From assembly GCF_026072915.1 (NCBI RefSeq), contig NZ_AP025943.1, positions 1,550,001-1,614,000 of the forward strand: a stretch of DNA of 64,000 nucleotides. Direction: 5' to 3'. Below the pieces are notes generated by a model. That model saw nothing but the letters and a program-made list of their open reading frames with translations. It ran no database searches and had not been told where the DNA came from. Of this stretch, positions 1 through 64,000 are shown one piece after another. The stretch comes from Akkermansia biwaensis. Its GTDB lineage: Bacteria; Verrucomicrobiota; Verrucomicrobiia; Verrucomicrobiales; Akkermansiaceae. A program made the translations under genes and the position numbers. Numbering within the stretch: position 1 is the first letter of the stretch; each line of letters opens with the position of its first letter.

Positions 1-110
1 CGCCGTACTGCCTGATCCAGCCCTCCTACCAGTACGTGAAGAATCCCTCTGGGCGGGATGACGTCAATTCCGCCAACATCCTTTCCGTTCAGTGCGTGAT
101 TACTTTTTAG
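1..110 (+). CDS. C-terminal end of an OprB-like outer-membrane porin (partial)
   Basis: Only the last 35 codons are present; the gene begins before the window. The frame starting at base 3 reads through to TAG at 108-110 and ends in the residues SVQCVITF. Alternating polar and hydrophobic residues with a terminal phenylalanine are typical of the last beta-strand of an outer-membrane barrel. The preceding stretch (IQPSYQYVKNPSG) resembles the end of carbohydrate-selective OprB-family porins, where a strand with a conserved Pro-Gly comes before the closing strand. The barrel call is fairly safe. The OprB assignment is inference from a short tail and could be another porin family. Confidence 0.55.
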   Translation, partial: PYCLIQPSYQYVKNPSGRDDVNSANILSVQCVITF

Positions 111-278
111 GCTGCCGTGCCCGCACGCCTGTGAAACCACGGTAACGGTTCCAGCTTCCCTGCCGCCCTGCATGTGGAATGCGGATTCCCGCATGCACCG
201 GCATTGAAGAGGTCTGCATGACCTGGCAACGTCGCATTCTCAATCAGGTAGGGGGTGCGGCGTTGCTTATTTGCTGTG

Positions 279-488
279 TTATCTCAAAGGAAGCGAGAGG
301 CGCTTGAAACGCCTGTGTTCCTGGGCTTTCCTGTCCTGCTGGTCGGCCGGGGCCGCGGAGGACCGGCCCTCCGCGGAAGCCGCGGCCGGCGCTTTCCGGA
401 CGGGTTCCGTACGGACGGAGGCGGCTTGGCAGGCGGCCGCGAGCAGACAGCCGGCTCCCATCATGATTAATGCGTACTTGTTCATCAT
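279..488 (-). CDS. possible small lipoprotein
   Basis: A 69-residue frame on the minus strand opens with a convincing lipoprotein signal peptide: a short basic start (MMNKY), a hydrophobic core, and LLAAAC in which Cys20 could be the lipidated residue. The rest is rich in Ala, Ser, Arg and Gln with no recognisable fold and ends in a basic tail. No clear ribosome-binding site or promoter is visible, and the GC-rich strand opposite also stays open, so chance cannot be excluded. If real, it is a small envelope lipoprotein of unknown role. The flanks (111-278 and 489-685) hold nothing else I can support. Confidence 0.35.
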   Translation of the reverse strand: MMNKYALIMMGAGCLLAAACQAASVRTEPVRKAPAAASAEGRSSAAPADQQDRKAQEHRRFKRLSLPLR

Positions 489-685
489 CGTATTATTCGC
501 GGCTGGTTGTGGCCGCTGATGGTTAGAGTAGCACCGGAGCCGGGCTGTTGAAAGTTCTTTGGTTTGACTAACAATAAGTTAGGTGAATTAAACATGGAAA
601 AGAATGTTAGGGACAGCACGTTGCGGACGGGCGGATTTATGACAATTAATGACGTTTCCGGCGTTCCGAACCGTTCAAAACCATG

Positions 686-713
686 TTGACTTGCACGGAA
701 AGCGTTCTAAACT
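686..713 (+). promoter_or_regulatory. candidate promoter placed for a leaderless transcript
   Basis: TTGACT (686-691), a 16-base spacer and TAAACT (708-713) form a sigma-70-like pair. The -10-like hexamer ends six bases before the ATG at 720, so transcription would start at or next to the start codon. Inferred from sequence only. Confidence 0.4.
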
Positions 714-719
714 GACAGA

Positions 720-1124
720 ATGAGTAAGGTGCAATGGGAAATTTCAAATAACGAAGTGACCGACCGCGATACCGCTCTGCGCCGCCTTCAGGAAGGGACG
801 ACCGGCCATGTGGTGTGCGCCCGCGATGGAGCCTGCCTCCAGTCCTATAAGGAAATGGAAGGCATTTACCACTGTGAAATCGTGTTCAAGACGGATGGTT
901 GCTGTCCGCCCGTATTCGCTGCTCCGGAAGGGGTGACGGGAAAAGAGCTGGAAACGCTGTATGACCGTTTTGCGAACGGGGACGATTTCTCCTTTGTGGA
1001 AAAGGAATGGGAACCCTTGGTTGCCGTGGAATACCGTCACCACCACAATGTCATGTGGTTCGTGTTCCTGTTCATTGCGATGGTAGTTGTGGCCGTGATG
1101 GCCTACGAACACGGCTGGATGTGA
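720..1124 (+). CDS. small protein with C-terminal membrane anchor, unknown function
   Basis: A 134-residue protein of no family I recognise. The first ~105 residues are soluble-looking and contain a CARDGAC motif near residue 35 and a Cys-Cys pair near residue 60. The C-terminus is His-rich (YRHHHNVMW) and runs into one transmembrane helix of about 20 residues ending in YEHGWM. This would leave the bulk in the cytoplasm with a tail anchor in the inner membrane. It lies convergent to the feo operon, with a shared hairpin between them. The His and Cys residues beside an iron-uptake operon make metal binding possible, but nothing shows it. Confidence 0.65.
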   Translation: MSKVQWEISNNEVTDRDTALRRLQEGTTGHVVCARDGACLQSYKEMEGIYHCEIVFKTDGCCPPVFAAPEGVTGKELETLYDRFANGDDFSFVEKEWEPLVAVEYRHHHNVMWFVFLFIAMVVVAVMAYEHGWM

Positions 1125-1232
1125 GATTGCCGGAAACGGGACGGCGGCGCTTGCCCGGCGGACTTTTCGCAGGGGAATGCTTTTTTGTCCTTCCGGGGTA
1201 GCATTTGGGGCGGAAGACCTGCCTTGAATTCA

Positions 1233-1262
1233 AAAGCCCCCGGAACATCTTCCGGAGGCTTT
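1233..1262. terminator. hairpin between convergent genes
   Basis: AAAGCC-c-CCGGAA, loop catc, TTCCGG-a-GGCTTT: a 12-pair stem with one mismatch. The A and T ends give a short T-run on either strand, so it could terminate both the rightward gene at 720 and the leftward feo operon. Confidence 0.5.
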
Positions 1263-1306
1263 CGGGAGAAGCGCACCCTTGAAGATGCGCCTGACTTCAT
1301 AGGCTG

Positions 1307-1498
1307 TTAATGGTGGCCGTGATGGTCACCGCAATGGCACGAATGCTTGTTGCCGGTTTCCCCGTCAGAGGAGGGAGCCTTTGACCGGCAGCAGCCGGAG
1401 CAACCGCCGCAGCACGATTTCCCCTTGGAGAAAAAGGTGCGGTAAATGGCATAGCAGAATGCCAGGAAAATCAGGGTTCCGATGATATATGTAGCCAT
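1307..1498 (-). CDS. FeoB-associated Cys-rich membrane protein
   Basis: A 63-residue protein with one N-terminal transmembrane helix (residues 4-20) followed by a cysteine cluster (CCGGCSGCC near residues 29-37) and a His/Cys tail (HSCHCGDHHGHH). This layout matches the small FeoB-associated Cys-rich proteins often encoded directly after feoB. They are thought to assist ferrous-iron handling at the FeoB channel, but no reaction is established. It starts 12 bases after the feoB stop and is the last gene of the leftward feo operon. The His-rich tail adds further possible metal ligands. The family call rests on architecture and position. Confidence 0.8.
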   Translation of the reverse strand: MATYIIGTLIFLAFCYAIYRTFFSKGKSCCGGCSGCCRSKAPSSDGETGNKHSCHCGDHHGHH

Positions 1499-1510
1499 GA
1501 TGAATAGGAA

Positions 1511-4500
1511 TTAATGGATTGATTTCTTGGGGGCCGCTTTGCGGAAGATCAGGTAAAGGCCTCCCACCAGGCCGATCAGGGCGACGACCTGTCCCGTGCC
1601 GAACGTGCCGTCTCGGACAAGGATGCCCAGCTGGTACACCAGGAAGGCCACGTAATAGGCCCAGCCACAGAGCCAGAGAATGGCGAACCATGTCCATTTG
1701 GCGCTGTTCATTTCCCGGCGCATAGCGCCCATGGCCGCAAAGCACGGAGCGCACAGCAGGTTGAAGAGGAGGAAGGAGAATGCCACGATGGAGTCGCCCC
1801 CCAGTGCATTGGCGGCACGGAGCACCCCGGCGGTGGCTTTTTCTTCCTGAGCCTCTTCATCAAGCGCTTCTTCTTCAGCCGCGGCGGAAGCTTGTTCGCT
1901 GCCGGACGGTTCATCGGCGGCGGATGCCGGAGCTTCCCCTTCCGGAACGGAGGCGGCTTCTTCCCGGGTCCGGCTGGAATTCCATGTGTCCAGGGCGGCT
2001 ACTGTCAGGGCGCTGAGAGCGTTGCCCTGTGTGAAGAGGCTGAATTCCGGTTCCGCCGGGGCTTCCTCCTCCTCTTCTTCAATGTCTGTGCTGTACAGCA
2101 TGCTCATGGTGGCTACCACGTTTTCCTTGGCGATCAGGCCCGTAATCGTGGCTACCGTGGGCTTCCAGTCGCGCACGTCATTTCCCGCTTGCGCCCACCC
2201 CAGGGGGGCAAACACGGGGGAGACCGCGCCGCCGATGCCCGCCAGCATGCTCTTTTCAATGGGGAGAGTGGCGGAACCTTCCTCCGTGGAGGCGGTGGCT
2301 TCGGCATGGTCTTCATCCAGATAGGTCATGCTCCAGTCATGGCTCTGAAGGAACCAGATGAGGGCGCAGGCAAGGAAAATAACCGTACCTGCCTTTTGGA
2401 CGAACGCCTTGCATCGTTCGATCGCCCGAAGGCTGACGTTGGAAACCGCCGGAGTATGGTAGGCGGGGAGCTCCATCACGAAGGGCGCGGGGTCCCCGGC
2501 AAAGAGGGAACTTTTTTTCAGGATAATGCCGGAGACGATGATGGAAGCCAAGCCGATGAAGTAGGCGCTGGTGGTGACGAGGCCCGTGTCTTCCGGAAAG
2601 AAGGCGAAGGCCAGCACGGCAATGATCGGGATTTTGGCCCCGCAGGGCATATTGGTCGTCAGGATGATCGTCATGCGGCGGTCCTTCTCGTTTTCAATCG
2701 TGCGGGTGGCCATGATGCCGGGAACGCCGCAACCCATGGAAACGAGCATGGGGATGAAGGACTTTCCGGAAAGGCCGAATTTGCGGAAAATCCGGTCCAT
2801 GACGAACGCTACGCGCGCCATGTACCCGCAGTCTTCAAGGATGGCCATGCAGAGGAAAAGCACCGCCATTTGAGGCAGGAAGCCGAGCACGGCGCCCACC
2901 CCGTTGACAATGGCGTTCTGGACGAAGTCCACCAGCTTGTGGTCGCAGTTCAGCGCGAGCGTCCCGAGCAGCGCTATGCCGAAGGAGACGAGGGAGAGCA
3001 CGATGTACTGCACCCAGAAGGAGGCGACGCCCGTGCGCCCTTTAAGGGAGAAAATGTGGGCCAGATTCTTGCGGGAGAAGGGGGACTTGTCCGGAACGGG
3101 TCCGAATTCGTTCTTGTTCCTGGCGCCGGGCTTGAACAGGCAGAGAGCCAGAAGAGCGGCGTTGGCCGCAGCCAGTACCCACATCAGGGGCTTGTAGAGG
3201 AACAGGAGAACGGCTCCCAGTGCGGAGGTCAGGCCTTTCACGCAGGAATCGTAAAATTCCATGATGGAGGAAAGGGTGCCGATGACGGCTCCTTCATCGC
3301 TTTTCTCTCCTTCTTCCGCCGGTTCCGCCGCTTCTCCGGCGGGAGCGTCGGCTGCTGTGGCAACGGCAGTGTGAGCATTGGAGGTTTCCCCTTCTTCCGC
3401 TGCCGTGCTTTGGGAGTCGGCGGGGATGGCGGCGGGAGCTTCCATGGGCACGGTGTTTTCTTCGGAAGCCTCTTCCTCCTCAACGTTGGGCATCACGATG
3501 AACGCCAGAATAAAGGGAATGATGGTCAGATACATCCATGCCCCCTTGAGATTCAGGTCGTGCAGCCGGCGCAGGAGAAGCGGGAACAGCATGATCATGG
3601 AGAGAATGACGGCAATGAAGGCCACCAGGCCGATCCCTGCCGGGGCCGTGCCGATGAAGCCGTCCACCCAGGGGCCGACGATTTCCCCGAAGAAGGTGTC
3701 GTTGGCCCAGCCCGTGCCCCAGTCGCCCACCGTATTGATGGAAAGATAGTAAACGGCCCACATGACCAGGAAGAAAATGGGAAGGGCCAGAATGCGGTGG
3801 GTGACGATCCTGTCTATCTTGTCGCTGACGGAAAGCCCCATGTGTTTCTTGGTCTGGCTTTCCTTGACGATGGCGGCAATGGCGGTGTACCGTTCACTGG
3901 TGATGATGCTTTCGCTGTCGTCATCCATTTCTTCTTCCACGGAAATGATGATTTGCTCGATGGCCTGGGAAGCCTGCCCGTCCAGATGGAGATGTTCCAC
4001 GACCTTCGGGTCCCGTTCGAAAAGCTTGATGGCGTACCAGCGCTTCAAATCCGGATCGCAGGAAAGGTATTCCGCAATCCGGGAAAGGGCTTTTTCCACC
4101 GTATCGTCGAAACGGACGGGCTGCGCCGGGCTGGCTTCCGGGTTTTTGGCCGTTTTGACGGCCAGCTCTACCAGTTCCTTGATCCCGGTTCCCTTGAGGG
4201 CGCTTATTTCCACTACCTGGCAGTGGAGCGCTTGGGACAGCCTGGCCTTGTCAATGGTGATGCCCCTTCTGGCCATCAAGTCCGCCATGTTGAGGGCGAC
4301 GATGATGGGGCGTCCCAGCTCCTGAAGCTGGGTAGTCAGGTAAAGATTGCGTTCCAGATTCGTCGCGTCCACCAGGTCGACGATAACGGACGGTTCGTCC
4401 CGGACCAGGTAGTCGCGGCTGATGACTTCTTCCAGAGTGTAGGGGGAAAGGGAATAAATGCCCGGAAGGTCCTGAACCTCAATTTCCGGGTACTCGTTCA

Positions 4501-4633
4501 GCTTTCCGGCTTTGCGTTCGACCGTCACGCCGGGCCAGTTGCCCACGTATTGGCTGGCGCCTGTCAGCGCGTTGAAAAGCGTGGTTTTGCCGCAGTTGGG
4601 GTTGCCGGCAAGAGCGATAGTTATGTTGTCCAT
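1511..4633 (-). CDS. feoB: ferrous iron transporter FeoB, enlarged, with inserted DUF805-like segments
   Basis: The GTP-dependent inner-membrane Fe(II) permease. The G domain is at the N-terminus (P-loop GNPNCGKTT at residues 10-18; switch region DLPGIYSLSPYT; NMAD near 115), followed by the helical spacer and the Gate regions (GCGVPGIMATRTIE near 634-647; TNMPCGAKIPI near 660-670). At 1040 residues it is well above the usual 700-800. The extra length lies in an insertion at about 330-560 and acidic Ala/Glu-rich loops at about 384-450, 772-790 and 850-935. The first insertion contains RRLHDL (355-360), NEFGP (508-512) and LKGRTG...FW (530-540), which are hallmarks of DUF805 membrane domains but in rotated order. 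It follows two feoA genes and precedes the Cys-rich partner. Confidence 0.95.
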   Translation of the reverse strand: MDNITIALAGNPNCGKTTLFNALTGASQYVGNWPGVTVERKAGKLNEYPEIEVQDLPGIYSLSPYTLEEVISRDYLVRDEPSVIVDLVDATNLERNLYLTTQLQELGRPIIVALNMADLMARRGITIDKARLSQALHCQVVEISALKGTGIKELVELAVKTAKNPEASPAQPVRFDDTVEKALSRIAEYLSCDPDLKRWYAIKLFERDPKVVEHLHLDGQASQAIEQIIISVEEEMDDDSESIITSERYTAIAAIVKESQTKKHMGLSVSDKIDRIVTHRILALPIFFLVMWAVYYLSINTVGDWGTGWANDTFFGEIVGPWVDGFIGTAPAGIGLVAFIAVILSMIMLFPLLLRRLHDLNLKGAWMYLTIIPFILAFIVMPNVEEEEASEENTVPMEAPAAIPADSQSTAAEEGETSNAHTAVATAADAPAGEAAEPAEEGEKSDEGAVIGTLSSIMEFYDSCVKGLTSALGAVLLFLYKPLMWVLAAANAALLALCLFKPGARNKNEFGPVPDKSPFSRKNLAHIFSLKGRTGVASFWVQYIVLSLVSFGIALLGTLALNCDHKLVDFVQNAIVNGVGAVLGFLPQMAVLFLCMAILEDCGYMARVAFVMDRIFRKFGLSGKSFIPMLVSMGCGVPGIMATRTIENEKDRRMTIILTTNMPCGAKIPIIAVLAFAFFPEDTGLVTTSAYFIGLASIIVSGIILKKSSLFAGDPAPFVMELPAYHTPAVSNVSLRAIERCKAFVQKAGTVIFLACALIWFLQSHDWSMTYLDEDHAEATASTEEGSATLPIEKSMLAGIGGAVSPVFAPLGWAQAGNDVRDWKPTVATITGLIAKENVVATMSMLYSTDIEEEEEEAPAEPEFSLFTQGNALSALTVAALDTWNSSRTREEAASVPEGEAPASAADEPSGSEQASAAAEEEALDEEAQEEKATAGVLRAANALGGDSIVAFSFLLFNLLCAPCFAAMGAMRREMNSAKWTWFAILWLCGWAYYVAFLVYQLGILVRDGTFGTGQVVALIGLVGGLYLIFRKAAPKKSIH

Positions 4634-4711
4634 GGATGTTTCCTTGTATCTTGAGATGGGAATATCCGACGTCTTGCTGTCAGGTCAGGAAACGTGCGGC
4701 GGAAGAAGGTA

Positions 4712-4942
4712 TTAGCTGATGTGAATGTTTTCGGCTTCCGATTTGCGGATGGAAAGTTCGTAGCCGCGGACGGTGACTTCAATGGGATCTCCCAGGGGCG
4801 CTACTTTGCGGATGAAGAGTTGCGTGCCTTTGGTTACCCCCATATCCATGATGCGCCTTTTAATGTGGCCTGCCCCGGACAGCTTGCTGACGGTGACCGT
4901 ATCCCCGATGGCTGCATCCCGTAGTGTACGTTGCGTTGTCAT
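4712..4942 (-). CDS. feoA: FeoA-domain protein (second copy, adjacent to feoB)
   Basis: A 76-residue SH3-like FeoA protein, the cytoplasmic partner of FeoB. It shows the family pattern: an opening LRDAAIGDTVTV, a central RRIMDMGVTKGT (the conserved LxxMGhxxGs element) and a closing VRGYELSIRKSEAENI. The start at 4942 is chosen because the frame upstream is the out-of-phase shadow of the other feoA gene. It sits between the first feoA and feoB, all leftward and closely spaced, so co-transcription is expected. Separate FeoA proteins in tandem are found in several anaerobes. Confidence 0.9.
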   Translation of the reverse strand: MTTQRTLRDAAIGDTVTVSKLSGAGHIKRRIMDMGVTKGTQLFIRKVAPLGDPIEVTVRGYELSIRKSEAENIHIS

Positions 4943-4971
4943 AGATGGTGCGTGGTGAATGGAATGTGAAT

Positions 4972-5184
4972 TCAGGAGACGAAAATCTTGCTGGCAAGCA
5001 ATTTGCTGAGTGCTATCCTGGATTCCTTGATGTTGACGATCAGGTTCCCGTCGCATTCCGAGACGACGGAGACCGTGGTACCGGCTACGAACCCCAGGCT
5101 TTCCAGAAAGTGCCTGGTGTCGTTCTTGCCGTGAATCTTGTTGACGTGGCGGATATCGCCGATATTGAGCATGGAGAGTGGCAT
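4972..5184 (-). CDS. feoA: FeoA-domain protein (first gene of the feo operon)
   Basis: A 70-residue FeoA-type SH3-like protein starting MPLSMLNIGD. The diagnostic middle element is RHFLESLGFVAGTTVSVV, followed by NLIVNIKESRIALSKLLASKI. An in-frame start 57 bases further upstream would add a tail without family similarity, so ATG 5184 is preferred. As first gene of the operon it lies directly behind the region with palindromic candidate metal-regulator sites (5216-5363). It probably binds FeoB at the cytoplasmic face; no enzymatic role is known. Confidence 0.88.
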   Translation of the reverse strand: MPLSMLNIGDIRHVNKIHGKNDTRHFLESLGFVAGTTVSVVSECDGNLIVNIKESRIALSKLLASKIFVS

Positions 5185-5304
5185 GATATGTTTTTGAATC
5201 AAATCCGAAACGAAAGTTAGTCTTAACAAACAACAAGTCAATGATATTATATGTCCGTTTCACTATGAATTTTTTTTATTGATTCATTATTAGAGTTTTA
5301 TACA

Positions 5305-5318
5305 TTAGTTAAAACTAA
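5305..5318. promoter_or_regulatory. DtxR-like palindrome upstream of feo operon
   Basis: TTAGTT-AA-AACTAA is a perfect inverted repeat of 6-base arms about 120 bp upstream of the first feoA. A shorter related inverted repeat, GTTAGTCTTAAC, lies at 5216-5227 nearer the gene. The TTAG...CTAA form recalls DtxR/IdeR-type iron-regulator operators. The regulator is inference. Confidence 0.3.
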
Positions 5319-5348
5319 GTCCGACAAGATTTGAATTAAAGGGTAAAT

Positions 5349-5363
5349 TAAGAACGATTCTCA
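5349..5363. promoter_or_regulatory. Fur-like box upstream of feo operon
   Basis: Read on the minus strand this is TGAGAATCGTTCTTA. It fits the 7-1-7 Fur half-site scheme TGATAAT-n-ATTATCA in most positions, and its own halves match at five of seven pairs. It lies about 165 bp upstream of the first feoA. Iron control of a feo operon is expected biologically; the site itself is untested. Confidence 0.35.
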
Positions 5364-5420
5364 TTTACGGGCAGGAAACGTCGGCGGCTGGCTCTCCTGC
5401 CTGTTTTCCGAGGCACGGGA

Positions 5421-5460
5421 AAACAAAAAAGCCGCGCCATGAACGATTCATGGCGCGGCT
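5421..5460 (-). terminator. rho-independent terminator of the cytochrome c peroxidase gene
   Basis: A perfect 14-bp stem (AGCCGCGCCATGAA, loop CGA, TTCATGGCGCGGCT at 5430-5460), followed on the minus strand by TTTTTTGTTTT. It begins about 20 bases after the stop codon of the leftward peroxidase gene. Confidence 0.9.
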
Positions 5461-5480
5461 GGAAAAGAGGGAAGAGGTCC

Positions 5481-6860
5481 TTACGGAGCGGGGCATACTT
5501 CACCCCGGACGGGCTTGCCCTGATATTCACCCGTCAAGGTTTTCAGGAAGGCGACCAGCAGACGCACTTCGGTTTTGTCCAGCTTGTCGTAACCAAGCTG
5601 GTAGTGGTACATTTTGGTAATGGCTTCTTCCAGCGTCTGGGCGGAGGCGTCGTGCATGTAGGGCCAGGTGAGCTCCACGTTGCGAAGGGTGGGAACGCGG
5701 AATCTGTGCTTGTCCGTTTCCTTCTTGGTGAAGTTCATCAGGCCGTTGTCGTCGTTGGTCTTGGCGCGGCCACCGAAGAAGTCGCCCTTGAGGTCGGCGT
5801 ATTCAAAGGATTGGCCGCCCATGGCGGGACCGGTGTGGCACGTTTGGCAGCCCAGCTTGAGGAACAGGCGGTAGCCCTTCTTGGCGTTCTCGCTGATGGC
5901 GTTTTCATCACCCTTCAAGTAGCGGTCGAACGGGCTGTTCGGCGTAATGAGGGTTTTTTCATATTCCGCGATGGCGTTGGTGATAGTTTCTCCGGTGAAC
6001 CCCTGGGGATAGACCTTCTTGAACTCCGCGGCAAAGGCGGTGTCCGCATTCAGCTTGGCGGCTATTTTGTTCCAGTCGTCCGGGTGTTCGTAACCCATTT
6101 CCACGGGGTTCAGGGGAGGACCGCCGGCCTGTTCCTGGAGGTTGGCGGCGCGGCCGTCCCAGAACTGCTTGGTGTGGAAGGCGGCGTTAAAGACTGTGGG
6201 AGCGTTGATGCCGCCCTTCTGGCCGCGTACGCCCGTGGAAGTGGCCAGGTTGTCCGTGCCTGCCTTTTCCAGGGAATGGCAGGTTGCGCAGGAAACGGTA
6301 TTGTCCGTGGAGAGCCGTACGTCATGGAACAGCTTGTAGCCCAATTCCACCTTGGCCGGGTCTGCGGGCAGCTTGTCCGGGATGGGTGCGATGGGGGAAA
6401 TGGCGTATTCCTCGCCCACCATGTCGCCGAAGATCTTCAGGCGCTCGTCCCTGATCCACTTCTGCATGGCCGCTTTTTCCAGGGGAGTGAGCGTGCTGCC
6501 CCAGTGAACCATGGTATAGGAGGTGGGGGGCATGGAGCCGGTCTGGAGCACGTGCTCCAGTTTGGAGAGGGTGACGGCGGAGAGCGGTTCCTCCATGTTG
6601 TAGCTGCGCTGGCCGTCCCTCATGTGGCGGGCGAGAAGGCCGCCGGAAAGGGTGTTCACCAGTCCCGGAACCTCGGTGCCGGGCCTGTGGCAGTCCGCGC
6701 ACTTGGTATCCATGGTATGGGCGGTAATTTCCGCCGCTTCGGCGGACGTCAAATCTTTCGTGTTCTGATTGGGCAGGAACAGCGGGGCGACGGCGGCCGT
6801 CACGATGACGGTGCCGCCCAGAATGGCTCCGGCCTGGAGGAAGGAACGTGTTTTACTCAT
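5481..6860 (-). CDS. tri-haem cytochrome c peroxidase (CcpA/MauG family)
   Basis: A 459-residue exported or membrane-anchored protein that should reduce hydrogen peroxide in the periplasm with electrons from cytochrome c or quinol. It has an N-terminal hydrophobic signal or anchor (residues 8-29) and three CxxCH haem sites: CADCH at 54-58, CATCH at 191-195 and CQTCH at 338-342. The last two belong to the classical di-haem peroxidase core (pattern TVSCATCHSLEKAG...FWDGRAANLQEQA). The first sits in an extra N-terminal haem domain, as in the longer tri-haem peroxidases. It is monocistronic with its own terminator. In an anaerobe exposed to oxygen at the mucosal surface it would detoxify peroxide. 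Confidence 0.9.
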   Translation of the reverse strand: MSKTRSFLQAGAILGGTVIVTAAVAPLFLPNQNTKDLTSAEAAEITAHTMDTKCADCHRPGTEVPGLVNTLSGGLLARHMRDGQRSYNMEEPLSAVTLSKLEHVLQTGSMPPTSYTMVHWGSTLTPLEKAAMQKWIRDERLKIFGDMVGEEYAISPIAPIPDKLPADPAKVELGYKLFHDVRLSTDNTVSCATCHSLEKAGTDNLATSTGVRGQKGGINAPTVFNAAFHTKQFWDGRAANLQEQAGGPPLNPVEMGYEHPDDWNKIAAKLNADTAFAAEFKKVYPQGFTGETITNAIAEYEKTLITPNSPFDRYLKGDENAISENAKKGYRLFLKLGCQTCHTGPAMGGQSFEYADLKGDFFGGRAKTNDDNGLMNFTKKETDKHRFRVPTLRNVELTWPYMHDASAQTLEEAITKMYHYQLGYDKLDKTEVRLLVAFLKTLTGEYQGKPVRGEVCPAP

Positions 6861-6924
6861 AAGATTCGCGGTTGCAGGAATTGGTTGTATGGTAAAGAGT
6901 GGACGAAGGAAATCAAGATTTATT

Positions 6925-7863
6925 CTAAAGTTCTCCCGCCTTTCTCAAATCTTCGTTGATGGCTTCCAGAACGTCCGCCTCCGGTTTGAAATTGGCGGCG
7001 TGGTAGGAACTGCGGACAAGCGGGCCGGACGCCACATGCCTGAACCCTTTGGCGCGGGCTATTTCCTCATACCGCGCGAAGTCGTCCGGATGGATGTACC
7101 GGACCACCGGCAGGTGGTTACGCGTGGGCCGCAGATACTGGCCCAGGGTCAGCACCGTGACACCGTGTTCCAGCAGATCGTCCATGGACTGGAACAGCTC
7201 GTCCTCCGTTTCTCCCAGGCCCAGCATGATACCGCTCTTGGTCGCCACTTTCCCGTTTACGCAGTCCAGCGCCATTTTCAGGACGCGCAGGGAGCGGCGG
7301 TACTGGGCACGGAAGCGCACGATGGGGGTAAGGCGTTCCACCGTTTCCAGATTGTGGCCGAAAATGTGCGGGCGCGCAGCCATCAGCGTCTGGATGGAGG
7401 CGGCTTTTTCATTCAGGTCTGAAGCCAGGACTTCAATGATGGTGGACGGGCTGACTTTTCTGACGGCGCGGATGACCTCGGCAAAGTGGGCGGCCGCGCC
7501 GTCCGGCAGGTCGTCCCGGGTCACCATGGTGATGACGGCGTGGCGCAACTTCATATGCACGACGGCGTCCGCCACATGGCGGGGTTCTTCCGGATCAAGA
7601 GGGAAGGGTTTGGCCGTCTTGACGGCGCAATAGGCGCAGGCGCGCGTGCAGCGCTCCCCGGCGATCATGAACGTGGCCGTGCCCTGGTTCCAACATTCGT
7701 AACGGTTGGGGCAGTGGGCTTCCTCGCAGACGGTAAACAGGTTTTTGCCTTCCACGAGCTGCTTGACGTCCCAGAATTCCCTGCCGTTGGGCAGGCGTAC
7801 CTTGATCCAGGAGGGCTTGCGTTCCGTGTCGCCCGTAGTTTCGTTGTCGTGCCGGGGTTCCAT
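6925..7863 (-). CDS. lipA: lipoyl synthase
   Basis: A radical-SAM enzyme that inserts two sulfur atoms into protein-bound octanoyl groups to make lipoyl cofactor. The 312 residues carry both iron-sulfur sites: the auxiliary cluster motif C46-C51-C57 (CEEAHCPNRYEC) and the SAM cluster motif C72-C76-C79 (CTRACAYC). The C-terminal RSSYHA element of lipoyl synthases is present near residue 284. The start at 7863 is chosen because the frame upstream runs antisense-like through tadA and has no family sequence. It follows tadA in the same direction with a 50-base gap. No lipB or ligase is in view. Confidence 0.96.
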   Translation of the reverse strand: MEPRHDNETTGDTERKPSWIKVRLPNGREFWDVKQLVEGKNLFTVCEEAHCPNRYECWNQGTATFMIAGERCTRACAYCAVKTAKPFPLDPEEPRHVADAVVHMKLRHAVITMVTRDDLPDGAAAHFAEVIRAVRKVSPSTIIEVLASDLNEKAASIQTLMAARPHIFGHNLETVERLTPIVRFRAQYRRSLRVLKMALDCVNGKVATKSGIMLGLGETEDELFQSMDDLLEHGVTVLTLGQYLRPTRNHLPVVRYIHPDDFARYEEIARAKGFRHVASGPLVRSSYHAANFKPEADVLEAINEDLRKAGEL

Positions 7864-7913
7864 AGAACCGTTAGCTTGCCGTGAGTCGGCCTTTTTGGCA
7901 AATGCAAAGTGGT

Positions 7914-8471
7914 TTATTCGGGGGCTTTCCCGCCATCCTCCTGCGGGGAGGAGGGAAGTTCTCCGGCTTGTTTCCTTTTCTCCCTGGCCAGCAGGCGGGC
8001 CTCCCGGAAAAATTGCTGCAGGTGGTACAGGCATTCCTCCCCCAGCACTCCGGACTGCACCTCGCACCTGTGGTTGAGGGGGGGATTGGAGTCCAGGAGG
8101 TTGATCCACCCTCCGGCGGCTCCCGTCTTGGCGTCCGGACAGCCGAATACCACACGGTCCGGGCGGCAGTGCACGATGGCTCCCGCGCACATGGGGCACG
8201 GCTCCTTGGTGACGTACAGGGTGCAGCCTTCCAGCCGCCAGTCCCCCAGGGCTTCCTGGGCGGCCGTCAGGGCGATCATTTCCGCATGCGCCGTGGCGTC
8301 CTTGAGCGTTTCCACCTGGTTCCAGCCGCGGGCGATCACATGGCCGTCCCTGACCACGACGGCTCCGATGGGCACTTCCCCCCTGGCCAGGGCTTTTCTG
8401 GCTTCCTTCATCGCTTGGCGCATGAACCACTCGTCCGAACCGGGCATTTCCATCATTGCGGCGTTTATCAT
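7914..8471 (-). CDS. tadA: tRNA(adenine34) deaminase
   Basis: A zinc deaminase converting wobble adenosine 34 to inosine in tRNA-Arg. The active-site HAE motif is at residues 62-64 (H62 zinc ligand, E64 proton shuttle) and PCPMC at 91-95 supplies C92 and C95. With 185 residues it has a C-terminal extension of about 30 residues, rich in Lys/Glu/Pro, beyond the usual ~150-160. Several in-frame ATGs lie close together at the start (M1, M6, M7, M9); the first is used here. Divergent from the ROK kinase gene across 144 bp. Confidence 0.93.
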   Translation of the reverse strand: MINAAMMEMPGSDEWFMRQAMKEARKALARGEVPIGAVVVRDGHVIARGWNQVETLKDATAHAEMIALTAAQEALGDWRLEGCTLYVTKEPCPMCAGAIVHCRPDRVVFGCPDAKTGAAGGWINLLDSNPPLNHRCEVQSGVLGEECLYHLQQFFREARLLAREKRKQAGELPSSPQEDGGKAPE

Positions 8472-8580
8472 GAACTGGGCGAAGGCCGTCTGGCAAGCCC
8501 TTTTTAATGGATGTTTATTGTACTATATACAAGAAGTTGGTCCTAGGACGGAATGGGATGGGCGCGAATGCGTTTTTGCG

Positions 8581-8609
8581 TTGATTCCGGGGGGATGCTG
8601 GCATAAGTA
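8581..8609 (+). promoter_or_regulatory. candidate leaderless promoter of the ROK gene
   Basis: TTGATT (8581-8586), a 17-base spacer and TAAGTA (8604-8609). The hexamer ends six bases before ATG 8616, so no 5' leader would be left. No Shine-Dalgarno sequence is visible. Confidence 0.45.
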
Positions 8610-8615
8610 TGAACC

Positions 8616-9593
8616 ATGAGCTTTTCAGAACCCTGCGCACTGGCCGTGGACTTTGGCGGAACCAGCATCAAGATGGGCGTCACGGCGGGCGACCGCATTC
8701 TGGCAACTGCCGACCGCATTCCAACCACCATGTTTGAAAGCCCCCAGGCGATCATTGACGCCATGGTCGCGACGGCACTGGGCCTGCGCGAGCAATTTCC
8801 CACCGCCTGCGTGATGGGGATGGGCATGCCGGGATGGTGCGACTATTACAAGGGGGTGCTCTACCAGCTTACCAACGTGAAGGTGTGGGACCATGAAATC
8901 CCGGTCAAGGAAATGATGGAGCGCGCGGTGGGGCTTCCCGTCGTGCTGGACAACGACGCCAACTGCATGGCCTATGCGGAATGGAAGCTGGGGGCCGGCC
9001 GCGGCATGTCCAGCCTGGTGTGCCTCACCATGGGAACGGGCATAGGGGGCGGCATCGTGCTGCACGACCGCATCCTGCGGGGCAGGCGGATTTCCGCAGC
9101 GGAGTTCGGGCAGACGAGTATTCATTACCAGGGGAAGACGGGGCCCTTCGGCAACCGCGGCGCCATTGAGGAATACATCGGCAACAATGAATTGGCGGCG
9201 GAGGCCGTCAGACGGTATGCGGGAGCGGGCATTGACAAAAAGGTGGACGAATGCACTCCGCGGGACCTGGACGTCGCCGCCCGCGCCGGGTGCCCCGTGG
9301 CCCTGCAATTGTGGGAGGATACCGCGGAAATACTGGCCTGCCTGATCATGAACCTGATGTACACGCTGGTGCCGGACGCCTTCATCATTGGCGGCGGCGT
9401 GGCCAAGGCCGGGGACTTGCTGATGAAGTCCTTGCTGGCCAATCTCAGGGCCCAGATGTTCCCGCTGCTGATGGAGGATCTGGTGATCCTGCCTGCCCGG
9501 TTCGGCTCGGAAGCCGGGCTGCTGGGAGCCGGCGCCATGGCCATGGACGAATTCCTGGGGCATGGCGTTCTGGAAAGGTTCAAACGGGAATAA
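8616..9593 (+). CDS. ROK family sugar kinase (glucokinase-like)
   Basis: A 325-residue ROK protein, probably an ATP-dependent cytoplasmic hexokinase for glucose or another hexose. The N-terminal phosphate loop is AVDFGGTSIKMG (residues 10-21), the sugar/catalytic element is VVLDNDANCMAYAEWKLG (about 109-126, catalytic Asp in DNDAN) and the second nucleotide motif is MGTGIGGGIV. The usual zinc-binding CxCGxxGCxE motif is replaced by TGPFGNRGAIEEY, so all its cysteines are missing, although the flanking Gly, Asn and Glu residues align. There is no DNA-binding domain, so it is a kinase rather than a repressor. Substrate unknown. Confidence 0.88.
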   Translation: MSFSEPCALAVDFGGTSIKMGVTAGDRILATADRIPTTMFESPQAIIDAMVATALGLREQFPTACVMGMGMPGWCDYYKGVLYQLTNVKVWDHEIPVKEMMERAVGLPVVLDNDANCMAYAEWKLGAGRGMSSLVCLTMGTGIGGGIVLHDRILRGRRISAAEFGQTSIHYQGKTGPFGNRGAIEEYIGNNELAAEAVRRYAGAGIDKKVDECTPRDLDVAARAGCPVALQLWEDTAEILACLIMNLMYTLVPDAFIIGGGVAKAGDLLMKSLLANLRAQMFPLLMEDLVILPARFGSEAGLLGAGAMAMDEFLGHGVLERFKRE

Positions 9594-9672
9594 TGCTGGC
9601 AAACCTTGTGTTAGGCATAACTAACAAGAGGCTTGCCATAGCGGCGGAGCGGGCGTACAAGCGGAACAGACC

Positions 9673-11607
9673 ATGAGCAAGGAACATTCCCACGAACACG
9701 CTTTTGAAGAAATGTCCTGCGGGACCGGGTGTTGCTGCTCGGGAGGTTCCTGCGGAACGGAAGGGGCAATCAGGCCCGTGCCCGCCATCCTGGGGATAGC
9801 CCTGTTTGCCGCGGCTCTGGTGGCGGGGGGCGATACCTGGTTCGGCTTGGCGGCGTATGCGGGAGCCTATCTGCTGATCGGGTGGGATGTCTTGAAAACG
9901 GCTTTTATCGGACTGAGGCACGGGCGCGCCATGGATGAAAACTTCCTGATGAGCATCGCTTCCCTGGGAGCCATGTTCCTGGGGGATTATTCCGAGGCCG
10001 TGGGGGTAATGCTTTTTTACCGGGTGGGGGAATACCTCCAGGAGCGCGCCGTGGGGAGTTCCCGCCGTTCCGTCAGGGAACTGATGAAATTGAGGCCGGA
10101 TGCGGTACATGTGAAAGAGGACGGCATCGTCCGGGACCTCCCTCCGGCGGAGGTGGAGCCGGGTACCCTGATTGAAGTGAGGGCCGGGGAGCGCATCCCT
10201 CTGGACGGCGTGATCGTGGGCGGCCATTCCGTGCTGGACACTTCCGCCATGACCGGGGAATCCCTGCCGGTGGAGGCGGGGGAGGGAACCTCCGTCATGG
10301 CCGGATACATCAACGGCCAGGGCGTACTGTACGTGCGCACGGACCGTGACTGGAAGCACTCCGCCCTGGCGCGGGTGCAGGAACTGGTGGAAGCCGCTTC
10401 CGGCAATAAGTCCCGCATTGAGGGAAGGCTGAGCAGGTTTTCCCGCATTTATACGCCGCTGGTTATCGCCATTGCCGTCCTGGTGTTTCTGTGCTACCCC
10501 TTTGTGACTGGCGGAAGCTGGGGAGACGGCCTTTTCCGCGCCCTGGTGCTGCTGGTGATTTCCTGTCCGTGCGCCCTAGTGCTGTCCGTCCCCCTGGGTT
10601 TCTTTGCCGGGATAGGCCGGGCGGCGCGCAACGGAATCCTGGTGAAGGGCAGCAGCTATCTGGATGCGCTGCGCAAGGTAAAGACCGTGGTGTTTGACAA
10701 GACGGGGACGCTGACGGAAGGCGTGTTTGCCGTGGATGAAGTTCTGCCGTGCGCCGGGGTATCCCCGGAAAGCCTGCTGTACTGGGCGGCCCACGCGGAA
10801 AGCGCCGCTTCCCATCCTCTGGGCCGTTCCATTGTGAAAGCGTATGGAGGCGCCCTGTTTCCGGAGCGTGTGGCGGATATGGTGGAAATGACGGGCGGAG
10901 GCGTTTCCGCCCGGGTGGAGGGCAGGTCCGTTCTGGCGGGCAAGAAGACATTTTTGAAGGATGCCGGTGTGGCGGTCGATGACCTGGAGGAACGCGGTGC
11001 CACGATTTACGTGGCCCTGGACGGAGTGCTGCTGGGGCGTCTGCGCATGTCCGACCAGGTGAAGCCCGGAGCGGCCCTGGCCGTCAGGGAATTGAGGGAT
11101 TTGGGCGTAAACAGGCTGGTCATGCTGACGGGGGATTCTTCCTCCGCCGGTAGGGAAGTGGGGGACAGGCTGGGACTGGATGAAGTATTCAGCGGCCTGA
11201 TGCCGGCGGAGAAACTGGAGCATATCCAGGAGTTGAAAGGCGTAGATGGCCTGGTAGCCTTTGTGGGGGACGGCATGAATGACGCGCCGTCCCTGGCCGG
11301 GGCGGACATAGGCATCGCCATGGGTGGAGTGGGATCGGATGCCGCCCTTCAGGCGGCGGACGTGGTGCTGATGAAAGGTGATCCCGTATCCGTCCCGGAA
11401 GCCATCCGCCTTTCCATGGCAACGGAGCGCATCATTGTGCAGAACATCGTCATGATTCTGGGAATCAAGATATTGGTCATGGTTCTCGGTATTCTGGGCC
11501 TGGCCGGCATGTGGGCCGCCGTGATGGCGGACGTGGGCGTTTGCCTGCTTGCCGTCGGCAACTCCATGCGCATTTTCCGCGTAAAAACCCGGCAGGGAAA
11601 GGAATAA
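9673..11607 (+). CDS. heavy-metal P1B-type ATPase (Zn/Cd/Pb exporter type)
   Basis: A 644-residue inner-membrane metal exporter. It shows the full P-type set: TGES near 193, the metal-binding CPC in transmembrane helix 6 (298-300), the phosphorylated DKTGT near 342, the P1B-specific HP dipeptide (ASHPLG), and GDGMNDAP near 531. The N-terminus lacks a ferredoxin-like HMA domain. Instead it has a short His/Cys-rich tail (HSHEHA and CGTGCCCSGGSCG within residues 5-28), a likely metal sensor. The last helix contains ADVG, typical of the ZntA/CadA subgroup rather than copper pumps. Preceded by the ROK gene with an 80-base gap. Confidence 0.92.
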   Translation: MSKEHSHEHAFEEMSCGTGCCCSGGSCGTEGAIRPVPAILGIALFAAALVAGGDTWFGLAAYAGAYLLIGWDVLKTAFIGLRHGRAMDENFLMSIASLGAMFLGDYSEAVGVMLFYRVGEYLQERAVGSSRRSVRELMKLRPDAVHVKEDGIVRDLPPAEVEPGTLIEVRAGERIPLDGVIVGGHSVLDTSAMTGESLPVEAGEGTSVMAGYINGQGVLYVRTDRDWKHSALARVQELVEAASGNKSRIEGRLSRFSRIYTPLVIAIAVLVFLCYPFVTGGSWGDGLFRALVLLVISCPCALVLSVPLGFFAGIGRAARNGILVKGSSYLDALRKVKTVVFDKTGTLTEGVFAVDEVLPCAGVSPESLLYWAAHAESAASHPLGRSIVKAYGGALFPERVADMVEMTGGGVSARVEGRSVLAGKKTFLKDAGVAVDDLEERGATIYVALDGVLLGRLRMSDQVKPGAALAVRELRDLGVNRLVMLTGDSSSAGREVGDRLGLDEVFSGLMPAEKLEHIQELKGVDGLVAFVGDGMNDAPSLAGADIGIAMGGVGSDAALQAADVVLMKGDPVSVPEAIRLSMATERIIVQNIVMILGIKILVMVLGILGLAGMWAAVMADVGVCLLAVGNSMRIFRVKTRQGKE

Positions 11608-11783
11608 AGGCGGCTTTCCTGTCCCTTCCGGCGTGACTTTGGCAGACATGGCAACTTGAGGGCCGTGTGACGGGAATTCATGCCTTTTCCTGTTCTCCCG
11701 CTGTTCATCTGCAGCAAGCGGCAGCATGGAATCCGGGCAGGAAGGGATGAAGGTTTTTTCCTCATTTTTGCCCTTGATTCATC

Positions 11784-11816
11784 AAAAAGCCTCCGTGCCG
11801 GGTGCGGCACGGAGGC
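11784..11816 (-). terminator. rho-independent terminator downstream of rho
   Basis: GCCTCCGTGCCG, loop ggtg, CGGCACGGAGGC: a perfect 12-bp stem followed on the minus strand by TTTTTGATG. It lies about 30 bases after the rho stop codon and ends the coaE-rho unit. Confidence 0.85.
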
Positions 11817-11847
11817 TGGAGGAATGAAAAGCCCGTGATGCTGGGTT

Positions 11848-13290
11848 TTAACGCAGGCCGGTCAGAAGCAGCTCCGCGTTGTTCTGGGTTTTGGAAATAT
11901 TTTGCAGCAGGGCCTGAAGACCCTCCCAGCCGGGTTTTATGGCAAGCTGGCGGCGGAGCTGCATGATTTTGACGAACTCCTGTTCGTTATACAGCCTGTC
12001 GTCATTGCGGGTGCCGCTTTGGGAAAGGGAAATGGCCGGATAAATGCGCCGTTCGGAAAGTTCCCTGTCCAGGCGGATTTCCAGATTGCCCGTACCCTTG
12101 AACTCCTCGAAGATCACTTCGTCCATCCTGGATTCCGTGTCCACCAGGCAGGTAGCGATGATGGTCAGGCTGCCGCCTTCCTCCACATTGCGCGCGGCGG
12201 AAAAGAATTTGCGGGGTTTTTCCAGGGCATTGGAGCCGAGACCGCCGGACATGATGCGGCCGCCCGTTTGATTGGCATTGTAGCCGCGTGCCAGGCGGGT
12301 CAGGGAGTCCAGCAGGATCACGACGTCCCGGCCCATTTCCACCAGGCGCTTGGCGCGTTCGATGACGAGGTCGGAGACCTGGGCATGGCGGCGGGAAGGT
12401 TCGTCAAAGGTGGAGGCATAAACCGGGGCGTCCACGGTCTCTTCAAAATCGGTCACTTCCTCCGGGCGTTCGTCCAGAAGAAGAACGATCAGTTCCACCT
12501 GGGGATAGTTGGCCCTGATGGAGCGCGCGATCGTTTTCAGAAGAACGGTCTTGCCGCCGCGGGGAGGCGCCACGATGAGTCCGCGCTGCCCTTTGCCGAA
12601 GGGCGTCATCAGGTCCAGCACGCGCATGGCCGCTGAATTGACCTCCTTGTTTTCCAGCAGCAGGCGTTCCTTGGGGAAGAGGGGGGTGAGGCGTTCAAAA
12701 TCCTGGGACGCCCTGTATTCTTCCGCGGGAATGCCTTCCACGCTGATGACGGCGGAGGCGGAGAGGTATTTGTCATGGGGCCTCAGCTTGCGCAGCCTGA
12801 CCTTGATCAACTGGCCCACGCGCAGATGCAGGGGCTTGATCAGGTTGCCGCCCAGGTAAATATCGTCCGGGGATGTGCGGAAACTTTTGACCGGATCCCT
12901 CAGCATGGCGTAATTGTCCTTGGCCTGCTCCATGACACCGGAGACGACTACTTCATGGCCCTTGGCGAGAAGCTGCCTGCCCAGTTCGAACACAAGCTGT
13001 GACTTGGTGAGGGAGGAGGAGTTCCGGATGGGGAGGGTTTCCGCCATTTCCTGGAGGTCGTTCAGGGGCCGCCGGCGCAGTTCGTTGATGTCGATCTGTT
13101 CCAGAATGGGCCGGGATTCCGGTTCCTCCTGCGCGGATTCCGGGGTGGACGGCACGTCCGGAGCGCTCTCTTCCGCCGGGGCGGGGAGCAGGACCGGAAG
13201 AGCCTGTTCCGGAGCGGGCGCGTTCTGTGCGGAGTCGGCCTGGGGAATTTCTTCGTCGGGGAGCGGCTTGTTTTCGCGTTCTTCAGTCAT
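11848..13290 (-). CDS. rho: transcription termination factor Rho
   Basis: A hexameric RNA helicase that ends transcription. Residues 1-70 form a Pro/Glu/Ala-rich low-complexity extension not found in the compact enterobacterial protein. The Rho N-domain follows ([13 protein letters not shown]...), then the cold-shock-like RNA-binding domain ([22 protein letters not shown]), then the ATPase core with Walker [12 protein letters not shown] near residue 240 and the motifs [14 protein letters not shown] and [14 protein letters not shown]. The Walker region reads PPRGGKT where E. coli has PPKAGKT, changes close to the bicyclomycin pocket. Its start overlaps the coaE stop by eight bases. Confidence 0.97.
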
Positions 13291-13888
13291 GGAAAAAGTG
13301 TTGATGAAATCTTTGGGTTTGTTGTTGGAGCAGGGAGGGGGGGCCTTCGTTCCAGATCACGAAATCGGCTTTGGCCACCTTTCCCATAATGGGATGCTGG
13401 GCGGCCAGAATAGCCTCAATCATATCCTCGCGGAATCCGTTCCTGAGGGCTAGGCGAGCCTTTTGCGTTTCCCGGGAAACGGCTACCACGCATACGGCAT
13501 CCTGATGGTAGCGCGCCGATGTTTCAAAAAACAGCGGCACGTCAATGACAAACCCGTTTACCGCCGCATTCTGCCGCGCCGCCTGCATTTGCGCAAGACA
13601 TTCTTGGTGCAGCAGGGGATGAATAAGTCCTTCCAGAATTTTTCTGCTTTCCGGATTGCGGAAGACCAGCTCTCTCAGGAAATGTCTGTCCGCCCGTCCC
13701 GCGCCGTCCACGCTGCCGGGGCCGAACGCCCGGATAAGGGCGTCTTTCAGAAGGCCGCTGTCCAGCAGTCTGCCTGCTTCCGCATCACAGTCAAACAGGC
13801 GCAGATGCGGTGCGCCCATTTCCATGAGCAGGCGGATGGCTGTGGATTTGCCTGTGGCGATTCCGCCGGTGACGACCAGTGTTTTCAT
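13283..13888 (-). CDS. coaE: dephospho-CoA kinase
   Basis: Catalyses the last step of coenzyme A synthesis, phosphorylating the 3'-hydroxyl of dephospho-CoA. The 201 residues begin MKTLVVTGGIATGKST with the P-loop at residues 8-15. Further family signals are LFDCDAEAGRLL, the lid element FVIDVPLFFETSARYHQD, and VAVSRETQKARLALRNG. The start at 13888 is preferred over upstream frames, which would read through the terminator hairpin of the preceding operon (13928-13959). Its TGA overlaps the first codons of rho, suggesting translational coupling. Confidence 0.95.
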   Translation of the reverse strand: MKTLVVTGGIATGKSTAIRLLMEMGAPHLRLFDCDAEAGRLLDSGLLKDALIRAFGPGSVDGAGRADRHFLRELVFRNPESRKILEGLIHPLLHQECLAQMQAARQNAAVNGFVIDVPLFFETSARYHQDAVCVVAVSRETQKARLALRNGFREDMIEAILAAQHPIMGKVAKADFVIWNEGPPSLLQQQTQRFHQHFFHD

Positions 13889-13927
13889 GATGAGCAAAGT
13901 GGGAAAGACGTCAGGTTGGGATGCAAA

Positions 13928-13959
13928 GAGCGGGTGAAAGGTCACCCTTTCACCCGCTC
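13928..13959 (-). terminator. terminator of the pilus-like operon
   Basis: A perfect 14-bp stem (GAGCGGGTGAAAGG, loop TCAC, CCTTTCACCCGCTC), followed on the minus strand by TTTGCAT. It sits between the stop codon of the secretin gene (13984) and coaE, closing the five-gene cluster. Confidence 0.8.
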
Positions 13960-13983
13960 CGGTATGGACTTTATGCACGCTGA

Positions 13984-16716
13984 CTACATAATAGGAGGCA
14001 ACAGGCCTCCTTCAGTGGACGGCAACGCGTTTTCCGCGCCGGCGGCAGTCGTCGGGAGGGAATTCCCGCGGACAGGCTGGCCGGTGGCATCAATGATCTG
14101 ACCGGTCACGAAGATCATCAGATTTTTCTTGATGTGGTTGTCGGAGTTGCTGCGGAAGAAGCGGCCGACGAGGGGCAGGTCGCCAAAGATAGGCACCTTG
14201 TCTTCCACCGTCTGGACGTTTTCCGTGATCAAACCACCGATTGCCACGGTGTGGCCGTCGTAGATGAACAGGGACGTTTCAACGGAACGCTTGGAGAAGA
14301 TCGGCTGCTCAATGCGGTTTTCCGTCAGGGTCAGAGACATCGGCTTGCCGTCGGAACCCACGCCGGTGGATTGAATCGGGCTGCCGTAGTTCACGAAGCC
14401 TTCAAATTCCACGATGCTGGGCTTGAAGCTCAAGTCAATGATGTACTTGTTCTCCGCGATGGTGGGCACCACTTCCAGGGTAACGCCGACGGGCTTCATT
14501 TCAAACACGCCGGGAGTGGCGGGAGTGACGGGGAAGCTGGTCACCTGGGCCGGATTGTTATTGAGGACATCGTCCAGAATATTGTTCCGGTTGTTGTTGC
14601 CGCCCCAGCTGCTGACGTTGTTGGGAAGTTCCGGGGGTTCGTATTCGGTGGGATACCAGAATTCGCGGATGATCTCAATTTTGGCCGTTTCGCCGGACTT
14701 GGCGGTAACGCTCGGAGCGGTGAGGACGTCGGAACCCTTCTTCTGGGACAGGCCGCGCATCAGCATCTGGAAGGAGCCTTCATCATAAATGCCCGTGAGG
14801 GACATGATGCCGGGAGCCGGGCTCTTCTGCGTGGCTTCGGAACGGTTGGTGCTGTTGAGCAGGTTGTCCACGGAGTTCTTGGAGATGGCGAAGTCGCCTG
14901 TGCGGTTGCCGCCCACCAGGCCGTTCACCAGGCCGTTTCCGTGTGAGTCCGTGTTGGTGCTGTTTACGGGCCAGCCGCTGACGCCGCCGGGAGACTGGGT
15001 GAAATCGCTGGAATTGAGTCCGGAACCTTCGCTGGTGCCGCCGCCCAGGAAGGTGCTGCGGTCATTGCTGACGGAGAACGGAGTGACAATCCAGTCAAAG
15101 CCGAGTTCTTCCGTGTTTTCCTGGGTTACTTCCACGAACTTGGTCATGATGCGCACCTGCTGGGATTCACCGCGGGTTTGCTCAATAAGCTGTTCAATGA
15201 GGTCCAGGTTGCCCTGCGTGTTGCGGACAATGAGGGTACCGTTGCTGGCGCTGAAGATGGCGGATGCCCCTTCCGGGAACTGCACACCGGCTTTCTTGAG
15301 CAGGTTGTAAGCGGAAGGCAGGGGCTTGATACTGGAGGAGGAGCTGTCGCCGCTTCCGAAGGGATCGGTGTCGCCACCGTCGTCGCCGCCGCCCAGAGAA
15401 CTGGACAGGGAACGGAGGAAGCCGGGAGGCACGGGGAATGTACGCTGGTACAGGTCCACGTCATTGCCGCCGGCGGGAAGGATGGTGACGGCATAGTCTT
15501 CCACTTTCTGGCGCAGGCCAGCATTGCGGCAGATGAAGTTGAGCACTTCCAGCATCGGAACGTTGGTGAGCTTCAACTGGCCGATCTTGCGGGTGCGGAT
15601 GCTTTCCTGGGGAGCTGCCGCCACCGGAGCGGGTTCCGTGGATTCCATGCCGTCTTCACCAAAGCCGGGATCATCCGCAGGAACGGTGGCCACGGGAGTG
15701 GTGCCCACGGGCTGGGCGTCATTGATGACAAAGTTGATGCCGCGTTCTCCGTTTACGCCGGTACGGTCCAGTTCCACGGACTTCCTGCGCAGGTAGTCGA
15801 TGGCATCTTCCACCGTGGTGTCTTCAAAGGAAACGGAGGGAATGATGATGCTCTTGAGCTTCATCAGGTTGGCGGTGGCGCCGCTGACTCCGGTGTCGGG
15901 ACCAGGGCCGATATTCTCCGGGCCATCCGGAATTTCAACCGGAATGGGGCGTTCCCAGATCTGGTCCACTTCCGCCAGCATGGAGCTGCGGGTTTCGTCG
16001 TACGCAGCGCGGTAATAGGCGGACCTGCGTCGGTTTACCGTTTCCATGCCGCGGCGCGCCGCAACGTTGTAGCGGTCAATCGTAAGAACCTTGTTGAATT
16101 CGGCGATGGCTTTATCATATTCGCCGAGGTCATAGTAACCATAGGCCATGTGAAGGAGGGTGTTCACCTTTTCCACGTTCTTGACGTGTTCGGGAGTGAG
16201 CGCCGGATTCGTGCGAATCGGGTCCTTCATGTATTCGAGCGTCTGTTTGGCAAGCGCGGCTTTCTTGGGATTGAGCCGGATGGCGTCCTGGAGGAGCTTG
16301 TCGGCTTCATCATAGCGGCCTACCTTGATGTATTCCTGCGCAACGGCGATGCTGGCGTCGCCAATGTTGTTGGCGATGGCTTGCCTGCGCTGGTCGTTGA
16401 CCGGTGCGGCGGGCAGCGTGCTGTAGGCGGCATTGAATTTGTCCAGGGCTTCCTTGTACTTGCCTTCGCGGTACAATTCACGGCCTTCGGAAAGGAGCTG
16501 CATTGCTTCCTGGGTTTGAGCCTCGCGGCGTGCCATGGCGCGGCGTGCCGCGTCTGATTGGCCCGCAGCATAGTATCCAGCATAGGAGGTACCCAAGGCG
16601 CTGGAGGCTCCGACGCTGCCGTAATCCTCACCGGCCTGCGCAAAAGGGCAGGACGCGGCAATGGCCATCAGCGCGATCAGAGAACGCTTCGATTGATAAA
16701 GTGGTGCGTGGTCCAT
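13984..16716 (-). CDS. type IV pilus-like secretin with TPR region (Amuc_1098 homologue, PilQ-like)
   Basis: A 910-residue outer-membrane secretin. It has a signal peptide (cleavage near residue 28 after PFAQA), a tetratricopeptide-rich region (about 55-250), N0/N1-type periplasmic domains (about 290-560) and the C-terminal secretin domain, whose signature reads [16 protein letters not shown] near residue 850. Long Ser/Asn/Gly-rich loops interrupt the periplasmic part. It is the last gene of the cluster matching Amuc_1102-1098 of A. muciniphila, where it is the pore of a type IV pilus-like apparatus. No pilin, PilB/PilT ATPase or prepilin peptidase lies in this window, so the machine's motor, if any, is elsewhere. 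Confidence 0.93.
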
Positions 16717-16787
16717 AGTTAGGTTCTTCTTTTTACATGTTTTTCGGATTTGTGAAGCTTTTTTTTTAGAAAAGTGAAAATCCGGGT

Positions 16788-17801
16788 CTATTTTTTCTTG
16801 CTCAGTGTTGTTTGTTCTCCTGTTGTTTTGTTGGCAATGGTTACGGTTTGCGTTGCATTATCAACGGTTTTCAGCGTGTAAGTCTGCTTGGTGTCACCGG
16901 GTATCTGGAAGTCGGCGCCTTCCTCTACTTCAAAGCTGGTATCCCGTTTGGGACCGGCGGCAATAGTAAGGTTTACTTTCTTATCAATGATGGGTATGAA
17001 ATACTTGGCTCCCCTTCTGACCGTGTAGGTTTGGCCGTTCTTGGTCGGCTTCAAATCCTTGACGGTCGCTTCGGGGTCCGTTTCCACCATGTTGAGGCTT
17101 TCATTCTTGAATTCCTTGTTGGCCACGCTGACAAGCTCGAACCTGGGCTTTTCATTCGTGTTCTTCCTGGCCCCGAACTGGCCGTTGAGCTGGACGGTGC
17201 TTCTCCACAGGTCCTGTCTGGCGCGATTTTGCCCCTTGAAGGTGAAATCGTTGCCGTCCGCCTGTGAGAAGACCAGGTAAAAGCCGAACTGCTTGATTTC
17301 GTCCACATACAGTTTGTTGATGAGAGGCGGGTGGCTGTTGGGATCGTTGGGATGCGTTTTGGCCTCGTATTCCTCCTGGACGGTAAAGCCGTCGTTGTCC
17401 GGGTCACGGGTCAAGACATCCGAATAAATGAAAATGTCTTCCAGCCCGTTGTCCAGGAACCATTTATTGGGGATATTCCCGTGAATGGGCGGTCCGGACA
17501 CGATATCGAAGGGTTCCGTCCCCCCCGTCTTGATCCAGAGGTTGGGGGCAACGAACCCCACATATTCCTGGGTTTCCTGGACGATGGGTTTGAGTTCGTG
17601 GGAAGCGGAGATTTCCTGGTTGACTGTTTCCGCCTTCTTGATGCCGGAGGGCGGTTCCACGGGTTTTTCCGAAACACGGGTGGTAAATTTGTACTGGTCG
17701 TCCAGCTTCATGAAGGTCCAGGCGCCGTAAGCGGCCACCCCCAGGCCCAGAACGATGCCGGAGACCATCAGGATCTTGTCGTAGTTTTGTTTTTCAGACA
17801 T
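16788..17801 (-). CDS. pilus-cluster membrane protein (Amuc_1099 homologue)
   Basis: A 337-residue protein with one N-terminal transmembrane helix (about 11-29) and a periplasmic remainder. A helical/linker portion (EVDNQ-type charged segments) is followed by repeated small beta-rich units near the C-terminus ([19 protein letters not shown] and related stretches). It occupies the position of PilP between the PilO-like and PilQ-like genes, and a role linking the inner-membrane platform to the secretin is a reasonable inference. I see no clear PilP sequence motif. Spacing to neighbours is 34 and 71 bases, consistent with one operon. Confidence 0.85.
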
Positions 17802-17835
17802 GGTGAAATTGTTTTCTGCGAATTGATTGCCGTAA

Positions 17836-18792
17836 TTAGTCTTCAGACGGTTCCTGCGCCTTGGGCTGTGCGAAGTGAACCAGGTTCAGAGAAACCTGGA
17901 CCATCACTTGTTCCTTGCCCATGTAGGGCTTGATTATTTGCTGGATGGGGGGCTCGGCCGGAGCCGCCGCTTCCCCCGCCGGAGTCAGGCTCGCCGCTCC
18001 CGTCTGGGGCTGTGCGGAGGCAGGCTGTGCGGCTGCCGGATTGGTGATGGGCGGCGGCATCATCCGTTCGTTGCGTATTCTGATGGAATTGACCGTGAAC
18101 AGGTATTCCTGGGAATCCGTAATGGCGTTCATGGCTTTCAGAACGCTTCCCCGGTCGCCCTGGAAGGCGATTTCCAGCGGCATGCCCGTCCAGGGAGCCT
18201 TCTGGTCTGAATCTTCCTCATCTTCCGTGTTCCGCGCCGGATTTTCAATGGGAAGCTGGGAACGGTAAACCTTGATGAATTTGGTCAGCCCGCAGTCTGT
18301 GAGTTTGTTGACCAGGCTGTTGATGGCCTTCATTTCAAAGGTCAGCGTGGGCGTAGCCTGCACGGAGGGAGCCTGGGTGCTGTAAAGCTGGAATCCAAGC
18401 CAGGAAGAAGTATCCGTAATCTGGATGTTTTTTTCCTTGCAGGAGGCTATCAGGGATTCCCGGAAGGCCTTCAGCTCATTCTGGAACGCCGTGGGGGTGG
18501 TGGGAGCCAGCACGGAGGAAGCCATGAAGGGCTTGTATGCCGTTTCCAGATTGCCGATGGCCTTGGCATAGCGGTTCAATTCCTTTTCCAGCTCCTTGTT
18601 GGACGTATGGCTCGGCGTAATTGCCGCGGCGTTGGCCGACTTGATTTCCTGGGAAGCGGACTTGATTTTCTTATCCAGGTCACTGCGTTCGGAATTAGCC
18701 ATGTACCCAGCCACGGACAGCCCAAGGAATAAGAGGAGCCCCACGCCCGCTACCATAGCGGCAGGCTTGTTGTCTGTAATCCAATTGCTCAT
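17836..18792 (-). CDS. Amuc_1100 homologue, PilO-like membrane protein
   Basis: This 318-residue protein is the counterpart of Amuc_1100, the A. muciniphila envelope protein reported to signal through TLR2 and improve barrier function in mice. It begins MSNWITDNKPAAMVAGVG with one transmembrane helix (about 12-30), then a coiled-coil (ANSERSDLDKKIKSASQEI, about 32-60). A periplasmic domain with the ferredoxin-like architecture of PilO/GspM proteins follows, and a Pro/Ala-rich loop (residues ~245-280) precedes the end KAQEPSED. From memory the MucT protein shares both ends but differs at many internal positions, so this is a diverged orthologue. It lies between the PilM-PilN fusion and Amuc_1099. 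Confidence 0.95.
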   Translation of the reverse strand: MSNWITDNKPAAMVAGVGLLLFLGLSVAGYMANSERSDLDKKIKSASQEIKSANAAAITPSHTSNKELEKELNRYAKAIGNLETAYKPFMASSVLAPTTPTAFQNELKAFRESLIASCKEKNIQITDTSSWLGFQLYSTQAPSVQATPTLTFEMKAINSLVNKLTDCGLTKFIKVYRSQLPIENPARNTEDEEDSDQKAPWTGMPLEIAFQGDRGSVLKAMNAITDSQEYLFTVNSIRIRNERMMPPPITNPAAAQPASAQPQTGAASLTPAGEAAAPAEPPIQQIIKPYMGKEQVMVQVSLNLVHFAQPKAQEPSED

Positions 18793-18821
18793 AAAATATA
18801 TCTTGTTGGGGTTGGGTAGTC

Positions 18822-20663
18822 TTACTTGTTAAAATGTACGGGAATGGGCGTTTTCAGCGGAAGCACCAGCTTGAAGGGAACGAAGGCCCCTGCCGCGGCG
18901 TCTATCTTGGCGTCCTTGGCGCCCAGTTCCATGATCTGGCGGACTTCGAGTTTCCTGTCTCCATTCTTGAATGTGAATAGGGAATCCTTGTTCGCATCCA
19001 TTTTGGCCTGGAGGTCCTGAATGAGCTTCTGGCCGCCGTCGGATCGTTTGGCGAGGCCGGTCAGACGGATGGCATTGACGCTGTAAACGGCATTTTCCTC
19101 TTCATCACTGGCGGAGTTTGCGGCCGTCTCCGTCCTGATGTTTTCCACCAGGGAGGTGTTTTTGTCGGAAAGGAAGGAGTCCTTGATGACGGAGTAGCCC
19201 GTGATCTGGGTGGCGTCCTCCGGATTGAAGTGCGCCACAGGTTCAAAATCCGTGAACCAATAGGGGTAATTCTTGTGTTCCGACTGTTCCAGAAGATGTT
19301 TGATAATGTCCGCATAGCCGTACCGCTGGAGAGTCAGCTGCTGGTAGGAGGCGAGGGTGGCGTCCATTTTCTTCAATTCCTGCTCCTTGAGGCGCAGGGC
19401 GGATTGTTCGGACTTGATGGAACTGACGGTGGGGGATACGCCGGAAAGGGTCTGCTTGGCCTTTTCCACACCCATGTAGCCCGTGACCGCATAGGCAGCC
19501 GCGCCGAGTACGGCGATGACGGCCCCGGTGATGATGGCGGGCATTTTCTTCTGGTTGGCCCGTTTTTTAGCCACTGCGGTGGGCTCCAGGTCAATGTTGA
19601 GGGACGCTCGGTCAACGGCGTTGATGGCCGTTCCGATCATGCCGCCCAGGGTGAAGGCTTCACGGGAAATGGTGTTCACGTCCACGCCGGAACCTACGCC
19701 CACGTTGTGCATGGGGTTGAAGAAGAAAATCGGTATGCCCAGCTTGTCTTCCAGGAATTCCTTGGTGTACGGAAGGGAGGAGCCCCCGCCGCACAAGTAG
19801 GCCTTCACGGGCGCGCTCCCCTTCATCTGGGCGCGGTAGTGGTTGGTCGTGCGCTGGATTTCGGAAGCCAGCCTGGTCATGGCCGTGCGGATGATGGTAG
19901 CCAGGTTGGCCGTGGCCGGGTCCAGCCCTTCCGTCTGTCCGTTGCTCATGGAAACGAGTCCGCTGGTGATCTTCAGACGTTCGGCTTCCACAAAGGACAG
20001 GTTGAATTCACGAGCGATGGCGGAAGTGACGAAAATACCGCCCGCGGAAATGCTGCGGGTGAAAAAGCGGCCCTGTTCGCTGTAGATCAGGTCGGTCGAT
20101 TTGGCGCCAATGTCGATGAGCATGACGGGCTCCTTCTCTTCCGGGTAGCTGTCCACGTACGCGTTGTACAGGGAGGTCTGCGTGCAGTCCACCTTGCCGG
20201 TGGAAAGTCCATGGGAGGTGATTTCATCGTTCAGGGAATCCAGGTCTTCCGCCTTGATGGCGACCAGGACGGCCTCGCGTTCCAGCCCTTGGGCCGGCAG
20301 GAGGTGGTAGTCCCAGACGACTTCATCCAGCGGGAAGGGGACATGCTGCTGGGCTTCAAACCGGATGAGCTGTTCAACGTCCGTGTCGTCCAGGGCGGGA
20401 AGCTTGACAAAGCGGATGAAAACGGACTGTCCGGATACGGAATAATTGGCAACGCCGCCTTTGACGCGGAGCTCCTGGACGAGGTCGGCGACGGCCTCCC
20501 CCACTTTTGCCAGGCGCATGCCTTCTGCGGACGGATCCAGTACGATGAGACGCGTAGCGTAGCGGTCCAGGATGAGGTCGTTTTTATTCGTCTTGGAAAA
20601 GACGCCCATTGATACTCGCTGGGAACCTACGTTTAATGCGACGATTTGTCGTGAATTAGCCAT
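18822..20663 (-). CDS. PilM-PilN fusion protein (Amuc_1101 homologue)
   Basis: A 613-residue protein combining two platform subunits that are separate in classical type IV pilus systems. Residues 1-360 form an actin-like PilM domain (MANSRQIVALNVGSQRVSMG; VMLIDIGAKSTDLIYSEQGR; ISAGGIFVTSAIAREF; LCGGGSSLPY). A Lys/Arg-rich stretch then leads into one transmembrane helix (about 378-398, ITGAVIAVLGAAAYAV). A coiled-coil and periplasmic PilN-like part follow. PilM would bind the cytoplasmic tail that PilN normally offers, here tethered in the same chain. First of the three core platform genes, 29 bases before the Amuc_1100 homologue. Confidence 0.9.
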   Translation of the reverse strand: MANSRQIVALNVGSQRVSMGVFSKTNKNDLILDRYATRLIVLDPSAEGMRLAKVGEAVADLVQELRVKGGVANYSVSGQSVFIRFVKLPALDDTDVEQLIRFEAQQHVPFPLDEVVWDYHLLPAQGLEREAVLVAIKAEDLDSLNDEITSHGLSTGKVDCTQTSLYNAYVDSYPEEKEPVMLIDIGAKSTDLIYSEQGRFFTRSISAGGIFVTSAIAREFNLSFVEAERLKITSGLVSMSNGQTEGLDPATANLATIIRTAMTRLASEIQRTTNHYRAQMKGSAPVKAYLCGGGSSLPYTKEFLEDKLGIPIFFFNPMHNVGVGSGVDVNTISREAFTLGGMIGTAINAVDRASLNIDLEPTAVAKKRANQKKMPAIITGAVIAVLGAAAYAVTGYMGVEKAKQTLSGVSPTVSSIKSEQSALRLKEQELKKMDATLASYQQLTLQRYGYADIIKHLLEQSEHKNYPYWFTDFEPVAHFNPEDATQITGYSVIKDSFLSDKNTSLVENIRTETAANSASDEEENAVYSVNAIRLTGLAKRSDGGQKLIQDLQAKMDANKDSLFTFKNGDRKLEVRQIMELGAKDAKIDAAAGAFVPFKLVLPLKTPIPVHFNK

Positions 20664-20736
20664 GGGTGATTTCTGTTAAATAAAAAAGTGAAATGTGTAC
20701 GGTCTTGGAAAAGCCGGAACGGAACGATACAAAAGA

Positions 20737-21453
20737 TCAAAGATCGTCGGTTTCCGGCGGCGTCGGCGTTCCGAAGCCGGAAGGTTCCGGAGCGGAGCCT
20801 CCCTGGTGGAGGTTGGGCTTCATGATTTCCGGATAACGGTCATACCAATATACGGAGAAGGGTGTTTCATCCTTGTTCAGCAGGGGATAATAGGTGGTTT
20901 CCACAATGCTGGGGGACTGGATGGTCCACCATTTTTCCATCTTGCCGCGTTCAGAGGAATAGGTAGCCACTACCTTGCCGTTATATTCCACGACAACGCC
21001 TTCATACTTGACCCACTTGCCGCGGCCGCCTTCCGAGCCGGTGATGCGCTTGACGGAGGAGGGGGAAAGGTAAACGGAAGCGTAGGTGGATTCACCCACC
21101 GGAACATTGACGTACTTGATTTCCTTGTACAGTTTCAGGTACTGGCGCGCGCGGTCCGGATTGACCACGGCAATATAGAATTTGAACGTCAGGGAATCAA
21201 TGTAGCCGGATTTGGGCATTGGAGAAGCTTCCACCTTGAAAGGCACTTCAAAATCCGCCCACCTCTTCGGCTTGGGCAGGGACCGCGGATCGTCCTGCGT
21301 GGGCACGTTCGGAGACTGGCGCATGTACAGGGACAGCTTGTCCAGGGTAACGCGCACCTGCGTTTTTGGGTTGCTCGTGCTTTGTGCGGATGCCGCAGGA
21401 ATAAGAAGCACGGCAGCCAGCATAGCCGTGATGAAAGTAAGGATGGATTTCAT
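20737..21453 (-). CDS. exported protein of the pilus cluster (Amuc_1102 homologue)
   Basis: A 238-residue protein with a clear signal peptide (MKSILTFITAMLAAVLLIPAASAQS, cut near residue 24). The mature part is beta-rich, with repeated polar strands (KTQVRVTLDKLSLYMRQ; SLTFKFYIAVV; WVKYEGVVVEYNGKVVATY) and a Pro/Glu/Thr-rich tail (EPSGFGTPTPPETDD). It is the first gene of the leftward operon. I recognise no named domain. Position and export suggest a periplasmic or surface component of the pilus-like apparatus; its job is unknown. Confidence 0.85.
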   Translation of the reverse strand: MKSILTFITAMLAAVLLIPAASAQSTSNPKTQVRVTLDKLSLYMRQSPNVPTQDDPRSLPKPKRWADFEVPFKVEASPMPKSGYIDSLTFKFYIAVVNPDRARQYLKLYKEIKYVNVPVGESTYASVYLSPSSVKRITGSEGGRGKWVKYEGVVVEYNGKVVATYSSERGKMEKWWTIQSPSIVETTYYPLLNKDETPFSVYWYDRYPEIMKPNLHQGGSAPEPSGFGTPTPPETDDL

Positions 21454-21611
21454 AGCACAATTCGATTCCCTGATTAGTTACACCAAAAACCGGATTGTGG
21501 CTAGCAAAAATCTCTTGTTTCTTTCATGAAAACGGCAGGGAAAATTTGCTTGCGGTATTTGAGGGCCGCAAGCATCCGGTCAAGAAAAAATCATGCGGCA
21601 CGGCTGCGGGC

Positions 21612-21640
21612 TTGACCTGGGAAGGGCGTTTTCACATGCT
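21612..21640 (+). promoter_or_regulatory. candidate leaderless promoter of the M42 peptidase-lgt pair
   Basis: TTGACC (21612-21617), a 17-base spacer and CATGCT (21635-21640), ending six bases before ATG 21647. The same -10-like CATGCT with the same six-base gap recurs before the aminopeptidase P gene at 24683. Confidence 0.45.
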
Positions 21641-21646
21641 CGGCCC

Positions 21647-22741
21647 ATGGCGATTGATTCGGATCTGCTGAAAAAATTTTCGGAAGCCCACGGTATCTCA
21701 GGACATGAGGATGAAGTGAGGGCGCTTGTGGCGCAGGAACTTTCCGGATATGGGGAATTTTCCGCGGACGGTTCCGGCTGCCTGTTCTGCACCAGCGGGG
21801 ATTCCGGTCCCCGCGTGATGCTGGCGGCCCATATGGATGAAATAGGCTTTCTCGTTCAGAATATTACAGCCGGCGGCTTTCTACAGTTGGTGGGCATCGG
21901 CGGCTGGTGGCCGCATACCCTGCTGAGCCAGCGCGTTCTGGTGAGAACCCGCTCCGGACGCCGCATTCAGGGAGTGATCGGTTCCCGGCCCCCCCATTTT
22001 TTGCCGGAAGGCCAGCGCAACACCGTCATGGCCATGGATGCCCTGTTTGTGGATGTGGGGGCTGAAAGCGCAGAGCAGGTGAAGAACGAATTCGGCATCC
22101 GCCTGGGAGACCCCGTGGTGCCTGACGCAGCCTTTTCCCATCTGGAAAATCCGTTCCGCGTCATGGGCAAGGCATTTGACAACCGTGCCGGTTTATCCGT
22201 CATGGTAGAGGCTTTCAAGACACTGTGCCGGGAAGGGCACCCCAACACGCTTATTGCCGCCGCAACGGTGCAGGAGGAAGTGGGAACCCGTGGAGCCAGA
22301 ACGGCGGGCGCCGCCATGAAGCCGGATTGCGTGATTGTCCTGGAGGCTCCCCCCGCGGACGATACCCCGGGATTTTCCTCCGGCGACTCCCAGGGAGCTC
22401 TGGGGGGCGGCGTGCAGATCAGATTGTTTGACCCTACGGCCATCACCAATCCCCGCCTGGCCGCATTGGCGGAGGAAGTGGCCGTGAAGGCGTCCATCCC
22501 CTTCCAGCTCACCGTGCGGCGTTCCGGCGGCACGGATGCCGGAGCGCTTCATCTCTCCGGAAAGGGAGTGCCCTGCATCGTGCTGGGAATCCCCACCCGG
22601 TACATTCATGCCCATAACGGGGTGCTGGACCTGCGCGATTACCGAGCCGCAACGGAGCTGACGGTAGCCCTGGCAAGAGGCCTGAACCGCGAAGCTGTGG
22701 AAAGCCTTACCCAATACCTGCCCGGAAAGGAACATTCATGA
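21647..22741 (+). CDS. M42 family aminopeptidase
   Basis: A 364-residue cytosolic di-metal aminopeptidase of the M42 (glutamyl/deblocking aminopeptidase, TET-like) family. Metal and catalytic residues are visible: H in LAAHMDEIGF, D in FDNRAGLSVM, the Glu pair in TVQEEVGTRGA, D in LEAPPADD, and H in RYIHAHNGVLD. The start at 21647 (MAIDSDLLKKFSEAHG) is preferred over an in-frame ATG at 21593: family similarity begins there and a promoter-like element lies 35 bases upstream. It would trim acidic or neutral N-termini from peptides. Its TGA overlaps the lgt start (ATGA). Confidence 0.92.
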   Translation: MAIDSDLLKKFSEAHGISGHEDEVRALVAQELSGYGEFSADGSGCLFCTSGDSGPRVMLAAHMDEIGFLVQNITAGGFLQLVGIGGWWPHTLLSQRVLVRTRSGRRIQGVIGSRPPHFLPEGQRNTVMAMDALFVDVGAESAEQVKNEFGIRLGDPVVPDAAFSHLENPFRVMGKAFDNRAGLSVMVEAFKTLCREGHPNTLIAAATVQEEVGTRGARTAGAAMKPDCVIVLEAPPADDTPGFSSGDSQGALGGGVQIRLFDPTAITNPRLAALAEEVAVKASIPFQLTVRRSGGTDAGALHLSGKGVPCIVLGIPTRYIHAHNGVLDLRDYRAATELTVALARGLNREAVESLTQYLPGKEHS

Positions 22742-23796
22742 GTGCGTCTCCCTATGTACACGACCTGAACCCCGTTATCTGGCAGTTTACGGATTCCATC
22801 GCCCTGCGCTGGTATGGCGTTGCCTACCTGCTGGGATTTATCGCCGGGTATTTCCTGCTTTCCTGGCTCTCCCGCAGGAAGCTGTACCCCGTTCCGCAGG
22901 AAAGGCTGGCCGACTTTGTGACTTATGTGGCGATCTTCGGCGTGCTCTTCGGAGGCCGGCTGGGCTATGTATTTTTTTACCATATACCCAATCACGGCTG
23001 GGCCCAATTCCTGGCGGATCCCTTCGTGATCCTGCGCGTGTGGGAGGGCGGCATGGCCAGTCACGGCGGCATGATCGGCGTGGGGCTTTACACCTTCTAT
23101 TATGCCTGGAAGCACCGTGTCAAATGGGTGGCCCTGCTGGATGGCCTGGCCATTGTCGCTCCCGTCGGCCTGTTCTTCGGGCGCATGGCCAACTTCATCA
23201 ACGGAGAATTGTACGGGCGCATTGTTCCTCCCGGCTCCTCCCAGGGCATGATCTTTCCGGGGGAACTCGCACAGGACCCGGACTTGTTCATGCAGGTGGC
23301 CTCCCGCATTTATGGAGAGCCGGGACTGCTGGATAAAATGTATCTTTCCGGCATCTCCGTGCCGGAGCAAATGAATGCCGCCTGGGTGGCGGACAGGGTC
23401 AGGGATACCCCTGCCGTCAAGGAAATCGTGGCCCAGGTGATGGAGGGCCATGCGCGTTACCCCTCCCAGCTATATGAGGCCTTTGCGGAAGGCGTGGTGC
23501 TCTTTGCCATCCTGTGGTTCATCCGGGTGAAATTCCCGCGTGCCTGGAACGGCGTGTTTTGCGGCGTATTCGCCATTGTCTATGCCATCGGCAGAATCGT
23601 CTGCGAGGAATTCCGGGAACCTGACTCCCCGTTCTCCATGGGAATGACGCGCGGCCAGTTCCTTTCCGTATTCCTTATTTTCGTGGGTCTTGCCTTTCTG
23701 GTGTATGCTTTCAAGACCCGGAAGACGGTGCAGGACTGCGTTTTCTATGATCCCGCGGAAAAATCTGCCGCGGACGAGGAGAAGAAATCCGCTTAA
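22738..23796 (+). CDS. lgt: prolipoprotein diacylglyceryl transferase
   Basis: An inner-membrane enzyme that moves diacylglycerol from phosphatidylglycerol to the lipobox cysteine of prelipoproteins. Conserved stretches are GGRLGYVFFYHIPN, WEGGMASHGGMIGVG (catalytic-site His and Gly), GRMANFINGELYGR (the Lgt signature Arg and Asn) and YPSQLYEAF. At 352 residues it is longer than the usual 260-290. The extra length is a loop of about 65 residues between the signature and YPSQLYEA (FPGELAQDPDLFMQVASRIY...) and a charged tail. It supports the many lipoproteins in this region. It overlaps the upstream peptidase gene and converges on a lipoprotein gene with a 4-base stop overlap. Confidence 0.95.
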   Translation: MSASPYVHDLNPVIWQFTDSIALRWYGVAYLLGFIAGYFLLSWLSRRKLYPVPQERLADFVTYVAIFGVLFGGRLGYVFFYHIPNHGWAQFLADPFVILRVWEGGMASHGGMIGVGLYTFYYAWKHRVKWVALLDGLAIVAPVGLFFGRMANFINGELYGRIVPPGSSQGMIFPGELAQDPDLFMQVASRIYGEPGLLDKMYLSGISVPEQMNAAWVADRVRDTPAVKEIVAQVMEGHARYPSQLYEAFAEGVVLFAILWFIRVKFPRAWNGVFCGVFAIVYAIGRIVCEEFREPDSPFSMGMTRGQFLSVFLIFVGLAFLVYAFKTRKTVQDCVFYDPAEKSAADEEKKSA

Positions 23797-24527
23797 AACG
23801 GGTTCAGATCAATCTGACCCGTCTTGGGAATGTAGCTTGAAGGGCCATCCTTGAAAATAGAGGAAATTCCGCTGGCGAAAAGCCGGAGGTTCCGCTTGTC
23901 AAAGGCAAAGCGTTCAAACTCCTTGACGGAAAACAGGGTGATGGGGTCCGTATTATAGGCTTTGAACTCCATGATGCCGGCATCCGTGCGCGTGTCCACA
24001 AGACGCCCTTCAATACCCACGTCCCCGCTCATGCAGCTGCCCAGCAGCAGGGATGTTCCCGGCAGAGGGGAGACCAGGGAAACCAGGTCCGACATGATGT
24101 TGCCGTCCACGTCCGTGGCTTTCAGCTTCACCATGGCCACGTCCAGAATGATGCAGCCCTTCGTGGGACGGGAAACCAGTTTCCAGTTGATTTTGCCGCC
24201 GGTCTGTCTGTTCTTTTCTTCCAGGACTCTGGCGATGTCCTTCTGGAGTTCCGTTCTGAACTGTTCCGCCAGCGCCGGGGCTTCCTTCGGGAACTGTGTC
24301 TTGATGTAATTGATATTGACGGGCGCTACGTACACGTTCAATTTTGGGGTGCTCCAAATGGCCTGTTCCGTGGGATTGTACCATACCCCTTCAAAGCAGC
24401 TTTGCCTGGAATCCGGGTGCAGGGGATGGGTGATCAGGGGTGAGGAAGGCAGTTTCTGGGAATTGGAGCAGGAAAGCGCCAGTCCGGCGCCCAGCAGCAG
24501 AAAAAATCGTGAAACCGTTCCGGACAT
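23793..24527 (-). CDS. lipoprotein, DUF3313-like
   Basis: A 244-residue lipoprotein. The start at 24527 gives a proper signal peptide, MSGTVSRFFLLLGAGLALSC, with Cys20 as the lipid site; longer starts would put a basic tail before it. The mature part (LNVYVAPVNINYIKT; ILDVAMVKLKATDVDGN; EGRLVDTRTDAGIMEFK; LRLFASGISSIFKDG) resembles DUF3313-type periplasmic lipoproteins, which share the pattern of a D-x-R-T-g strand followed by amphipathic helices. I hold that family call loosely. Its stop codon overlaps the stop of lgt in a tail-to-tail arrangement. Confidence 0.7.
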   Translation of the reverse strand: MSGTVSRFFLLLGAGLALSCSNSQKLPSSPLITHPLHPDSRQSCFEGVWYNPTEQAIWSTPKLNVYVAPVNINYIKTQFPKEAPALAEQFRTELQKDIARVLEEKNRQTGGKINWKLVSRPTKGCIILDVAMVKLKATDVDGNIMSDLVSLVSPLPGTSLLLGSCMSGDVGIEGRLVDTRTDAGIMEFKAYNTDPITLFSVKEFERFAFDKRNLRLFASGISSIFKDGPSSYIPKTGQIDLNPF

Positions 24528-24648
24528 GCAGGGTGTGACGGAATTCGAAAGACTCCTGTTAGGGGGTATGACCCGATTCCTTCCGAACGCTCTTCTTTTC
24601 TTGCGGAAGGCCGTTGAATCCATGCAATGCACCTGTCCCGATGCATGA

Positions 24649-24676
24649 TTGACAAGCCGGAAAAGCGGAGCATGCT
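24649..24676 (+). promoter_or_regulatory. candidate leaderless promoter of the aminopeptidase P gene
   Basis: TTGACA (24649-24654), a 16-base spacer and CATGCT (24671-24676), six bases before ATG 24683. Part of a recurring arrangement in this window. Confidence 0.45.
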
Positions 24677-24682
24677 GTCGGT

Positions 24683-25966
24683 ATGAGATACGAGCCGCTT
24701 CCCTCCTCCTTTTATTCCGGCAACCGTAAGGAACTGGCCTCCCGGCTGCCTGTCGGCAGCATGCTGATCCTGCACGCCAACGACGTATTCCCTACCAATG
24801 CCGACGGCACCTTCGCCCTGCATCAGAATGCCAACCTTTTTTATCTCACCGGCATCGACCAGGAGGAATCCGTGCTGATCATGACCATCCGGGCAGACGG
24901 GTGGGATGAAATCCTGCTGCTGAGGGAGACGAACGAACAGATCGCCATCTGGGAAGGCGCGCGGCTCTCCCAGCAACAGGCCCGGGAACTGAGCGGCATT
25001 CAGGACGTGCGCTGGACGAAGGAATACGACTCCCTGCTGGACCGCCTGGTGCCGACCGCCGGAATGGTTTTTGTGGAGGCCAACCAGCATCCCCGCTGCA
25101 CCTGCCCGGTGGAAACGCGCAATGCCCGCATGACCAAGGAGCTGAAGGAAAAATTCCCGGACGTGGTTTTGAAAAACGTCTATGAAATCCTCTCCCTGAT
25201 GCGCCAGATCAAAAAGCCGGAGGAAATTGAAGCGCTCAAAAAAGCCTGTGAAATCACCAATGAAGGATTCCGTGCGCTGCTCGGCTTCATCAGGCCGGGA
25301 CTGGGGGAATGGCAGATAGAAGGCTTCCTCTCCAACGAATTCATCGGCAGGGGCGCCCGCAAATTCTCCTTCCTGCCCATCATCGCCTCCGGAAAGGATA
25401 CCTGCGTGCTGCACTACATCCAGAACAGCAAGCGGTGTGAAGACGGCGCCCTGGTGCTCATGGACATAGGCACGGAATACGGCAACTACAATTCCGACAT
25501 GACCCGTACCGTTCCCGTGAACGGGAAGTTCACGCCCCGCCAGCGCGCCGTGTATGAAAGCGTGCTGAACATGATGACCTATGCCAAAAGCATCCTGAGG
25601 CCCGGAATCCTCAAATCCGAATACGAACGCCTGGTACGCGTCTTCGCTGCGGGGGAACTCGTCAAGCTCGGCCTCATCACTCCGGCCCAGGTGGCGGAAA
25701 ACCCGGCTGATCCCCCCATTGTCCGCAAATATTACATGCACGGATGTTCCCACTTCCTGGGGCTGGACGTGCACGACGTCGGGGAAAGCAACCCCGTCGT
25801 GCTGCCGGGCATGGTTTTCACCGTGGAGCCGGGCATTTACATCGCGGAGGAATCCATCGGCATCCGCCTGGAAAACGACATCCTGATCGGCGAGACGGAA
25901 AACACGGACCTGCTGGGGGACGTGCCGCTGCTGCCGGATGACATAGAACGGCTCATGGCCCGTTAA
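24683..25966 (+). CDS. pepP: Xaa-Pro aminopeptidase (M24B)
   Basis: A 427-residue di-manganese peptidase removing the N-terminal residue before proline. An N-terminal creatinase-like domain (residues 1-170, including HQNANLFYLTGIDQEE) precedes the pita-bread catalytic domain. Metal ligands can be placed: D in LVLMDIGTEYGNYNSDMTRT (two Asp), H in HGCSHFLGLDVHDVG, E in FTVEPGIYI and E in GIRLENDILI. Likely cytosolic, as there is no signal peptide. Monocistronic, with hisG starting 66 bases downstream. Confidence 0.93.
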   Translation: MRYEPLPSSFYSGNRKELASRLPVGSMLILHANDVFPTNADGTFALHQNANLFYLTGIDQEESVLIMTIRADGWDEILLLRETNEQIAIWEGARLSQQQARELSGIQDVRWTKEYDSLLDRLVPTAGMVFVEANQHPRCTCPVETRNARMTKELKEKFPDVVLKNVYEILSLMRQIKKPEEIEALKKACEITNEGFRALLGFIRPGLGEWQIEGFLSNEFIGRGARKFSFLPIIASGKDTCVLHYIQNSKRCEDGALVLMDIGTEYGNYNSDMTRTVPVNGKFTPRQRAVYESVLNMMTYAKSILRPGILKSEYERLVRVFAAGELVKLGLITPAQVAENPADPPIVRKYYMHGCSHFLGLDVHDVGESNPVVLPGMVFTVEPGIYIAEESIGIRLENDILIGETENTDLLGDVPLLPDDIERLMAR

Positions 25967-26031
25967 ATTAACCGGCATGAGGTTCTGAACTTGACAATGA
26001 GGCTCGCGTGGGTTTTCATTTTCGTCCCATC

Positions 26032-26907
26032 ATGTCGAAGAAACTCAAAATAGCACTTCCCAAAGGCAGTTTGCAGGACTCCACCGTGGAATTGTTCCGC
26101 AAGGCCGGCTACAACATCTATGTATCCAGCCGCGGCTACCGCCCGACTTCCGATGACGACGATCTGGAGCTCTTCCTGATCCGCGCCCAGGAAATCGGCC
26201 GTTACGTCAACGACGGTTTCATCGACTGCGGCATCACCGGACGCGACTGGATCTATGAAAACCGCGCGGATGTGGAAGTGCTGACGGACCTCCAATACTC
26301 CAAGGCCACCTCCAGACCCACCCGCTGGGTGCTGGTGGTTCCGGAAGACTCTCCCATCACTTGTGCTGAAGACCTGCAGGGCAAGCGCATCGCCACGGAA
26401 GGCGTGGGCATTACGGAACGCTGGCTTCAGGAAAAAGGCATCAAGGCCCATGTGGAATTCTCCTGGGGCGCCACGGAAGTGAAGGTGCCGGAACTGGTGG
26501 ACGCCATCGTGGACATCACGGAAACGGGCAGCTCCATCAAGGCCAACAAGCTCCGCATCGTGGACACCCTGATGACCTCCTATCCCCAGTTCATCGCCAA
26601 CAAGGAAACGATGGAGGACGAATGGAAGAGGCAGAAGCTGGAAGCCATGGTGCTCATGCTCAAGGGCGCTCTGGAAGCACGCCGAAAGGTGGGCTTGAAG
26701 ATGAACCTTCCCGCCGCCGCCCTGGACGGCCTGGTGGAGGCCCTGCCGTCCCTGCGCCGCCCCACCATCTCCCATCTGGCGGAAGAAGGCTGGCTGGCCG
26801 TGGAAACAGTCATTGACGAATCCGCCGTACGGGATATCATTCCCCGGCTCAAGTCCCTGGGAGCGGAAGGCATCATTGAATACCCGCTCAACAAACTGGT
26901 TTATTAA
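26032..26907 (+). CDS. hisG: ATP phosphoribosyltransferase (long form)
   Basis: First enzyme of histidine synthesis, joining PRPP and ATP. The 291 residues include the two catalytic lobes ([33 protein letters not shown]; the PRPP loop with [19 protein letters not shown]) and a C-terminal ACT-like regulatory domain (about 215-290, [19 protein letters not shown]), so this is the histidine-inhibited long form that needs no HisZ. The start at 26032 ([12 protein letters not shown]) is chosen over an upstream GTG because family similarity begins there. No other his genes are nearby. TTGACA at 25991 may be its -35 box. Confidence 0.96.
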
Positions 26908-26947
26908 CCTTTTCTCACCATAGTAAAACAACAAACGAACCACAATC

Positions 26948-27052
26948 ATGGGATCGCTCAAAAAACGCCGTAAAGCAAAAATCAACAAGCATAAGCGCAG
27001 CAAGCGCATGCGTCAGAACCGTCACAAGAAGCGTTTGCGTTACAAGTCCTAA
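26948..27052 (+). CDS. tiny basic ribosomal-type protein (AURKAIP1/COX24 domain, bS22/mS38-like)
   Basis: A 34-residue, extremely basic protein starting MGSLKKRRKAKINKHKRSKR and ending RLRYKS. The pattern KKRRxKINKHKxxKRxRxxRHKKR matches the short COX24/AURKAIP1 domain, known in mitochondria as small-subunit protein mS38 and found as a free-standing small protein in several bacterial phyla, where it is thought to sit near the decoding centre of the 30S subunit. It begins 40 bases after hisG in the same direction and is followed by a terminator. The length is below typical gene-finder cut-offs. The codon pattern (almost all Lys/Arg with no stop) and the terminator support it. Confidence 0.85.
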   Translation: MGSLKKRRKAKINKHKRSKRMRQNRHKKRLRYKS

Positions 27053-27107
27053 GGTTTGTGCGCTTCGCTGCTCAAACTGGCAGTCAATCCGATTTCCGGA
27101 AAATCCC

Positions 27108-27142
27108 GGCGTCCTCCGTATCACGGAAGGGCGCCGTTTTTC
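27108..27142 (+). terminator. rho-independent terminator
   Basis: An imperfect stem GGCGTCCTCCGT / ACGGAAGGGCGCC around loop ATC, followed by GTTTTTCTTTT. It lies 55 bases after the small ribosomal-type gene and separates the housekeeping block from the AT-rich cassette. Confidence 0.75.
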
Positions 27143-27200
27143 TTTTGGACGGCTTCACGGCAACAATTTGATTTTATTTTGCTAATTTAAAGCATATGTA

Positions 27201-27227
27201 TTGACATTTAGGATTTATTTGTAATAA
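27201..27227 (+). promoter_or_regulatory. candidate promoter of the exported four-gene cassette
   Basis: TTGACA (27201-27206) with TAATAA (27222-27227) after 15 bases, in a strongly AT-rich stretch. The start codon GTG follows at 27235, again too close for a normal leader. Confidence 0.4.
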
Positions 27228-27234
27228 ATAGAAT

Positions 27235-29709
27235 GTGTATTTAATAAGTAAAAAAATAACAACATCTGTCTTTGCCGGAGCCTTGTGTTTTTGTTACTTG
27301 CTAGCGGTTGCTTTAGGGAGGGATATTCCGCCGTGTCCCAATGCTTTTGTTATGGCCGCGCTGTACAGCAGGTCAGGAGATCTGTGGGTGGCGACGGAGG
27401 GGGAGGGACTGTTGAAACTTTCTCATGATTCGGATCATTGGGAAAAACAAAAGGGAAATGGTCTGCCGCGGACGGTCAATTTTCTTTCTTTGGTGGAAGA
27501 CCGGCAGGGGCGTATTTGGGCCGGTACGGATAATCAGGGCGTGGCCGTCTGGAATGGAGAAAGCTGGATGCAGTATAATCAGAACAATGCCTTGCTGGGT
27601 GAGCGTGTTCCGGCTCTGGCGGTATCTCCCTTGAATGGTGATGTAGCCATAGCTACGTCCGGAGGATTGACCATTTATTCCGCTGAAACGGAAGAATGGA
27701 AGGACTTCACACGTGCCAACGGCTTGCCGGAGGATCAGATCGTATCATTGTCCTTCAATGAGCAGGGTGGGCTGTGGGCTGCTTTTTTGACAAACGGCAT
27801 AGGGTATGCATCCCCTGCTTCCCGATATTCGGATTGGAAAATGGTACAGACAAAGTTTTATTGGGATAAGGAGCAGCGTATTCGCCAACCTGTGGAAGCG
27901 CGTGGAAAAGGACTGCCTTCCAACTTTAGTAATGCCGTTTGCGCAGCAGGTGGATCTGTGTGGGTGGGAACGATTGCCGGTCTTGGCTATGGAAGGAGCC
28001 TGCATGACTGGAATTTTTTAAGAGGCCGTGACTATAAAAGAAAAAATGCTGGCCTCTGGCTGGACACAGGGGACAAGCGCAAAAACAGGAGAGCGGGTTC
28101 TTTATCTGATTCCTCGTTGCTACCGGAAGACTACGTCACTTGTTTTTATCCGGTTCCCGGAGGAATGTGGGTTGGATTCCGTGAATCGGGGGCCTGTTTT
28201 GTTCGGACACCGTCCCTGACGATTCGTGAAGTGGATTTAAAGAAAGAAGTAGAAGAAAAGGCCCCTATTTATACGACCTGCTTCGTAGTGCTGCCGGGTG
28301 GAGAATTGTATGCGGGAACACACGGACACGGTTTGGTCAAGGCAGGGAAAACGGCCGTGAGACCTTCACCGGCATCTGGGAGGATAACCTCCGCGGATCA
28401 TCCGCGCCCACCGCTTCTCCCGGCAATGCGGCAGATGGCAAGTCTGCCTGCCGGTCGCACGAGTCTGTCTCCAGAAGAAAAATTCGATACCTGCTACTGG
28501 TATGAGGATTGGGCCACGCAGGGAGATTGGTGCGGGCGTTACGGACAGGGGTACGCCCTGTTGTGTGCGGCTAATTCTCCTATAGGTGATATAGAGTATT
28601 CTTTTGATCCATCCTATGGATGCTTGCCAGTCCGGGGGCCGCATGCAAACGCAACATGGTTGAAAGGCGCTGTTACTTATATAAATGAACCCGGAATGCG
28701 TAGCATCCTGTATTGTCCGGAGAGTACTACAAGAACGCTGGCTTCATGGGGAGATGGTGGGGAAGATTATCCTTCCACTTTTGATGGTCCCGATTTGGGC
28801 GCCATTGTTACTGTTCCCGAAGGGAGACACCTTTTATCTCTTTATTTTTATGATCCCACTCCGCTTGCGGAGTACGATCTCCGCAATGGGATGCGGGATT
28901 ATCTCATTGAAGTACGCAAAATGACTTCGGATTTCAACCTGGATATGGCTACAGGAAACGCGAAGTTGGAGAAAGGCCGGAATCCTCTTCAGTATTTGAT
29001 GGAGGCTTTGACTACAACCAGCAGTATGCCCGTCCAGGCCAGGGGCCGTGTTAAGTCCTTTTCAGGAGGCGGAGTTTACAAGAATTTTATTCTGGATGGA
29101 AAAGGATGTTATTACATCCGACTGGTTAGGAATTATTCCGTCAATACAACGATCAACGGTATTTTTCTTTCTTCTCTGGATGAAACAAAAAAAGCTTGGA
29201 TACGTTATAATAGCATTGGGAAGATGTCTGTCCCCTACGGTTTAAAGGCTCCTTATCCACCTTCTTTGAAAGAACAAGATTTGCACAAGTTGCCTGAAAC
29301 TCTATTAGCAAGCTGGGCGGCAAGCCAGGATGTGGCCAGGAAAAACCTTCTTGAAATTTGGGAGAGCCGGAGGCAAGGAATTTATATTTATCGCCATTTG
29401 TTGACTTTAGGTGGTTTGGATCATGTTAAAATGAACTGGCGCTGGCATTTGAAGATATGGAATGACAGGGATAAAAATTATTTTAAAAGGCAGATGGAGA
29501 ACGCGTGGGAGAGCCTGCAGGATTGTTTCGTCTTCTATCGTTCAAATGAATGGTCCCATTACGCACCTGAGACTACGATTCCTTTTTCCATTGAAGAAGT
29601 GGAAAAAATGCAAAGAAATAACATTGATTGGAAGCAGTACCGTGCCGATTCTGCACTTAAGCCGGAAGTGAGCGTTGAAGAAATGAAAAAATGGTTAAAA
29701 GAACATTAA
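27235..29709 (+). CDS. exported beta-propeller protein with galactose-binding-like domain (cassette gene A)
   Basis: An 824-residue secreted protein with a signal peptide (about residues 1-29, cut near LAVALG). Residues ~35-370 contain about seven blades of the two-component-regulator propeller type, each with a G-x-h-W-x-x-T-x-x-x-G-h core: DLWVATEGEGLLKLS, RIWAGTDNQGVAVWN, SVWVGTIAGLGYGRS, ELYAGTHGHGLVKAG. A second domain (about 415-560) holds DWATQGDWCGRYGQGYALLC, the TQGxWxGxYG pattern I associate with galactose-binding-like folds. The C-terminal ~200 residues are helical and Trp/Lys-rich. No kinase or membrane anchor follows, so it is not a hybrid sensor. Start is GTG. It overlaps the next gene by 19 bases. 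Function unknown. Confidence 0.8.
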   Translation: MYLISKKITTSVFAGALCFCYLLAVALGRDIPPCPNAFVMAALYSRSGDLWVATEGEGLLKLSHDSDHWEKQKGNGLPRTVNFLSLVEDRQGRIWAGTDNQGVAVWNGESWMQYNQNNALLGERVPALAVSPLNGDVAIATSGGLTIYSAETEEWKDFTRANGLPEDQIVSLSFNEQGGLWAAFLTNGIGYASPASRYSDWKMVQTKFYWDKEQRIRQPVEARGKGLPSNFSNAVCAAGGSVWVGTIAGLGYGRSLHDWNFLRGRDYKRKNAGLWLDTGDKRKNRRAGSLSDSSLLPEDYVTCFYPVPGGMWVGFRESGACFVRTPSLTIREVDLKKEVEEKAPIYTTCFVVLPGGELYAGTHGHGLVKAGKTAVRPSPASGRITSADHPRPPLLPAMRQMASLPAGRTSLSPEEKFDTCYWYEDWATQGDWCGRYGQGYALLCAANSPIGDIEYSFDPSYGCLPVRGPHANATWLKGAVTYINEPGMRSILYCPESTTRTLASWGDGGEDYPSTFDGPDLGAIVTVPEGRHLLSLYFYDPTPLAEYDLRNGMRDYLIEVRKMTSDFNLDMATGNAKLEKGRNPLQYLMEALTTTSSMPVQARGRVKSFSGGGVYKNFILDGKGCYYIRLVRNYSVNTTINGIFLSSLDETKKAWIRYNSIGKMSVPYGLKAPYPPSLKEQDLHKLPETLLASWAASQDVARKNLLEIWESRRQGIYIYRHLLTLGGLDHVKMNWRWHLKIWNDRDKNYFKRQMENAWESLQDCFVFYRSNEWSHYAPETTIPFSIEEVEKMQRNNIDWKQYRADSALKPEVSVEEMKKWLKEH

Positions 29710-31160
29710 AAATGACTTTGAGACAATTATTGCCGCTGACATGCTGTTTATTTTCTGCACAAGTTTTTGGTGCAGATGGAATATATGAATTTAAGGTAAA
29801 GATAGTTCCTGAAGAACTTGGTGAGTCTCAAATGACGCCGGATGGGGAAACCTTAATTGTGGGACGATGCGAAAATGATTCATCAACAGAAAATTTTTCA
29901 TTGAAGGCGATAACACAATTCAAACCCAACAATTCCGGATATGAAGAAATGATCAGGCCTCCACAGAGAACGTATGAATGGAAATCTGGAGGAGATGTTG
30001 ATATTCGGGATGAAAATAAGAAGATTGCAAAATTTGAGACAACTGAGAAAACATGGGGAAATGAATTTGAAGTTGAGGTTAAAGTTCAAACAATTATTGT
30101 GGGAGGGAAGAAAATACGTATTCCTGGGCAAGCCAAACAGAAAGCCATTGCTCCCAAGATAACATTGAAATCAGCCGTATTTAGTGAAACGGGAGGGGGA
30201 AGCGGCTTCAAAATATTGGATACATTCCGAGGGAAGCCAGTATCAACCCCTGAATTTATTAAAGATGACGAAAATGAGGAAAAAGAACAACCTCCAATAG
30301 GTTTTTATGCAGGTAGAAAAATCTCTTACATTCCTGAATTTGAAGTTTTGCCGCAAACCATAGAAACCTTGGTGGCGTGGTGTGAAGGGAACATATTGGA
30401 AACAGAAAAAAAAGAATTTTCCGTCAAAGGAGGGAAGGCTAGGGATAAGGTAGAAGGAAAAAAAGTTCCTCCACAAAAATGCCATCGTGGGCCTGAAGAC
30501 CCATTTGACCAGAATGTATGGAAATTTAAAATATATGATGTGGAATTATCACTGGAAGAAAAAATGGATATTTCCTATTATGTATTATTGAATGAAGGAA
30601 ATAGTCAGGACAAACCGTGGAAAAATTTACTGAAAGCGGCATTTGACAAATGGGAAATTGGGGGCGCTGAAAACAATAACGAATTGATGGATAAATTGAG
30701 TGGAGGAATCTCTCAGAGTTCAACATATCATGATGGCTGGAATCCCAAGGAAAATAAACGGACTTCTCTTTATATAGATCAGCAGCAATCTCCCATGCCG
30801 TTGTCCATAAGCAAGATGGTAGATGCTTTTTGCAATAGTAATGCAGAGATTATTTGTATAGAGGCCGCAGGATTGATGGAATATGCAGCCGGTGTATTGG
30901 GAAATGGAGGCGTTATCACCAAAGGTGTAAATTGGAAGGAGACAGGCCAGGTTCGTAACCCTGTAACGGGTCAATTGGAGGACAAGACTTGGTGGGATGG
31001 ACATGCTTATTGTATTTTTGAAAGTCATGTTCATGATCCTGTTCCGAGGGGAGGCGGTCCAACAAATATGAATGAAAATAACTATATTGATCAAAAACTA
31101 AAGGATGGAAAACGAAGTGATTTCACTGATCCAGATCTCCGAAGCTTTGAATTTAAATAG
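29691..31160 (+). CDS. exported transglutaminase-like protein (cassette gene B)
   Basis: A 489-residue exported protein. The first ~340 residues are beta-rich, Lys/Glu-rich and resemble no family I know. The C-terminus carries what reads as a transglutaminase-like triad: Cys389 at the head of a helix (ICIEAAGLMEYAAGVLG), His438 in WWDGHAYCIFES and Asp449 in HVHDP. This matches the C...HA(x)n-D-P spacing of transglutaminase-like cysteine enzymes. It could be a protease, amidase or cross-linking enzyme. An in-frame ATG at 29712 (MTLRQLLPLTCCLFSAQVFG) gives a tidier signal peptide and may be the true start. Very AT-rich: two 60-base lines I counted are 35% and 33% G+C. Confidence 0.75.
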   Translation: MVKRTLKMTLRQLLPLTCCLFSAQVFGADGIYEFKVKIVPEELGESQMTPDGETLIVGRCENDSSTENFSLKAITQFKPNNSGYEEMIRPPQRTYEWKSGGDVDIRDENKKIAKFETTEKTWGNEFEVEVKVQTIIVGGKKIRIPGQAKQKAIAPKITLKSAVFSETGGGSGFKILDTFRGKPVSTPEFIKDDENEEKEQPPIGFYAGRKISYIPEFEVLPQTIETLVAWCEGNILETEKKEFSVKGGKARDKVEGKKVPPQKCHRGPEDPFDQNVWKFKIYDVELSLEEKMDISYYVLLNEGNSQDKPWKNLLKAAFDKWEIGGAENNNELMDKLSGGISQSSTYHDGWNPKENKRTSLYIDQQQSPMPLSISKMVDAFCNSNAEIICIEAAGLMEYAAGVLGNGGVITKGVNWKETGQVRNPVTGQLEDKTWWDGHAYCIFESHVHDPVPRGGGPTNMNENNYIDQKLKDGKRSDFTDPDLRSFEFK

Positions 31161-31168
31161 ATGTAATA

Positions 31169-32578
31169 ATGATGATGAATTCCATGTGTCCGGCTAGTCG
31201 TTTCGGCCTATGTGTGATAGCATTTCTATGTATATTCTGTCAGGGTGCATATGGGCAATCAACGTTAAAGCCAGAGCCTCCTTTTGCCTTGGAGGATTAC
31301 TATCTGAACAAGATAGCCTGGAGAATTGAACCTGGCATGAAATGGGAAAAGGTTTCGCTGGATATCTCTCCTGAAGAAAGAAAAATCAGCCTTGGGAATT
31401 TATATGAGGAGATTGATATAGATGAAAAAGAATCTGTAGAAAAACCGCCGCATACGGGGAATATTTTCGGATTACGCTCCTCTCTTAACTATTATATCGT
31501 GGGGAACAAAGGAGATAAAATGTGGAGCGTCGTAGATTCATTCGGTGAAGTATATATGAAATTCACTATTTTTTATTCTCCTGACAGAATATACAGCCGA
31601 CAGGTAACGATGAAGAATTTCATGGAGATGGCGAGTCGTATGCCGCATGTACACCATGGACTGTTCATCTATCAGATACATGAAAACGGCTCAACGATGC
31701 TTGTCAGGAAGGATATGGTTCCCAGAAGTCTTTACTCTGTGGAGAGAGATGGCTACTCGTTATGGATAGATCCTTTTTCCTCTCTAAAATTGACGAATGA
31801 GGAAGCTATTCAGTTGACAGGAGAAATATTGGATGCCCTGGCTGGAAAGAGGAAATTTGGATTTTTCCCGACTCGAGCGCGTCATCTTGAAGCGATAAGC
31901 AAACTCGGTCCCCGGAAAAGGTCCATCCGGATGAGTCTTTTGAAAAGAGAAGCCAAATCGAAAATGGCTCCCGGGATTTGTGATGGCATAAACGGGAGAG
32001 GTTCAAAATTGATCAGAAAATTAAATACGATGGAAATCATCCGTCAAGCCGGTGCAAAGGAAAAAAGAGAGATCTTTCCAAACATCAGCAACGGCATAGG
32101 AACACTGGGCTGGATTCGGAAAAATATGGATGTTCCTTTTGAACCAAATGCCCGGAACGATGAGACGCATACTAACGGAATCAGTGGAAAGTTTACGATA
32201 AAACAGGAAGATCAGGAATACATTGTACATTACATGATAGCCCATTTGGGATCTCGAGCAGAAGCTTTGTGCTCCCTTTTTGCGATGCAGTGTAATCAAT
32301 ACGGACAGCGTGTTGATGTGGACCGGATCGCCGGCATGACCCGCGTGCATCCGGGACTGGTGGGGGATTATGATCTTTGTGTAAAGCCGATTTTGAATGA
32401 ATTGGGGATGCCGGTGGCCGATTCGGAGAATGCGTGGATTTGTTTTGTGCGTGGCAATACAGCAGTGATGTTGAAGAGTGAGAACATGAAAATGTCCGTG
32501 TTGCCTTTGGCTAAAATCATCGACAAAGCGTTGAAAAAAAATATTGAATTATACGAAACCCCGGAAGTAGTCCGGTAA
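31169..32578 (+). CDS. exported protein of unknown function (cassette gene C)
   Basis: A 469-residue protein with a signal peptide (FGLCVIAFLCIFCQGAYG, cut near residue 30) starting nine bases after gene B. Residues 60-250 are mixed alpha/beta with many Lys/Glu. Near the C-terminus, SRAEALCSLFAMQCNQYGQR followed by a segment ending ENAWICFVRGNTAVMLKS faintly recalls the Cys-helix/strand layout of papain-like C39 domains, but the catalytic His is not evident, so I do not assign it. Three ATGs in four codons at the start leave the exact start open. One 60-base line counted at 30% G+C, the most AT-rich gene in the window. Confidence 0.75.
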   Translation: MMMNSMCPASRFGLCVIAFLCIFCQGAYGQSTLKPEPPFALEDYYLNKIAWRIEPGMKWEKVSLDISPEERKISLGNLYEEIDIDEKESVEKPPHTGNIFGLRSSLNYYIVGNKGDKMWSVVDSFGEVYMKFTIFYSPDRIYSRQVTMKNFMEMASRMPHVHHGLFIYQIHENGSTMLVRKDMVPRSLYSVERDGYSLWIDPFSSLKLTNEEAIQLTGEILDALAGKRKFGFFPTRARHLEAISKLGPRKRSIRMSLLKREAKSKMAPGICDGINGRGSKLIRKLNTMEIIRQAGAKEKREIFPNISNGIGTLGWIRKNMDVPFEPNARNDETHTNGISGKFTIKQEDQEYIVHYMIAHLGSRAEALCSLFAMQCNQYGQRVDVDRIAGMTRVHPGLVGDYDLCVKPILNELGMPVADSENAWICFVRGNTAVMLKSENMKMSVLPLAKIIDKALKKNIELYETPEVVR

Positions 32579-32626
32579 TATTCTTGTAAAAATATTGGGA
32601 ATGTTATTGTCACATAAAGATTAAAT

Positions 32627-34375
32627 ATGTTTAATTTTTTATTATTATTCCTGATTTTTTCATGGACATTGCAGGCCGGCAGCTTACCTCTTCAGCGTCT
32701 GGCATGGCAGATGGAGGGTGGAGATGTGCGGAGTATTGCCGGGCTGTGCCGGGAATATGTTCAAAAGAAACTGGAGGCGGAAAAAACGTTTTCCTTGGAA
32801 TCCCTGTTGAAGGACCCGGAACTGGCGCAGGCTTGCCATATGGCCCATTTCTTTGCGTTGGTCGGGAAGGAGAGGACTTATATCCTTCATGAATTGAAGG
32901 ACAGGGAATTCGTGAAATGGCTGCTGGATCATCCGGAGGCGTTTGAAAAATTGGCGTTTGCCAGGGCATCGGGAAAGGATACGCTGGCTGTATTGAGAAG
33001 TATCTGGGTGAAGGAAGGGAAAGAACTTGCCGGGGTCGGTTTCAACATGGCATTGGGCGCGGCGCTGGCCTCCTCGTCCCGGGAACCGGAGGAGTGCGAA
33101 GCGCGGTATGATTTTTACAAAAAGTCTTTTGCGGAAAAGAAATTGTTTCCGCAGTTCATTACACTGGAGCCGTGGGAATTTGGTATTCTTTTCCAGGGCA
33201 GGGAAAGTATTGAAGAACTTGCCTGGGCTCAGGAATATTCGTCCCGGAAAAAAACTTTTAAAGCTCAGAATGCCGGGTATGCGGCTTGTTCTTTTATTCC
33301 TTACCGGATGAAGAACAAACAGGGGGTCAGCGTACATGCCGGTGGAGCGTTTTACGATCATAAACCTGTTTCTTTGCAGATTTACGTGGAATATGGAGGA
33401 GTATGCGGTGCCGTTTCCAAAGGGGCTGCCGGGTTTGTGAAGGCAAAGGGAATTCCTTCCTACACGATCGGCCAGCCGGGGCATTGCGCTTTTGTGTGGA
33501 AGGGAATGGATGGAGAATGGAAAATAGGGAATAATATTTATGGATGGATATGGTCGGAGGGCGGTTCCGGGGGACCGTGGAAGGGTGCCGTTTCCACGAT
33601 TACGGAATTGCCTCGTTTTTGGAAGGGGGAGAATGCCTCCTCCTCCAATTTATGTTACTATTTGTCTCTTCTGGCTGCCGATTCTCGGAAGTCCGAAGTA
33701 TTGTTGGAAGAGGCGTTGAAGCGAAATCCTTCCAATTATTCCGCATGGCAGGCTTTAATGAGGAAGAAAGGACGTCTGGGAGAGAAAGACAAGCTGGCTT
33801 TGTTGGAACAGTTTAAGAAAGCTTTTCCCGGTAATCCCACCCTGTGGGAGTATTTTGTGAAGAGGGAACTGGGGATTGATTGGAAAAAGGCGAATGGTTA
33901 TGCCGTCTATCCCCGATTGCTGGCGGAAAATGAATCATGGGATTCCGTAGATGCCTATATGCGCAATTTCTGTGCCTTGGCCCGGCAGGATATTCCGGAC
34001 ATGGCGGGAAAGCTGTCCTATGAAGTGAAGACCAAGAGAAGCTTTTTCAAAAACTGGCTGAAATTTTATCAACAGAACAAAGTGGACCGGAAGGTAAGAG
34101 TGCAGACATGCGCCGTGTTGGAAAAAGCGCTTCCCCACTTGCTGAGTCGTGAGAAAACGGCATTGCAGTTTCTTGGGTTTTATGGACAAGTGATTGACTT
34201 GTGGAAGGACAAGCAATTGTCGGCCCGGGCCGATGCATGTCTGACTGCATGGCTGAAGGAGGCCGACAAGCCCTCTCTTCGTAAGAAGATGGCGGAAATA
34301 GGGCTGAAAGCAGCTGACCATCTGGGCGATAAAAAAGCGCTGGTTCGTTATGCAGAGGCTCAGAATGGATATTGA
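32627..34375 (+). CDS. exported transglutaminase-like protein with helical repeats (cassette gene D)
   Basis: A 582-residue protein with an N-terminal hydrophobic signal (about 1-18). Residues 20-215 are helical. A central domain has Cys260 (VEYGGVCGAVSKGAAGFVK), His286 (IGQPGHCAFVW) and a polar residue in WKIGNNIYGW (Asn302), arranged like a transglutaminase-like cysteine active site. Residues 330-582 look like TPR-type helical repeats (LLEEALKRNPSNYSAWQALM). Unlike gene B, the Cys-to-His gap is only 26 residues, so it is a different branch. Base composition is closer to the chromosomal average (one line counted at 55% G+C) than genes B and C. Last gene of the cassette. Confidence 0.78.
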   Translation: MFNFLLLFLIFSWTLQAGSLPLQRLAWQMEGGDVRSIAGLCREYVQKKLEAEKTFSLESLLKDPELAQACHMAHFFALVGKERTYILHELKDREFVKWLLDHPEAFEKLAFARASGKDTLAVLRSIWVKEGKELAGVGFNMALGAALASSSREPEECEARYDFYKKSFAEKKLFPQFITLEPWEFGILFQGRESIEELAWAQEYSSRKKTFKAQNAGYAACSFIPYRMKNKQGVSVHAGGAFYDHKPVSLQIYVEYGGVCGAVSKGAAGFVKAKGIPSYTIGQPGHCAFVWKGMDGEWKIGNNIYGWIWSEGGSGGPWKGAVSTITELPRFWKGENASSSNLCYYLSLLAADSRKSEVLLEEALKRNPSNYSAWQALMRKKGRLGEKDKLALLEQFKKAFPGNPTLWEYFVKRELGIDWKKANGYAVYPRLLAENESWDSVDAYMRNFCALARQDIPDMAGKLSYEVKTKRSFFKNWLKFYQQNKVDRKVRVQTCAVLEKALPHLLSREKTALQFLGFYGQVIDLWKDKQLSARADACLTAWLKEADKPSLRKKMAEIGLKAADHLGDKKALVRYAEAQNGY

Positions 34376-34837
34376 ATAGCGATGCTACTTTCCATTTGCA
34401 CGGAAGAATCGTTTCTTCCGGACTAGTTCATCGTCGACGCGGTTTGAGATTGTCCAAACTTATATGGCCAATAGACTAGTGTATTAAAAAAGACTGCAAC
34501 CTGTGGAGAAGTACAGAAACAGCAGGATTTGGAAAAACAGTATCCGGATTATAAAATGATCCGAAGGGAAATCCGGATGTTCCATAAGGAATTTTTAGAG
34601 AGGGTGAATTTGAAAAAAGATGGGATAAATTGATCGCCAACTTTGATGTTCCTACTACATGAATGGATATAGAAAGTGCCATCAATGGAAAACCATCCAA
34701 TTGTTTCCTGGCGTAGAAGAGTAGAACTTGAACATGGGCCGCTTCCGTGAACCTTGAAGCCATTCCGCCGGGTTGGAGAGTATGTTTCTTCTCCCGGATT
34801 CAACAGTAACCATGTCTGGTTGCTCCACATCGGAATC
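34376..34837 (+). pseudogene. gap with a probable decayed gene remnant
   Basis: 462 bp without an intact gene. Between 34475 and 34633 the plus strand reads as a plausible protein end, EVQKQQDLEKQYPDYKM followed by IRREIRMFHKEFLERVN, closing at TGA, with no usable start before it. Short further pieces in other frames (MENHPIVSWRRRVELEHGPL to a stop at about 34754) suggest frameshifts. The AT-rich composition matches the preceding cassette, so this may be a degraded fifth gene or the scar of the insertion. It could also be chance. Confidence 0.3.
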
Positions 34838-36067
34838 TTATGCCTCTTTTCCTTTTCGGAACCGTTTCAGCGGAATGGTGATGGTGAAGGTGGTTTTCTG
34901 GTGGGGAACGCTGGTGACGGTGATGGTTCCGTCATGGGCTTCCACGGCTCGTTTGACGATGGAGAGGCCCAGTCCCGTTCCCTTGATTTCCGAGGAGTGA
35001 TGGGTTTCCACCCGGTAGAAACGGTTGAAGAGGAAGGGGAGGCTTTCCGCGGGAATGCCCACGCCCGTGTCCGTCACGGTGATGACGCAGGCGTCCGGCG
35101 CGAGGGAGGCGGCCACGGTGACGGAAAGGTCCGGCTCCGTGTTCTGCTTGAGGGCGTTTTCCACCAGGTTGAACAGGATTTGCGTCCAGTAGAAGGGGTC
35201 TCCGTACAGTTCCCATTTCGCGGGGATGTCCATGTGCAGGGCGGCCTGCTTTTTCTCCCGGATGGAGTCCAGCCGGGAGAAGACGTCGTCCGCGCAGGAG
35301 GTGAGGCGGAACCACTGCTCTTTCAGGATGGCCTTGTGGCCGGATTCCAGCTTGGAGATCATGAGCATGTCTTCAATGATGTTCATGAGCCGCTGGCTGT
35401 TCTGGTGCATGATGCCGATGAATTTGCGGGCCAGGGCCGGTCTTTCCTCCATGAGCTCGTCTTCCATCAGGTTTTCCAGGTATCCCACAATGATGGTGAG
35501 AGGCGTGCGCAGTTCGTGGGAGGCGTTGGCCACGAAGTCCCTCCTCATCTGGTTGGTGAGGTAGTTCTGCGTGACGTTGCGCAGCAGGATGCGCTTTTCC
35601 CTGATGGGGGTATCCGTGATGGCGCTGTCCAGATGCCATGCCGTGATGCCGTTCTGCACTCCGCCGGGGGAGTTGATGGCGCTGAGGGTGAATTCCTTGG
35701 TGACGGGACCGTCCGTGTCAAAGGCTTCCTGCACGTGGAGCAGAAGTTCCTGATTGCACACCAGGGAACCGACTTTGCGGCCTTCCAAGCGTTCTTCCTG
35801 AAAGAGTTCGCGCGCCAGCGTATTGGCCAGCACGATGTGTCCGGAAGGGCCGATGAGCAGGAAGGCCTCCCCCAGCGCTTCCAGAAAGCGCCGTTTGTCC
35901 GCAATGGCCTGTTCCTGGGCCTCTTCCCCGCGTTTCAACAGGCGCTGGGCGTCCCTCAGAGCCTTTTTCCTGGCTTTCATGGCTGACCGGCATGTCTGTA
36001 CCAGGTGCCAGTTCAGGTACAGGGAGGCCAGCAGCAGGAGGATGAGGATGTAGTCAACGGCCGACAT
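34838..36067 (-). CDS. sensor histidine kinase, PhoR-like
   Basis: A 409-residue membrane histidine kinase. One N-terminal transmembrane helix (about 5-22), a PAS domain (about 60-170, FLLIGPSGHIVLANTLAREL), the HisKA dimerisation helix with phospho-acceptor His184 in FVANASHELRTPLT, then a HATPase domain with N-box LVENALKQN, DTGVGIP and KGTGLGLSIVK. There is no large periplasmic sensor, as in PhoR. It follows the response regulator gene by 12 bases and is co-transcribed with it. By architecture it would be a phosphate-limitation sensor, but no pst or phoU genes lie nearby, so the signal is inferred. Confidence 0.9.
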   Translation of the reverse strand: MSAVDYILILLLLASLYLNWHLVQTCRSAMKARKKALRDAQRLLKRGEEAQEQAIADKRRFLEALGEAFLLIGPSGHIVLANTLARELFQEERLEGRKVGSLVCNQELLLHVQEAFDTDGPVTKEFTLSAINSPGGVQNGITAWHLDSAITDTPIREKRILLRNVTQNYLTNQMRRDFVANASHELRTPLTIIVGYLENLMEDELMEERPALARKFIGIMHQNSQRLMNIIEDMLMISKLESGHKAILKEQWFRLTSCADDVFSRLDSIREKKQAALHMDIPAKWELYGDPFYWTQILFNLVENALKQNTEPDLSVTVAASLAPDACVITVTDTGVGIPAESLPFLFNRFYRVETHHSSEIKGTGLGLSIVKRAVEAHDGTITVTSVPHQKTTFTITIPLKRFRKGKEA

Positions 36068-36079
36068 GGCGTGAAGACG

Positions 36080-36784
36080 TTAGGCAGGCTCCTGCCGAGG
36101 ACGGCGTCCGGGCAGGAGGAAGCGGTAGCCGATGCTGCGGACGGTTTCAATGCAGTCCGCATACGGGGCCAGCTTCTGGCGCAGCCGCTTCATGTGCGTG
36201 TCCAATGTGCGGCTCTGGGCCTGGTGGCTGTACCCCCACACGCAGCTGAGCAGGTCGTTGCGGTTCAGGGTCTGCCCCTCGCGCTCGATCATGTACACCA
36301 TGAGCTTGAATTCCGTGGCCGTCAGATCCACTTCTTCCTTGTCGATGTAGAATTTCAGGGCGTTTTTGTCAAAAGTGAAGGGGCCGTACTCCGCGATGAC
36401 GCTGCCCGGCGTGTGTTCGCACCGCTTCAGCACGCTGGCCACGCGCAGAACAAGCTCCTTGGGGCTGAATGGTTTGGTCACATAGTCGTCCGCTCCCAGT
36501 TCCAGCCCCTGAATGCGGTCTTCCGCCTGTGCCTTGGCAGTCAGGAAGATGACGGGAATGCCCTGGGTGCGGCTGTCGCGGCGCAGTTCCCGGAGCACGC
36601 CGTGCCCGTCCATGCCCGGCATCATCTGGTCCAGCAGGATGAGGTCCGGCTTGTCCCTGCGGGCCACTTCCAGGGCCGTCAGGCCGTCGTAGGCCGCCAG
36701 AGGGACGTGTCCGGCACGTTCCAGGTTGTAGGCGACGAGGTCCGAAATGGCGTGATCGTCTTCAGCGATAAGGATGGTTGCCAT
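36080..36784 (-). CDS. OmpR/PhoB-family response regulator
   Basis: A 234-residue response regulator. The receiver domain has the acidic pocket D9/D10, phospho-acceptor Asp52 (DLILLDQMMPGMDG), Thr82 and Lys104 (DDYVTKPFSPKEL). A winged-helix DNA-binding domain (about 135-228) ends in the standard SRTLDTHMKRLRQKL...SIGYRFLLPG. The receiver closely resembles PhoB proteins. It is the first gene of the pair with the PhoR-like kinase. The divergent region towards ilvD carries two inverted repeats (36829-36846, 36906-36923) that could be operators. Confidence 0.92.
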   Translation of the reverse strand: MATILIAEDDHAISDLVAYNLERAGHVPLAAYDGLTALEVARRDKPDLILLDQMMPGMDGHGVLRELRRDSRTQGIPVIFLTAKAQAEDRIQGLELGADDYVTKPFSPKELVLRVASVLKRCEHTPGSVIAEYGPFTFDKNALKFYIDKEEVDLTATEFKLMVYMIEREGQTLNRNDLLSCVWGYSHQAQSRTLDTHMKRLRQKLAPYADCIETVRSIGYRFLLPGRRPRQEPA

Positions 36785-36828
36785 GACTGTTTTTTAGGAT
36801 GAAGGCGCTGCCGTGTCTTGAGAATAGG

Positions 36829-36846
36829 TGTGACGATTTGTTCACA
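36829..36846. promoter_or_regulatory. inverted repeat upstream of the response regulator
   Basis: TGTGA-cgatttgt-TCACA, perfect 5-base arms with an 8-base spacer, about 45 bases upstream of the regulator start. It resembles a CRP site, but the spacer is two bases too long for one. Could be an operator; may be chance. Confidence 0.25.
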
Positions 36847-36905
36847 TTTCCCTGCCGAGGACGGTGATCGGGGCGCGGCTCCCGCCCCTTCCGTGAAGGG
36901 ATTGT

Positions 36906-36923
36906 AACGGAAGCGCTTCCGTT
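36906..36923. promoter_or_regulatory. 18-bp perfect palindrome between phoB-like gene and ilvD
   Basis: AACGGAAGCGCTTCCGTT is its own reverse complement over all 18 bases, with a central GCGC. The form (GGAAGCGCTTCC) is like operators of LacI-family regulators. It lies 77 bases before ilvD and 122 before the divergent response regulator, without a T-run that would make it a terminator. Confidence 0.45.
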
Positions 36924-36987
36924 TTGCAAGACTGGCCTAGATTCAACTTCTCTTCCCGCCTTCATATGGTACACTTGCCCCGCACCA

Positions 36988-36993
36988 TAGTAT
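36988..36993 (+). promoter_or_regulatory. -10-like box six bases before the ilvD start
   Basis: TAGTAT (36988-36993) ends six bases before ATG 37000, the same spacing as at four other genes in the window. The -35 position (TATGGT) is poor. Confidence 0.35.
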
Positions 36994-36999
36994 ATTGCC

Positions 37000-38676
37000 A
37001 TGCGAAGCGATAAAGTTAAAGCAGGTTTCGAGCGTGCGCCGCACCGCAGTCTGATGCGCGCCACAGGGATGACGGATGAGGATTTGAGCCGTCCGTTCAT
37101 CGCCATTTGCAATTCTTTCAATGAAGTGATTCCGGGCCATGTCCATCTGAACAAGGTAGCCGCGCTGATTAAGGAGGAAGTGCGCAAGGCGGGGGGCACC
37201 CCCGTGGAATTCAACCTGCCCGGCGTCTGTGACGGCATCGCCATGGGGCACGGCGGCATGAAGTTTTCCCTGGCCAGCCGCGAACTGATTGCGGACAGCG
37301 TGGAGACGATGCTCAGCGCCCATGCGTTTGATGCCATGATCTGCATCCCGAATTGCGACAAAATCGTTCCCGGCATGATCATGGGCGCCCTGCGCTGCAA
37401 TATCCCCACCATTTTCTGCAGCGGCGGCCCGATGGCAGCGGGCATGGCGGAAGACGGCGCCGTGCTGGACCTGAACAGCGTGTTTGAAGCCGTGGCCCGT
37501 TTCAAGGCGGGCAAGATCAATGAGGCGGAACTTCATTCCCTGGAATGCCGCGCGTGTCCTGGCGCAGGTTCCTGTTCCGGCATGTTCACGGCCAATTCCA
37601 TGAATTGCCTGAGCGAGGTGATCGGGCTGGCCCTCCCCGGCAACGGCTCCCTGCTGGCGACGTCCGAGGAGCGCAAGGAGTTCTGGAAGCAGACCGCGCG
37701 CCGCGCCGTGGAAATGGCGAAGGCGGACGGCCCCCTGCCGAGGGACATCGTGACCCGTGACGCCATTGACAACGCCTTTGCGATCGACATGGCCATGGGC
37801 GGCAGTTCCAACACCGTGCTTCATACGCTGGCCATCGCCCGGGAAGCGGGCGTGGAGTATGACCTCCAGCGCATCAACGACATTTCCCGCCGCACTCCGA
37901 ACATCTGCAAGGTGGCGCCTTCCTCCCGCTTCCATATGCAGGACGTGCTGCGCGCCGGCGGCGTGAGCGCCATCATCCATGAGATCGCCAGGATTCCCGG
38001 CTCCCTCCATCTGGATGCCATGACCGTCAGCGGCAAGACGCTGGGAGAAACCGTGGAAGGATGCGGAATCACGGATGAAACCGTGATTCACCCGCTGGAA
38101 AACGCCTATTCCAAAGACGGCGGCCTGGCCATCCTGTTCGGCAATCTGGCGGAAGAAGGCGCGGTTGTGAAAAAGGCCGGGGTGCACCCGGACATGATGA
38201 GCTTCCGCGGGCCTGCCGTGATTTTCGAGTCCCAGGAAGACGCCTGTGAAGGCATCCTTGCCGGGAAGGTGAAGTCCGGCGACGTGGTTGTCATCCGCAA
38301 TGAAGGGCCCAAGGGCGGCCCCGGCATGCAGGAGATGCTGGCGCCCACTTCCTACATCATGGGGCAGGGCCTGGGCGCGGAAGTGGCGCTCATCACGGAC
38401 GGCCGTTTTTCCGGAGCCACGCACGGCGCCTGCATCGGCCATATCTCCCCGGAAGCTGCGGAAGGCGGCCTCATCGGCCTGCTGAAGGACGGGGATATCA
38501 TTGAGTATTCCATTCCGGACCGCACGCTGAACGCCTGTCTCACGGAGGATGAGATCGCACGCCGCCGTGCGGAGTGGAAGCCCACGTACAACAAAGTTTC
38601 CTCCTCCTGGCTCAGCCGTTACCGCAAGCTGGCCACCAACGCCAGCCGCGGCGCCGTTCTCCAGAGCGGTGAATAA
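37000..38676 (+). CDS. ilvD: dihydroxy-acid dehydratase
   Basis: Penultimate step of valine/isoleucine synthesis: dehydrates 2,3-dihydroxy acids to 2-oxo acids using an iron-sulfur cluster. The 558 residues show the three cluster cysteines in [22 protein letters not shown] and [16 protein letters not shown], and the C-terminal signature [19 protein letters not shown]. Length is typical. Monocistronic, with a strong terminator. No ilvBN or ilvC in this window. Confidence 0.97.
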
Positions 38677-38697
38677 ATGCCATCCGTTTTATTTTCG

Positions 38698-38729
38698 GCC
38701 GCTTTCCTCCTCCGGGGAAAGCGGCTTTT
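38698..38729 (+). terminator. ilvD terminator
   Basis: GCCGCTTTCC, loop tcctccgg, GGAAAGCGGC, then TTTTC: a 10-bp perfect stem starting 22 bases after the ilvD stop. Confidence 0.85.
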
Positions 38730-38770
38730 CATTTCCGCCCGGCTTTGTTTTTTCACGGAGTTTCCTTCAA

Positions 38771-38804
38771 AAAGAGAGCCGCTCCCTTCCAGGGGGAGCG
38801 GCTC
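38771..38804 (-). terminator. terminator of the lipoprotein gene at 38836
   Basis: GAGCCGCTCCC / GGGAGCGGCTC, an 11-bp stem with a 7-base loop (38776-38804), followed on the minus strand by TCTCTTTTTG. It serves the leftward lipoprotein gene, tail to tail with the ilvD terminator. Confidence 0.8.
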
Positions 38805-38835
38805 CGCTATCAACATAATACCGAAAAAGCATGCA

Positions 38836-39258
38836 TTACCTGGTGATTCTGAAGGGGCCGCTCAGACCTACCGGGGACATGGCGGAGGAATCATAGTCTG
38901 TTACCCTGTAGGTTCCTTCCGTGGCGGAGGTAAAGGTCATTTCTCCGGAACTTTTAACGGTCCGGGGATGTTCGCGGTCTTTCTCGGTCAGTGTCATGGA
39001 AAACCGGGCGGAAGCGGCGCCGGGCGCATACGTGTATGTTCCGGAGAAGATGCCGTCACCCGTTTCCAGGGTGCTGGACGAGGTGATTTTGTAGGATACG
39101 CCGTGGCCGTCCGTCATCACGATGGTGCTGTCTGTTTCCAGCGCCTGAGGAGGGGCCACGGCGGATGAGTCCGATTTGCCGGCACCGCCGCCGCAGGAAG
39201 CCAGCAGACATGCGCAGCCCAGAAGAATGGCGGGGCGGATTGAGGTTGATGAGTTCAT
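38836..39258 (-). CDS. small lipoprotein, unknown function
   Basis: 140 residues starting MNSSTSIRPAILLGCACLLASCGGG. The signal peptide ends in the lipobox LLASC (lipidated Cys near residue 22), followed by a flexible Gly/Ser linker. The mature part is a small beta-rich domain (YKITSSSTLETGDGIFSGTY; ARFSMTLTEKDR; GEMTFTSATEGTYRVTDY) with repeated T-Y/T-F strands, likely a beta-sandwich or small barrel. An in-frame ATG six codons upstream is less suitable. It lies downstream of the autotransporter with a 74-base gap and may share its transcript. No family recognised. Confidence 0.75.
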   Translation of the reverse strand: MNSSTSIRPAILLGCACLLASCGGGAGKSDSSAVAPPQALETDSTIVMTDGHGVSYKITSSSTLETGDGIFSGTYTYAPGAASARFSMTLTEKDREHPRTVKSSGEMTFTSATEGTYRVTDYDSSAMSPVGLSGPFRITR

Positions 39259-39332
39259 GGAAAAGAATATGTCCAAGTAAAAAATTGCCTCCCGGCCGGG
39301 TAGCAGACCGGGAAGGCGGGAACGGCTTTCCG

Positions 39333-42300
39333 TTAGAACGAGTAGCTGACGGAACCGTTGATACCCTGGGCTGTCAGGCCGGCGCGGCTTTCCAGGGAGT
39401 ACCCGATGCGGGCGCCCCAGCGGCTGCCGAAGGTGGCGCTGACTCCTGCGCTGACGCGCAGGGCCGTGCGTCCCTTGTTGACGCCGCGTGCCGTCCAGGA
39501 CCCCAGATCGCTGCCGACCGTGCCCTTGGGATTGATGCGGCTGAGGTCCTGTGCCACGGCCACCGTGATTCCGGGTGTTAGCGTGGTTTTGGTGCCTGCG
39601 GTAAAGGTGCGGGACACGGTAATGCCTGCGGGCAGAGTCCAGTTCTGGGCGCGGGCTCCGCTGAAGGTGCGTGCCAGGTCGCCGCTTTCAGTGAAGCTGT
39701 CCGTCTTCCCGGTCATGAATTCCAGCCCGGCAAAGGGTGCGATGACCAGCTTGTTCGCCAGCTCTTCCGTCCAGGTGGCGTAAACGGCCGCTCCGAAGGA
39801 GCCCGCGTCAAACTCCCCATGGGCGGAGGTATCCGCTACGCGGGCGTTTCCGTCAAAGGAGGTGGTGCCGAAGGCGGCGTATCCGTCCAGGGTCAGTTTC
39901 TTGTTCCGGGAGGGAGTATAGCGGCCGTAGGCCATGACCATGAAGGAATCCGCATCATAGCTGGAGAAGCCTCCCTTGTCCTGGAAAGTGCCGAAGGATT
40001 GGCCGACGGCCATCCCCACCAGGGCGGAAGAGGAGAACTTGAAGTCCGCGCCGACGGCATAGCCGCCCGCATCGTACTTGTACCCGTCAATACCGTGGCG
40101 GGCGTTCTGGTCCGTCCAGGAGCCCAGTCCGCCAACCCATACGGAGCCGCGGCCGGAGGCTACGGGAGCCATGGCGATGGGGGAACCCTTGGCATCCACG
40201 GCCTGCACGGGCCTGGCAGCCGGGCTGTTCAGACCCTGGGCTGCGGAAAGTGCCCCCTGCGTCCGGACGAGGGACGCAAAGCCCTTGAGGGCGTCATTGG
40301 AGGCCCAGGCCGCATTGACCACGGTTTCTCCGCTGACAGACTGGATCATGGCTGCCGCGGCATCCGCGCTGGAGGTTCCCAGCAGGTTTTCAAAGAACCT
40401 GTGGGCGGCGGAGCCGTCCCGCACGTTCATCCGGGCCTGCTCCATGCCTGCCGCCACTCCGGAAACGTTGCCGGAATATCCCTGCATGGGAGAAGCCACG
40501 CCCTTCATGTTCTGGGACAGCCGGATGGTGCCGTCCTCATTGGCGGCGGCCGTTGTGGAAACGAAGGCGGAGTTGAACAGGGGCAGCCCGGCCGCATCCG
40601 CCCCGGTAATGGTAACGTTGTCCACGGATGAGATGCCGGAGGCCGTGTGGGTAAGATCCCGTCCATTGCCCGCTTCGTCAATGTGCCAGAGCTTGACGGA
40701 GGAATTGCCGTTGAACGTGATGTCGTTGAGCAGCAGGGAGGAGCCTTCCCCCACTTCCACCACGGCATTCCCGTTGAGTTTCAGAGTATCGCCGGCCAGG
40801 GTGGAGTTGTCCGTCAGGATGATGCCCTTGCCGTTGATTTCATAGTCCGTCAGGTCTTCAACGCCCAGTTGGGCACCTTCCACGACAAGTTCGTTGTCAA
40901 TTTCGGCCACATGGCCCACGATCAGGGAACCGGCTCCGGAATACTGGAGGAAGTCGCCGCCGAATCCGTTGTCTTCCTGGTCCCTGCCGCCATAGAGCAG
41001 GTTGCCGCCTCCCAGCTGGACCAGGCTGGCGGAGCCGCGGATCCATTCCGGATCGTCATCCAGGGTGAAATAGTCGGCGTCGGAAATGCCGCTATTGATG
41101 AGGGTGGTTGCGTCCGCGTCGGTATTGACTACGATGGTAGCTCCGTCTTCGGCAAAAATGTCATTGGCTTCACCTCCCGCCATGTTGCCGTCGAAAAAGG
41201 AACCGGAGCCGATGACCAGAAGGCGGTCTTCCATCAGGTGAATGGCGCCGCCAAGGCTGCCAGCGGTATTATCCGTGAAAACCGTGTTTTTACCGAGCCA
41301 GATATTGGCCCCTTCGTTTTCGAAAAGGTCGTCCACATTGTCGCCTTCCTGCCAGGCAAGGTTGGTCGTCAGTTCGGAGGCGATGGCGCCTCCGTTGGCT
41401 CCGGCCCGGTTACCGGAGAAGACGGAACCGTTGCCTACGACGATGTCCAGAACTTCCGTGGTCAGTTTGGAGGTCCGTTCCCCGTCAACGTAGGCCATTG
41501 TCTCGGCAATGTTGTTCTGGGCGAAAACGGCTCCCCCGGACCCGGAGGCCGAGTTGTCAATGAAACGGTTGTTTTCTCCGATCACGATGTCTCCATGCGC
41601 ATACAGGGCTCCCCCTCTGGAAATATCCATGGCGGCGGACCTGCCCGGAGCCGTGCTGTTCATGAACGTATTGTTGCGGCCCGTGGTGATTTTGTTCTCA
41701 CGCTCCGTAATGGTGACGGTCCCGTTGAGGATGTTTCCGTTTTCATCCGTGTCCCTGATGCTGGCCTGGATGAGGCTGTTGTCCGAGTCGCTGAAGGCGC
41801 TCATGTGGTAAACGGAGGCATCTTCCGTTCCCTGGTAGGTGACGTTGTCACCCAGCGTGATGGTATTTTCCGCCGCGACGGTGGTCATGGTCAGGGTGAC
41901 GTTGTTGCCGATGACGATGCTGCCCCCGTAGGTGCCTTCGCTGTATTCTCCGGAGGCCAGAACGTAGTCGCCGTCCGCATTCTGCTTGAGCGTTCCTTCA
42001 AAGGAAATGGTCCCGCGGGTGGAAACGCCTTCATCGTCGATGTCTCCCACCGTATCCGCTGCCCAGATGTCGGCCATCTGGCTGCCGGAAAGGTCGTTGT
42101 CCCCGGTGATGGTGGTGTTGCTGCCAATGTAGATGTCTCCGCCCTCTGCGTAAATGTCCACGTCATTCAGGGTGGAATGGTCGCCGATGGAGACAGTGGC
42201 CTGGTCGCCCACGGCAGTGGTCATGTATACGGTCCGGGTGCCGTCTTCCTTTTCAAAGATGGAGACGGAATCCAGTTCCACGGAAATGGCGTCCAGCGTG

Positions 42301-43415
42301 ACAGAGGTCAGTTCCGCGCCATTTCCTATGAAGATGGAGCCTTCGGCATCCAGATCATAATTTTCGATGGAGCTGTTGCTGCCGATGAATATGTCGCCGT
42401 ACAAACCCATGGATTCCTGAATGCTGGTTCCGGGCTGGTAGCGGCCCTGGTTGTCCTGGATGGAAATGCCGGACGTGAGCACCAGGGCTCCCGTGGTGAT
42501 TTCCGCCCGGTCCGTGGCGGAAATGTCGCTGCCGTCTCCCAGGAGAATGTCGCCGCCGGTATAGAGGTCGCCGTCTCCTGCCGTACTCAGGTCGGTATCA
42601 GTCATCGTAACGGCGCCGGCACTGAAATCGATGCCCCCCGTGGCTCCCACGGATTCCGACTTGCCGATCAGGGTTTTGGAATCTTCGTCTTCATAAACGG
42701 ATGTCGTGTTGACGGCCCCAGTGGAGATGAGAGTGGAATCGGACAGGGAAATATCTCCATGGGAGATAATTTTACCGCGGACGCCGTCGTTCATGGACAA
42801 GTCCATTTCGTCGATCTGGACATCCTTTCCCAGTTCCATGGCAATTTCTCCTGGAGTATTGGTGACAACCGTGGAGATGAAGGCTCCCGTTTCGGGGTCG
42901 ATTCTTGTCTCTATGGAGGTGGAATGTCCGGTGGTGACATTGTTTCCGTCAAGAAAGACGCCGTCTCCCGCTACCAGCTTGTTGTTTTCCAGTAACAACC
43001 ATGTGCCGTCCAGGGTGGAGCCGCTTTCTATGGAAAGGATGATTCCACTTTCATCCGTTCCGCTGAGCATGCCGTCCGTCATGCTGCCGACCCGGACGGT
43101 TCCCTCTCCTCTTACATTCACATTCTGCATGGAGACTGCGGACATGTCCCCGTAGTTGAAATTGGAGACGGTGCCATGGCCGTCCGAGGCAAGGGTGATG
43201 CGGGCGTCTGCGGGCAATGCCGTCAGGTCCGTTCCCTGAAAGTCAATGGTTCCGGTGATCCTGAGCGTATCTCCATCAGCAAGCTGGTTCCAGGCTTCCT
43301 GAAATTCTTCCAGATTGGAAGCGGTATATTCTTCGGCTGCGAAAGCTTGGCAGCCGAGGGCGCACATGGCTGTCAGTAAAGCCCGGCGCAGAGGTAGTGG
43401 TAAACGAGGATTCAT
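39333..43415 (-). CDS. Pmp-like autotransporter (type V secretion)
   Basis: A 1360-residue surface protein that exports its own passenger. Signal peptide ending near residue 27 (CQAFA), then a long right-handed beta-helix passenger of repeated short strands. Residues ~600-745 contain polymorphic-membrane-protein motifs, FxxN alternating with GGA(I/V): FIDNSASGSGGAVF, FSGNRAGANGGAI, FTDNTAGSLGGAI, FFDGNMAGG. The C-terminal ~270 residues form the autotransporter beta-barrel (from about VWVGGLGSWTDQ, residue 1088) with the terminal SYSF. Likely an adhesin or surface antigen. The start lies 70 bases from an inverted repeat that bounds the candidate invertible segment, so its promoter may be switched. 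Confidence 0.92.
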   Translation of the reverse strand: MNPRLPLPLRRALLTAMCALGCQAFAAEEYTASNLEEFQEAWNQLADGDTLRITGTIDFQGTDLTALPADARITLASDGHGTVSNFNYGDMSAVSMQNVNVRGEGTVRVGSMTDGMLSGTDESGIILSIESGSTLDGTWLLLENNKLVAGDGVFLDGNNVTTGHSTSIETRIDPETGAFISTVVTNTPGEIAMELGKDVQIDEMDLSMNDGVRGKIISHGDISLSDSTLISTGAVNTTSVYEDEDSKTLIGKSESVGATGGIDFSAGAVTMTDTDLSTAGDGDLYTGGDILLGDGSDISATDRAEITTGALVLTSGISIQDNQGRYQPGTSIQESMGLYGDIFIGSNSSIENYDLDAEGSIFIGNGAELTSVTLDAISVELDSVSIFEKEDGTRTVYMTTAVGDQATVSIGDHSTLNDVDIYAEGGDIYIGSNTTITGDNDLSGSQMADIWAADTVGDIDDEGVSTRGTISFEGTLKQNADGDYVLASGEYSEGTYGGSIVIGNNVTLTMTTVAAENTITLGDNVTYQGTEDASVYHMSAFSDSDNSLIQASIRDTDENGNILNGTVTITERENKITTGRNNTFMNSTAPGRSAAMDISRGGALYAHGDIVIGENNRFIDNSASGSGGAVFAQNNIAETMAYVDGERTSKLTTEVLDIVVGNGSVFSGNRAGANGGAIASELTTNLAWQEGDNVDDLFENEGANIWLGKNTVFTDNTAGSLGGAIHLMEDRLLVIGSGSFFDGNMAGGEANDIFAEDGATIVVNTDADATTLINSGISDADYFTLDDDPEWIRGSASLVQLGGGNLLYGGRDQEDNGFGGDFLQYSGAGSLIVGHVAEIDNELVVEGAQLGVEDLTDYEINGKGIILTDNSTLAGDTLKLNGNAVVEVGEGSSLLLNDITFNGNSSVKLWHIDEAGNGRDLTHTASGISSVDNVTITGADAAGLPLFNSAFVSTTAAANEDGTIRLSQNMKGVASPMQGYSGNVSGVAAGMEQARMNVRDGSAAHRFFENLLGTSSADAAAAMIQSVSGETVVNAAWASNDALKGFASLVRTQGALSAAQGLNSPAARPVQAVDAKGSPIAMAPVASGRGSVWVGGLGSWTDQNARHGIDGYKYDAGGYAVGADFKFSSSALVGMAVGQSFGTFQDKGGFSSYDADSFMVMAYGRYTPSRNKKLTLDGYAAFGTTSFDGNARVADTSAHGEFDAGSFGAAVYATWTEELANKLVIAPFAGLEFMTGKTDSFTESGDLARTFSGARAQNWTLPAGITVSRTFTAGTKTTLTPGITVAVAQDLSRINPKGTVGSDLGSWTARGVNKGRTALRVSAGVSATFGSRWGARIGYSLESRAGLTAQGINGSVSYSF

Positions 43416-43484
43416 GATTTGGTATGTTTGTGTTCATCGGGAAGAAAAGGGATAGAAATGCCTTTTTCTTTCCACCACCTACAT

Positions 43485-43503
43485 ACAGGATTGACAATCC
43501 TGT
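43485..43503 (+). repeat. left inverted repeat of candidate invertible segment
   Basis: ACAGGATTGACAATCCTGT: a 19-base imperfect palindrome (9-base arms around a central A). Its reverse complement matches the right copy at 18 of 19 bases, and the asymmetry is carried only by the central base. Confidence 0.85.
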
Positions 43504-43673
43504 GTTCGTGAATGCATTTGCCTCGTTTACATATTGTTAGAAAATCCTCTTTCCTTTTTCCCGGATAGGAGCGTCGATGTTTTTAATCTAACAAATAGAT
43601 TGAAATTTGTACATGATGAATTAATTCTAAAACCGCCATAAAATATGAAATATTGTAGTTTTTTTACTTGCTA
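43504..43673. other. candidate invertible promoter segment between autotransporter and recombinase
   Basis: 170 bp of AT-rich, non-coding DNA between the two oppositely oriented repeat copies. It separates a leftward autotransporter gene from a rightward tyrosine recombinase gene. It contains several TA-rich hexamers and a weaker inner inverted pair, TTGTTAGA (43534-43541) and TCTAACAA (43587-43594). I cannot decide from sequence which way a promoter inside it points. Geometry, the adjacent recombinase and the surface-protein target all fit a phase-variation switch. Confidence 0.6.
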
Positions 43674-43692
43674 TCAGGATTGTCAATCCTGT
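43674..43692 (-). repeat. right inverted repeat of candidate invertible segment
   Basis: TCAGGATTGTCAATCCTGT: the same palindrome with central T, so it lies in opposite orientation to the left copy. It ends 38 bases before the preferred recombinase start; an alternative GTG start at 43691 would lie inside it. TTGTCA within it could act as a -35 element towards the recombinase. Confidence 0.85.
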
Positions 43693-43729
43693 GACGCATA
43701 AAACATTATTTTACAATTACATTGCTCGA

Positions 43730-44791
43730 ATGAGGGAACATGTCGAAAATCGCGCCGAATATTTGGCGGCGGAAATGTTGTTGAAAGGGAGCGGGCTGAA
43801 TATGGTGGAGGCGGCTACCCTGGCTCTGGAGCTGGTGCAGCGCTGCGGCGGTTCCCGATGCAGCATGCGCCGCGCCAGAAAGGCCATTGAGCTGGGAGCG
43901 GAGGAACTGAAAAACGGAGAACAGACGGTATCCTTTGCGGCCGCGGTGGATGAAACGCTGAAAGTGAAGTGCGGCCGGCGCCCCACAACCTTGCGGGATA
44001 TCAGGTACTTTACCGGCGCGCTGATGCGCAGATGCCCGGAATTAAAGAACTTCCCGGTCAGGAAACTGACCCCGCAACATTGTTCGCGTTTTCTTGAATC
44101 CGCCTTTTCTTCCGGCAGGCAGCGCTACAAGGCGCGGGCAGTGATGAGCGGAATTCTGAGTCTTTCCCTGCGGCGCGGGTGGTGCAGGCAAAATCCTCTG
44201 CTGCGCGTGGATGCCCCTTCCTTCCGTGAGCAGGTCATTGCCGTACTGAATCCTGAGGAGATAAAATGCCTGAGGAACGCAGCGGAATCTCCCGAATTCC
44301 GTGATTGCGCTCCTGCTGTCTGGATCATGATGTATGCCGGAATCCGTCCGGGGGAGGTGGCCCGCCTCCGGTGGTGCGATGTGGATATGGAAGAAAGGGT
44401 GATTTCCGTAAGACCGTTGGCGAGCAAGACGGGCGGCGCGCGCCATGTTACCGTTCAGCCCGTTCTGGAACGGCTTTTGACAGGGTATGGCATTCCGGAG
44501 GGGAACAGGCCTTTATGCCCGCCGAACTGGCCTTTGCGCTGGCGGCGATTCAGGAAGGAAGCAGGGTGGGGGAGCGGCGGCAGGTTCCGGGCATGGAGGC
44601 CGGACGTTCTGAGGCATACTTACGCTTCCTACCATGCCAAATGGTTCAGGGATTTTCCCCTTCTTCAGATGGAAATGGGGCACCGTTCCTCCACCCTGCT
44701 GCGCGCACGGTACTTGAATATGGAGGGAGTAAGCCGTGAGGGGGCGGCCCTGTTCTGGGAAGTGCCGGAAAAGGAGGAACTCCATGGATAG
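43730..44791 (+). CDS. tyrosine recombinase (probable DNA invertase)
   Basis: An integrase-type site-specific recombinase. Numbering from an upstream in-frame GTG (43691): core-binding domain about 80-180, catalytic domain about 185-350 with Arg219 (YAGIRPGEVARLRW), Lys246 (ASKTGG), Arg308/His309 (DVLRHTYASYH), His331 (MGHRSS) and nucleophile Tyr341 (LLRARYLN). The first position of the HxxR box is Asp305 instead of His, a less usual substitution. ATG 43730 is preferred because the GTG lies inside the right repeat and TACATT ends six bases before the ATG. There is no att duplication, tRNA or phage gene around it, so a local inversion role fits better than element mobility. Confidence 0.88.
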   Translation: MREHVENRAEYLAAEMLLKGSGLNMVEAATLALELVQRCGGSRCSMRRARKAIELGAEELKNGEQTVSFAAAVDETLKVKCGRRPTTLRDIRYFTGALMRRCPELKNFPVRKLTPQHCSRFLESAFSSGRQRYKARAVMSGILSLSLRRGWCRQNPLLRVDAPSFREQVIAVLNPEEIKCLRNAAESPEFRDCAPAVWIMMYAGIRPGEVARLRWCDVDMEERVISVRPLASKTGGARHVTVQPVLERLLTGYGIPEGNRPLCPPNWPLRWRRFRKEAGWGSGGRFRAWRPDVLRHTYASYHAKWFRDFPLLQMEMGHRSSTLLRARYLNMEGVSREGAALFWEVPEKEELHG

Positions 44792-45004
44792 GGAAGCCTG
44801 ACTGTTCCGGGCGCTTTTGCCGTTTCTTCATGGTACCCAGCTCGGACACGGCGCGGGAGGGAATATGAAAGCCGGGGCGCATGGCGTCTTGCGGCGGAAT
44901 TCCCACGGTTTCTGTAAATGGCGCTCGGCACGCTGAGGCGCATCAGGGACAGGACGCCGGGTTCTTCCGGTTTGGCTGCGGCATGGTAAAAGGGAGCAGG
45001 GAGT

Positions 45005-45976
45005 TCATTCCCTGGGCAGGAAATAGCCGCGCTGCTTTTCGGAGACAGGCATGCCCATCCGTTCCATCACGGCCAGCATGTCTTCCCATACCTTGCGCTT
45101 TTCCCGCGGATTGTCGGACCTCAGCAGGTAGCTGGGGTGGTAGGTGACGCGCACGGGAATGCCGTTGAGGTCGTGGAACCTGCCGCGCATGGAACTGACG
45201 GAGCCCTGTTCCCCCAGCAGGCCGACTGCGGCGGTGCCTCCCAGGGCAATGATCATCTTCGGCTGGATGACCTGGATTTCATGCATGATGATGGGCAGGC
45301 AGGCTTCTATTTCCTCCGGCGTAGGGGCGCGGTTGTTGGTTCTCTGGTTCGGCAGGGCAGGACGGAATTTGACGATGTTGGAAATGTAAACCATGTCTCT
45401 GGAAAGCCCCATGGCTTTCAGAATCTGGTTGAGCTTTTCTCCGGCCCGGCCCACGAAGGGTTCCCGCTGTACTTCTTCATAGTATCCCGGCGCTTCGCCT
45501 ATCAGCATGAGCTGCGTATGGGGATTGCCCGTGGCGAAGACCATCGTGTCCCGCAGGGAGTTGAGGTCCCGTGCAGGTTTCCAGTTTTGTGCCAGATCCC
45601 TGAGGTATTGCAGCTTGTCTTCCATCGTTCCTTCCGGGAGCGTGATGGAGGAAGACGGTTTCCGCTCTTCCGGGAAAAGCTCCGGAGCTGTGCCCGGGGG
45701 CGGTGTTTTTACGGGTTCCGGTTCTGGTCGCGGAGACGGGGAAGACGGGGAAGACGGGGAAGACGGGGAAGACGGGGAAGACGGGGAAGACGGGGAAGAC
45801 GGGGAAGACGGGGAAGACGGGGAAGACGGGGAATGTGCGCGGCCTCCCTTTTTGGCGGTCAGGTACCACGTTCTCAGGACGTCCCGGGCCTCCTCCGTCA
45901 GGCTGGCGCGTGTGGTTCCCCTTTGGATCAGGGAATCGAGGTAATGGCGGAAAAGGCTGTTCGGCGTGGAGGTCAT
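45005..45976 (-). CDS. family-4-like uracil-DNA glycosylase lacking most Fe-S ligands
   Basis: A 323-residue protein. Residues 1-45 are helical. Residues 49-82 are a (Pro-Ser-Ser)n linker encoded by eleven 9-bp repeats. Residues ~115-310 form a UDG fold with motif A GEAPGYYEE (160-168), FVGRAGEKL, the helix EIEACLPIIMHEIQVIQPKMI and motif B HPSYLLR (280-286). Family-4 enzymes bind a [4Fe-4S] cluster with four cysteines. Here the N-terminal CxxC is absent (NWKPARDLNSLRD at that place), the KCRP cysteine is Phe204 (KFRP), and only Cys226 remains. The protein probably removes uracil from DNA without a cluster, or has another base specificity. Likely monocistronic. Confidence 0.85.
   Translation of the reverse strand: MTSTPNSLFRHYLDSLIQRGTTRASLTEEARDVLRTWYLTAKKGGRAHSPSSPSSPSSPSSPSSPSSPSSPSSPSSPSSPSPRPEPEPVKTPPPGTAPELFPEERKPSSSITLPEGTMEDKLQYLRDLAQNWKPARDLNSLRDTMVFATGNPHTQLMLIGEAPGYYEEVQREPFVGRAGEKLNQILKAMGLSRDMVYISNIVKFRPALPNQRTNNRAPTPEEIEACLPIIMHEIQVIQPKMIIALGGTAAVGLLGEQGSVSSMRGRFHDLNGIPVRVTYHPSYLLRSDNPREKRKVWEDMLAVMERMGMPVSEKQRGYFLPRE
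45735..45833 (+). repeat. tandem repeat, 11 copies of a 9-base unit
   Basis: Eleven uninterrupted copies of GACGGGGAA. On the minus strand, in the glycosylase frame, each unit encodes three residues of a Ser-Pro-Ser repeat. Because nine is a multiple of three, copy-number slippage would lengthen or shorten the linker without breaking the frame. Confidence 0.97.
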
Positions 45977-46185
45977 GGGAGGATAAGGCCAGATTAGTCC
46001 ACGGAAGGCCGTCTGTCACGACGATTTGCAGCCTCTCCTTTTCTCCCGGAATCCCGCCGCACCGGGAAATGACACGGTAAAGGATGGAATCCCCGGCGCA
46101 GAAGGGAGCAAATTGGGCTTTTCCGGCCCTTGTGCGGAGATTCCGCACCGGGACCGCCCGTCTCTCATTCCTGATTAGTTATCTT

Positions 46186-47322
46186 ATGTCCTTCTCTGAA
46201 GAATTAAGCGCCCTGACGGCCCATCCCTCTCCCCTCGTGCGCCGTTTCATGTCCCTGCTGGAACCTGTGGGCGACGCCCGGCTGGAGGCGATGGCGCAGG
46301 AGAGCCGGCGGCTGACCCGGTTGCATTTCGGCAGGACGATCCGGCTGTTCGCCCCCATCTACTTGTCCAACGAGTGCATCAATAATTGCAAGTATTGCGG
46401 CTTTTCCCGGGACAATCCCATCATCCGCACCACCCTGACGGTGGATGAAGTGGTTCAGGAGGCGCGCTACCTGCACGGCCTGGGGCTGCGCAGCATCCTG
46501 CTGGTGGCCGGGGAGCATCCCAAGTTCGTTTCGGACGGGTACATTCAGAAATGCCTGGACGCCCTGCATCCGTTCATCCCCTCCCTGGGGCTGGAAATCG
46601 GCCCCCTGCCGGATGACCGTTACGCGGAAATCGTGCATCACGGGGCGGAACAATTGGCCGTCTATCAGGAGACCTATGACCGGGAAGTTTACGAAACGCT
46701 GCATACGGCGGGGATGAAGAAGAATTTCAACTGGCGGCTGGACTGTCCGGAACGGGCGTACCAGGGCGGGTTCCGGCGCATCCAGATCGGCGCGCTGTTC
46801 GGGCTGGCCCCGTGGAGGCGGGAGGCGGTGGCCCTGGCCGCGCATCTGGATTATTTGCAGAAGCACTGCTGGAAAGCCGCCCTTTCCGTGGCTTTTCCGC
46901 GCATGCGGCCCTATGCCGGGAATTATGAATATGAGCCTGACCCGGAACTGATGCTGGATGACCGCCATTTTGTCCAGCTTATGACCGCCCTGCGCATCTG
47001 CTTCCCGAAGATAGGCATGTCCGTGAGCACCCGTGAGCCGGAGCCCATGAGAAACGCGCTGATGCATCTGGGCATGACCCATATGTCCGCCATTGCCCGG
47101 ACGGAACCGGGCGGTTATACGGGGGTGGGAACGGCCACGGCCCACCTGACGGTGCGGGGGAACGTGGTGGATTTGCCGGAGGAAAAGAAGGGGCAATGCA
47201 AGGCGACGGAGCAATTTGAGATTTCAGACCAGCGTTCTCCGGAACAGGTGGTCTGCGCCATCCGGGGAGCCGGACTGGAACCCGTCTGGAAGGATTGGGA
47301 TTCAGGGTTGGACGTGGTCTAA
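46186..47322 (+). CDS. thiH: 2-iminoacetate synthase
   Basis: A radical-SAM lyase that splits tyrosine to give dehydroglycine (2-iminoacetate) for the thiazole moiety of thiamin. The SAM cluster motif is C64-C68-C71 (CINNCKYC), followed by GFSRDNPIIR. Further ThiH signatures are YLHGLGLRSILLVAGEHP, VYQETYDREVYETLH and the C-terminal SVSTREPEPMRN. The start at 46186 (MSFSEEL) gives 378 residues and full alignment; an upstream in-frame start at 46084 would add a non-conserved basic tail. It is isolated from other thi genes here, and no TPP riboswitch is visible upstream. Confidence 0.93.
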   Translation: MSFSEELSALTAHPSPLVRRFMSLLEPVGDARLEAMAQESRRLTRLHFGRTIRLFAPIYLSNECINNCKYCGFSRDNPIIRTTLTVDEVVQEARYLHGLGLRSILLVAGEHPKFVSDGYIQKCLDALHPFIPSLGLEIGPLPDDRYAEIVHHGAEQLAVYQETYDREVYETLHTAGMKKNFNWRLDCPERAYQGGFRRIQIGALFGLAPWRREAVALAAHLDYLQKHCWKAALSVAFPRMRPYAGNYEYEPDPELMLDDRHFVQLMTALRICFPKIGMSVSTREPEPMRNALMHLGMTHMSAIARTEPGGYTGVGTATAHLTVRGNVVDLPEEKKGQCKATEQFEISDQRSPEQVVCAIRGAGLEPVWKDWDSGLDVV

Positions 47323-47432
47323 TTCCAGAATTTTCAAGGCAGTCTGCCGGGCGTTCCTGCCTTCCGGCAGGGGAGGAATGCTGTGCCCGAGACCGGATGA
47401 CAGCCTTGCCGTCCTGATGTTGTAATGTGGCA

Positions 47433-47461
47433 TTGACGGCTTGTTTTCTCCACCATATTTC
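47433..47461 (+). promoter_or_regulatory. candidate promoter of the LTA-synthase-like gene
   Basis: TTGACG (47433-47438), a 17-base spacer and TATTTC (47456-47461), eight bases before ATG 47470. A GGAGG sequence at 47463-47467 is too close to the ATG for normal Shine-Dalgarno spacing. Confidence 0.35.
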
Positions 47462-47469
47462 TGGAGGCC

Positions 47470-49356
47470 ATGATTCGTTATTATTGGGGCAGGTTTTGGC
47501 CGTTTCTCCTGTTTGCGTTCGGGATTGAAGTGGTGGAAAACCTGTTTACGGTGTTCTTTGAATACCGCAACATGGATTTTGGTTTTCTGCCTTTGCTGAA
47601 AACGGGGTATGTTTTTGTAACGGAGTTCCTGATCACGATGTGCTACTGGCTTCTGCCCTATGCCATTTATCTGTGGCTTCTGCCCCGCAGCAAGGCCGGG
47701 GGCAGGGCGGACCGCTGGATCACCCTGGCGTGGTTTTTCCTGTTTGCGCTGGCCAGCCTGTTTGAAGACGTGGCGGAAGCTTTTTTCTGGAACGAGTTTG
47801 AGGCCAGCTTCAACTTCATTGCGGTTGATTATCTGATTTACACCAAGGAAGTGATCGGGAACATTTACGAATCCTACCCCATTATTCCCATTCTGCTGGG
47901 CATTCTGGCCGTCTCCGTACTCGCGGCGTGGGGCATGCGCCGCTTCCTGATTCCCGGGAATGCTGAAGCTCCCCGCGGATGGAAGCGCGGCTGCGTGGTG
48001 GCCGCCCTGCTGCTGTGTGTTACAGGCGGTTATTGGCTGGTGGATATTAAGGACGCGGATGCCGTAGGCAACCGCTATAATTCGGAAATGGCCAAGGACG
48101 GCCTTTACAGCCTGTTCAGCGCTTTCATCAAGAATGAACTGGATTACCGGACCTATTACAAGACCCTGCCGGACCAGGATGCCGCGGCTTTTCTGGCCGG
48201 GGAGTTCACGGCGGACGATACTTCCGTACCGGATGCCGCCTCCGGAAGCGTGAAGAGGCAGGTGCGCCCCGCCGCGGAGGCCATCCGCCCCAATGTGGTG
48301 GTGGTCATTATGGAGAGCATGGGCGCGGAATTCCTGAATGAATGCCGGAAGGACGGGGAGGACATCACCCCATGCTTGAGCCGTCTGGGCCGGGAGGGAA
48401 TCTTTTTCCCGAACACGTATGCCACGGGCACCCGCTCCGTGCGGGGGCTGGAGGCGGTGAGCACCTCCATTCCGCCGCTGCCAGGCATGTCCATCGTGCG
48501 GCGGGAGGGCAATGAAAACCTCCGGACAATCGGTTCCATTTTCAAGGAAAAGGGATATGACCTCAAATGGATTTACGGGGGGTACGGCTATTTTGACAAC
48601 ATGAATTATTTCTTCGGCAACAACGGGTTCCAGGTAATGGACCGCAACTCCATGGATGATTCCGAGGTGACCCATTCCACCATCTGGGGCGTCTGTGATG
48701 AAGACTTGTTCCGCCGCGCCGTCCGTGAGGCGGATGAGTCCTGCGGACGCGGAGTGCCGTTCCTGCAGGTGGTATTCACGACGTCCAACCACCGGCCCTA
48801 TACGTATCCGGAGGGCCGCATTGACATTCCCTCCCACACCGGACGCCTGGGAGCCGTGAAATACGCGGATTATTCCGTGGGGGCCTTTGTGGAGGAAGCC
48901 AGAAGCAAGCCCTGGTTTGACAATACACTGTTCGTTTTTGTGGCCGACCACGGCGCCGGGAGCGCCGGAAAAAAATCGCTCAATCCGGAAACGCACCGCA
49001 TTTTCTCCATTTTTTACGCTCCGGCCCTGCTGAAGCCGGAACGGCGGGAGACGGCGATCAGCCAGATAGACGTGCTTCCCACGCTTCTGGGCCTATTGAA
49101 ATGGCCTTATGACGCCTCCTTCTATGGCAAGGATGCCTTGAAACCCTCGTACCGTTCCCGTTACTTCGTGAGCAATTACCAGTACATCGGCTACTTGCGG
49201 GGGGACGACATGGTGGTGCTCAAGCCCCAGCGCGGCGCGGAATTCTACCGGGACGGGAATGAAGTGGCCCCGGACGACCGCATGAAGGAGCTTGAAAAGG
49301 AAGCGATTTATTACTATCAGAACGCTTCCGACTGGCGAAAGCACCTGAAGGAATAA
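47470..49356 (+). CDS. LTA synthase / phosphoglycerol transferase family membrane enzyme
   Basis: A 628-residue protein with about five N-terminal transmembrane helices (within 1-185) and a periplasmic alkaline-phosphatase/sulfatase-fold domain (about 265-590). Catalytic landmarks are VVVVIMESMG (metal-binding Glu), the nucleophile region ATGTRSVRGLEA (Thr) and FVFVADHGAGSAG (Asp and His metal ligands). The family includes lipoteichoic acid synthases and, in Gram-negatives, OpgB-type phosphoglycerol transferases and relatives. In a Verrucomicrobium the likely role is adding phosphoglycerol or phosphoethanolamine-like groups to envelope glycans or lipids. Substrate is not deducible. Monocistronic. 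Confidence 0.88.
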   Translation: MIRYYWGRFWPFLLFAFGIEVVENLFTVFFEYRNMDFGFLPLLKTGYVFVTEFLITMCYWLLPYAIYLWLLPRSKAGGRADRWITLAWFFLFALASLFEDVAEAFFWNEFEASFNFIAVDYLIYTKEVIGNIYESYPIIPILLGILAVSVLAAWGMRRFLIPGNAEAPRGWKRGCVVAALLLCVTGGYWLVDIKDADAVGNRYNSEMAKDGLYSLFSAFIKNELDYRTYYKTLPDQDAAAFLAGEFTADDTSVPDAASGSVKRQVRPAAEAIRPNVVVVIMESMGAEFLNECRKDGEDITPCLSRLGREGIFFPNTYATGTRSVRGLEAVSTSIPPLPGMSIVRREGNENLRTIGSIFKEKGYDLKWIYGGYGYFDNMNYFFGNNGFQVMDRNSMDDSEVTHSTIWGVCDEDLFRRAVREADESCGRGVPFLQVVFTTSNHRPYTYPEGRIDIPSHTGRLGAVKYADYSVGAFVEEARSKPWFDNTLFVFVADHGAGSAGKKSLNPETHRIFSIFYAPALLKPERRETAISQIDVLPTLLGLLKWPYDASFYGKDALKPSYRSRYFVSNYQYIGYLRGDDMVVLKPQRGAEFYRDGNEVAPDDRMKELEKEAIYYYQNASDWRKHLKE

Positions 49357-49577
49357 TCACTGGTTCCCCTGATGTGCGCCAGGATGAATGCACGGTTTTC
49401 CGGAGACGGAAGATTCCGGGAGCCGTCCTGCGCCGCCGGGTGCATGCGCCTGCCTGGTGAAGGCCTGGGTCGGGTGTTCGGCCTCTGGCGGGGAGAATGA
49501 ATGCCCGTAGAAGGAATCTTTTTCTTTGATTCAGCTTGCTGTCCGCCCATACGGAGGGCGCAGGAACCAGGATTTAA

Positions 49578-50735
49578 TCAGGATTTGTCCGTGTCCTTGT
49601 AGTCCTGGAGGGCGTCCCGCAGGAACTTGAAGTGCTTCTGTATCTGCTGGCCGTTGGCAAGCACGAACATGAGGGAAATGCGGAATTCGTTGTCTTTCAG
49701 TCCATCCAGTTCCTTTCTGTCGATCTTCATGGAGAACTTTCCGCTCTTTTTCCCGAGGCGTTCGGAGAAGGAGACGGCATCGTAATCCTGGTTGACGGCG
49801 TAGGGAGGGTCCTGGACGTAAACGTTCAGGGCCTTGACGGTCTGCGGGCTCTTGTAGTTTCCGGAAATCAGGATCTGGTCCCCCTTGAAGGAGATGGAAA
49901 TGTTCTTGGCTTCCACTTCCGGTTTGCCTTGGTAGTATTGCTGGCCGGGTGTGACGGAAAACACCTCGCAGGCGTCCAGCAGGGCGCAGCTGGCGGGGGT
50001 CAGGAACGTGGGGCTGGTGCCGAACGTGTAGTTGCCCGCTCCCATCAGGGCGGTGCCGTACTTCTTGCCGTCGGACGTGGTCTGGTGGTTGTGGGGCAGG
50101 TTGAGGCCGTGGCCCAGTTCATGAGCCAGGCCGCCGTACCATTTGGTCAGCAGCCTCCCTTCCTTGGTCGGCTGTCCCAGGTGCTTGATGTCGAAGGCCG
50201 GGTAGTCCAGGGCGAAGCAATAGCGGCCCATGCCGTAAAAGGGAACGCCTCCGGGATTGTCCGGGCCGTTCTTGTCGTCGTTCCATGTGGGCATGATGAT
50301 CAGGGTGTGCTGGCTTTTCTTTTTGTCCGGATTGGCCTTGAAAAACTTTTCAATTTCCTGGGCCGCTTTCCATCCGCCGCCGTTTTCGTAGGGGTAATGG
50401 CTGGCCGGATTCTCGGCCTTGTATTCAATGATGTTGACGCGGCCGGGCGACTTGATGTCCATCCCGAAGGCCCTGGCTCCGTAGCCGTGCCTCTGCATCT
50501 CCTTTCCGTAAAACTGCTGGAGGTAAAGCATCAGTTCGCTGATGCGGCGTTCGTAATCCGGCACGGGGGCCGTATCGCTGCCCAGGAAATAAACGATGTT
50601 GAGCTGGTGCTCCGTTTTTTTCAGCGGAATGCGGTTTTTCAAAATATCCGGGACTGGAACTTTGCCATCGGCCAGTCCGGAAGAAGCTCCGAGAAAGAGA
50701 AGGGAGAGAAGAATGGAGGCAAACCGTTTCAACAT
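49578..50735 (-). CDS. secreted zinc metalloprotease (metzincin-like)
   Basis: A 385-residue exported protein with a signal peptide (residues 1-22, ending SSGLA). The zinc site reads HELGHGLNLPHNH near residue 208, i.e. HExxHxxNxxH, where the third His completes a metzincin-type set but the usual Gly is Asn. A Met-turn-like TALMGAG follows about 20 residues later. The N-terminal part has VYFLGSDTAPVPDYERRI and LMLYLQQFYG; the C-terminal ~100 residues form a beta-rich domain (ILISGNYKSPQTVKALNVYV). It could act on mucin or other glycoproteins. I do not match it to a named MEROPS family. Single gene. Confidence 0.82.
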   Translation of the reverse strand: MLKRFASILLSLLFLGASSGLADGKVPVPDILKNRIPLKKTEHQLNIVYFLGSDTAPVPDYERRISELMLYLQQFYGKEMQRHGYGARAFGMDIKSPGRVNIIEYKAENPASHYPYENGGGWKAAQEIEKFFKANPDKKKSQHTLIIMPTWNDDKNGPDNPGGVPFYGMGRYCFALDYPAFDIKHLGQPTKEGRLLTKWYGGLAHELGHGLNLPHNHQTTSDGKKYGTALMGAGNYTFGTSPTFLTPASCALLDACEVFSVTPGQQYYQGKPEVEAKNISISFKGDQILISGNYKSPQTVKALNVYVQDPPYAVNQDYDAVSFSERLGKKSGKFSMKIDRKELDGLKDNEFRISLMFVLANGQQIQKHFKFLRDALQDYKDTDKS

Positions 50736-50937
50736 GATGGTAACGGTATGAAGCCTCCGGGGAAAGGCAAGGAAATTCCCTGCCCTCTTTTTTGCAGGAA
50801 AGGCGCGTACGGAAAGGGACTAAAGACTGGATATTTCTCCCTCGGAACAGTTCTGGTCTTTTTTTTGACGCATCATGAAGAAAGCTGAAAGATAGAGATT
50901 GCAGGAAGGGTACTTTTATGACAGTCTAATTAAAGCA

Positions 50938-53334
50938 ATGCATCTTCAATCCCTTCTTTTCTCCGCTTTGTCCGTAAGTGCGGTATCGCTAGGCTGGAGC
51001 GCCTTGGACAAACCTTCCGCCTCCAACCTGATCTGGGACGACAAGCCTGCCGTGGTCGTCTATCCTCAGGCGGACAAGAACCCCGACGGCAGCTTTGGCA
51101 AGTACAAGAAGCCCTCAGCCGTATGGGAAGCGGAAGGCTATCCCATCGGCAACGGCCGCGTGGGCGCGATGATTTTCAGCGCCCCCAACCGTGAACGTTT
51201 TGCCCTCAACGAGATCAGCCTCTGGTCCGGCGGCCCCAATCCGGGGGGCGGCTACGGCTACGGTCCAGATGCAGGAACCAACCAGTTCGGCAACTACATG
51301 CCTTTCGGCGACCTGTTCGTGGACTTCAAGAAAGGGGACCAGCCCGCCTCCGTGTCCGTGGAGGACTTCACCCGCGCCCTGGATCTGCGCGACGGCATCT
51401 ACAAGGTGAATTACAAATCCGACGGCGTGACCTATGACCGTGAGGCTTTCGCCAGCACTCCCGCCAATGTTCTGGTGATCAACTACCGCGCCAGCAAGCC
51501 CGGCAGTTTCAATGCGGACTTTTCCGTGAATTGCCAGGTGGATGCGGACATCTCCGCCAAAGGCCCCATACTCACGTGGAAGGGAACCCTGAAGAACGGC
51601 ATGAATTTTGAAGGCCGTGTTCTGATACGCACGAAGGGCGGCACCGTTTCCGCCTCCGGGGACAGGATTTCCGTAAAAGACGCGGATTCCTGCACGGTCG
51701 TCATCGCCATGGAAACGGACTATCTGATGGATTACAAGAAAGACTGGAAGGGGGAAGCACCCTCCAGGAAGCTGGACCGTTACGCGGCTAAATCCGCCTC
51801 CACGGATTATGCCGCGCTGAAACAGGCGCATATCGCCCAGTACAAGTCCATGTTCGACCGCGTGAAAGTGGACTTCGGCAAGACTGAGCCGGAGGTGGCC
51901 AAACTTCCCATTCCGGAACGCCTGAAAGCCTACAAGAATAAGCCGTCCGATCCCGACCTGGAGGAAACCATGTTCCAGTTCGGCCGTTATCTGCTGCTTT
52001 CCAGCTCCCGGCCCGGAACCCTTCCCGCCAACCTCCAGGGTCTTTGGAACGAGTATGTGAAGCCGCCGTGGGCCTGCGACTATCACAACAACATCAATGT
52101 CCAGATGGCCTACTGGGGCGCGGAACCCGCCAACCTTTCTGAATGCCACCAGGCGCTGGTTGATTACGTGGAAGCCATGGCTCCCGGCTGCCGGGACGCC
52201 TCCCAGGCCAATAAAAAGTTCAATACCAAGGACGGAAAGCCGGTGCGCGGCTGGACGGTGCGCACCTCCCAGAACATCTTCGGCGGCAACGGATGGGCCT
52301 GGAACATTCCGGGCAATGCCTGGTATGCCCTGCACATATGGGAACATTATGCCTTCACCGGGGACAGGAAGTATCTGGAAAAACAGGCCTATCCCCTGAT
52401 GAAGGAGATCTGCCATTTCTGGGAAGACCATTTGAAGGAATTGGGCGCGAAAGGCGAAGGCTTCCTGTCCGGCGGCAAGCCCCTGAATGAAGAGCAGCAG
52501 AAGGAACTGGCCGATATCAAGGCCGGCACCCTGGTGGCTCCGGATGGATGGTCTCCCGAACACGGCCCCCGTGAAGACGGCGTGATGCACGACCAGCAGC
52601 TGATTGCGGAGCTTTTCACCAACACGATCAAGGCCGCCCGCATTCTGGGCAAGGACGCCTCCTGGGCCAAGAGCCTGGAAGGCAAGCTGAAGAGGCTGGC
52701 CGGCAACAAGATCGGCAAGGAAGGCAACCTTCAGGAATGGATGATCGACCGCATTCCCAAGACGGACCACCGGCATACGTCCCACCTCTTTGCCGTTTTC
52801 CCCGGCAACCAGATTACCAAGCTCAAGACGCCCAAGCTGGCGGAGGCCGCCCGCCTTTCCCTGGAATGGCGCGGCACGACCGGCGACAGCCGCCGTTCCT
52901 GGACGTGGCCCTGGCGCACGGCCCTCTGGGCGCGCTTCGGGGACGGAAACAAGGCTCATGAAATGTTTGAGGGCCTGCTCAAGTACAATACTCTTCCGAA
53001 CATGCTGACGACGCACCCGCCCATGCAGATGGACGGCAACTTCGGCATCGTGGGCGGCGTGTGTGAAATCCTGCTGCAATCCCACGCAGGCGGCATTGAA
53101 ATCATGCCTTCCCCTGTGGATGCGTGGCCGTCCGGTTCCGTGAAGGGGTTGAAGGCCCGCGGCAACATTACCGTGGATTTCTCCTGGAAAAACGGCAAGG
53201 TGGGCAACGTGAAGCTTTATTCCGAGCAGCCCAGGGTGGTGCCCGTGCGCGTCAACGGAAGCGTAACCCGCGTGAAGACCCTGCCGCTGCAACCCAAGGC
53301 GGCGGTAGTGCCCGCCGCAGACAGGAAGGGCTAA
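50938..53334 (+). CDS. GH95 family alpha-L-fucosidase
   Basis: An exported 798-residue enzyme, probably cleaving alpha-1,2-linked fucose from mucin O-glycans or milk oligosaccharides by inversion. Signal peptide MHLQSLLFSALSVSAVSLGW. The N-terminal beta domain begins WEAEGYPIGNGRVGAMIF and FALNEISLWSGGPNPGG. The (alpha/alpha)6 barrel carries the family elements HNNINVQMAYW (the two catalytic-site Asn residues), WSPEHGPREDGVMHDQQL (the acid Glu region) and DHRHTSHLFAVFPG, with QMDGNFGIVGG near the end. The start at 50938 is chosen for the signal peptide. TCTAAT at 50925 may be the -10 box. It suits the mucin niche. Confidence 0.92.
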   Translation: MHLQSLLFSALSVSAVSLGWSALDKPSASNLIWDDKPAVVVYPQADKNPDGSFGKYKKPSAVWEAEGYPIGNGRVGAMIFSAPNRERFALNEISLWSGGPNPGGGYGYGPDAGTNQFGNYMPFGDLFVDFKKGDQPASVSVEDFTRALDLRDGIYKVNYKSDGVTYDREAFASTPANVLVINYRASKPGSFNADFSVNCQVDADISAKGPILTWKGTLKNGMNFEGRVLIRTKGGTVSASGDRISVKDADSCTVVIAMETDYLMDYKKDWKGEAPSRKLDRYAAKSASTDYAALKQAHIAQYKSMFDRVKVDFGKTEPEVAKLPIPERLKAYKNKPSDPDLEETMFQFGRYLLLSSSRPGTLPANLQGLWNEYVKPPWACDYHNNINVQMAYWGAEPANLSECHQALVDYVEAMAPGCRDASQANKKFNTKDGKPVRGWTVRTSQNIFGGNGWAWNIPGNAWYALHIWEHYAFTGDRKYLEKQAYPLMKEICHFWEDHLKELGAKGEGFLSGGKPLNEEQQKELADIKAGTLVAPDGWSPEHGPREDGVMHDQQLIAELFTNTIKAARILGKDASWAKSLEGKLKRLAGNKIGKEGNLQEWMIDRIPKTDHRHTSHLFAVFPGNQITKLKTPKLAEAARLSLEWRGTTGDSRRSWTWPWRTALWARFGDGNKAHEMFEGLLKYNTLPNMLTTHPPMQMDGNFGIVGGVCEILLQSHAGGIEIMPSPVDAWPSGSVKGLKARGNITVDFSWKNGKVGNVKLYSEQPRVVPVRVNGSVTRVKTLPLQPKAAVVPAADRKG

Positions 53335-53685
53335 AAGCTGGGATTTCAGCAAAGGCGGAAGCGGCGCGTGGAGAATTGACGGCGCGGTGTGCCGGGGATT
53401 TCCCTGTCCGGTTTCCGGTTTTCATCATTACCCTGCGGGTTGGCCCGCAGGGTATTTCTTTCCGGGTCATTCATTAAGGGCATCAAGAAGACGCGGCCTC
53501 AAACCGGGATGATGGGAAGCGCTCCATCCGGAAGCAGGAGGATGGATGGATTCTGCGGTGCGGCCGGATCAGGGACGGGTCAATTTTCCGCACCTGCGGA
53601 TAGGGGCAATGGGCGCGCCTTCAGGATTTTTTCCCCGGGATTCGCTGGGGACTCATCCTGCCGGTTTGCGGCAGAGCACGGAAAC
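53335..53685. other. 351-bp intergenic region
   Basis: Holds the terminator of the GH95 gene (53429-53454). The remaining ~230 bases to the stop codon of the amidase gene are GC-rich with no start-to-stop frame having family sequence; I see nothing further. Confidence 0.6.
53429..53454 (+). terminator. GH95 gene terminator
   Basis: TACCCTGCGGG, loop TTGG, CCCGCAGGGTA: an 11-bp perfect stem followed by TTTCTTTCC. It lies 95 bases after the fucosidase stop codon. Confidence 0.75.
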
Positions 53686-54417
53686 TCAACTGATGCAACG
53701 GTGGTAGTAGTCCACGCGGGAGATGAACCAGGACCATTTGAAGCCGGGCTTGCCGTTGTCCAGCAGCAGATGGGGGCAGCGCTTGCCCGTCCAGTAGTAG
53801 TGCGGCACCACGTTGCGCAGCGGGATGTTCTGGGAGTACATCGTGTAGGCGGCCAGCTTGGCGGCGCGGTCGAAGGTTTTGACGATGCTTTGTCCGCGCT
53901 TTTCACACATTTCAATGCCGATGGAGTACATGTCTCCGGGGCCGCCGCGGTCCGCATGGCGGCCGGTTTCGTTCAAAGGGAGGTGCTGCATGGTCACGTA
54001 CGGGTCCACCGTGTAGTGCCAGTTGCACCGCAGGGCTCCGTTGTTCAGGGCGCGGGCGTGCTGCATGGCGTCTGCGGACGGGTTTTCCGTGTTGTGCATG
54101 GTGATGAAGCGGGGCTTCATGCGGGAGGAACGCCGGCGCAGGGGGGAGGTTTTGGGCATGAGCATCGGCTGCACGTTGCATTCCGCCAGGAGCTGGCGCG
54201 GGGAACGCTTCACCAGCGGAACGCTGGAGGGGGTGAAGGAGATCATGGGCGCCGGGCCGGCCTTGCCGGAGGTTTCCGCGCAGCTTGTCAGGGCGAGCAG
54301 GGCGGCGGCTTCCAGCAGGAATGTCCTGCGGTCCATGCCCTGGACTTTTTCCAGCATGGGCTGGAGCTGGCCGGAAACACGGGAAAGATACGTGGCGATG
54401 GTGGAAAGGTTGTTCAT
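53686..54417 (-). CDS. N-acetylmuramoyl-L-alanine amidase (amidase_2/PGRP fold), lipoprotein
   Basis: A zinc amidase that cuts the lactyl-Ala bond of peptidoglycan. The amidase_2 core shows the ligand His in RFITMHNTENPS, NWHYTVDPYVTMQHLPL, a DRGGPGDMYSIGIEMC segment and the closing VVPHYYWTGKRCPH with the second His and Cys-Pro-His. Residues 28-45 (MDRRTFLLEAAALLALTSC) form a twin-arginine lipoprotein signal with lipobox LTSC. This means the true start may be ATG 54336, but AAGG lies just before ATG 54417, so that longer start is given. The product should be anchored in the periplasm and used in wall turnover. Confidence 0.85.
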   Translation of the reverse strand: MNNLSTIATYLSRVSGQLQPMLEKVQGMDRRTFLLEAAALLALTSCAETSGKAGPAPMISFTPSSVPLVKRSPRQLLAECNVQPMLMPKTSPLRRRSSRMKPRFITMHNTENPSADAMQHARALNNGALRCNWHYTVDPYVTMQHLPLNETGRHADRGGPGDMYSIGIEMCEKRGQSIVKTFDRAAKLAAYTMYSQNIPLRNVVPHYYWTGKRCPHLLLDNGKPGFKWSWFISRVDYYHRCIS

Positions 54418-54562
54418 ACGACCTTCGGAGGGCAAGGAATGGTAGACTGGTGCAGGAAAAGTTTAGTCCAAACTAAGAGCCGCCCTCTTTCTTTGCAACG
54501 AAAAAGTGTGAAAGCCCCGGCTTTGTGCGGAATTCTTCACCCTTTTTGTCATATTGGACTGT

Positions 54563-55486
54563 TCAAACCGTCGTTGAGAGGAGAACCGTGTCCCGTTCGG
54601 CGGCCGTTACGGCGGCGGACCGGACGGGGGAGAGGATGAATTCCCCCTGCCTGGCCTCCCTGCCGTCCCAGGCCACGCCGCCCCGGAGCACCGTCAGCAC
54701 GGCAAAGCGGGAGGGGTCCTGCGGGATGAACCGTTCCCCCCTGTCCAGGCGGTATTCCCGGGAGGTGAAGTGGGGCGTGTCGGACAGGTAGCGTGGATCG
54801 CGGCTGAGTTCCCTGAATTCACGGATGGAGTCCAGGGCCTGTTCCAGGTGTAGTTCCCTCCCCCGGCCGGAGGCGTCCGTCCGGTTCCAGTCGTAGAGAC
54901 GGTAGGTGGTATCGCTGTTTTGCTGGATTTCCGCGATGAGATGGCCCGCGCCGATGGCGTGAACCAGTCCGGCGGGAATGTACAGGTGTTCCCCGGCATT
55001 CAGATGGGCGGAGCGGATGAGCTGATCCATCCGGCCCGCGTCCGCCGCACGGTATATGTCCTGCTCCGTGGCGGATTTCTCCATGCCTCCGTAGATCAGG
55101 GCGTCCGGTTCCGCGTGGAGGACGTACCAGACTTCATTTTTTACTTCTCCTCCCCATGCCTCCGCCGTGCGTTCCGGAGGATGCACCTGGACGGAAAGGT
55201 TTTCGCGCGCGTCCAGTATTTTGCACAGCAGCGGAAAACGCGGGAAGCGTTCATAGCCGGGGCCGAAGATTTCCTCCCGGTGTTCCTCCCACAGCCGGTG
55301 CAGGGGCAGGCCCTCCCATTCGCCTTCCTTCACGATGCTCATGGCTTCCGGCCTGTCGCTGATTTCCCAGGCTTCCCCGTAGGCCGTTTCCCGGTCGGGA
55401 AGGTCCCGTCCCAGCAGGGTTCTCATGTGCTGTCCGCCCCAGATGCGGGGCTGGTAGATCGAATGGAAGCGGAAGGGCTGCATCAT
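54563..55486 (-). CDS. manA: mannose-6-phosphate isomerase, class I
   Basis: Interconverts fructose-6-phosphate and mannose-6-phosphate, feeding GDP-mannose. The 307 residues show the zinc-cupin motifs LLCKILDARENLSVQVHPP (His/Glu ligands), the tract LYIPAGLVHAIGAGHLIAEIQQNSDTTYRLYDWNR and YGGMEKSATE. Of the short type, without the long C-terminal domain of eukaryotic enzymes. It lies a few kilobases from gmd and fcl, which use the GDP-mannose it helps make, though not in one operon. Two ATGs in tandem at the start; the first is used. Confidence 0.94.
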   Translation of the reverse strand: MMQPFRFHSIYQPRIWGGQHMRTLLGRDLPDRETAYGEAWEISDRPEAMSIVKEGEWEGLPLHRLWEEHREEIFGPGYERFPRFPLLCKILDARENLSVQVHPPERTAEAWGGEVKNEVWYVLHAEPDALIYGGMEKSATEQDIYRAADAGRMDQLIRSAHLNAGEHLYIPAGLVHAIGAGHLIAEIQQNSDTTYRLYDWNRTDASGRGRELHLEQALDSIREFRELSRDPRYLSDTPHFTSREYRLDRGERFIPQDPSRFAVLTVLRGGVAWDGREARQGEFILSPVRSAAVTAAERDTVLLSTTV

Positions 55487-55526
55487 GTCCGGAGGCTAGG
55501 GCATCCCCGGCCTCCAGACAAGCAAA

Positions 55527-55551
55527 ATGCCCGCAGGAGGCCTGCGAGCAT
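55527..55551 (-). terminator. terminator of the PA14-domain gene
   Basis: ATGCCCGCAGG, loop AGG, CCTGCGAGCAT: 11 pairs with one mismatch, followed on the minus strand by TTTTGCTTG. It begins about 30 bases after the stop codon at 55583. Confidence 0.7.
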
Positions 55552-55582
55552 GAATGTGGGGGAACGAAAGGTTTTCCGTGCG

Positions 55583-56833
55583 TTATTTCACGGATTCCCA
55601 GACGATGCCGATTTCGTCGAAAGGCACGTGTTCCTTGTTCTTGTCCGGCTTGGGCACGCCGTAATTGGTCCGGAACAGCGGCAGGATGGGGGCGCCCGTC
55701 TTGGGGTCCTTGCTCATGGGTTCCATGCCCACTTCCTCCAGCAGCAGGGTCATGCCGAATTCCCCGCCGGGGATTTCACTGATCAGGATTTCAATGGGAT
55801 AGACATCTCCCTGCTTGACGGTGAACGTCTTCCCGGCGACCACGCCGCCCATGGTGTCATTCCAGTGCTTGGTGGTGGAGTATTTGTAGAAGGTGGAGGG
55901 CGGCACGTTGATTCCGGCGTCCCTGAGTTCCTTTTTCAGGGCGTCGTTGCCGGGCTTGTTCTGCATGGCGTTGATCCATTTCATGTCCTGCGCCGCCGTC
56001 ATTTTGCCCAGGGAGGCCTGGAACCAGCCGTAGTCGAATACGTTCTGGTTGTTGAAGCGGACGGCGATTACGTCGTCCCCCGCGCCCACAAAGCGGAACG
56101 TTCCGGATTTGGGCGCGCGCACTTTCCCCCGGTAGATGGCGATCCACCGGCTGGGCTTCACCTTGTCCGCGCAGCCGTAGGCCTTGGGGGCCTCACTGGC
56201 GGAGGTCCGGGGAACGTAGAACTGCGCGGCGTAAAGCTGCTGGGGGGATTTGTAAAACCGGTTCAGGTCGGCTTCATTCCAACCCCGGTTCACGAAGCGG
56301 GAAAGAATGGAGCAGAATTGTTCCTGGGACAGGTCGGTGGGGCGTCCGCCCTGCGTCTGCTTGGTATCGTAAAAGGTGCCTACCAGCGTGCTGCCCGCGG
56401 GTTCCTTGGAACCGAAGGCGGAGGTGGAGTCTCCCAAATCCGGGCCGAATCCGTTCCCCATGCCGAGCATGTTCCCTTCTTCCAGCATGACGGGTTCGTC
56501 GGGAGGGTCAATGTCGATCTTGGGCAGGTTCACCGGGGCGGCCGCAGCGGCCACCACTACCTTGACGGGAGTTTCCGCATGGGATGCGGAGGAAGTTTCC
56601 CTCTGCACTTCCGGCGGGGGCGGCGTATCTGAAGGCGGCGCGTCGTCAGGCGTGATGTAGCCTACGACCTTGGGTTCCTCGGGCGCGGCGATGATGATGG
56701 TCAGGGAGTAGAGGATGGCCCCGGCAAGGACTACGGAGAGAATGGATGTTGCCAGTGCGGCAATGTAATTTTTTCGCCTTTCCTTGCGCAGGGTTTCTAC
56801 TGCTTCTTCTGTGGGTTCTATATGAAGGCTCAT
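55583..56833 (-). CDS. inner-membrane protein with Pro-rich linker and PA14-like domain
   Basis: A 416-residue protein with a short cytoplasmic N-terminus (EEAVETLRKERRKN), one transmembrane helix (about 24-47) and a Pro-rich periplasmic linker (APPSDTPPPPEVQ), a TonB-like layout. A low-complexity stretch follows, then a PA14-like beta-barrel (about 145-330) beginning STLVGTFYDTKQTQGG. It contains PSRWIAIYRGKVRAPKSG, FRFVGAGDDVIAVRFNNQNV and, in place of the usual calcium motif, GDDVI. PA14 domains bind glycans. The start at 56833 follows from the membrane topology; frames upstream run into a repeated non-coding sequence. Function unknown; it may sense or hold envelope glycans. Confidence 0.82.
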   Translation of the reverse strand: MSLHIEPTEEAVETLRKERRKNYIAALATSILSVVLAGAILYSLTIIIAAPEEPKVVGYITPDDAPPSDTPPPPEVQRETSSASHAETPVKVVVAAAAAPVNLPKIDIDPPDEPVMLEEGNMLGMGNGFGPDLGDSTSAFGSKEPAGSTLVGTFYDTKQTQGGRPTDLSQEQFCSILSRFVNRGWNEADLNRFYKSPQQLYAAQFYVPRTSASEAPKAYGCADKVKPSRWIAIYRGKVRAPKSGTFRFVGAGDDVIAVRFNNQNVFDYGWFQASLGKMTAAQDMKWINAMQNKPGNDALKKELRDAGINVPPSTFYKYSTTKHWNDTMGGVVAGKTFTVKQGDVYPIEILISEIPGGEFGMTLLLEEVGMEPMSKDPKTGAPILPLFRTNYGVPKPDKNKEHVPFDEIGIVWESVK

Positions 56834-56865
56834 GAATGTATGATAACATGTTTGCCCCATATGTT

Positions 56866-56904
56866 GAGTAACATGCGGATAACAAGAGTAACATGTCGGT
56901 AACA
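56866..56904. repeat. tandem direct repeat upstream of the PA14 gene
   Basis: GAGTAACATGcggaTAACA (56866-56884) and GAGTAACATGtcggTAACA (56886-56904): two 19-base units with a 20-base period, differing only in a four-base centre. A further GATAACATG lies at 56842-56850. About 33-71 bases upstream of the start, so a stacked binding site for a regulator is plausible. Confidence 0.7.
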
Positions 56905-56951
56905 GGAACCCTTTTCCCCCGCGTTCCGGGAGAGGGATTTTTCCCGAATGC

Positions 56952-58292
56952 CTAGGCCGGATTTTCCGGGCCGGCGGCATGTTTCCGGTCCGCCCTCCCG
57001 CCGAGAATGATGGCCGTCACGGAGCAGGCCCCCAGAATCAGGGGGTAGTACAAGTATTTCATGATCAGCAGGGGGGAGACCTGCGCAATGCCCGCGGCCA
57101 TGAGCATCTGGGCACCGTAGGGAATGACTCCCTGGACCAGGCAGGAGAAGGTGTCCAGAATGCTGGCGCTGCGCCTGGGCGGGATGTTGAAGCGGTCGCT
57201 GATGTCCTTGGCGATGGGGCCCGCCGTGATGATGGCGATGGTGTTGTTCGCCGTGCAGAGGTTGGCGAGGGAGACCAGCGCGGCAATGCTGAATTCCGCT
57301 CCGCGCCTTCCCCGGATATGGCGCGTGATTTTTTCAATGATGTAGGCGATGCCGCCGTTGAAGCGTATCATGGCAAGCACGCCGCCCGCCAGCAGCGTGA
57401 CGATGATGAGTTCCCCCATTCCGGTCATGCCGTCGCCCATGGAGCGGAACCAGTCCATGCAGGAGAAGTAGCCCATGCCTACGCCGACCGCTCCCGTGGC
57501 CAGCAGCCCCAGGGTCAGTACGGCCATCACGTGGACACCCGCCAGAGCCGTGGCCAGCACCAGCAGGTAGGGGAGCACCTTGAGCCATTCTATCTGCACG
57601 TCCGCGCCTGCCGCCGGCGCCTGGACATTCCAGCCCGCCAGCATGTAGCAGGCCAGGGCGAGCAGCGCGGCGGGCAGGACCACCTTGACGTTGGCCCGGA
57701 ATTTGTCCCGCATGGCGCAGCCCTGCGTGCGGGTGGAGGCGATGGTAGTGTCTGAAATGAAGGAGAGGTTGTCGCCGAAGAAGGCGCCCCCCACCACGAT
57801 GGCCGTCATCATGCCCGTGTTGACGTTTGTGGCTTCCGCCAGTCCCACGGCTACCGGGGCCAGGGCCACGATGGTTCCCACGGACGTTCCCACGGAGAGT
57901 GAAATGAAGCAGGAGGCGATGAAGACGCTGGCCAGGAGAAGGTTGTCCGGCAGGAGGTGCAGGGTGAGTCGGACCGTGGCGTCTATGGCCCCCATGTCCC
58001 GCGCGGACTGGGCGAAGGCCCCCGCGAGCACGAAGATCCAGATCATCATCAGGATGTTCCGGTTGGCCACTCCGGCGGAGAACAGGTCCACCCGTTCCGT
58101 GATGCTTTTCCCTTTCGTGATGGCTATGGACCAGATGGCCGCCGCCGTAAACGCCACGGTGACCGGCACGGCGTAAAAGTCCTGCACCGCCACGGAGATG
58201 GCCAGGTAGAGCAGGAAGAACACCAGCAGGGGGCTCAGCGCCCACAGGCTGGGGGCCGGGTTTCCGGAATCGTTGTGAAAGGCGTGGTGCAT
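56952..58292 (-). CDS. NhaC-family Na+/H+ antiporter
   Basis: A 446-residue polytopic membrane protein with about eleven helices, of the NhaC/ArsB-like ion transporter group. Characteristic stretches are LSVGTSVGTIVALAPVAVGLA, TGMMTAIVVGGAFFGDNLSFISDTTIAST (the conserved GAxFGDxxSxxSDTT element) and LCTANNTIAIITAGPIAK. It should exchange external protons for cytoplasmic sodium or a related ion or amine. The start at 58292 is chosen because upstream in-frame sequence is the overlap of the fcl end. It lies 52 bases downstream of fcl in the same direction and may be co-transcribed, without an obvious functional tie. Confidence 0.9.
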   Translation of the reverse strand: MHHAFHNDSGNPAPSLWALSPLLVFFLLYLAISVAVQDFYAVPVTVAFTAAAIWSIAITKGKSITERVDLFSAGVANRNILMMIWIFVLAGAFAQSARDMGAIDATVRLTLHLLPDNLLLASVFIASCFISLSVGTSVGTIVALAPVAVGLAEATNVNTGMMTAIVVGGAFFGDNLSFISDTTIASTRTQGCAMRDKFRANVKVVLPAALLALACYMLAGWNVQAPAAGADVQIEWLKVLPYLLVLATALAGVHVMAVLTLGLLATGAVGVGMGYFSCMDWFRSMGDGMTGMGELIIVTLLAGGVLAMIRFNGGIAYIIEKITRHIRGRRGAEFSIAALVSLANLCTANNTIAIITAGPIAKDISDRFNIPPRRSASILDTFSCLVQGVIPYGAQMLMAAGIAQVSPLLIMKYLYYPLILGACSVTAIILGGRADRKHAAGPENPA

Positions 58293-58344
58293 GTGGCGGA
58301 AAGGGAGGCGGCGGGGCAGGGATGTCTGTTCCCCGGTCGGCGGC

Positions 58345-59424
58345 TCAGGAACTCCGGCGGTCCAGGTACCACCGGTATATGGAGGCAATGCCCTGTTCCA
58401 GTTCCACGCGGTGTTTCCAGCCCAGGGAATGGAGTTTGGAAACGTCCGTCAGTTTGCGCATGGTGCCATCCGGTTTGGATGTATTGAAAGTGATTTTGCC
58501 CCGGTAGCCTGCCGTTCCGGCAATGAGTTCCGCCAGTCCGCGGATGGAGATTTCCTTCCCTGTACCTATGTTGATGTGGCAGTTGCGGATTTCCGGACCT
58601 TCACCGCGCAGTTGGGGGAAGTCCACGTTTTCCATCACGAAGACGCAGGCGTCCGCCATGTCCTCGCTCCACAGGAATTCGCGCAGGGGCGTTCCCGTCC
58701 CCCACAGTTCCACGGCTCCCGGCGTGACGCCGTATTTTCCCAGTACGGCCAGAATGGCTTCTTCAGAGGCGTTTCCGTCCACCTGTTCCACAGGGAGCAT
58801 GTCCAGGTCCCGGCGCACGGCGTCCCAGGCCCCTTCCTCCAGGCATTTCGCCAGATGGATTTTGCGGACCATGGCCGGCAGCACGTGGCTTTTTTCCAGG
58901 TCAAAGTTGTCGTTGGGACCGTACAGGTTGGTGGGCATCACGGCAATGTAGTTGGCGCCGTACTGGAGGTTGAAGCTTTCGCACATTTTCAGCCCGGCGA
59001 TTTTCGCGATGGCGTACGGTTCGTTGGTGTATTCCAGCGGGGAGGTGAGCAGGGCGTCCTCCTTCATGGGCTGGGGAGCCTCCCGAGGATAAATGCAGGT
59101 GCTCCCCAGAAAGAGGAGCTTGGAAACGCCGTGGCGGAAGCTTTCCCCGATGACGTTCTGCTGGATTTGCAGATTCCGGAAGATGAAGTCCGCCCGGTAG
59201 CGGGAGTTGGCGACGATGCCGCCTACGAACGCCGCCGCCAGAAAGACGTATTCCGGCTTTTCCCGGTCAAAGAATTCCCGGACGGCCGCCGGGTCTTCCA
59301 GGTCCAGTTCCCGGTGGGTGCGGCCGATGAGATGCGTGTAGCCCCGGCTTTCCAGCGCTTTCCAGATGGCGGACCCCACCAGCCCGCGGTGCCCGGCCAC
59401 GAATATCCTGCTATTTTTGTCCAT
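58345..59424 (-). CDS. fcl: GDP-L-fucose synthase
   Basis: Epimerase-reductase making GDP-L-fucose from GDP-4-keto-6-deoxymannose with NADPH. The extended-SDR fold begins with [17 protein letters not shown] (GxxGxxG). The catalytic triad includes Ser/Thr in [11 protein letters not shown] and the YxxxK of [15 protein letters not shown]. The family motif [22 protein letters not shown] is present. 359 residues, against about 320 for E. coli WcaG; the extra length is in the middle ([17 protein letters not shown]...). It starts two bases after the gmd stop, so the pair is one unit. Confidence 0.95.
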
Positions 59425-59426
59425 GC

Positions 59427-60494
59427 TTAGCGGAAATCGACGTGTTTGACGTATTCCATATCATGGCGGACCATGATGCGCACCAGTTCCTCAAACGGCG
59501 TGGAGGTGGGGTTCCAGCCGAGCAGGGTTCTGGCCTTGGTGGGATCGCCCAGGAGCTGTTCCACTTCCGCGGGCCGGAAATATTTGGGGTCCACTTCCAC
59601 CAGGATGTTGCCCGTTTTTTTGTCCCGGCCGCGTTCTTCCGCGCCTTTCCCCTCCCATTCCAGTTCGATTCCCGCCTCCCGGAAGGCCAGCGTGCAGAAT
59701 TCCCGCACGGTGTGCATTTCCCCCGTGGCGATGACGAAGTCTTCCGGAACGTCATGCTGGAGAATCAGCCACATGCATTCCACATAGTCCCTGGCGTAGC
59801 CCCAGTCGCGCAGGGCGTTCAGGTTGCCCAGGTAGAGCTTGTCCTGCATCCCCTGGGCAATGCGGGCGGCCGCCAGAGTGATTTTCCGCGTGACGAAGTT
59901 TTCCCCGCGGCGTTCGCTTTCATGGTTGAACAGGATGCCGTTGACGGCGAACATGCCGTAGGATTCCCGGTAGTTTTTCGTGATCCAGAAGCCGTATTGC
60001 TTGGCGACGCCATACGGGGAGCGCGGATAGAACGGGGTGGTTTCCTTCTGCGGGACTTCCTGCACCAGCCCGAAGAGTTCGGACGTGGACGCCTGGTAGA
60101 TCCGGCATTTCTTTTCCATGCCCAGGATGCGCACCGCTTCCAGCATCCGCAGGGTACCTACGGCGTCCGTTTCCGCCGTGTATTCCGGCACGTCAAAGCT
60201 GACTTTCACGTGGCTTTGCGCGGCCAGGTTGTAGATTTCGTCCGGCTGGACGGTCTGGATGATGCGGATCAGGGAGCTTGAGTCCGTCATGTCTCCGTAG
60301 TGCAGGTTGACCAGGCGGCTTTTTTTCATGTCCCTTACCCATTCGTCCAGGTACAGGTGTTCAATGCGGCCCGTGTTGAAGGAAGAGGAGCGGCGCAGGA
60401 TGCCGTGCACCTCATAGCCCTTTTCAATCAGGAATTCAGCCAGAAAGGAGCCGTCCTGCCCCGTGATGCCGGAGATCAATGCAATTTTACTCAT
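59427..60494 (-). CDS. gmd: GDP-mannose 4,6-dehydratase
   Basis: First committed step of GDP-fucose synthesis, using a tightly bound NADP. The SDR nucleotide motif is [18 protein letters not shown], followed by [19 protein letters not shown]. The catalytic region has [10 protein letters not shown] (Thr/Ser, Glu) and [19 protein letters not shown] (Tyr-x-x-x-Lys). The C-terminal part binds the sugar nucleotide ([21 protein letters not shown]). 355 residues, normal length. With fcl it supplies GDP-L-fucose for surface glycans. It lies about 7.4 kb from the GH95 fucosidase. Confidence 0.96.
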
Positions 60495-60584
60495 GGATGG
60501 AATGTCTGTTCAGGGTTCGTCCGCCGGAACGTTTGTGAACCGGAAAACCGGCTCCGTTCATTCAGAGCCGCGGGTAAGAGATAA

Positions 60585-60617
60585 CGCATTTTTCCGGAAG
60601 TGACGAGGAAAAATGCG
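60585..60617. terminator. hairpin downstream of carA
   Basis: CGCATTTTTCC, 11-base loop, GGAAAAATGCG: a perfect 11-bp stem in the gap between the carA stop and the gmd start. It has no trailing T-run, so it may be a weak terminator of the carBA unit or a 5' element upstream of gmd. Confidence 0.4.
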
Positions 60618-60651
60618 CCGGCATGAAGAGTGACCGTTTTTTGTGCTCCGC

Positions 60652-61758
60652 CTACAGCCCGCGTGAGGCAATCATCTGTTTGAAGTCCCGGAACAGGTAC
60701 TGGGGATCCCTGGGGCCGGGGGCGGCCTCCGGATGGTACTGCACGCTGAAGACGGGCAGCGTCTTGTGGGCGATGCCCTCCACCGTGTTGTCGTTGAGGT
60801 TCAGCAGGGTGATTTCCACGTCGTCCGGCACGGTGGCCGGGTCCACGGCGAATCCGTGGTTCTGGGAGGTGATGCTGATTTTGCCCGTTTTAAGGTCCTT
60901 GACCGGGTGGTTGGCGCCGCGGTGGCCGAATTTGAGCTTGAAGGTTTTCGCCCCCAGCGCGTGGGAGATGATCTGGTGCCCCAGGCAGATGCCGAACATG
61001 GGGATTTTCCCGATCAGGGCGGCCACTTCCCGGTGGATGTCCGTCAGCGTGGCGGGGTCCCCCGGACCGTTGGAGAGAAAGACGCCGTCCGGCTTCATGG
61101 CAAGCACCTCCTCCGCCGTCGTGTGCGCGGGCACCACGGTTACGCGGAAGCCGTTTTCCCTCAATTGGCGCAGGATGTTGTACTTGATGCCGAAGTCGAA
61201 GGCCACGATGTCGTGTTCCACGGGGGGCAGTTCCGTATCCGTCACCAGCGCGTCCACTTCCTCCGGCGTCATGGGGTGGGAACCGATTTTGTCCACGATG
61301 TTGCAGCCTTCCATGGAAGGGGCCTTTCTGGCGGCTTCCACGGCTTCCTCCGGGGCCAGTTCCGTGGTGAGGCAGGCGCGCATGGCTCCGGCGGAGCGCA
61401 GGTGCTTAGCTATTTTGCGGGTGTCCACCCCTTCAATGCCGATGACCCCCTGCCTTTCCAGCCACGGGCCCAGCGCTTCCGTGGCGCGCCAGTTGGAATG
61501 GAGCTTCGCCAGTTCCGCCACCACAAAGCCGCTGACCTGCGCCCCGGCGGATTCGTTGTCTTCCGGGTTGATGCCGTAGTTGCCGATGAGCGGGTAGGTC
61601 ATGGTGACGATCTGCCCGCTGTAGGACGGGTCCGTCAGGACTTCCTGGTAGCCGGTCATGGAGGTGTTGAAGCAGGCTTCCCCTACTTCCGTGCCCGTGG
61701 TTCCGAAGTGCGAACCGATGAAGACGCTCCCGTCTTCCAGTGCGAGAATGGCTCTCAT
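60652..61758 (-). CDS. carA: carbamoyl-phosphate synthase small (glutaminase) subunit
   Basis: Releases ammonia from glutamine for CarB. 368 residues: the N-terminal CPSase domain (EDGSVFIGSHFGTTGTEVGEA; TSMTGYQEVLTDPSY), then a class-I glutamine amidotransferase with the nucleophile Cys in MFGICLGHQIISHALG and the His-Glu pair in SVQYHPEAAPGP. It lies 30 bases downstream of carB, the reverse of the usual carA-carB order. The product serves pyrimidine and arginine synthesis. Confidence 0.96.
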   Translation of the reverse strand: MRAILALEDGSVFIGSHFGTTGTEVGEACFNTSMTGYQEVLTDPSYSGQIVTMTYPLIGNYGINPEDNESAGAQVSGFVVAELAKLHSNWRATEALGPWLERQGVIGIEGVDTRKIAKHLRSAGAMRACLTTELAPEEAVEAARKAPSMEGCNIVDKIGSHPMTPEEVDALVTDTELPPVEHDIVAFDFGIKYNILRQLRENGFRVTVVPAHTTAEEVLAMKPDGVFLSNGPGDPATLTDIHREVAALIGKIPMFGICLGHQIISHALGAKTFKLKFGHRGANHPVKDLKTGKISITSQNHGFAVDPATVPDDVEITLLNLNDNTVEGIAHKTLPVFSVQYHPEAAPGPRDPQYLFRDFKQMIASRGL

Positions 61759-61788
61759 GATGATATAAAAATGCTGTGTGGTATGGGG

Positions 61789-64000
61789 TTAAAGGGTCTG
61801 GGCGTGGTATTCCTGGATGGTGCACACCTGGAGGTTCCTGTTCTTCAGCGCCTCAATGGCGTTCACGCAGGCCTGGGCGGAGGCCAGGTTCGTGCAGTAG
61901 GAGGTCTTGGCGGCGATGGCGGAGGAACGGATGATGATGTCGTCCGCCCGCGCGTCATGGGAGCCGGGCGTGTTGATGATGAAGTCGATGTCTCCGTTCT
62001 TGATGTGGTCCACGATGTTCGGGCGGCGCGCCTCGTTCACCTTGTAGGCGCGTTCGCATTCGATGTCGTGCTGGAGCAGGTGGATCATCGTGCCGCGCGT
62101 GGCGCACAGGGTGAAGCCCATGTCCGCCAGCTGGCGGGCCATGTGGAGCACCCGCTCCTTGTCCCGGTCATTTACGGAGATGAAGACCTTTCCTTCCGTG
62201 GGCAGGGGGTTGAAGGCGCTGACCTGTGATTTGGCGAAGGCGATGTCCGGGTCCGGGTCAATGCCCATGACTTCCCCGGTGGATTTCATTTCCGGCCCCA
62301 GCACCACGTCGATGCCCGGGAAGCGGCCCCACGGGAAGACGGCTTCCTTCACGCAGTGGTATTCCGGCGTGATTTCCTGGGTGAAGCCCAGTTCCGCCAG
62401 CGTTTTGCCGGCCATGATCTGGGCGGCCATCTTGGCGAGGGGCTTGCCGATGGCCTTGGAGACGAAGGGCACGGTGCGGGAAGCCCGCGGATTCACTTCA
62501 ATGACGTAGAGCTGTTCGTCCTTCACGGCGAACTGGATGTTCATCAGGCCGCAGACGTTCAGGCGCCGGGCCAGTTCCTTGGAGGCGCGCGTGATTTCCT
62601 TGTGCATTTTCATGGAGATGCCCATGGCCGGGATCATGCTGGCGGAGTCCCCGGAGTGGATGCCCGCGGGTTCCACGTGCTGCATGATGGCGCCGATGAC
62701 GGCACGCTCCCGGTCCGCGATGACGTCCACGTCTATTTCCACGGCGTTTTCCAGGAAGCGGTCGATCAGTACGGGGCGTTCCTCGGAGGCTTCCACGGCT
62801 TCGCTCATGTACTGGCGCAGTTCCTTTTCCTCATACACGATGATCATGCCGCGGCCGCCCAGCACGAAGGAGGGGCGTAGCAGCACCGGATAGCCGATGC
62901 GTCCGGCGATGGCGGCGGCGTCTTCCACGTTGGTGGCCGTTCCCGCTTCCGCCTGTTTCAGCCCCAGTTCCCTGAGCAGGGCGGAGAAGTGTTCTCGGTC
63001 TTCCGCCAGGTCAATGGCCTTCGGGCTGGTGCCGATGATGGGCACGCCATGGGCTTCCAGGGCGTTGGCCAGGTTCAGCGGCGTCTGGCCGCCGAACTGG
63101 ACGATGACGCCGTCCGGCTTTTCCTGCCCGCAGATGTGGAGCACGTCTTCCAGCGTCAGGGGTTCGAAGAAGAGCTTGTCCGAGGAATCGTAGTCCGTGG
63201 AGACGGTTTCCGGATTGGAGTTGACGATGATGGTTTCATACCCCATTTCCCGCAGGGCCATGGAGGCGTGCACGCAGCAGTAGTCGAATTCGATGCCCTG
63301 GCCGATGCGGTTCGGTCCGCCGCCCAGGATGAGGATTTTTTTCCGTCCCGTGTCGCGGGCTTCGTTTTCGTCCCCGTAGGTGGAGTAGAAGTAGGGGGTG
63401 TAAGCCTCGAATTCCGCGGCGCAGGTGTCCACCAGGCGGTAGCCGGGAATGATGCCCTGTTCGCGGCGTTCCTGCCGCACGGCTTCTTCCGTAGTACCGC
63501 GCGCCAGCGCGATCTGGCGGTCTGAAAAGCCCAGCTTCTTGGCTTCCCGCAGGTCCAGGGAGGCCAGGCGGCCGCCGGCTTCCGCCAGGTCCCGCATCTG
63601 GGCCAGGAACCAGGGGTCGATCTGGGTGAGCTGGTGCACTTCTTCCAGGGAGAAGCCGCTGCTGAACGCCGTCTGGATCCAGAAGATGCGTTCCGCCGTG
63701 GGGACGGCCAGCTTCCGCGTGATTTCCTCTGCGGAGGGGTTTTGCGGCGCCTTGGCGTCGAATCCCCAGCCCCAGCGGCCCGTTTCCAGCGAGCGCAGGG
63801 CCTTTTGCAGGGATTCCTTGAAGGTGCGGCCGATGGCCATGGCCTCGCCCACGGATTTCATGGAGGTAGTCAGGTGTTCGTCCGCCTGCTTGAATTTTTC
63901 AAAGGTGAAGCGGGGAACCTTGGTCACTACGTAGTCGATGGTGGGCTCAAAGCAGGCGGGCGTTTCCCGCGTGATGTCGTTGCTGAGTTCGTCCAGCGTG
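61789..64000 (-). CDS. carB: carbamoyl-phosphate synthase large subunit (N-terminus beyond the window)
   Basis: Makes carbamoyl phosphate from bicarbonate, ammonia and two ATP. The last ~737 of about 1080 residues are present. The frame stays open to base 64000 with conserved sequence (LDELSNDITRETPACFEP...), so the gene continues past the edge. Visible parts: the end of the first ATP-grasp half, the allosteric/oligomerisation region, the second ATP-grasp half (ILILGGGPNRIGQGIEFDYCCVH; VNSNPETVSTDYDSSDKLFFEP; ADEREHFSALL-type segments; RPSFVLGGRGMIIVYEE) and the C-terminal MGS-like regulatory domain (GDIDFIINTPGSHDARADD). An in-frame ATG at 63927 is internal. First gene of a carB-carA unit. 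Confidence 0.97.
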   Translation of the reverse strand, partial: TLDELSNDITRETPACFEPTIDYVVTKVPRFTFEKFKQADEHLTTSMKSVGEAMAIGRTFKESLQKALRSLETGRWGWGFDAKAPQNPSAEEITRKLAVPTAERIFWIQTAFSSGFSLEEVHQLTQIDPWFLAQMRDLAEAGGRLASLDLREAKKLGFSDRQIALARGTTEEAVRQERREQGIIPGYRLVDTCAAEFEAYTPYFYSTYGDENEARDTGRKKILILGGGPNRIGQGIEFDYCCVHASMALREMGYETIIVNSNPETVSTDYDSSDKLFFEPLTLEDVLHICGQEKPDGVIVQFGGQTPLNLANALEAHGVPIIGTSPKAIDLAEDREHFSALLRELGLKQAEAGTATNVEDAAAIAGRIGYPVLLRPSFVLGGRGMIIVYEEKELRQYMSEAVEASEERPVLIDRFLENAVEIDVDVIADRERAVIGAIMQHVEPAGIHSGDSASMIPAMGISMKMHKEITRASKELARRLNVCGLMNIQFAVKDEQLYVIEVNPRASRTVPFVSKAIGKPLAKMAAQIMAGKTLAELGFTQEITPEYHCVKEAVFPWGRFPGIDVVLGPEMKSTGEVMGIDPDPDIAFAKSQVSAFNPLPTEGKVFISVNDRDKERVLHMARQLADMGFTLCATRGTMIHLLQHDIECERAYKVNEARRPNIVDHIKNGDIDFIINTPGSHDARADDIIIRSSAIAAKTSYCTNLASAQACVNAIEALKNRNLQVCTIQEYHAQTL

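What the first reader, a model, noticed from the sequence alone, without database searches (positions are those of the whole stretch)
43485..43692. Candidate invertible DNA switch controlling a Pmp-like autotransporter
Two copies of a 19-base imperfect palindrome (ACAGGATTGACAATCCTGT and its near reverse complement) sit 170 bp apart in opposite orientation. On one side a giant autotransporter faces away; on the other a tyrosine recombinase faces away, its start next to the right repeat. The repeats differ in orientation only through their central base, which would define the crossover polarity. Invertible promoters flanked by inverted repeats next to a recombinase are a known phase-variation design in gut bacteria. 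Here the target would be a surface adhesin-like protein and possibly the recombinase itself.
Basis: partly seen in the sequence, partly recalled or inferred. Interest (0 to 1): 0.85.

Follow-up and report, generated by a model that had tools for sequence, protein, structure and literature searches.

The report
Split-promoter DNA switch in Akkermansia
A gut bacterium carries a 190-base DNA segment that a neighbouring enzyme probably flips to join two halves of a promoter and switch on a large surface protein, and the same layout recurs in its genus.

Summary
The repeats are real: an exact 18-base inverted pair between a Pmp-like autotransporter and a tyrosine recombinase, with no other exact copy in the genome. 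The host is an Akkermansia species. Akkermansia invertons (CGGATT..AATCCG) are published, so this is a new member with a variant arm (AGGATT).

Evidence for inversion: six species keep the locus. The 3-base core differs between them (GAC, GCC, GTT) but is always alike in both repeats. The recombinase family usually has its own repeat pair upstream (65 of 78; 33 of 527 other ORFs), and related cassettes occur flipped.

A mechanism I did not find in print: the promoter is split. A -35 lies inside the segment, the repeat is the 17-base spacer, and the -10 lies outside on the target side (50 of 64 cassettes; 3 of 64 on the recombinase side). In the window the fit is weaker (TTGCTA-18-TATGTA after a flip).

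All six orthologues show one orientation, predicted OFF. I saw no flipped copy of this locus and had no reads. Co-switching of the recombinase is not supported.

The parts
43485..43503 (+). Left inverted repeat (arm AGGATT 43487-43492, core GAC 43493-43495, arm AATCCT 43496-43501); predicted recombination site and promoter spacer
43674..43692 (-). Right inverted repeat (core GTC on + at 43682-43684)
43504..43673 (.). Interval predicted to invert
43668..43673 (+). Predicted -35 (TTGCTA), now at the recombinase end (OFF); TTGCTA in five of six species, TTGATA in the sixth (L226)
   Evidence: TTGCTA with an 18-base spacer also in L080 and L130
43480..43485 (-). Predicted -10 (TATGTA on - strand; TATGTA in 4, TACATA in 2 of 6 orthologous loci), one base outside the arm of the left repeat, on the target side
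43586..43614 (.). Block ATCTAACAAATAGATTGAAATTTGTACAT, 26 of 29 bases kept in the 77% sister L017; role unknown
39333..43415 (-). Target: 1360-aa Pmp-like autotransporter (Autotransporter beta-domain 1092-1340; Chlam_PMP repeats)
43730..44791 (+). Tyrosine recombinase, 353 aa from the likely ATG (366 aa from GTG 43691); predicted to act on the flanking repeats

Best explanation
This is a self-contained phase-variation cassette. The recombinase encoded at 43730-44791 binds the two AGGATT-NNN-AATCCT sites and inverts the about 190 bases between them. The interval carries a -35 (TTGCTA) at one end, and a -10 (TATGTA) sits just outside the left site in the autotransporter leader. In the sequenced state the -35 points at the recombinase end, where no TA follows at the right distance, so the autotransporter promoter is broken (OFF). 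Inversion puts the -35 beside the -10 with the recombination site as an 18-base spacer and makes a promoter (ON). Shown by comparison: the site pair and its conservation, the concerted core change, the linkage of such pairs with this recombinase family, flips in related cassettes, and the split -35/-10 layout in the genus. Inferred: that this recombinase acts on these sites, that the locus flips in cells, and that the weak TTGCTA-18-TATGTA promoter works.
For: No other exact copy in the genome. The locus is kept in 6 of 76 genus genomes, the window's included, with paired sites at the same place; cores GAC, GCC, GCC, GCC, GTT, GTT match between the two copies in 6 of 6, although L222 differs from the window at only 4 of 174 interval bases. 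Recombinase family: repeat score of at least 11 upstream of 65 of 78, against 58 of 676 random stretches and 33 of 527 stretches upstream of other ORFs. Flipped intervals with both flanks colinear: L104 against L107, L100 and L110; L127 against L138. Core match in 66 of 66 fetched CGGATT pairs (of 93 found with the core left free). Split promoter: TA at a 17-base spacer on the target flank in 50 of 64, on the recombinase flank in 3 of 64; at least 4 of 6 TATAAT matches in 45 against 1. Second set: TA one base outside the repeat on one flank only in 54 of 66, against 2-18 of 66 at each other offset from 0 to 39. Published: inversion seen in reads and by PCR at CGGATT..AATCCG sites of Akkermansia (PMC13343947; PMC11892184; passages read).
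Against: All 6 orthologues have the same orientation, so no flip of this locus has been observed. The six cores are not six events: the pattern needs only two changes. The window's own promoter match is weak (4/6 and 3/6); the score ties between the two flanks for the window, L066 and L067, favours the recombinase flank in L017, and picks another hexamer (TGTATG, spacer 16) as equally good. On the recombinase flank, hexamers with at least 4 matches to TATAAT do occur at spacers 20, 23 and 31 in 14-17 of 64 cassettes, and on the target flank TA occurs at spacer 22 in 20 of 64. Among CGGATT pairs with a good -35, 9 of 48 have TA on neither flank and 3 on both. Most fetched CGGATT pairs of this genome lie far from the five family recombinases, so some enzyme acts in trans and could act here too. 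No reads, expression data or biochemistry.
Confidence: 0.72

Rival explanations
1. The switch is real, but a recombinase encoded elsewhere inverts the segment in trans, and the neighbouring gene is only a passenger.
For: Of the CGGATT-type pairs fetched from the same genome, only the one at 3005706 has a member of this recombinase family beside it (other recombinase families were not looked for). A conserved recombinase without repeats of its own (L013, orthologues L070-L074) is a candidate.
Against: The exact AGGATT site pair occurs only here in the genome and travels with one recombinase clade (one side of a branch, SH-aLRT 100). Arm type, in classes that I set by pattern, follows the recombinase tree: 15 changes against a shuffled mean of 38.6.
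Confidence: 0.15
2. The paired palindromes are operators: a dimeric regulator binds both and loops the intergenic DNA to repress the divergent genes; nothing inverts.
For: Each repeat is itself a palindrome, and orientation is constant in 6 of 6 orthologues.
Against: Operators need no matched cores in opposite orientation, yet cores match in 6 of 6 orthologues and 66 of 66 CGGATT pairs, 0 of 66 in direct reading. Relatives show flipped intervals.
Confidence: 0.07
3. The locus was an inverton but is now locked OFF: site and recombinase persist, but the weak promoter halves no longer switch the target.
For: Orientation constant in 6 species; weak -35/-10. Two genomes (G074, G082) keep only fragments similar to the recombinase and no such site in the fetched stretch.
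Against: Both sites and the TTG and TA..TA elements are kept in all six, and the recombinase aligns over at least 1011 of 1096 bases; long divergent target ORFs were checked in the window, L066 and L067. The OFF layout also dominates cassettes with stronger promoters (59 of 64).
Confidence: 0.15

Closest known systems
Akkermansia muciniphila invertons, motif CGGATT..AATCCG (Jiang 2019, not held here; described in PMC13343947 and PMC11892184, passages read)
   Same: Same 6-base palindromic arms around a short core, similar length (published example 191 bases in all, window 208), near surface-protein genes; one published example lies near two autotransporter genes.
   Different: Arm AGGATT instead of CGGATT and its own adjacent recombinase. 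I could not see the published Akkermansia promoter motif, so I do not know whether the split -35/-10 was noticed.
cps1 capsule inverton of Akkermansia (PMC13343947, passages read)
   Same: An invertible segment between such sites sets capsule ON or OFF in A. muciniphila, shown by reads, PCR digests and density fractions; both orientations were also found in A. massiliensis and A. biwaensis.
   Different: The target is a capsule locus; the word recombinase does not occur in the main text.
Bacteroides invertible promoters and E. coli fimS (recalled)
   Same: A recombinase inverts a short segment to switch a surface structure.
   Different: There the promoter lies wholly inside the segment (recalled); here only the -35 seems to, and the site is the spacer.
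Junction promoters of insertion-sequence circles such as IS911 or IS2 (recalled)
   Same: DNA rearrangement brings a -35 and a -10 to about 17-base spacing.
   Different: Made by end joining of a transposon circle, not by reversible inversion, and not a phase switch.

Membership tests
Akkermansia inverton (CGGATT..AATCCG type) | Short interval between two inverted palindromic sites of this motif | tested here: met
   AGGATT-GAC-AATCCT / AGGATT-GTC-AATCCT, 172 bases between the matched arms; the architecture is met, but each arm differs by one base from the published motif
Akkermansia inverton (CGGATT..AATCCG type) | Identical core in the two sites read as inverted repeat | tested here: met
   Window and 5 orthologues, 6 of 6; 66 of 66 fetched CGGATT pairs
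Inverton (any) | Both orientations observed | tested here: inconclusive
   6 of 6 orthologues in one orientation; flips seen only in related cassettes; no reads available
Tyrosine recombinase | Catalytic domain with R, K, R, H and Y | tested here: met
   Pfam Phage_integrase E 3.3e-11; R206, K233, R295, H318, Y328 invariant in 12 of 12; R295 and H318 aligned to XerD (which stops before Y328); catalytic roles recalled. The usual HxxR histidine is Asp (D292)
XerC/XerD/XerA (NCBIfam equivalogs) | Score above the curated cut-off | tested here: not met
   46.1 bits against 220 for XerA; 33.8 against 335.15 for XerC; 29.8 against 329.6 for XerD
Pmp-like autotransporter | Autotransporter beta-domain and Pmp repeats | tested here: met
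   PF03797 E 4e-43; PF02415 28.9 bits, cut-off 20.6
Split-promoter switch (pattern defined here) | TTG -35 at one inner end and TA 17-18 bases beyond it, on the target flank only | tested here: met
   TTGCTA-18-TATGTA; right flank has no TA there. The full hexamer score is weak and does not separate the two flanks

The most novel reading that the evidence does not exclude
Across Akkermansia, phase switches are split promoters: the recombination site itself is the 17-base spacer between a -35 in the invertible segment and a -10 fixed in the target's leader. RNA polymerase and recombinase would then compete for the same DNA, which would couple transcription to flipping. Several site specificities co-evolved with a recombinase family, most sampled members of which sit beside and probably serve a private switch and cargo.
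Probability: 0.6. Interest if true: 0.75.

Novelty: new variant of a known kind. Interest (0 to 1): 0.62.

Why it matters
Akkermansia invertons are known, but how they set gene expression and which enzyme flips which Akkermansia site were not stated in the passages I read. A -35 that moves and a -10 that stays gives a simple rule for reading ON or OFF from sequence alone. It points to the target gene of a switch and predicts direct competition between polymerase and recombinase. The linked recombinase-site pairs also suggest a set of separate site-specific inversion tools. For this locus it predicts that the large surface protein is OFF in the sequenced orientation in all six species found to keep it.

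Tried and rejected
A promoter wholly inside the interval: judged by eye only (the promoter scan tool was not run); the best conserved elements that suit a promoter fall at the edges. A -35 inside the repeat (TTGACA in GGATTGACAATCC): rejected because the core is GCC or GTT in relatives. Recombinase control by the same -35: no TA at 17 bases on that side in 61 of 64 cassettes. Avoidance of shared cores between switches of one genome: not so, CCT/AGG recurs. A gene-direction test in the window's genome was not informative: among the 14 of 19 pairs with TA on one flank, an outward ORF of at least 100 aa starts within 450 bases on 14 of 14 TA flanks but also on 12 of 14 other flanks. Flips among CGGATT orthologue comparisons are few in assemblies: 3 of 40.

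The first upstream check did not turn minus-strand loci and was replaced.

Literature: nine searches listed no paper whose title or abstract start describes a split or hybrid promoter in an inverton; of the papers listed, I read passages of PMC11892184, PMC13343947 and PMC9820224 (unrelated use of the term) and no others.

Full report
What is there. The window is bases 1550001-1614000 of a single-contig genome of 3,175,525 bases. It is an Akkermansia species: of the 80 named records that hold a relative of the recombinase, 79 are labelled Akkermansia or Akkermansiaceae and one Candidatus Spyradosoma, and the two nearest (88-89%) are Akkermansia. Between a 1360-aa Pmp-like autotransporter (39333-43415, -) and a tyrosine recombinase (43730-44791, +) lie two copies of a palindromic site, AGGATT-GAC-AATCCT and AGGATT-GTC-AATCCT, in opposite orientation, identical over 18 bases. 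The genome holds no other exact copy. The family alignment puts the recombinase start at ATG 43730 rather than at the GTG that overlaps the repeat.

Known background. Two papers, of which I read passages only, show that Akkermansia carries many invertons with the motif CGGATT..AATCCG (PMC11892184; PMC13343947). One lies near two autotransporter genes and changes orientation over mouse generations. Another switches the capsule locus cps1 in A. muciniphila, shown by reads, PCR digests and density fractions, with both orientations found also in A. massiliensis and A. biwaensis. Jiang 2019, to which both refer for the motif, is not held. The window's genome has many such pairs: 10 within the limits, others outside them. 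Its own locus differs in the arm (AGGATT) and in having a recombinase beside it.

Evidence that the two sites recombine. Pairs of CGGATTNNNAATCCG were sought with the three core bases left free; 93 were counted in 15 of 59 genus genomes. In the 66 that I fetched, from nine genomes, the core is the same in both sites read as an inverted repeat, 66 of 66, and 0 of 66 in direct reading. For the window's locus, 6 of 76 genus genomes hold an orthologue over at least 1011 of 1096 bases (74-100% identity, the window's own included). All six have the pair at the same place, with cores GAC (window), GCC (L222, L223, L224), and GTT (L225, L226), always alike in both copies; this needs at least two concerted changes, not six. 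L222 differs from the window at 4 of 174 interval bases, yet both cores differ. L223, L224 and L225 have the same positions as L066, L067 and L017 and are the same loci.

The recombinase family. In one search, 37 of 37 genus genomes had a match at E up to 0.001, 2 to 21 per genome; weak matches may be other tyrosine recombinases. Of 85 recombinase loci examined (the best 80 of 305, plus five), 78 had enough upstream DNA. An inverted repeat score of at least 11 was found in 65 of 78, against 58 of 676 random stretches and 33 of 527 stretches upstream of other ORFs; at 13 or more the figures are 55 of 78, 16 of 676 and 12 of 527. Arm sequence, in classes that I set by pattern, follows a quick recombinase tree: 15 changes against a shuffled mean of 38.6, and the AGGATT group lies on one side of a branch with support 100; near-copies add to such clustering. 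A conserved clade without repeats of its own (L013, L070-L074) may serve the scattered CGGATT sites; this is inference. Flipped intervals with both flanks colinear occur between related cassettes (L104 against L107, L100 and L110; L127 against L138), and flips in 3 of 40 orthologous CGGATT comparisons. All six copies of the window's locus have one orientation.

The split promoter. Reading outward from each interval, one inner end carries TTGACT at a nearly fixed distance from the arm (at least 5 of 6 matches in 48 of 66 CGGATT pairs; both ends in 1). Exactly one base outside the repeat, TA stands on one flank only in 54 of 66 and on both in 3; at every other offset from 0 to 39 the one-flank count is 2 to 18. 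TTGACT, one base, the 15-base site, one base, then TA gives a 17-base spacer. Of the 48 with a good -35, 18 read ON, 18 OFF, 3 have TA on both flanks and 9 on neither. The recombinase-linked cassettes are a second test, because the target side is known beforehand and the -35 was chosen without looking at the flanks. TA lies at spacer 17 on the target flank in 50 of 64 and on the recombinase flank in 3 of 64; hexamers with at least 4 matches to TATAAT number 45 and 1. Smaller peaks exist elsewhere: spacer 22 on the target flank (TA in 20), spacers 20, 23 and 31 on the recombinase flank (14-17 hexamers), which may reflect conserved sequence around the recombinase start. With a full score the target flank is better in 53, equal in 9 and worse in 2. 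The -35 faces the recombinase (OFF layout) in 59 of 64 and the target (ON) in 5 of 64. L104, flipped against its relatives, reads TTGACT-17-TATTAT. Many of these loci are related and not independent, but separate arm types show the same layout, for example L015, L087, L095, L132 and L139.

The window under this rule. The right inner end carries TTGCTA (43668-43673). The left outer flank carries TATGTA on the minus strand (43480-43485), and the right outer flank has no TA there. A flip would give TTGCTA-18-TATGTA. The -35 is TTGCTA in five of the six species and TTGATA in L226; the -10 is TATGTA in four and TACATA in two. L080 and L130 use the same TTGCTA with an 18-base spacer, in opposite states, with TAGAAT. 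The window's match is weak: the score ties between flanks for the window, L066 and L067 and favours the recombinase flank in L017, so for this locus the step is inferred. As sequenced, the autotransporter is predicted OFF. The recombinase is not expected to be switched by the same promoter; what drives it was not found.

Targets. Of 57 divergent ORFs beside cassettes, 28 were scanned, with large ones over-represented. Fourteen match Pmp, PATR, Autotransporter or PEP-CTERM families above a cut-off and one (L075) an outer-membrane barrel below it; four are acyltransferases, two ankyrin proteins, two SIR2-like, one a glycosyltransferase (Gly_transf_sug; it also matches TcdA_TcdB and Caps_synth), one DUF6020, one PMT_2 below cut-off, and two have no match. 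Surface proteins are thus the commonest cargo in that sample. In the window's genome, ten ORFs beside TA flanks were scanned: three match PEP-CTERM, two have PATR matches below cut-off, one is a Sel1 protein, one a type III glutamine synthetase, and three have no match.

How sure. That this is an inverton of the Akkermansia kind is likely; that the neighbouring recombinase flips it is likely but untested; that the promoter is split is strongly supported for the genus and moderately for this locus. I found no report of it in the searches listed, but those cover open-licence papers only and the key 2019 paper could not be read.

Noticed in passing
43730-44791 and L066-L145: The recombinase family has Asp where XerD has the catalytic His of HxxR: D in 72 of 72 loci whose motif was found (of 80) and in 12 of 12 aligned sequences. 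That this is unusual is recalled.
   Followed up: partly
L051 6341-8491 (G000 about 638827-641400): An inverton-like pair stands 231 bases before a type III glutamine synthetase ORF, with TATATT one base outside the repeat on that side; a metabolic gene as target would be unusual.
   Followed up: no
L013 and L070-L074: A conserved recombinase of the same family without its own inverted repeats; candidate trans-acting enzyme for the scattered CGGATT sites.
   Followed up: partly
L227 and L228 (G074, G082): Only short fragments similar to the window's recombinase (71% over 200 bases, 81-83% over 72) and no such site in the fetched stretch: perhaps a decayed copy.
   Followed up: partly
L115, L129: SIR2-like proteins, possibly defence genes, stand divergent from a recombinase switch, so defence may be phase-variable too.
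   Followed up: no
43586-43614: ATCTAACAAATAGATTGAAATTTGTACAT inside the interval is kept in 26 of 29 bases in the 77% sister L017, while the other half of the interval did not align; role unknown.
   Followed up: no
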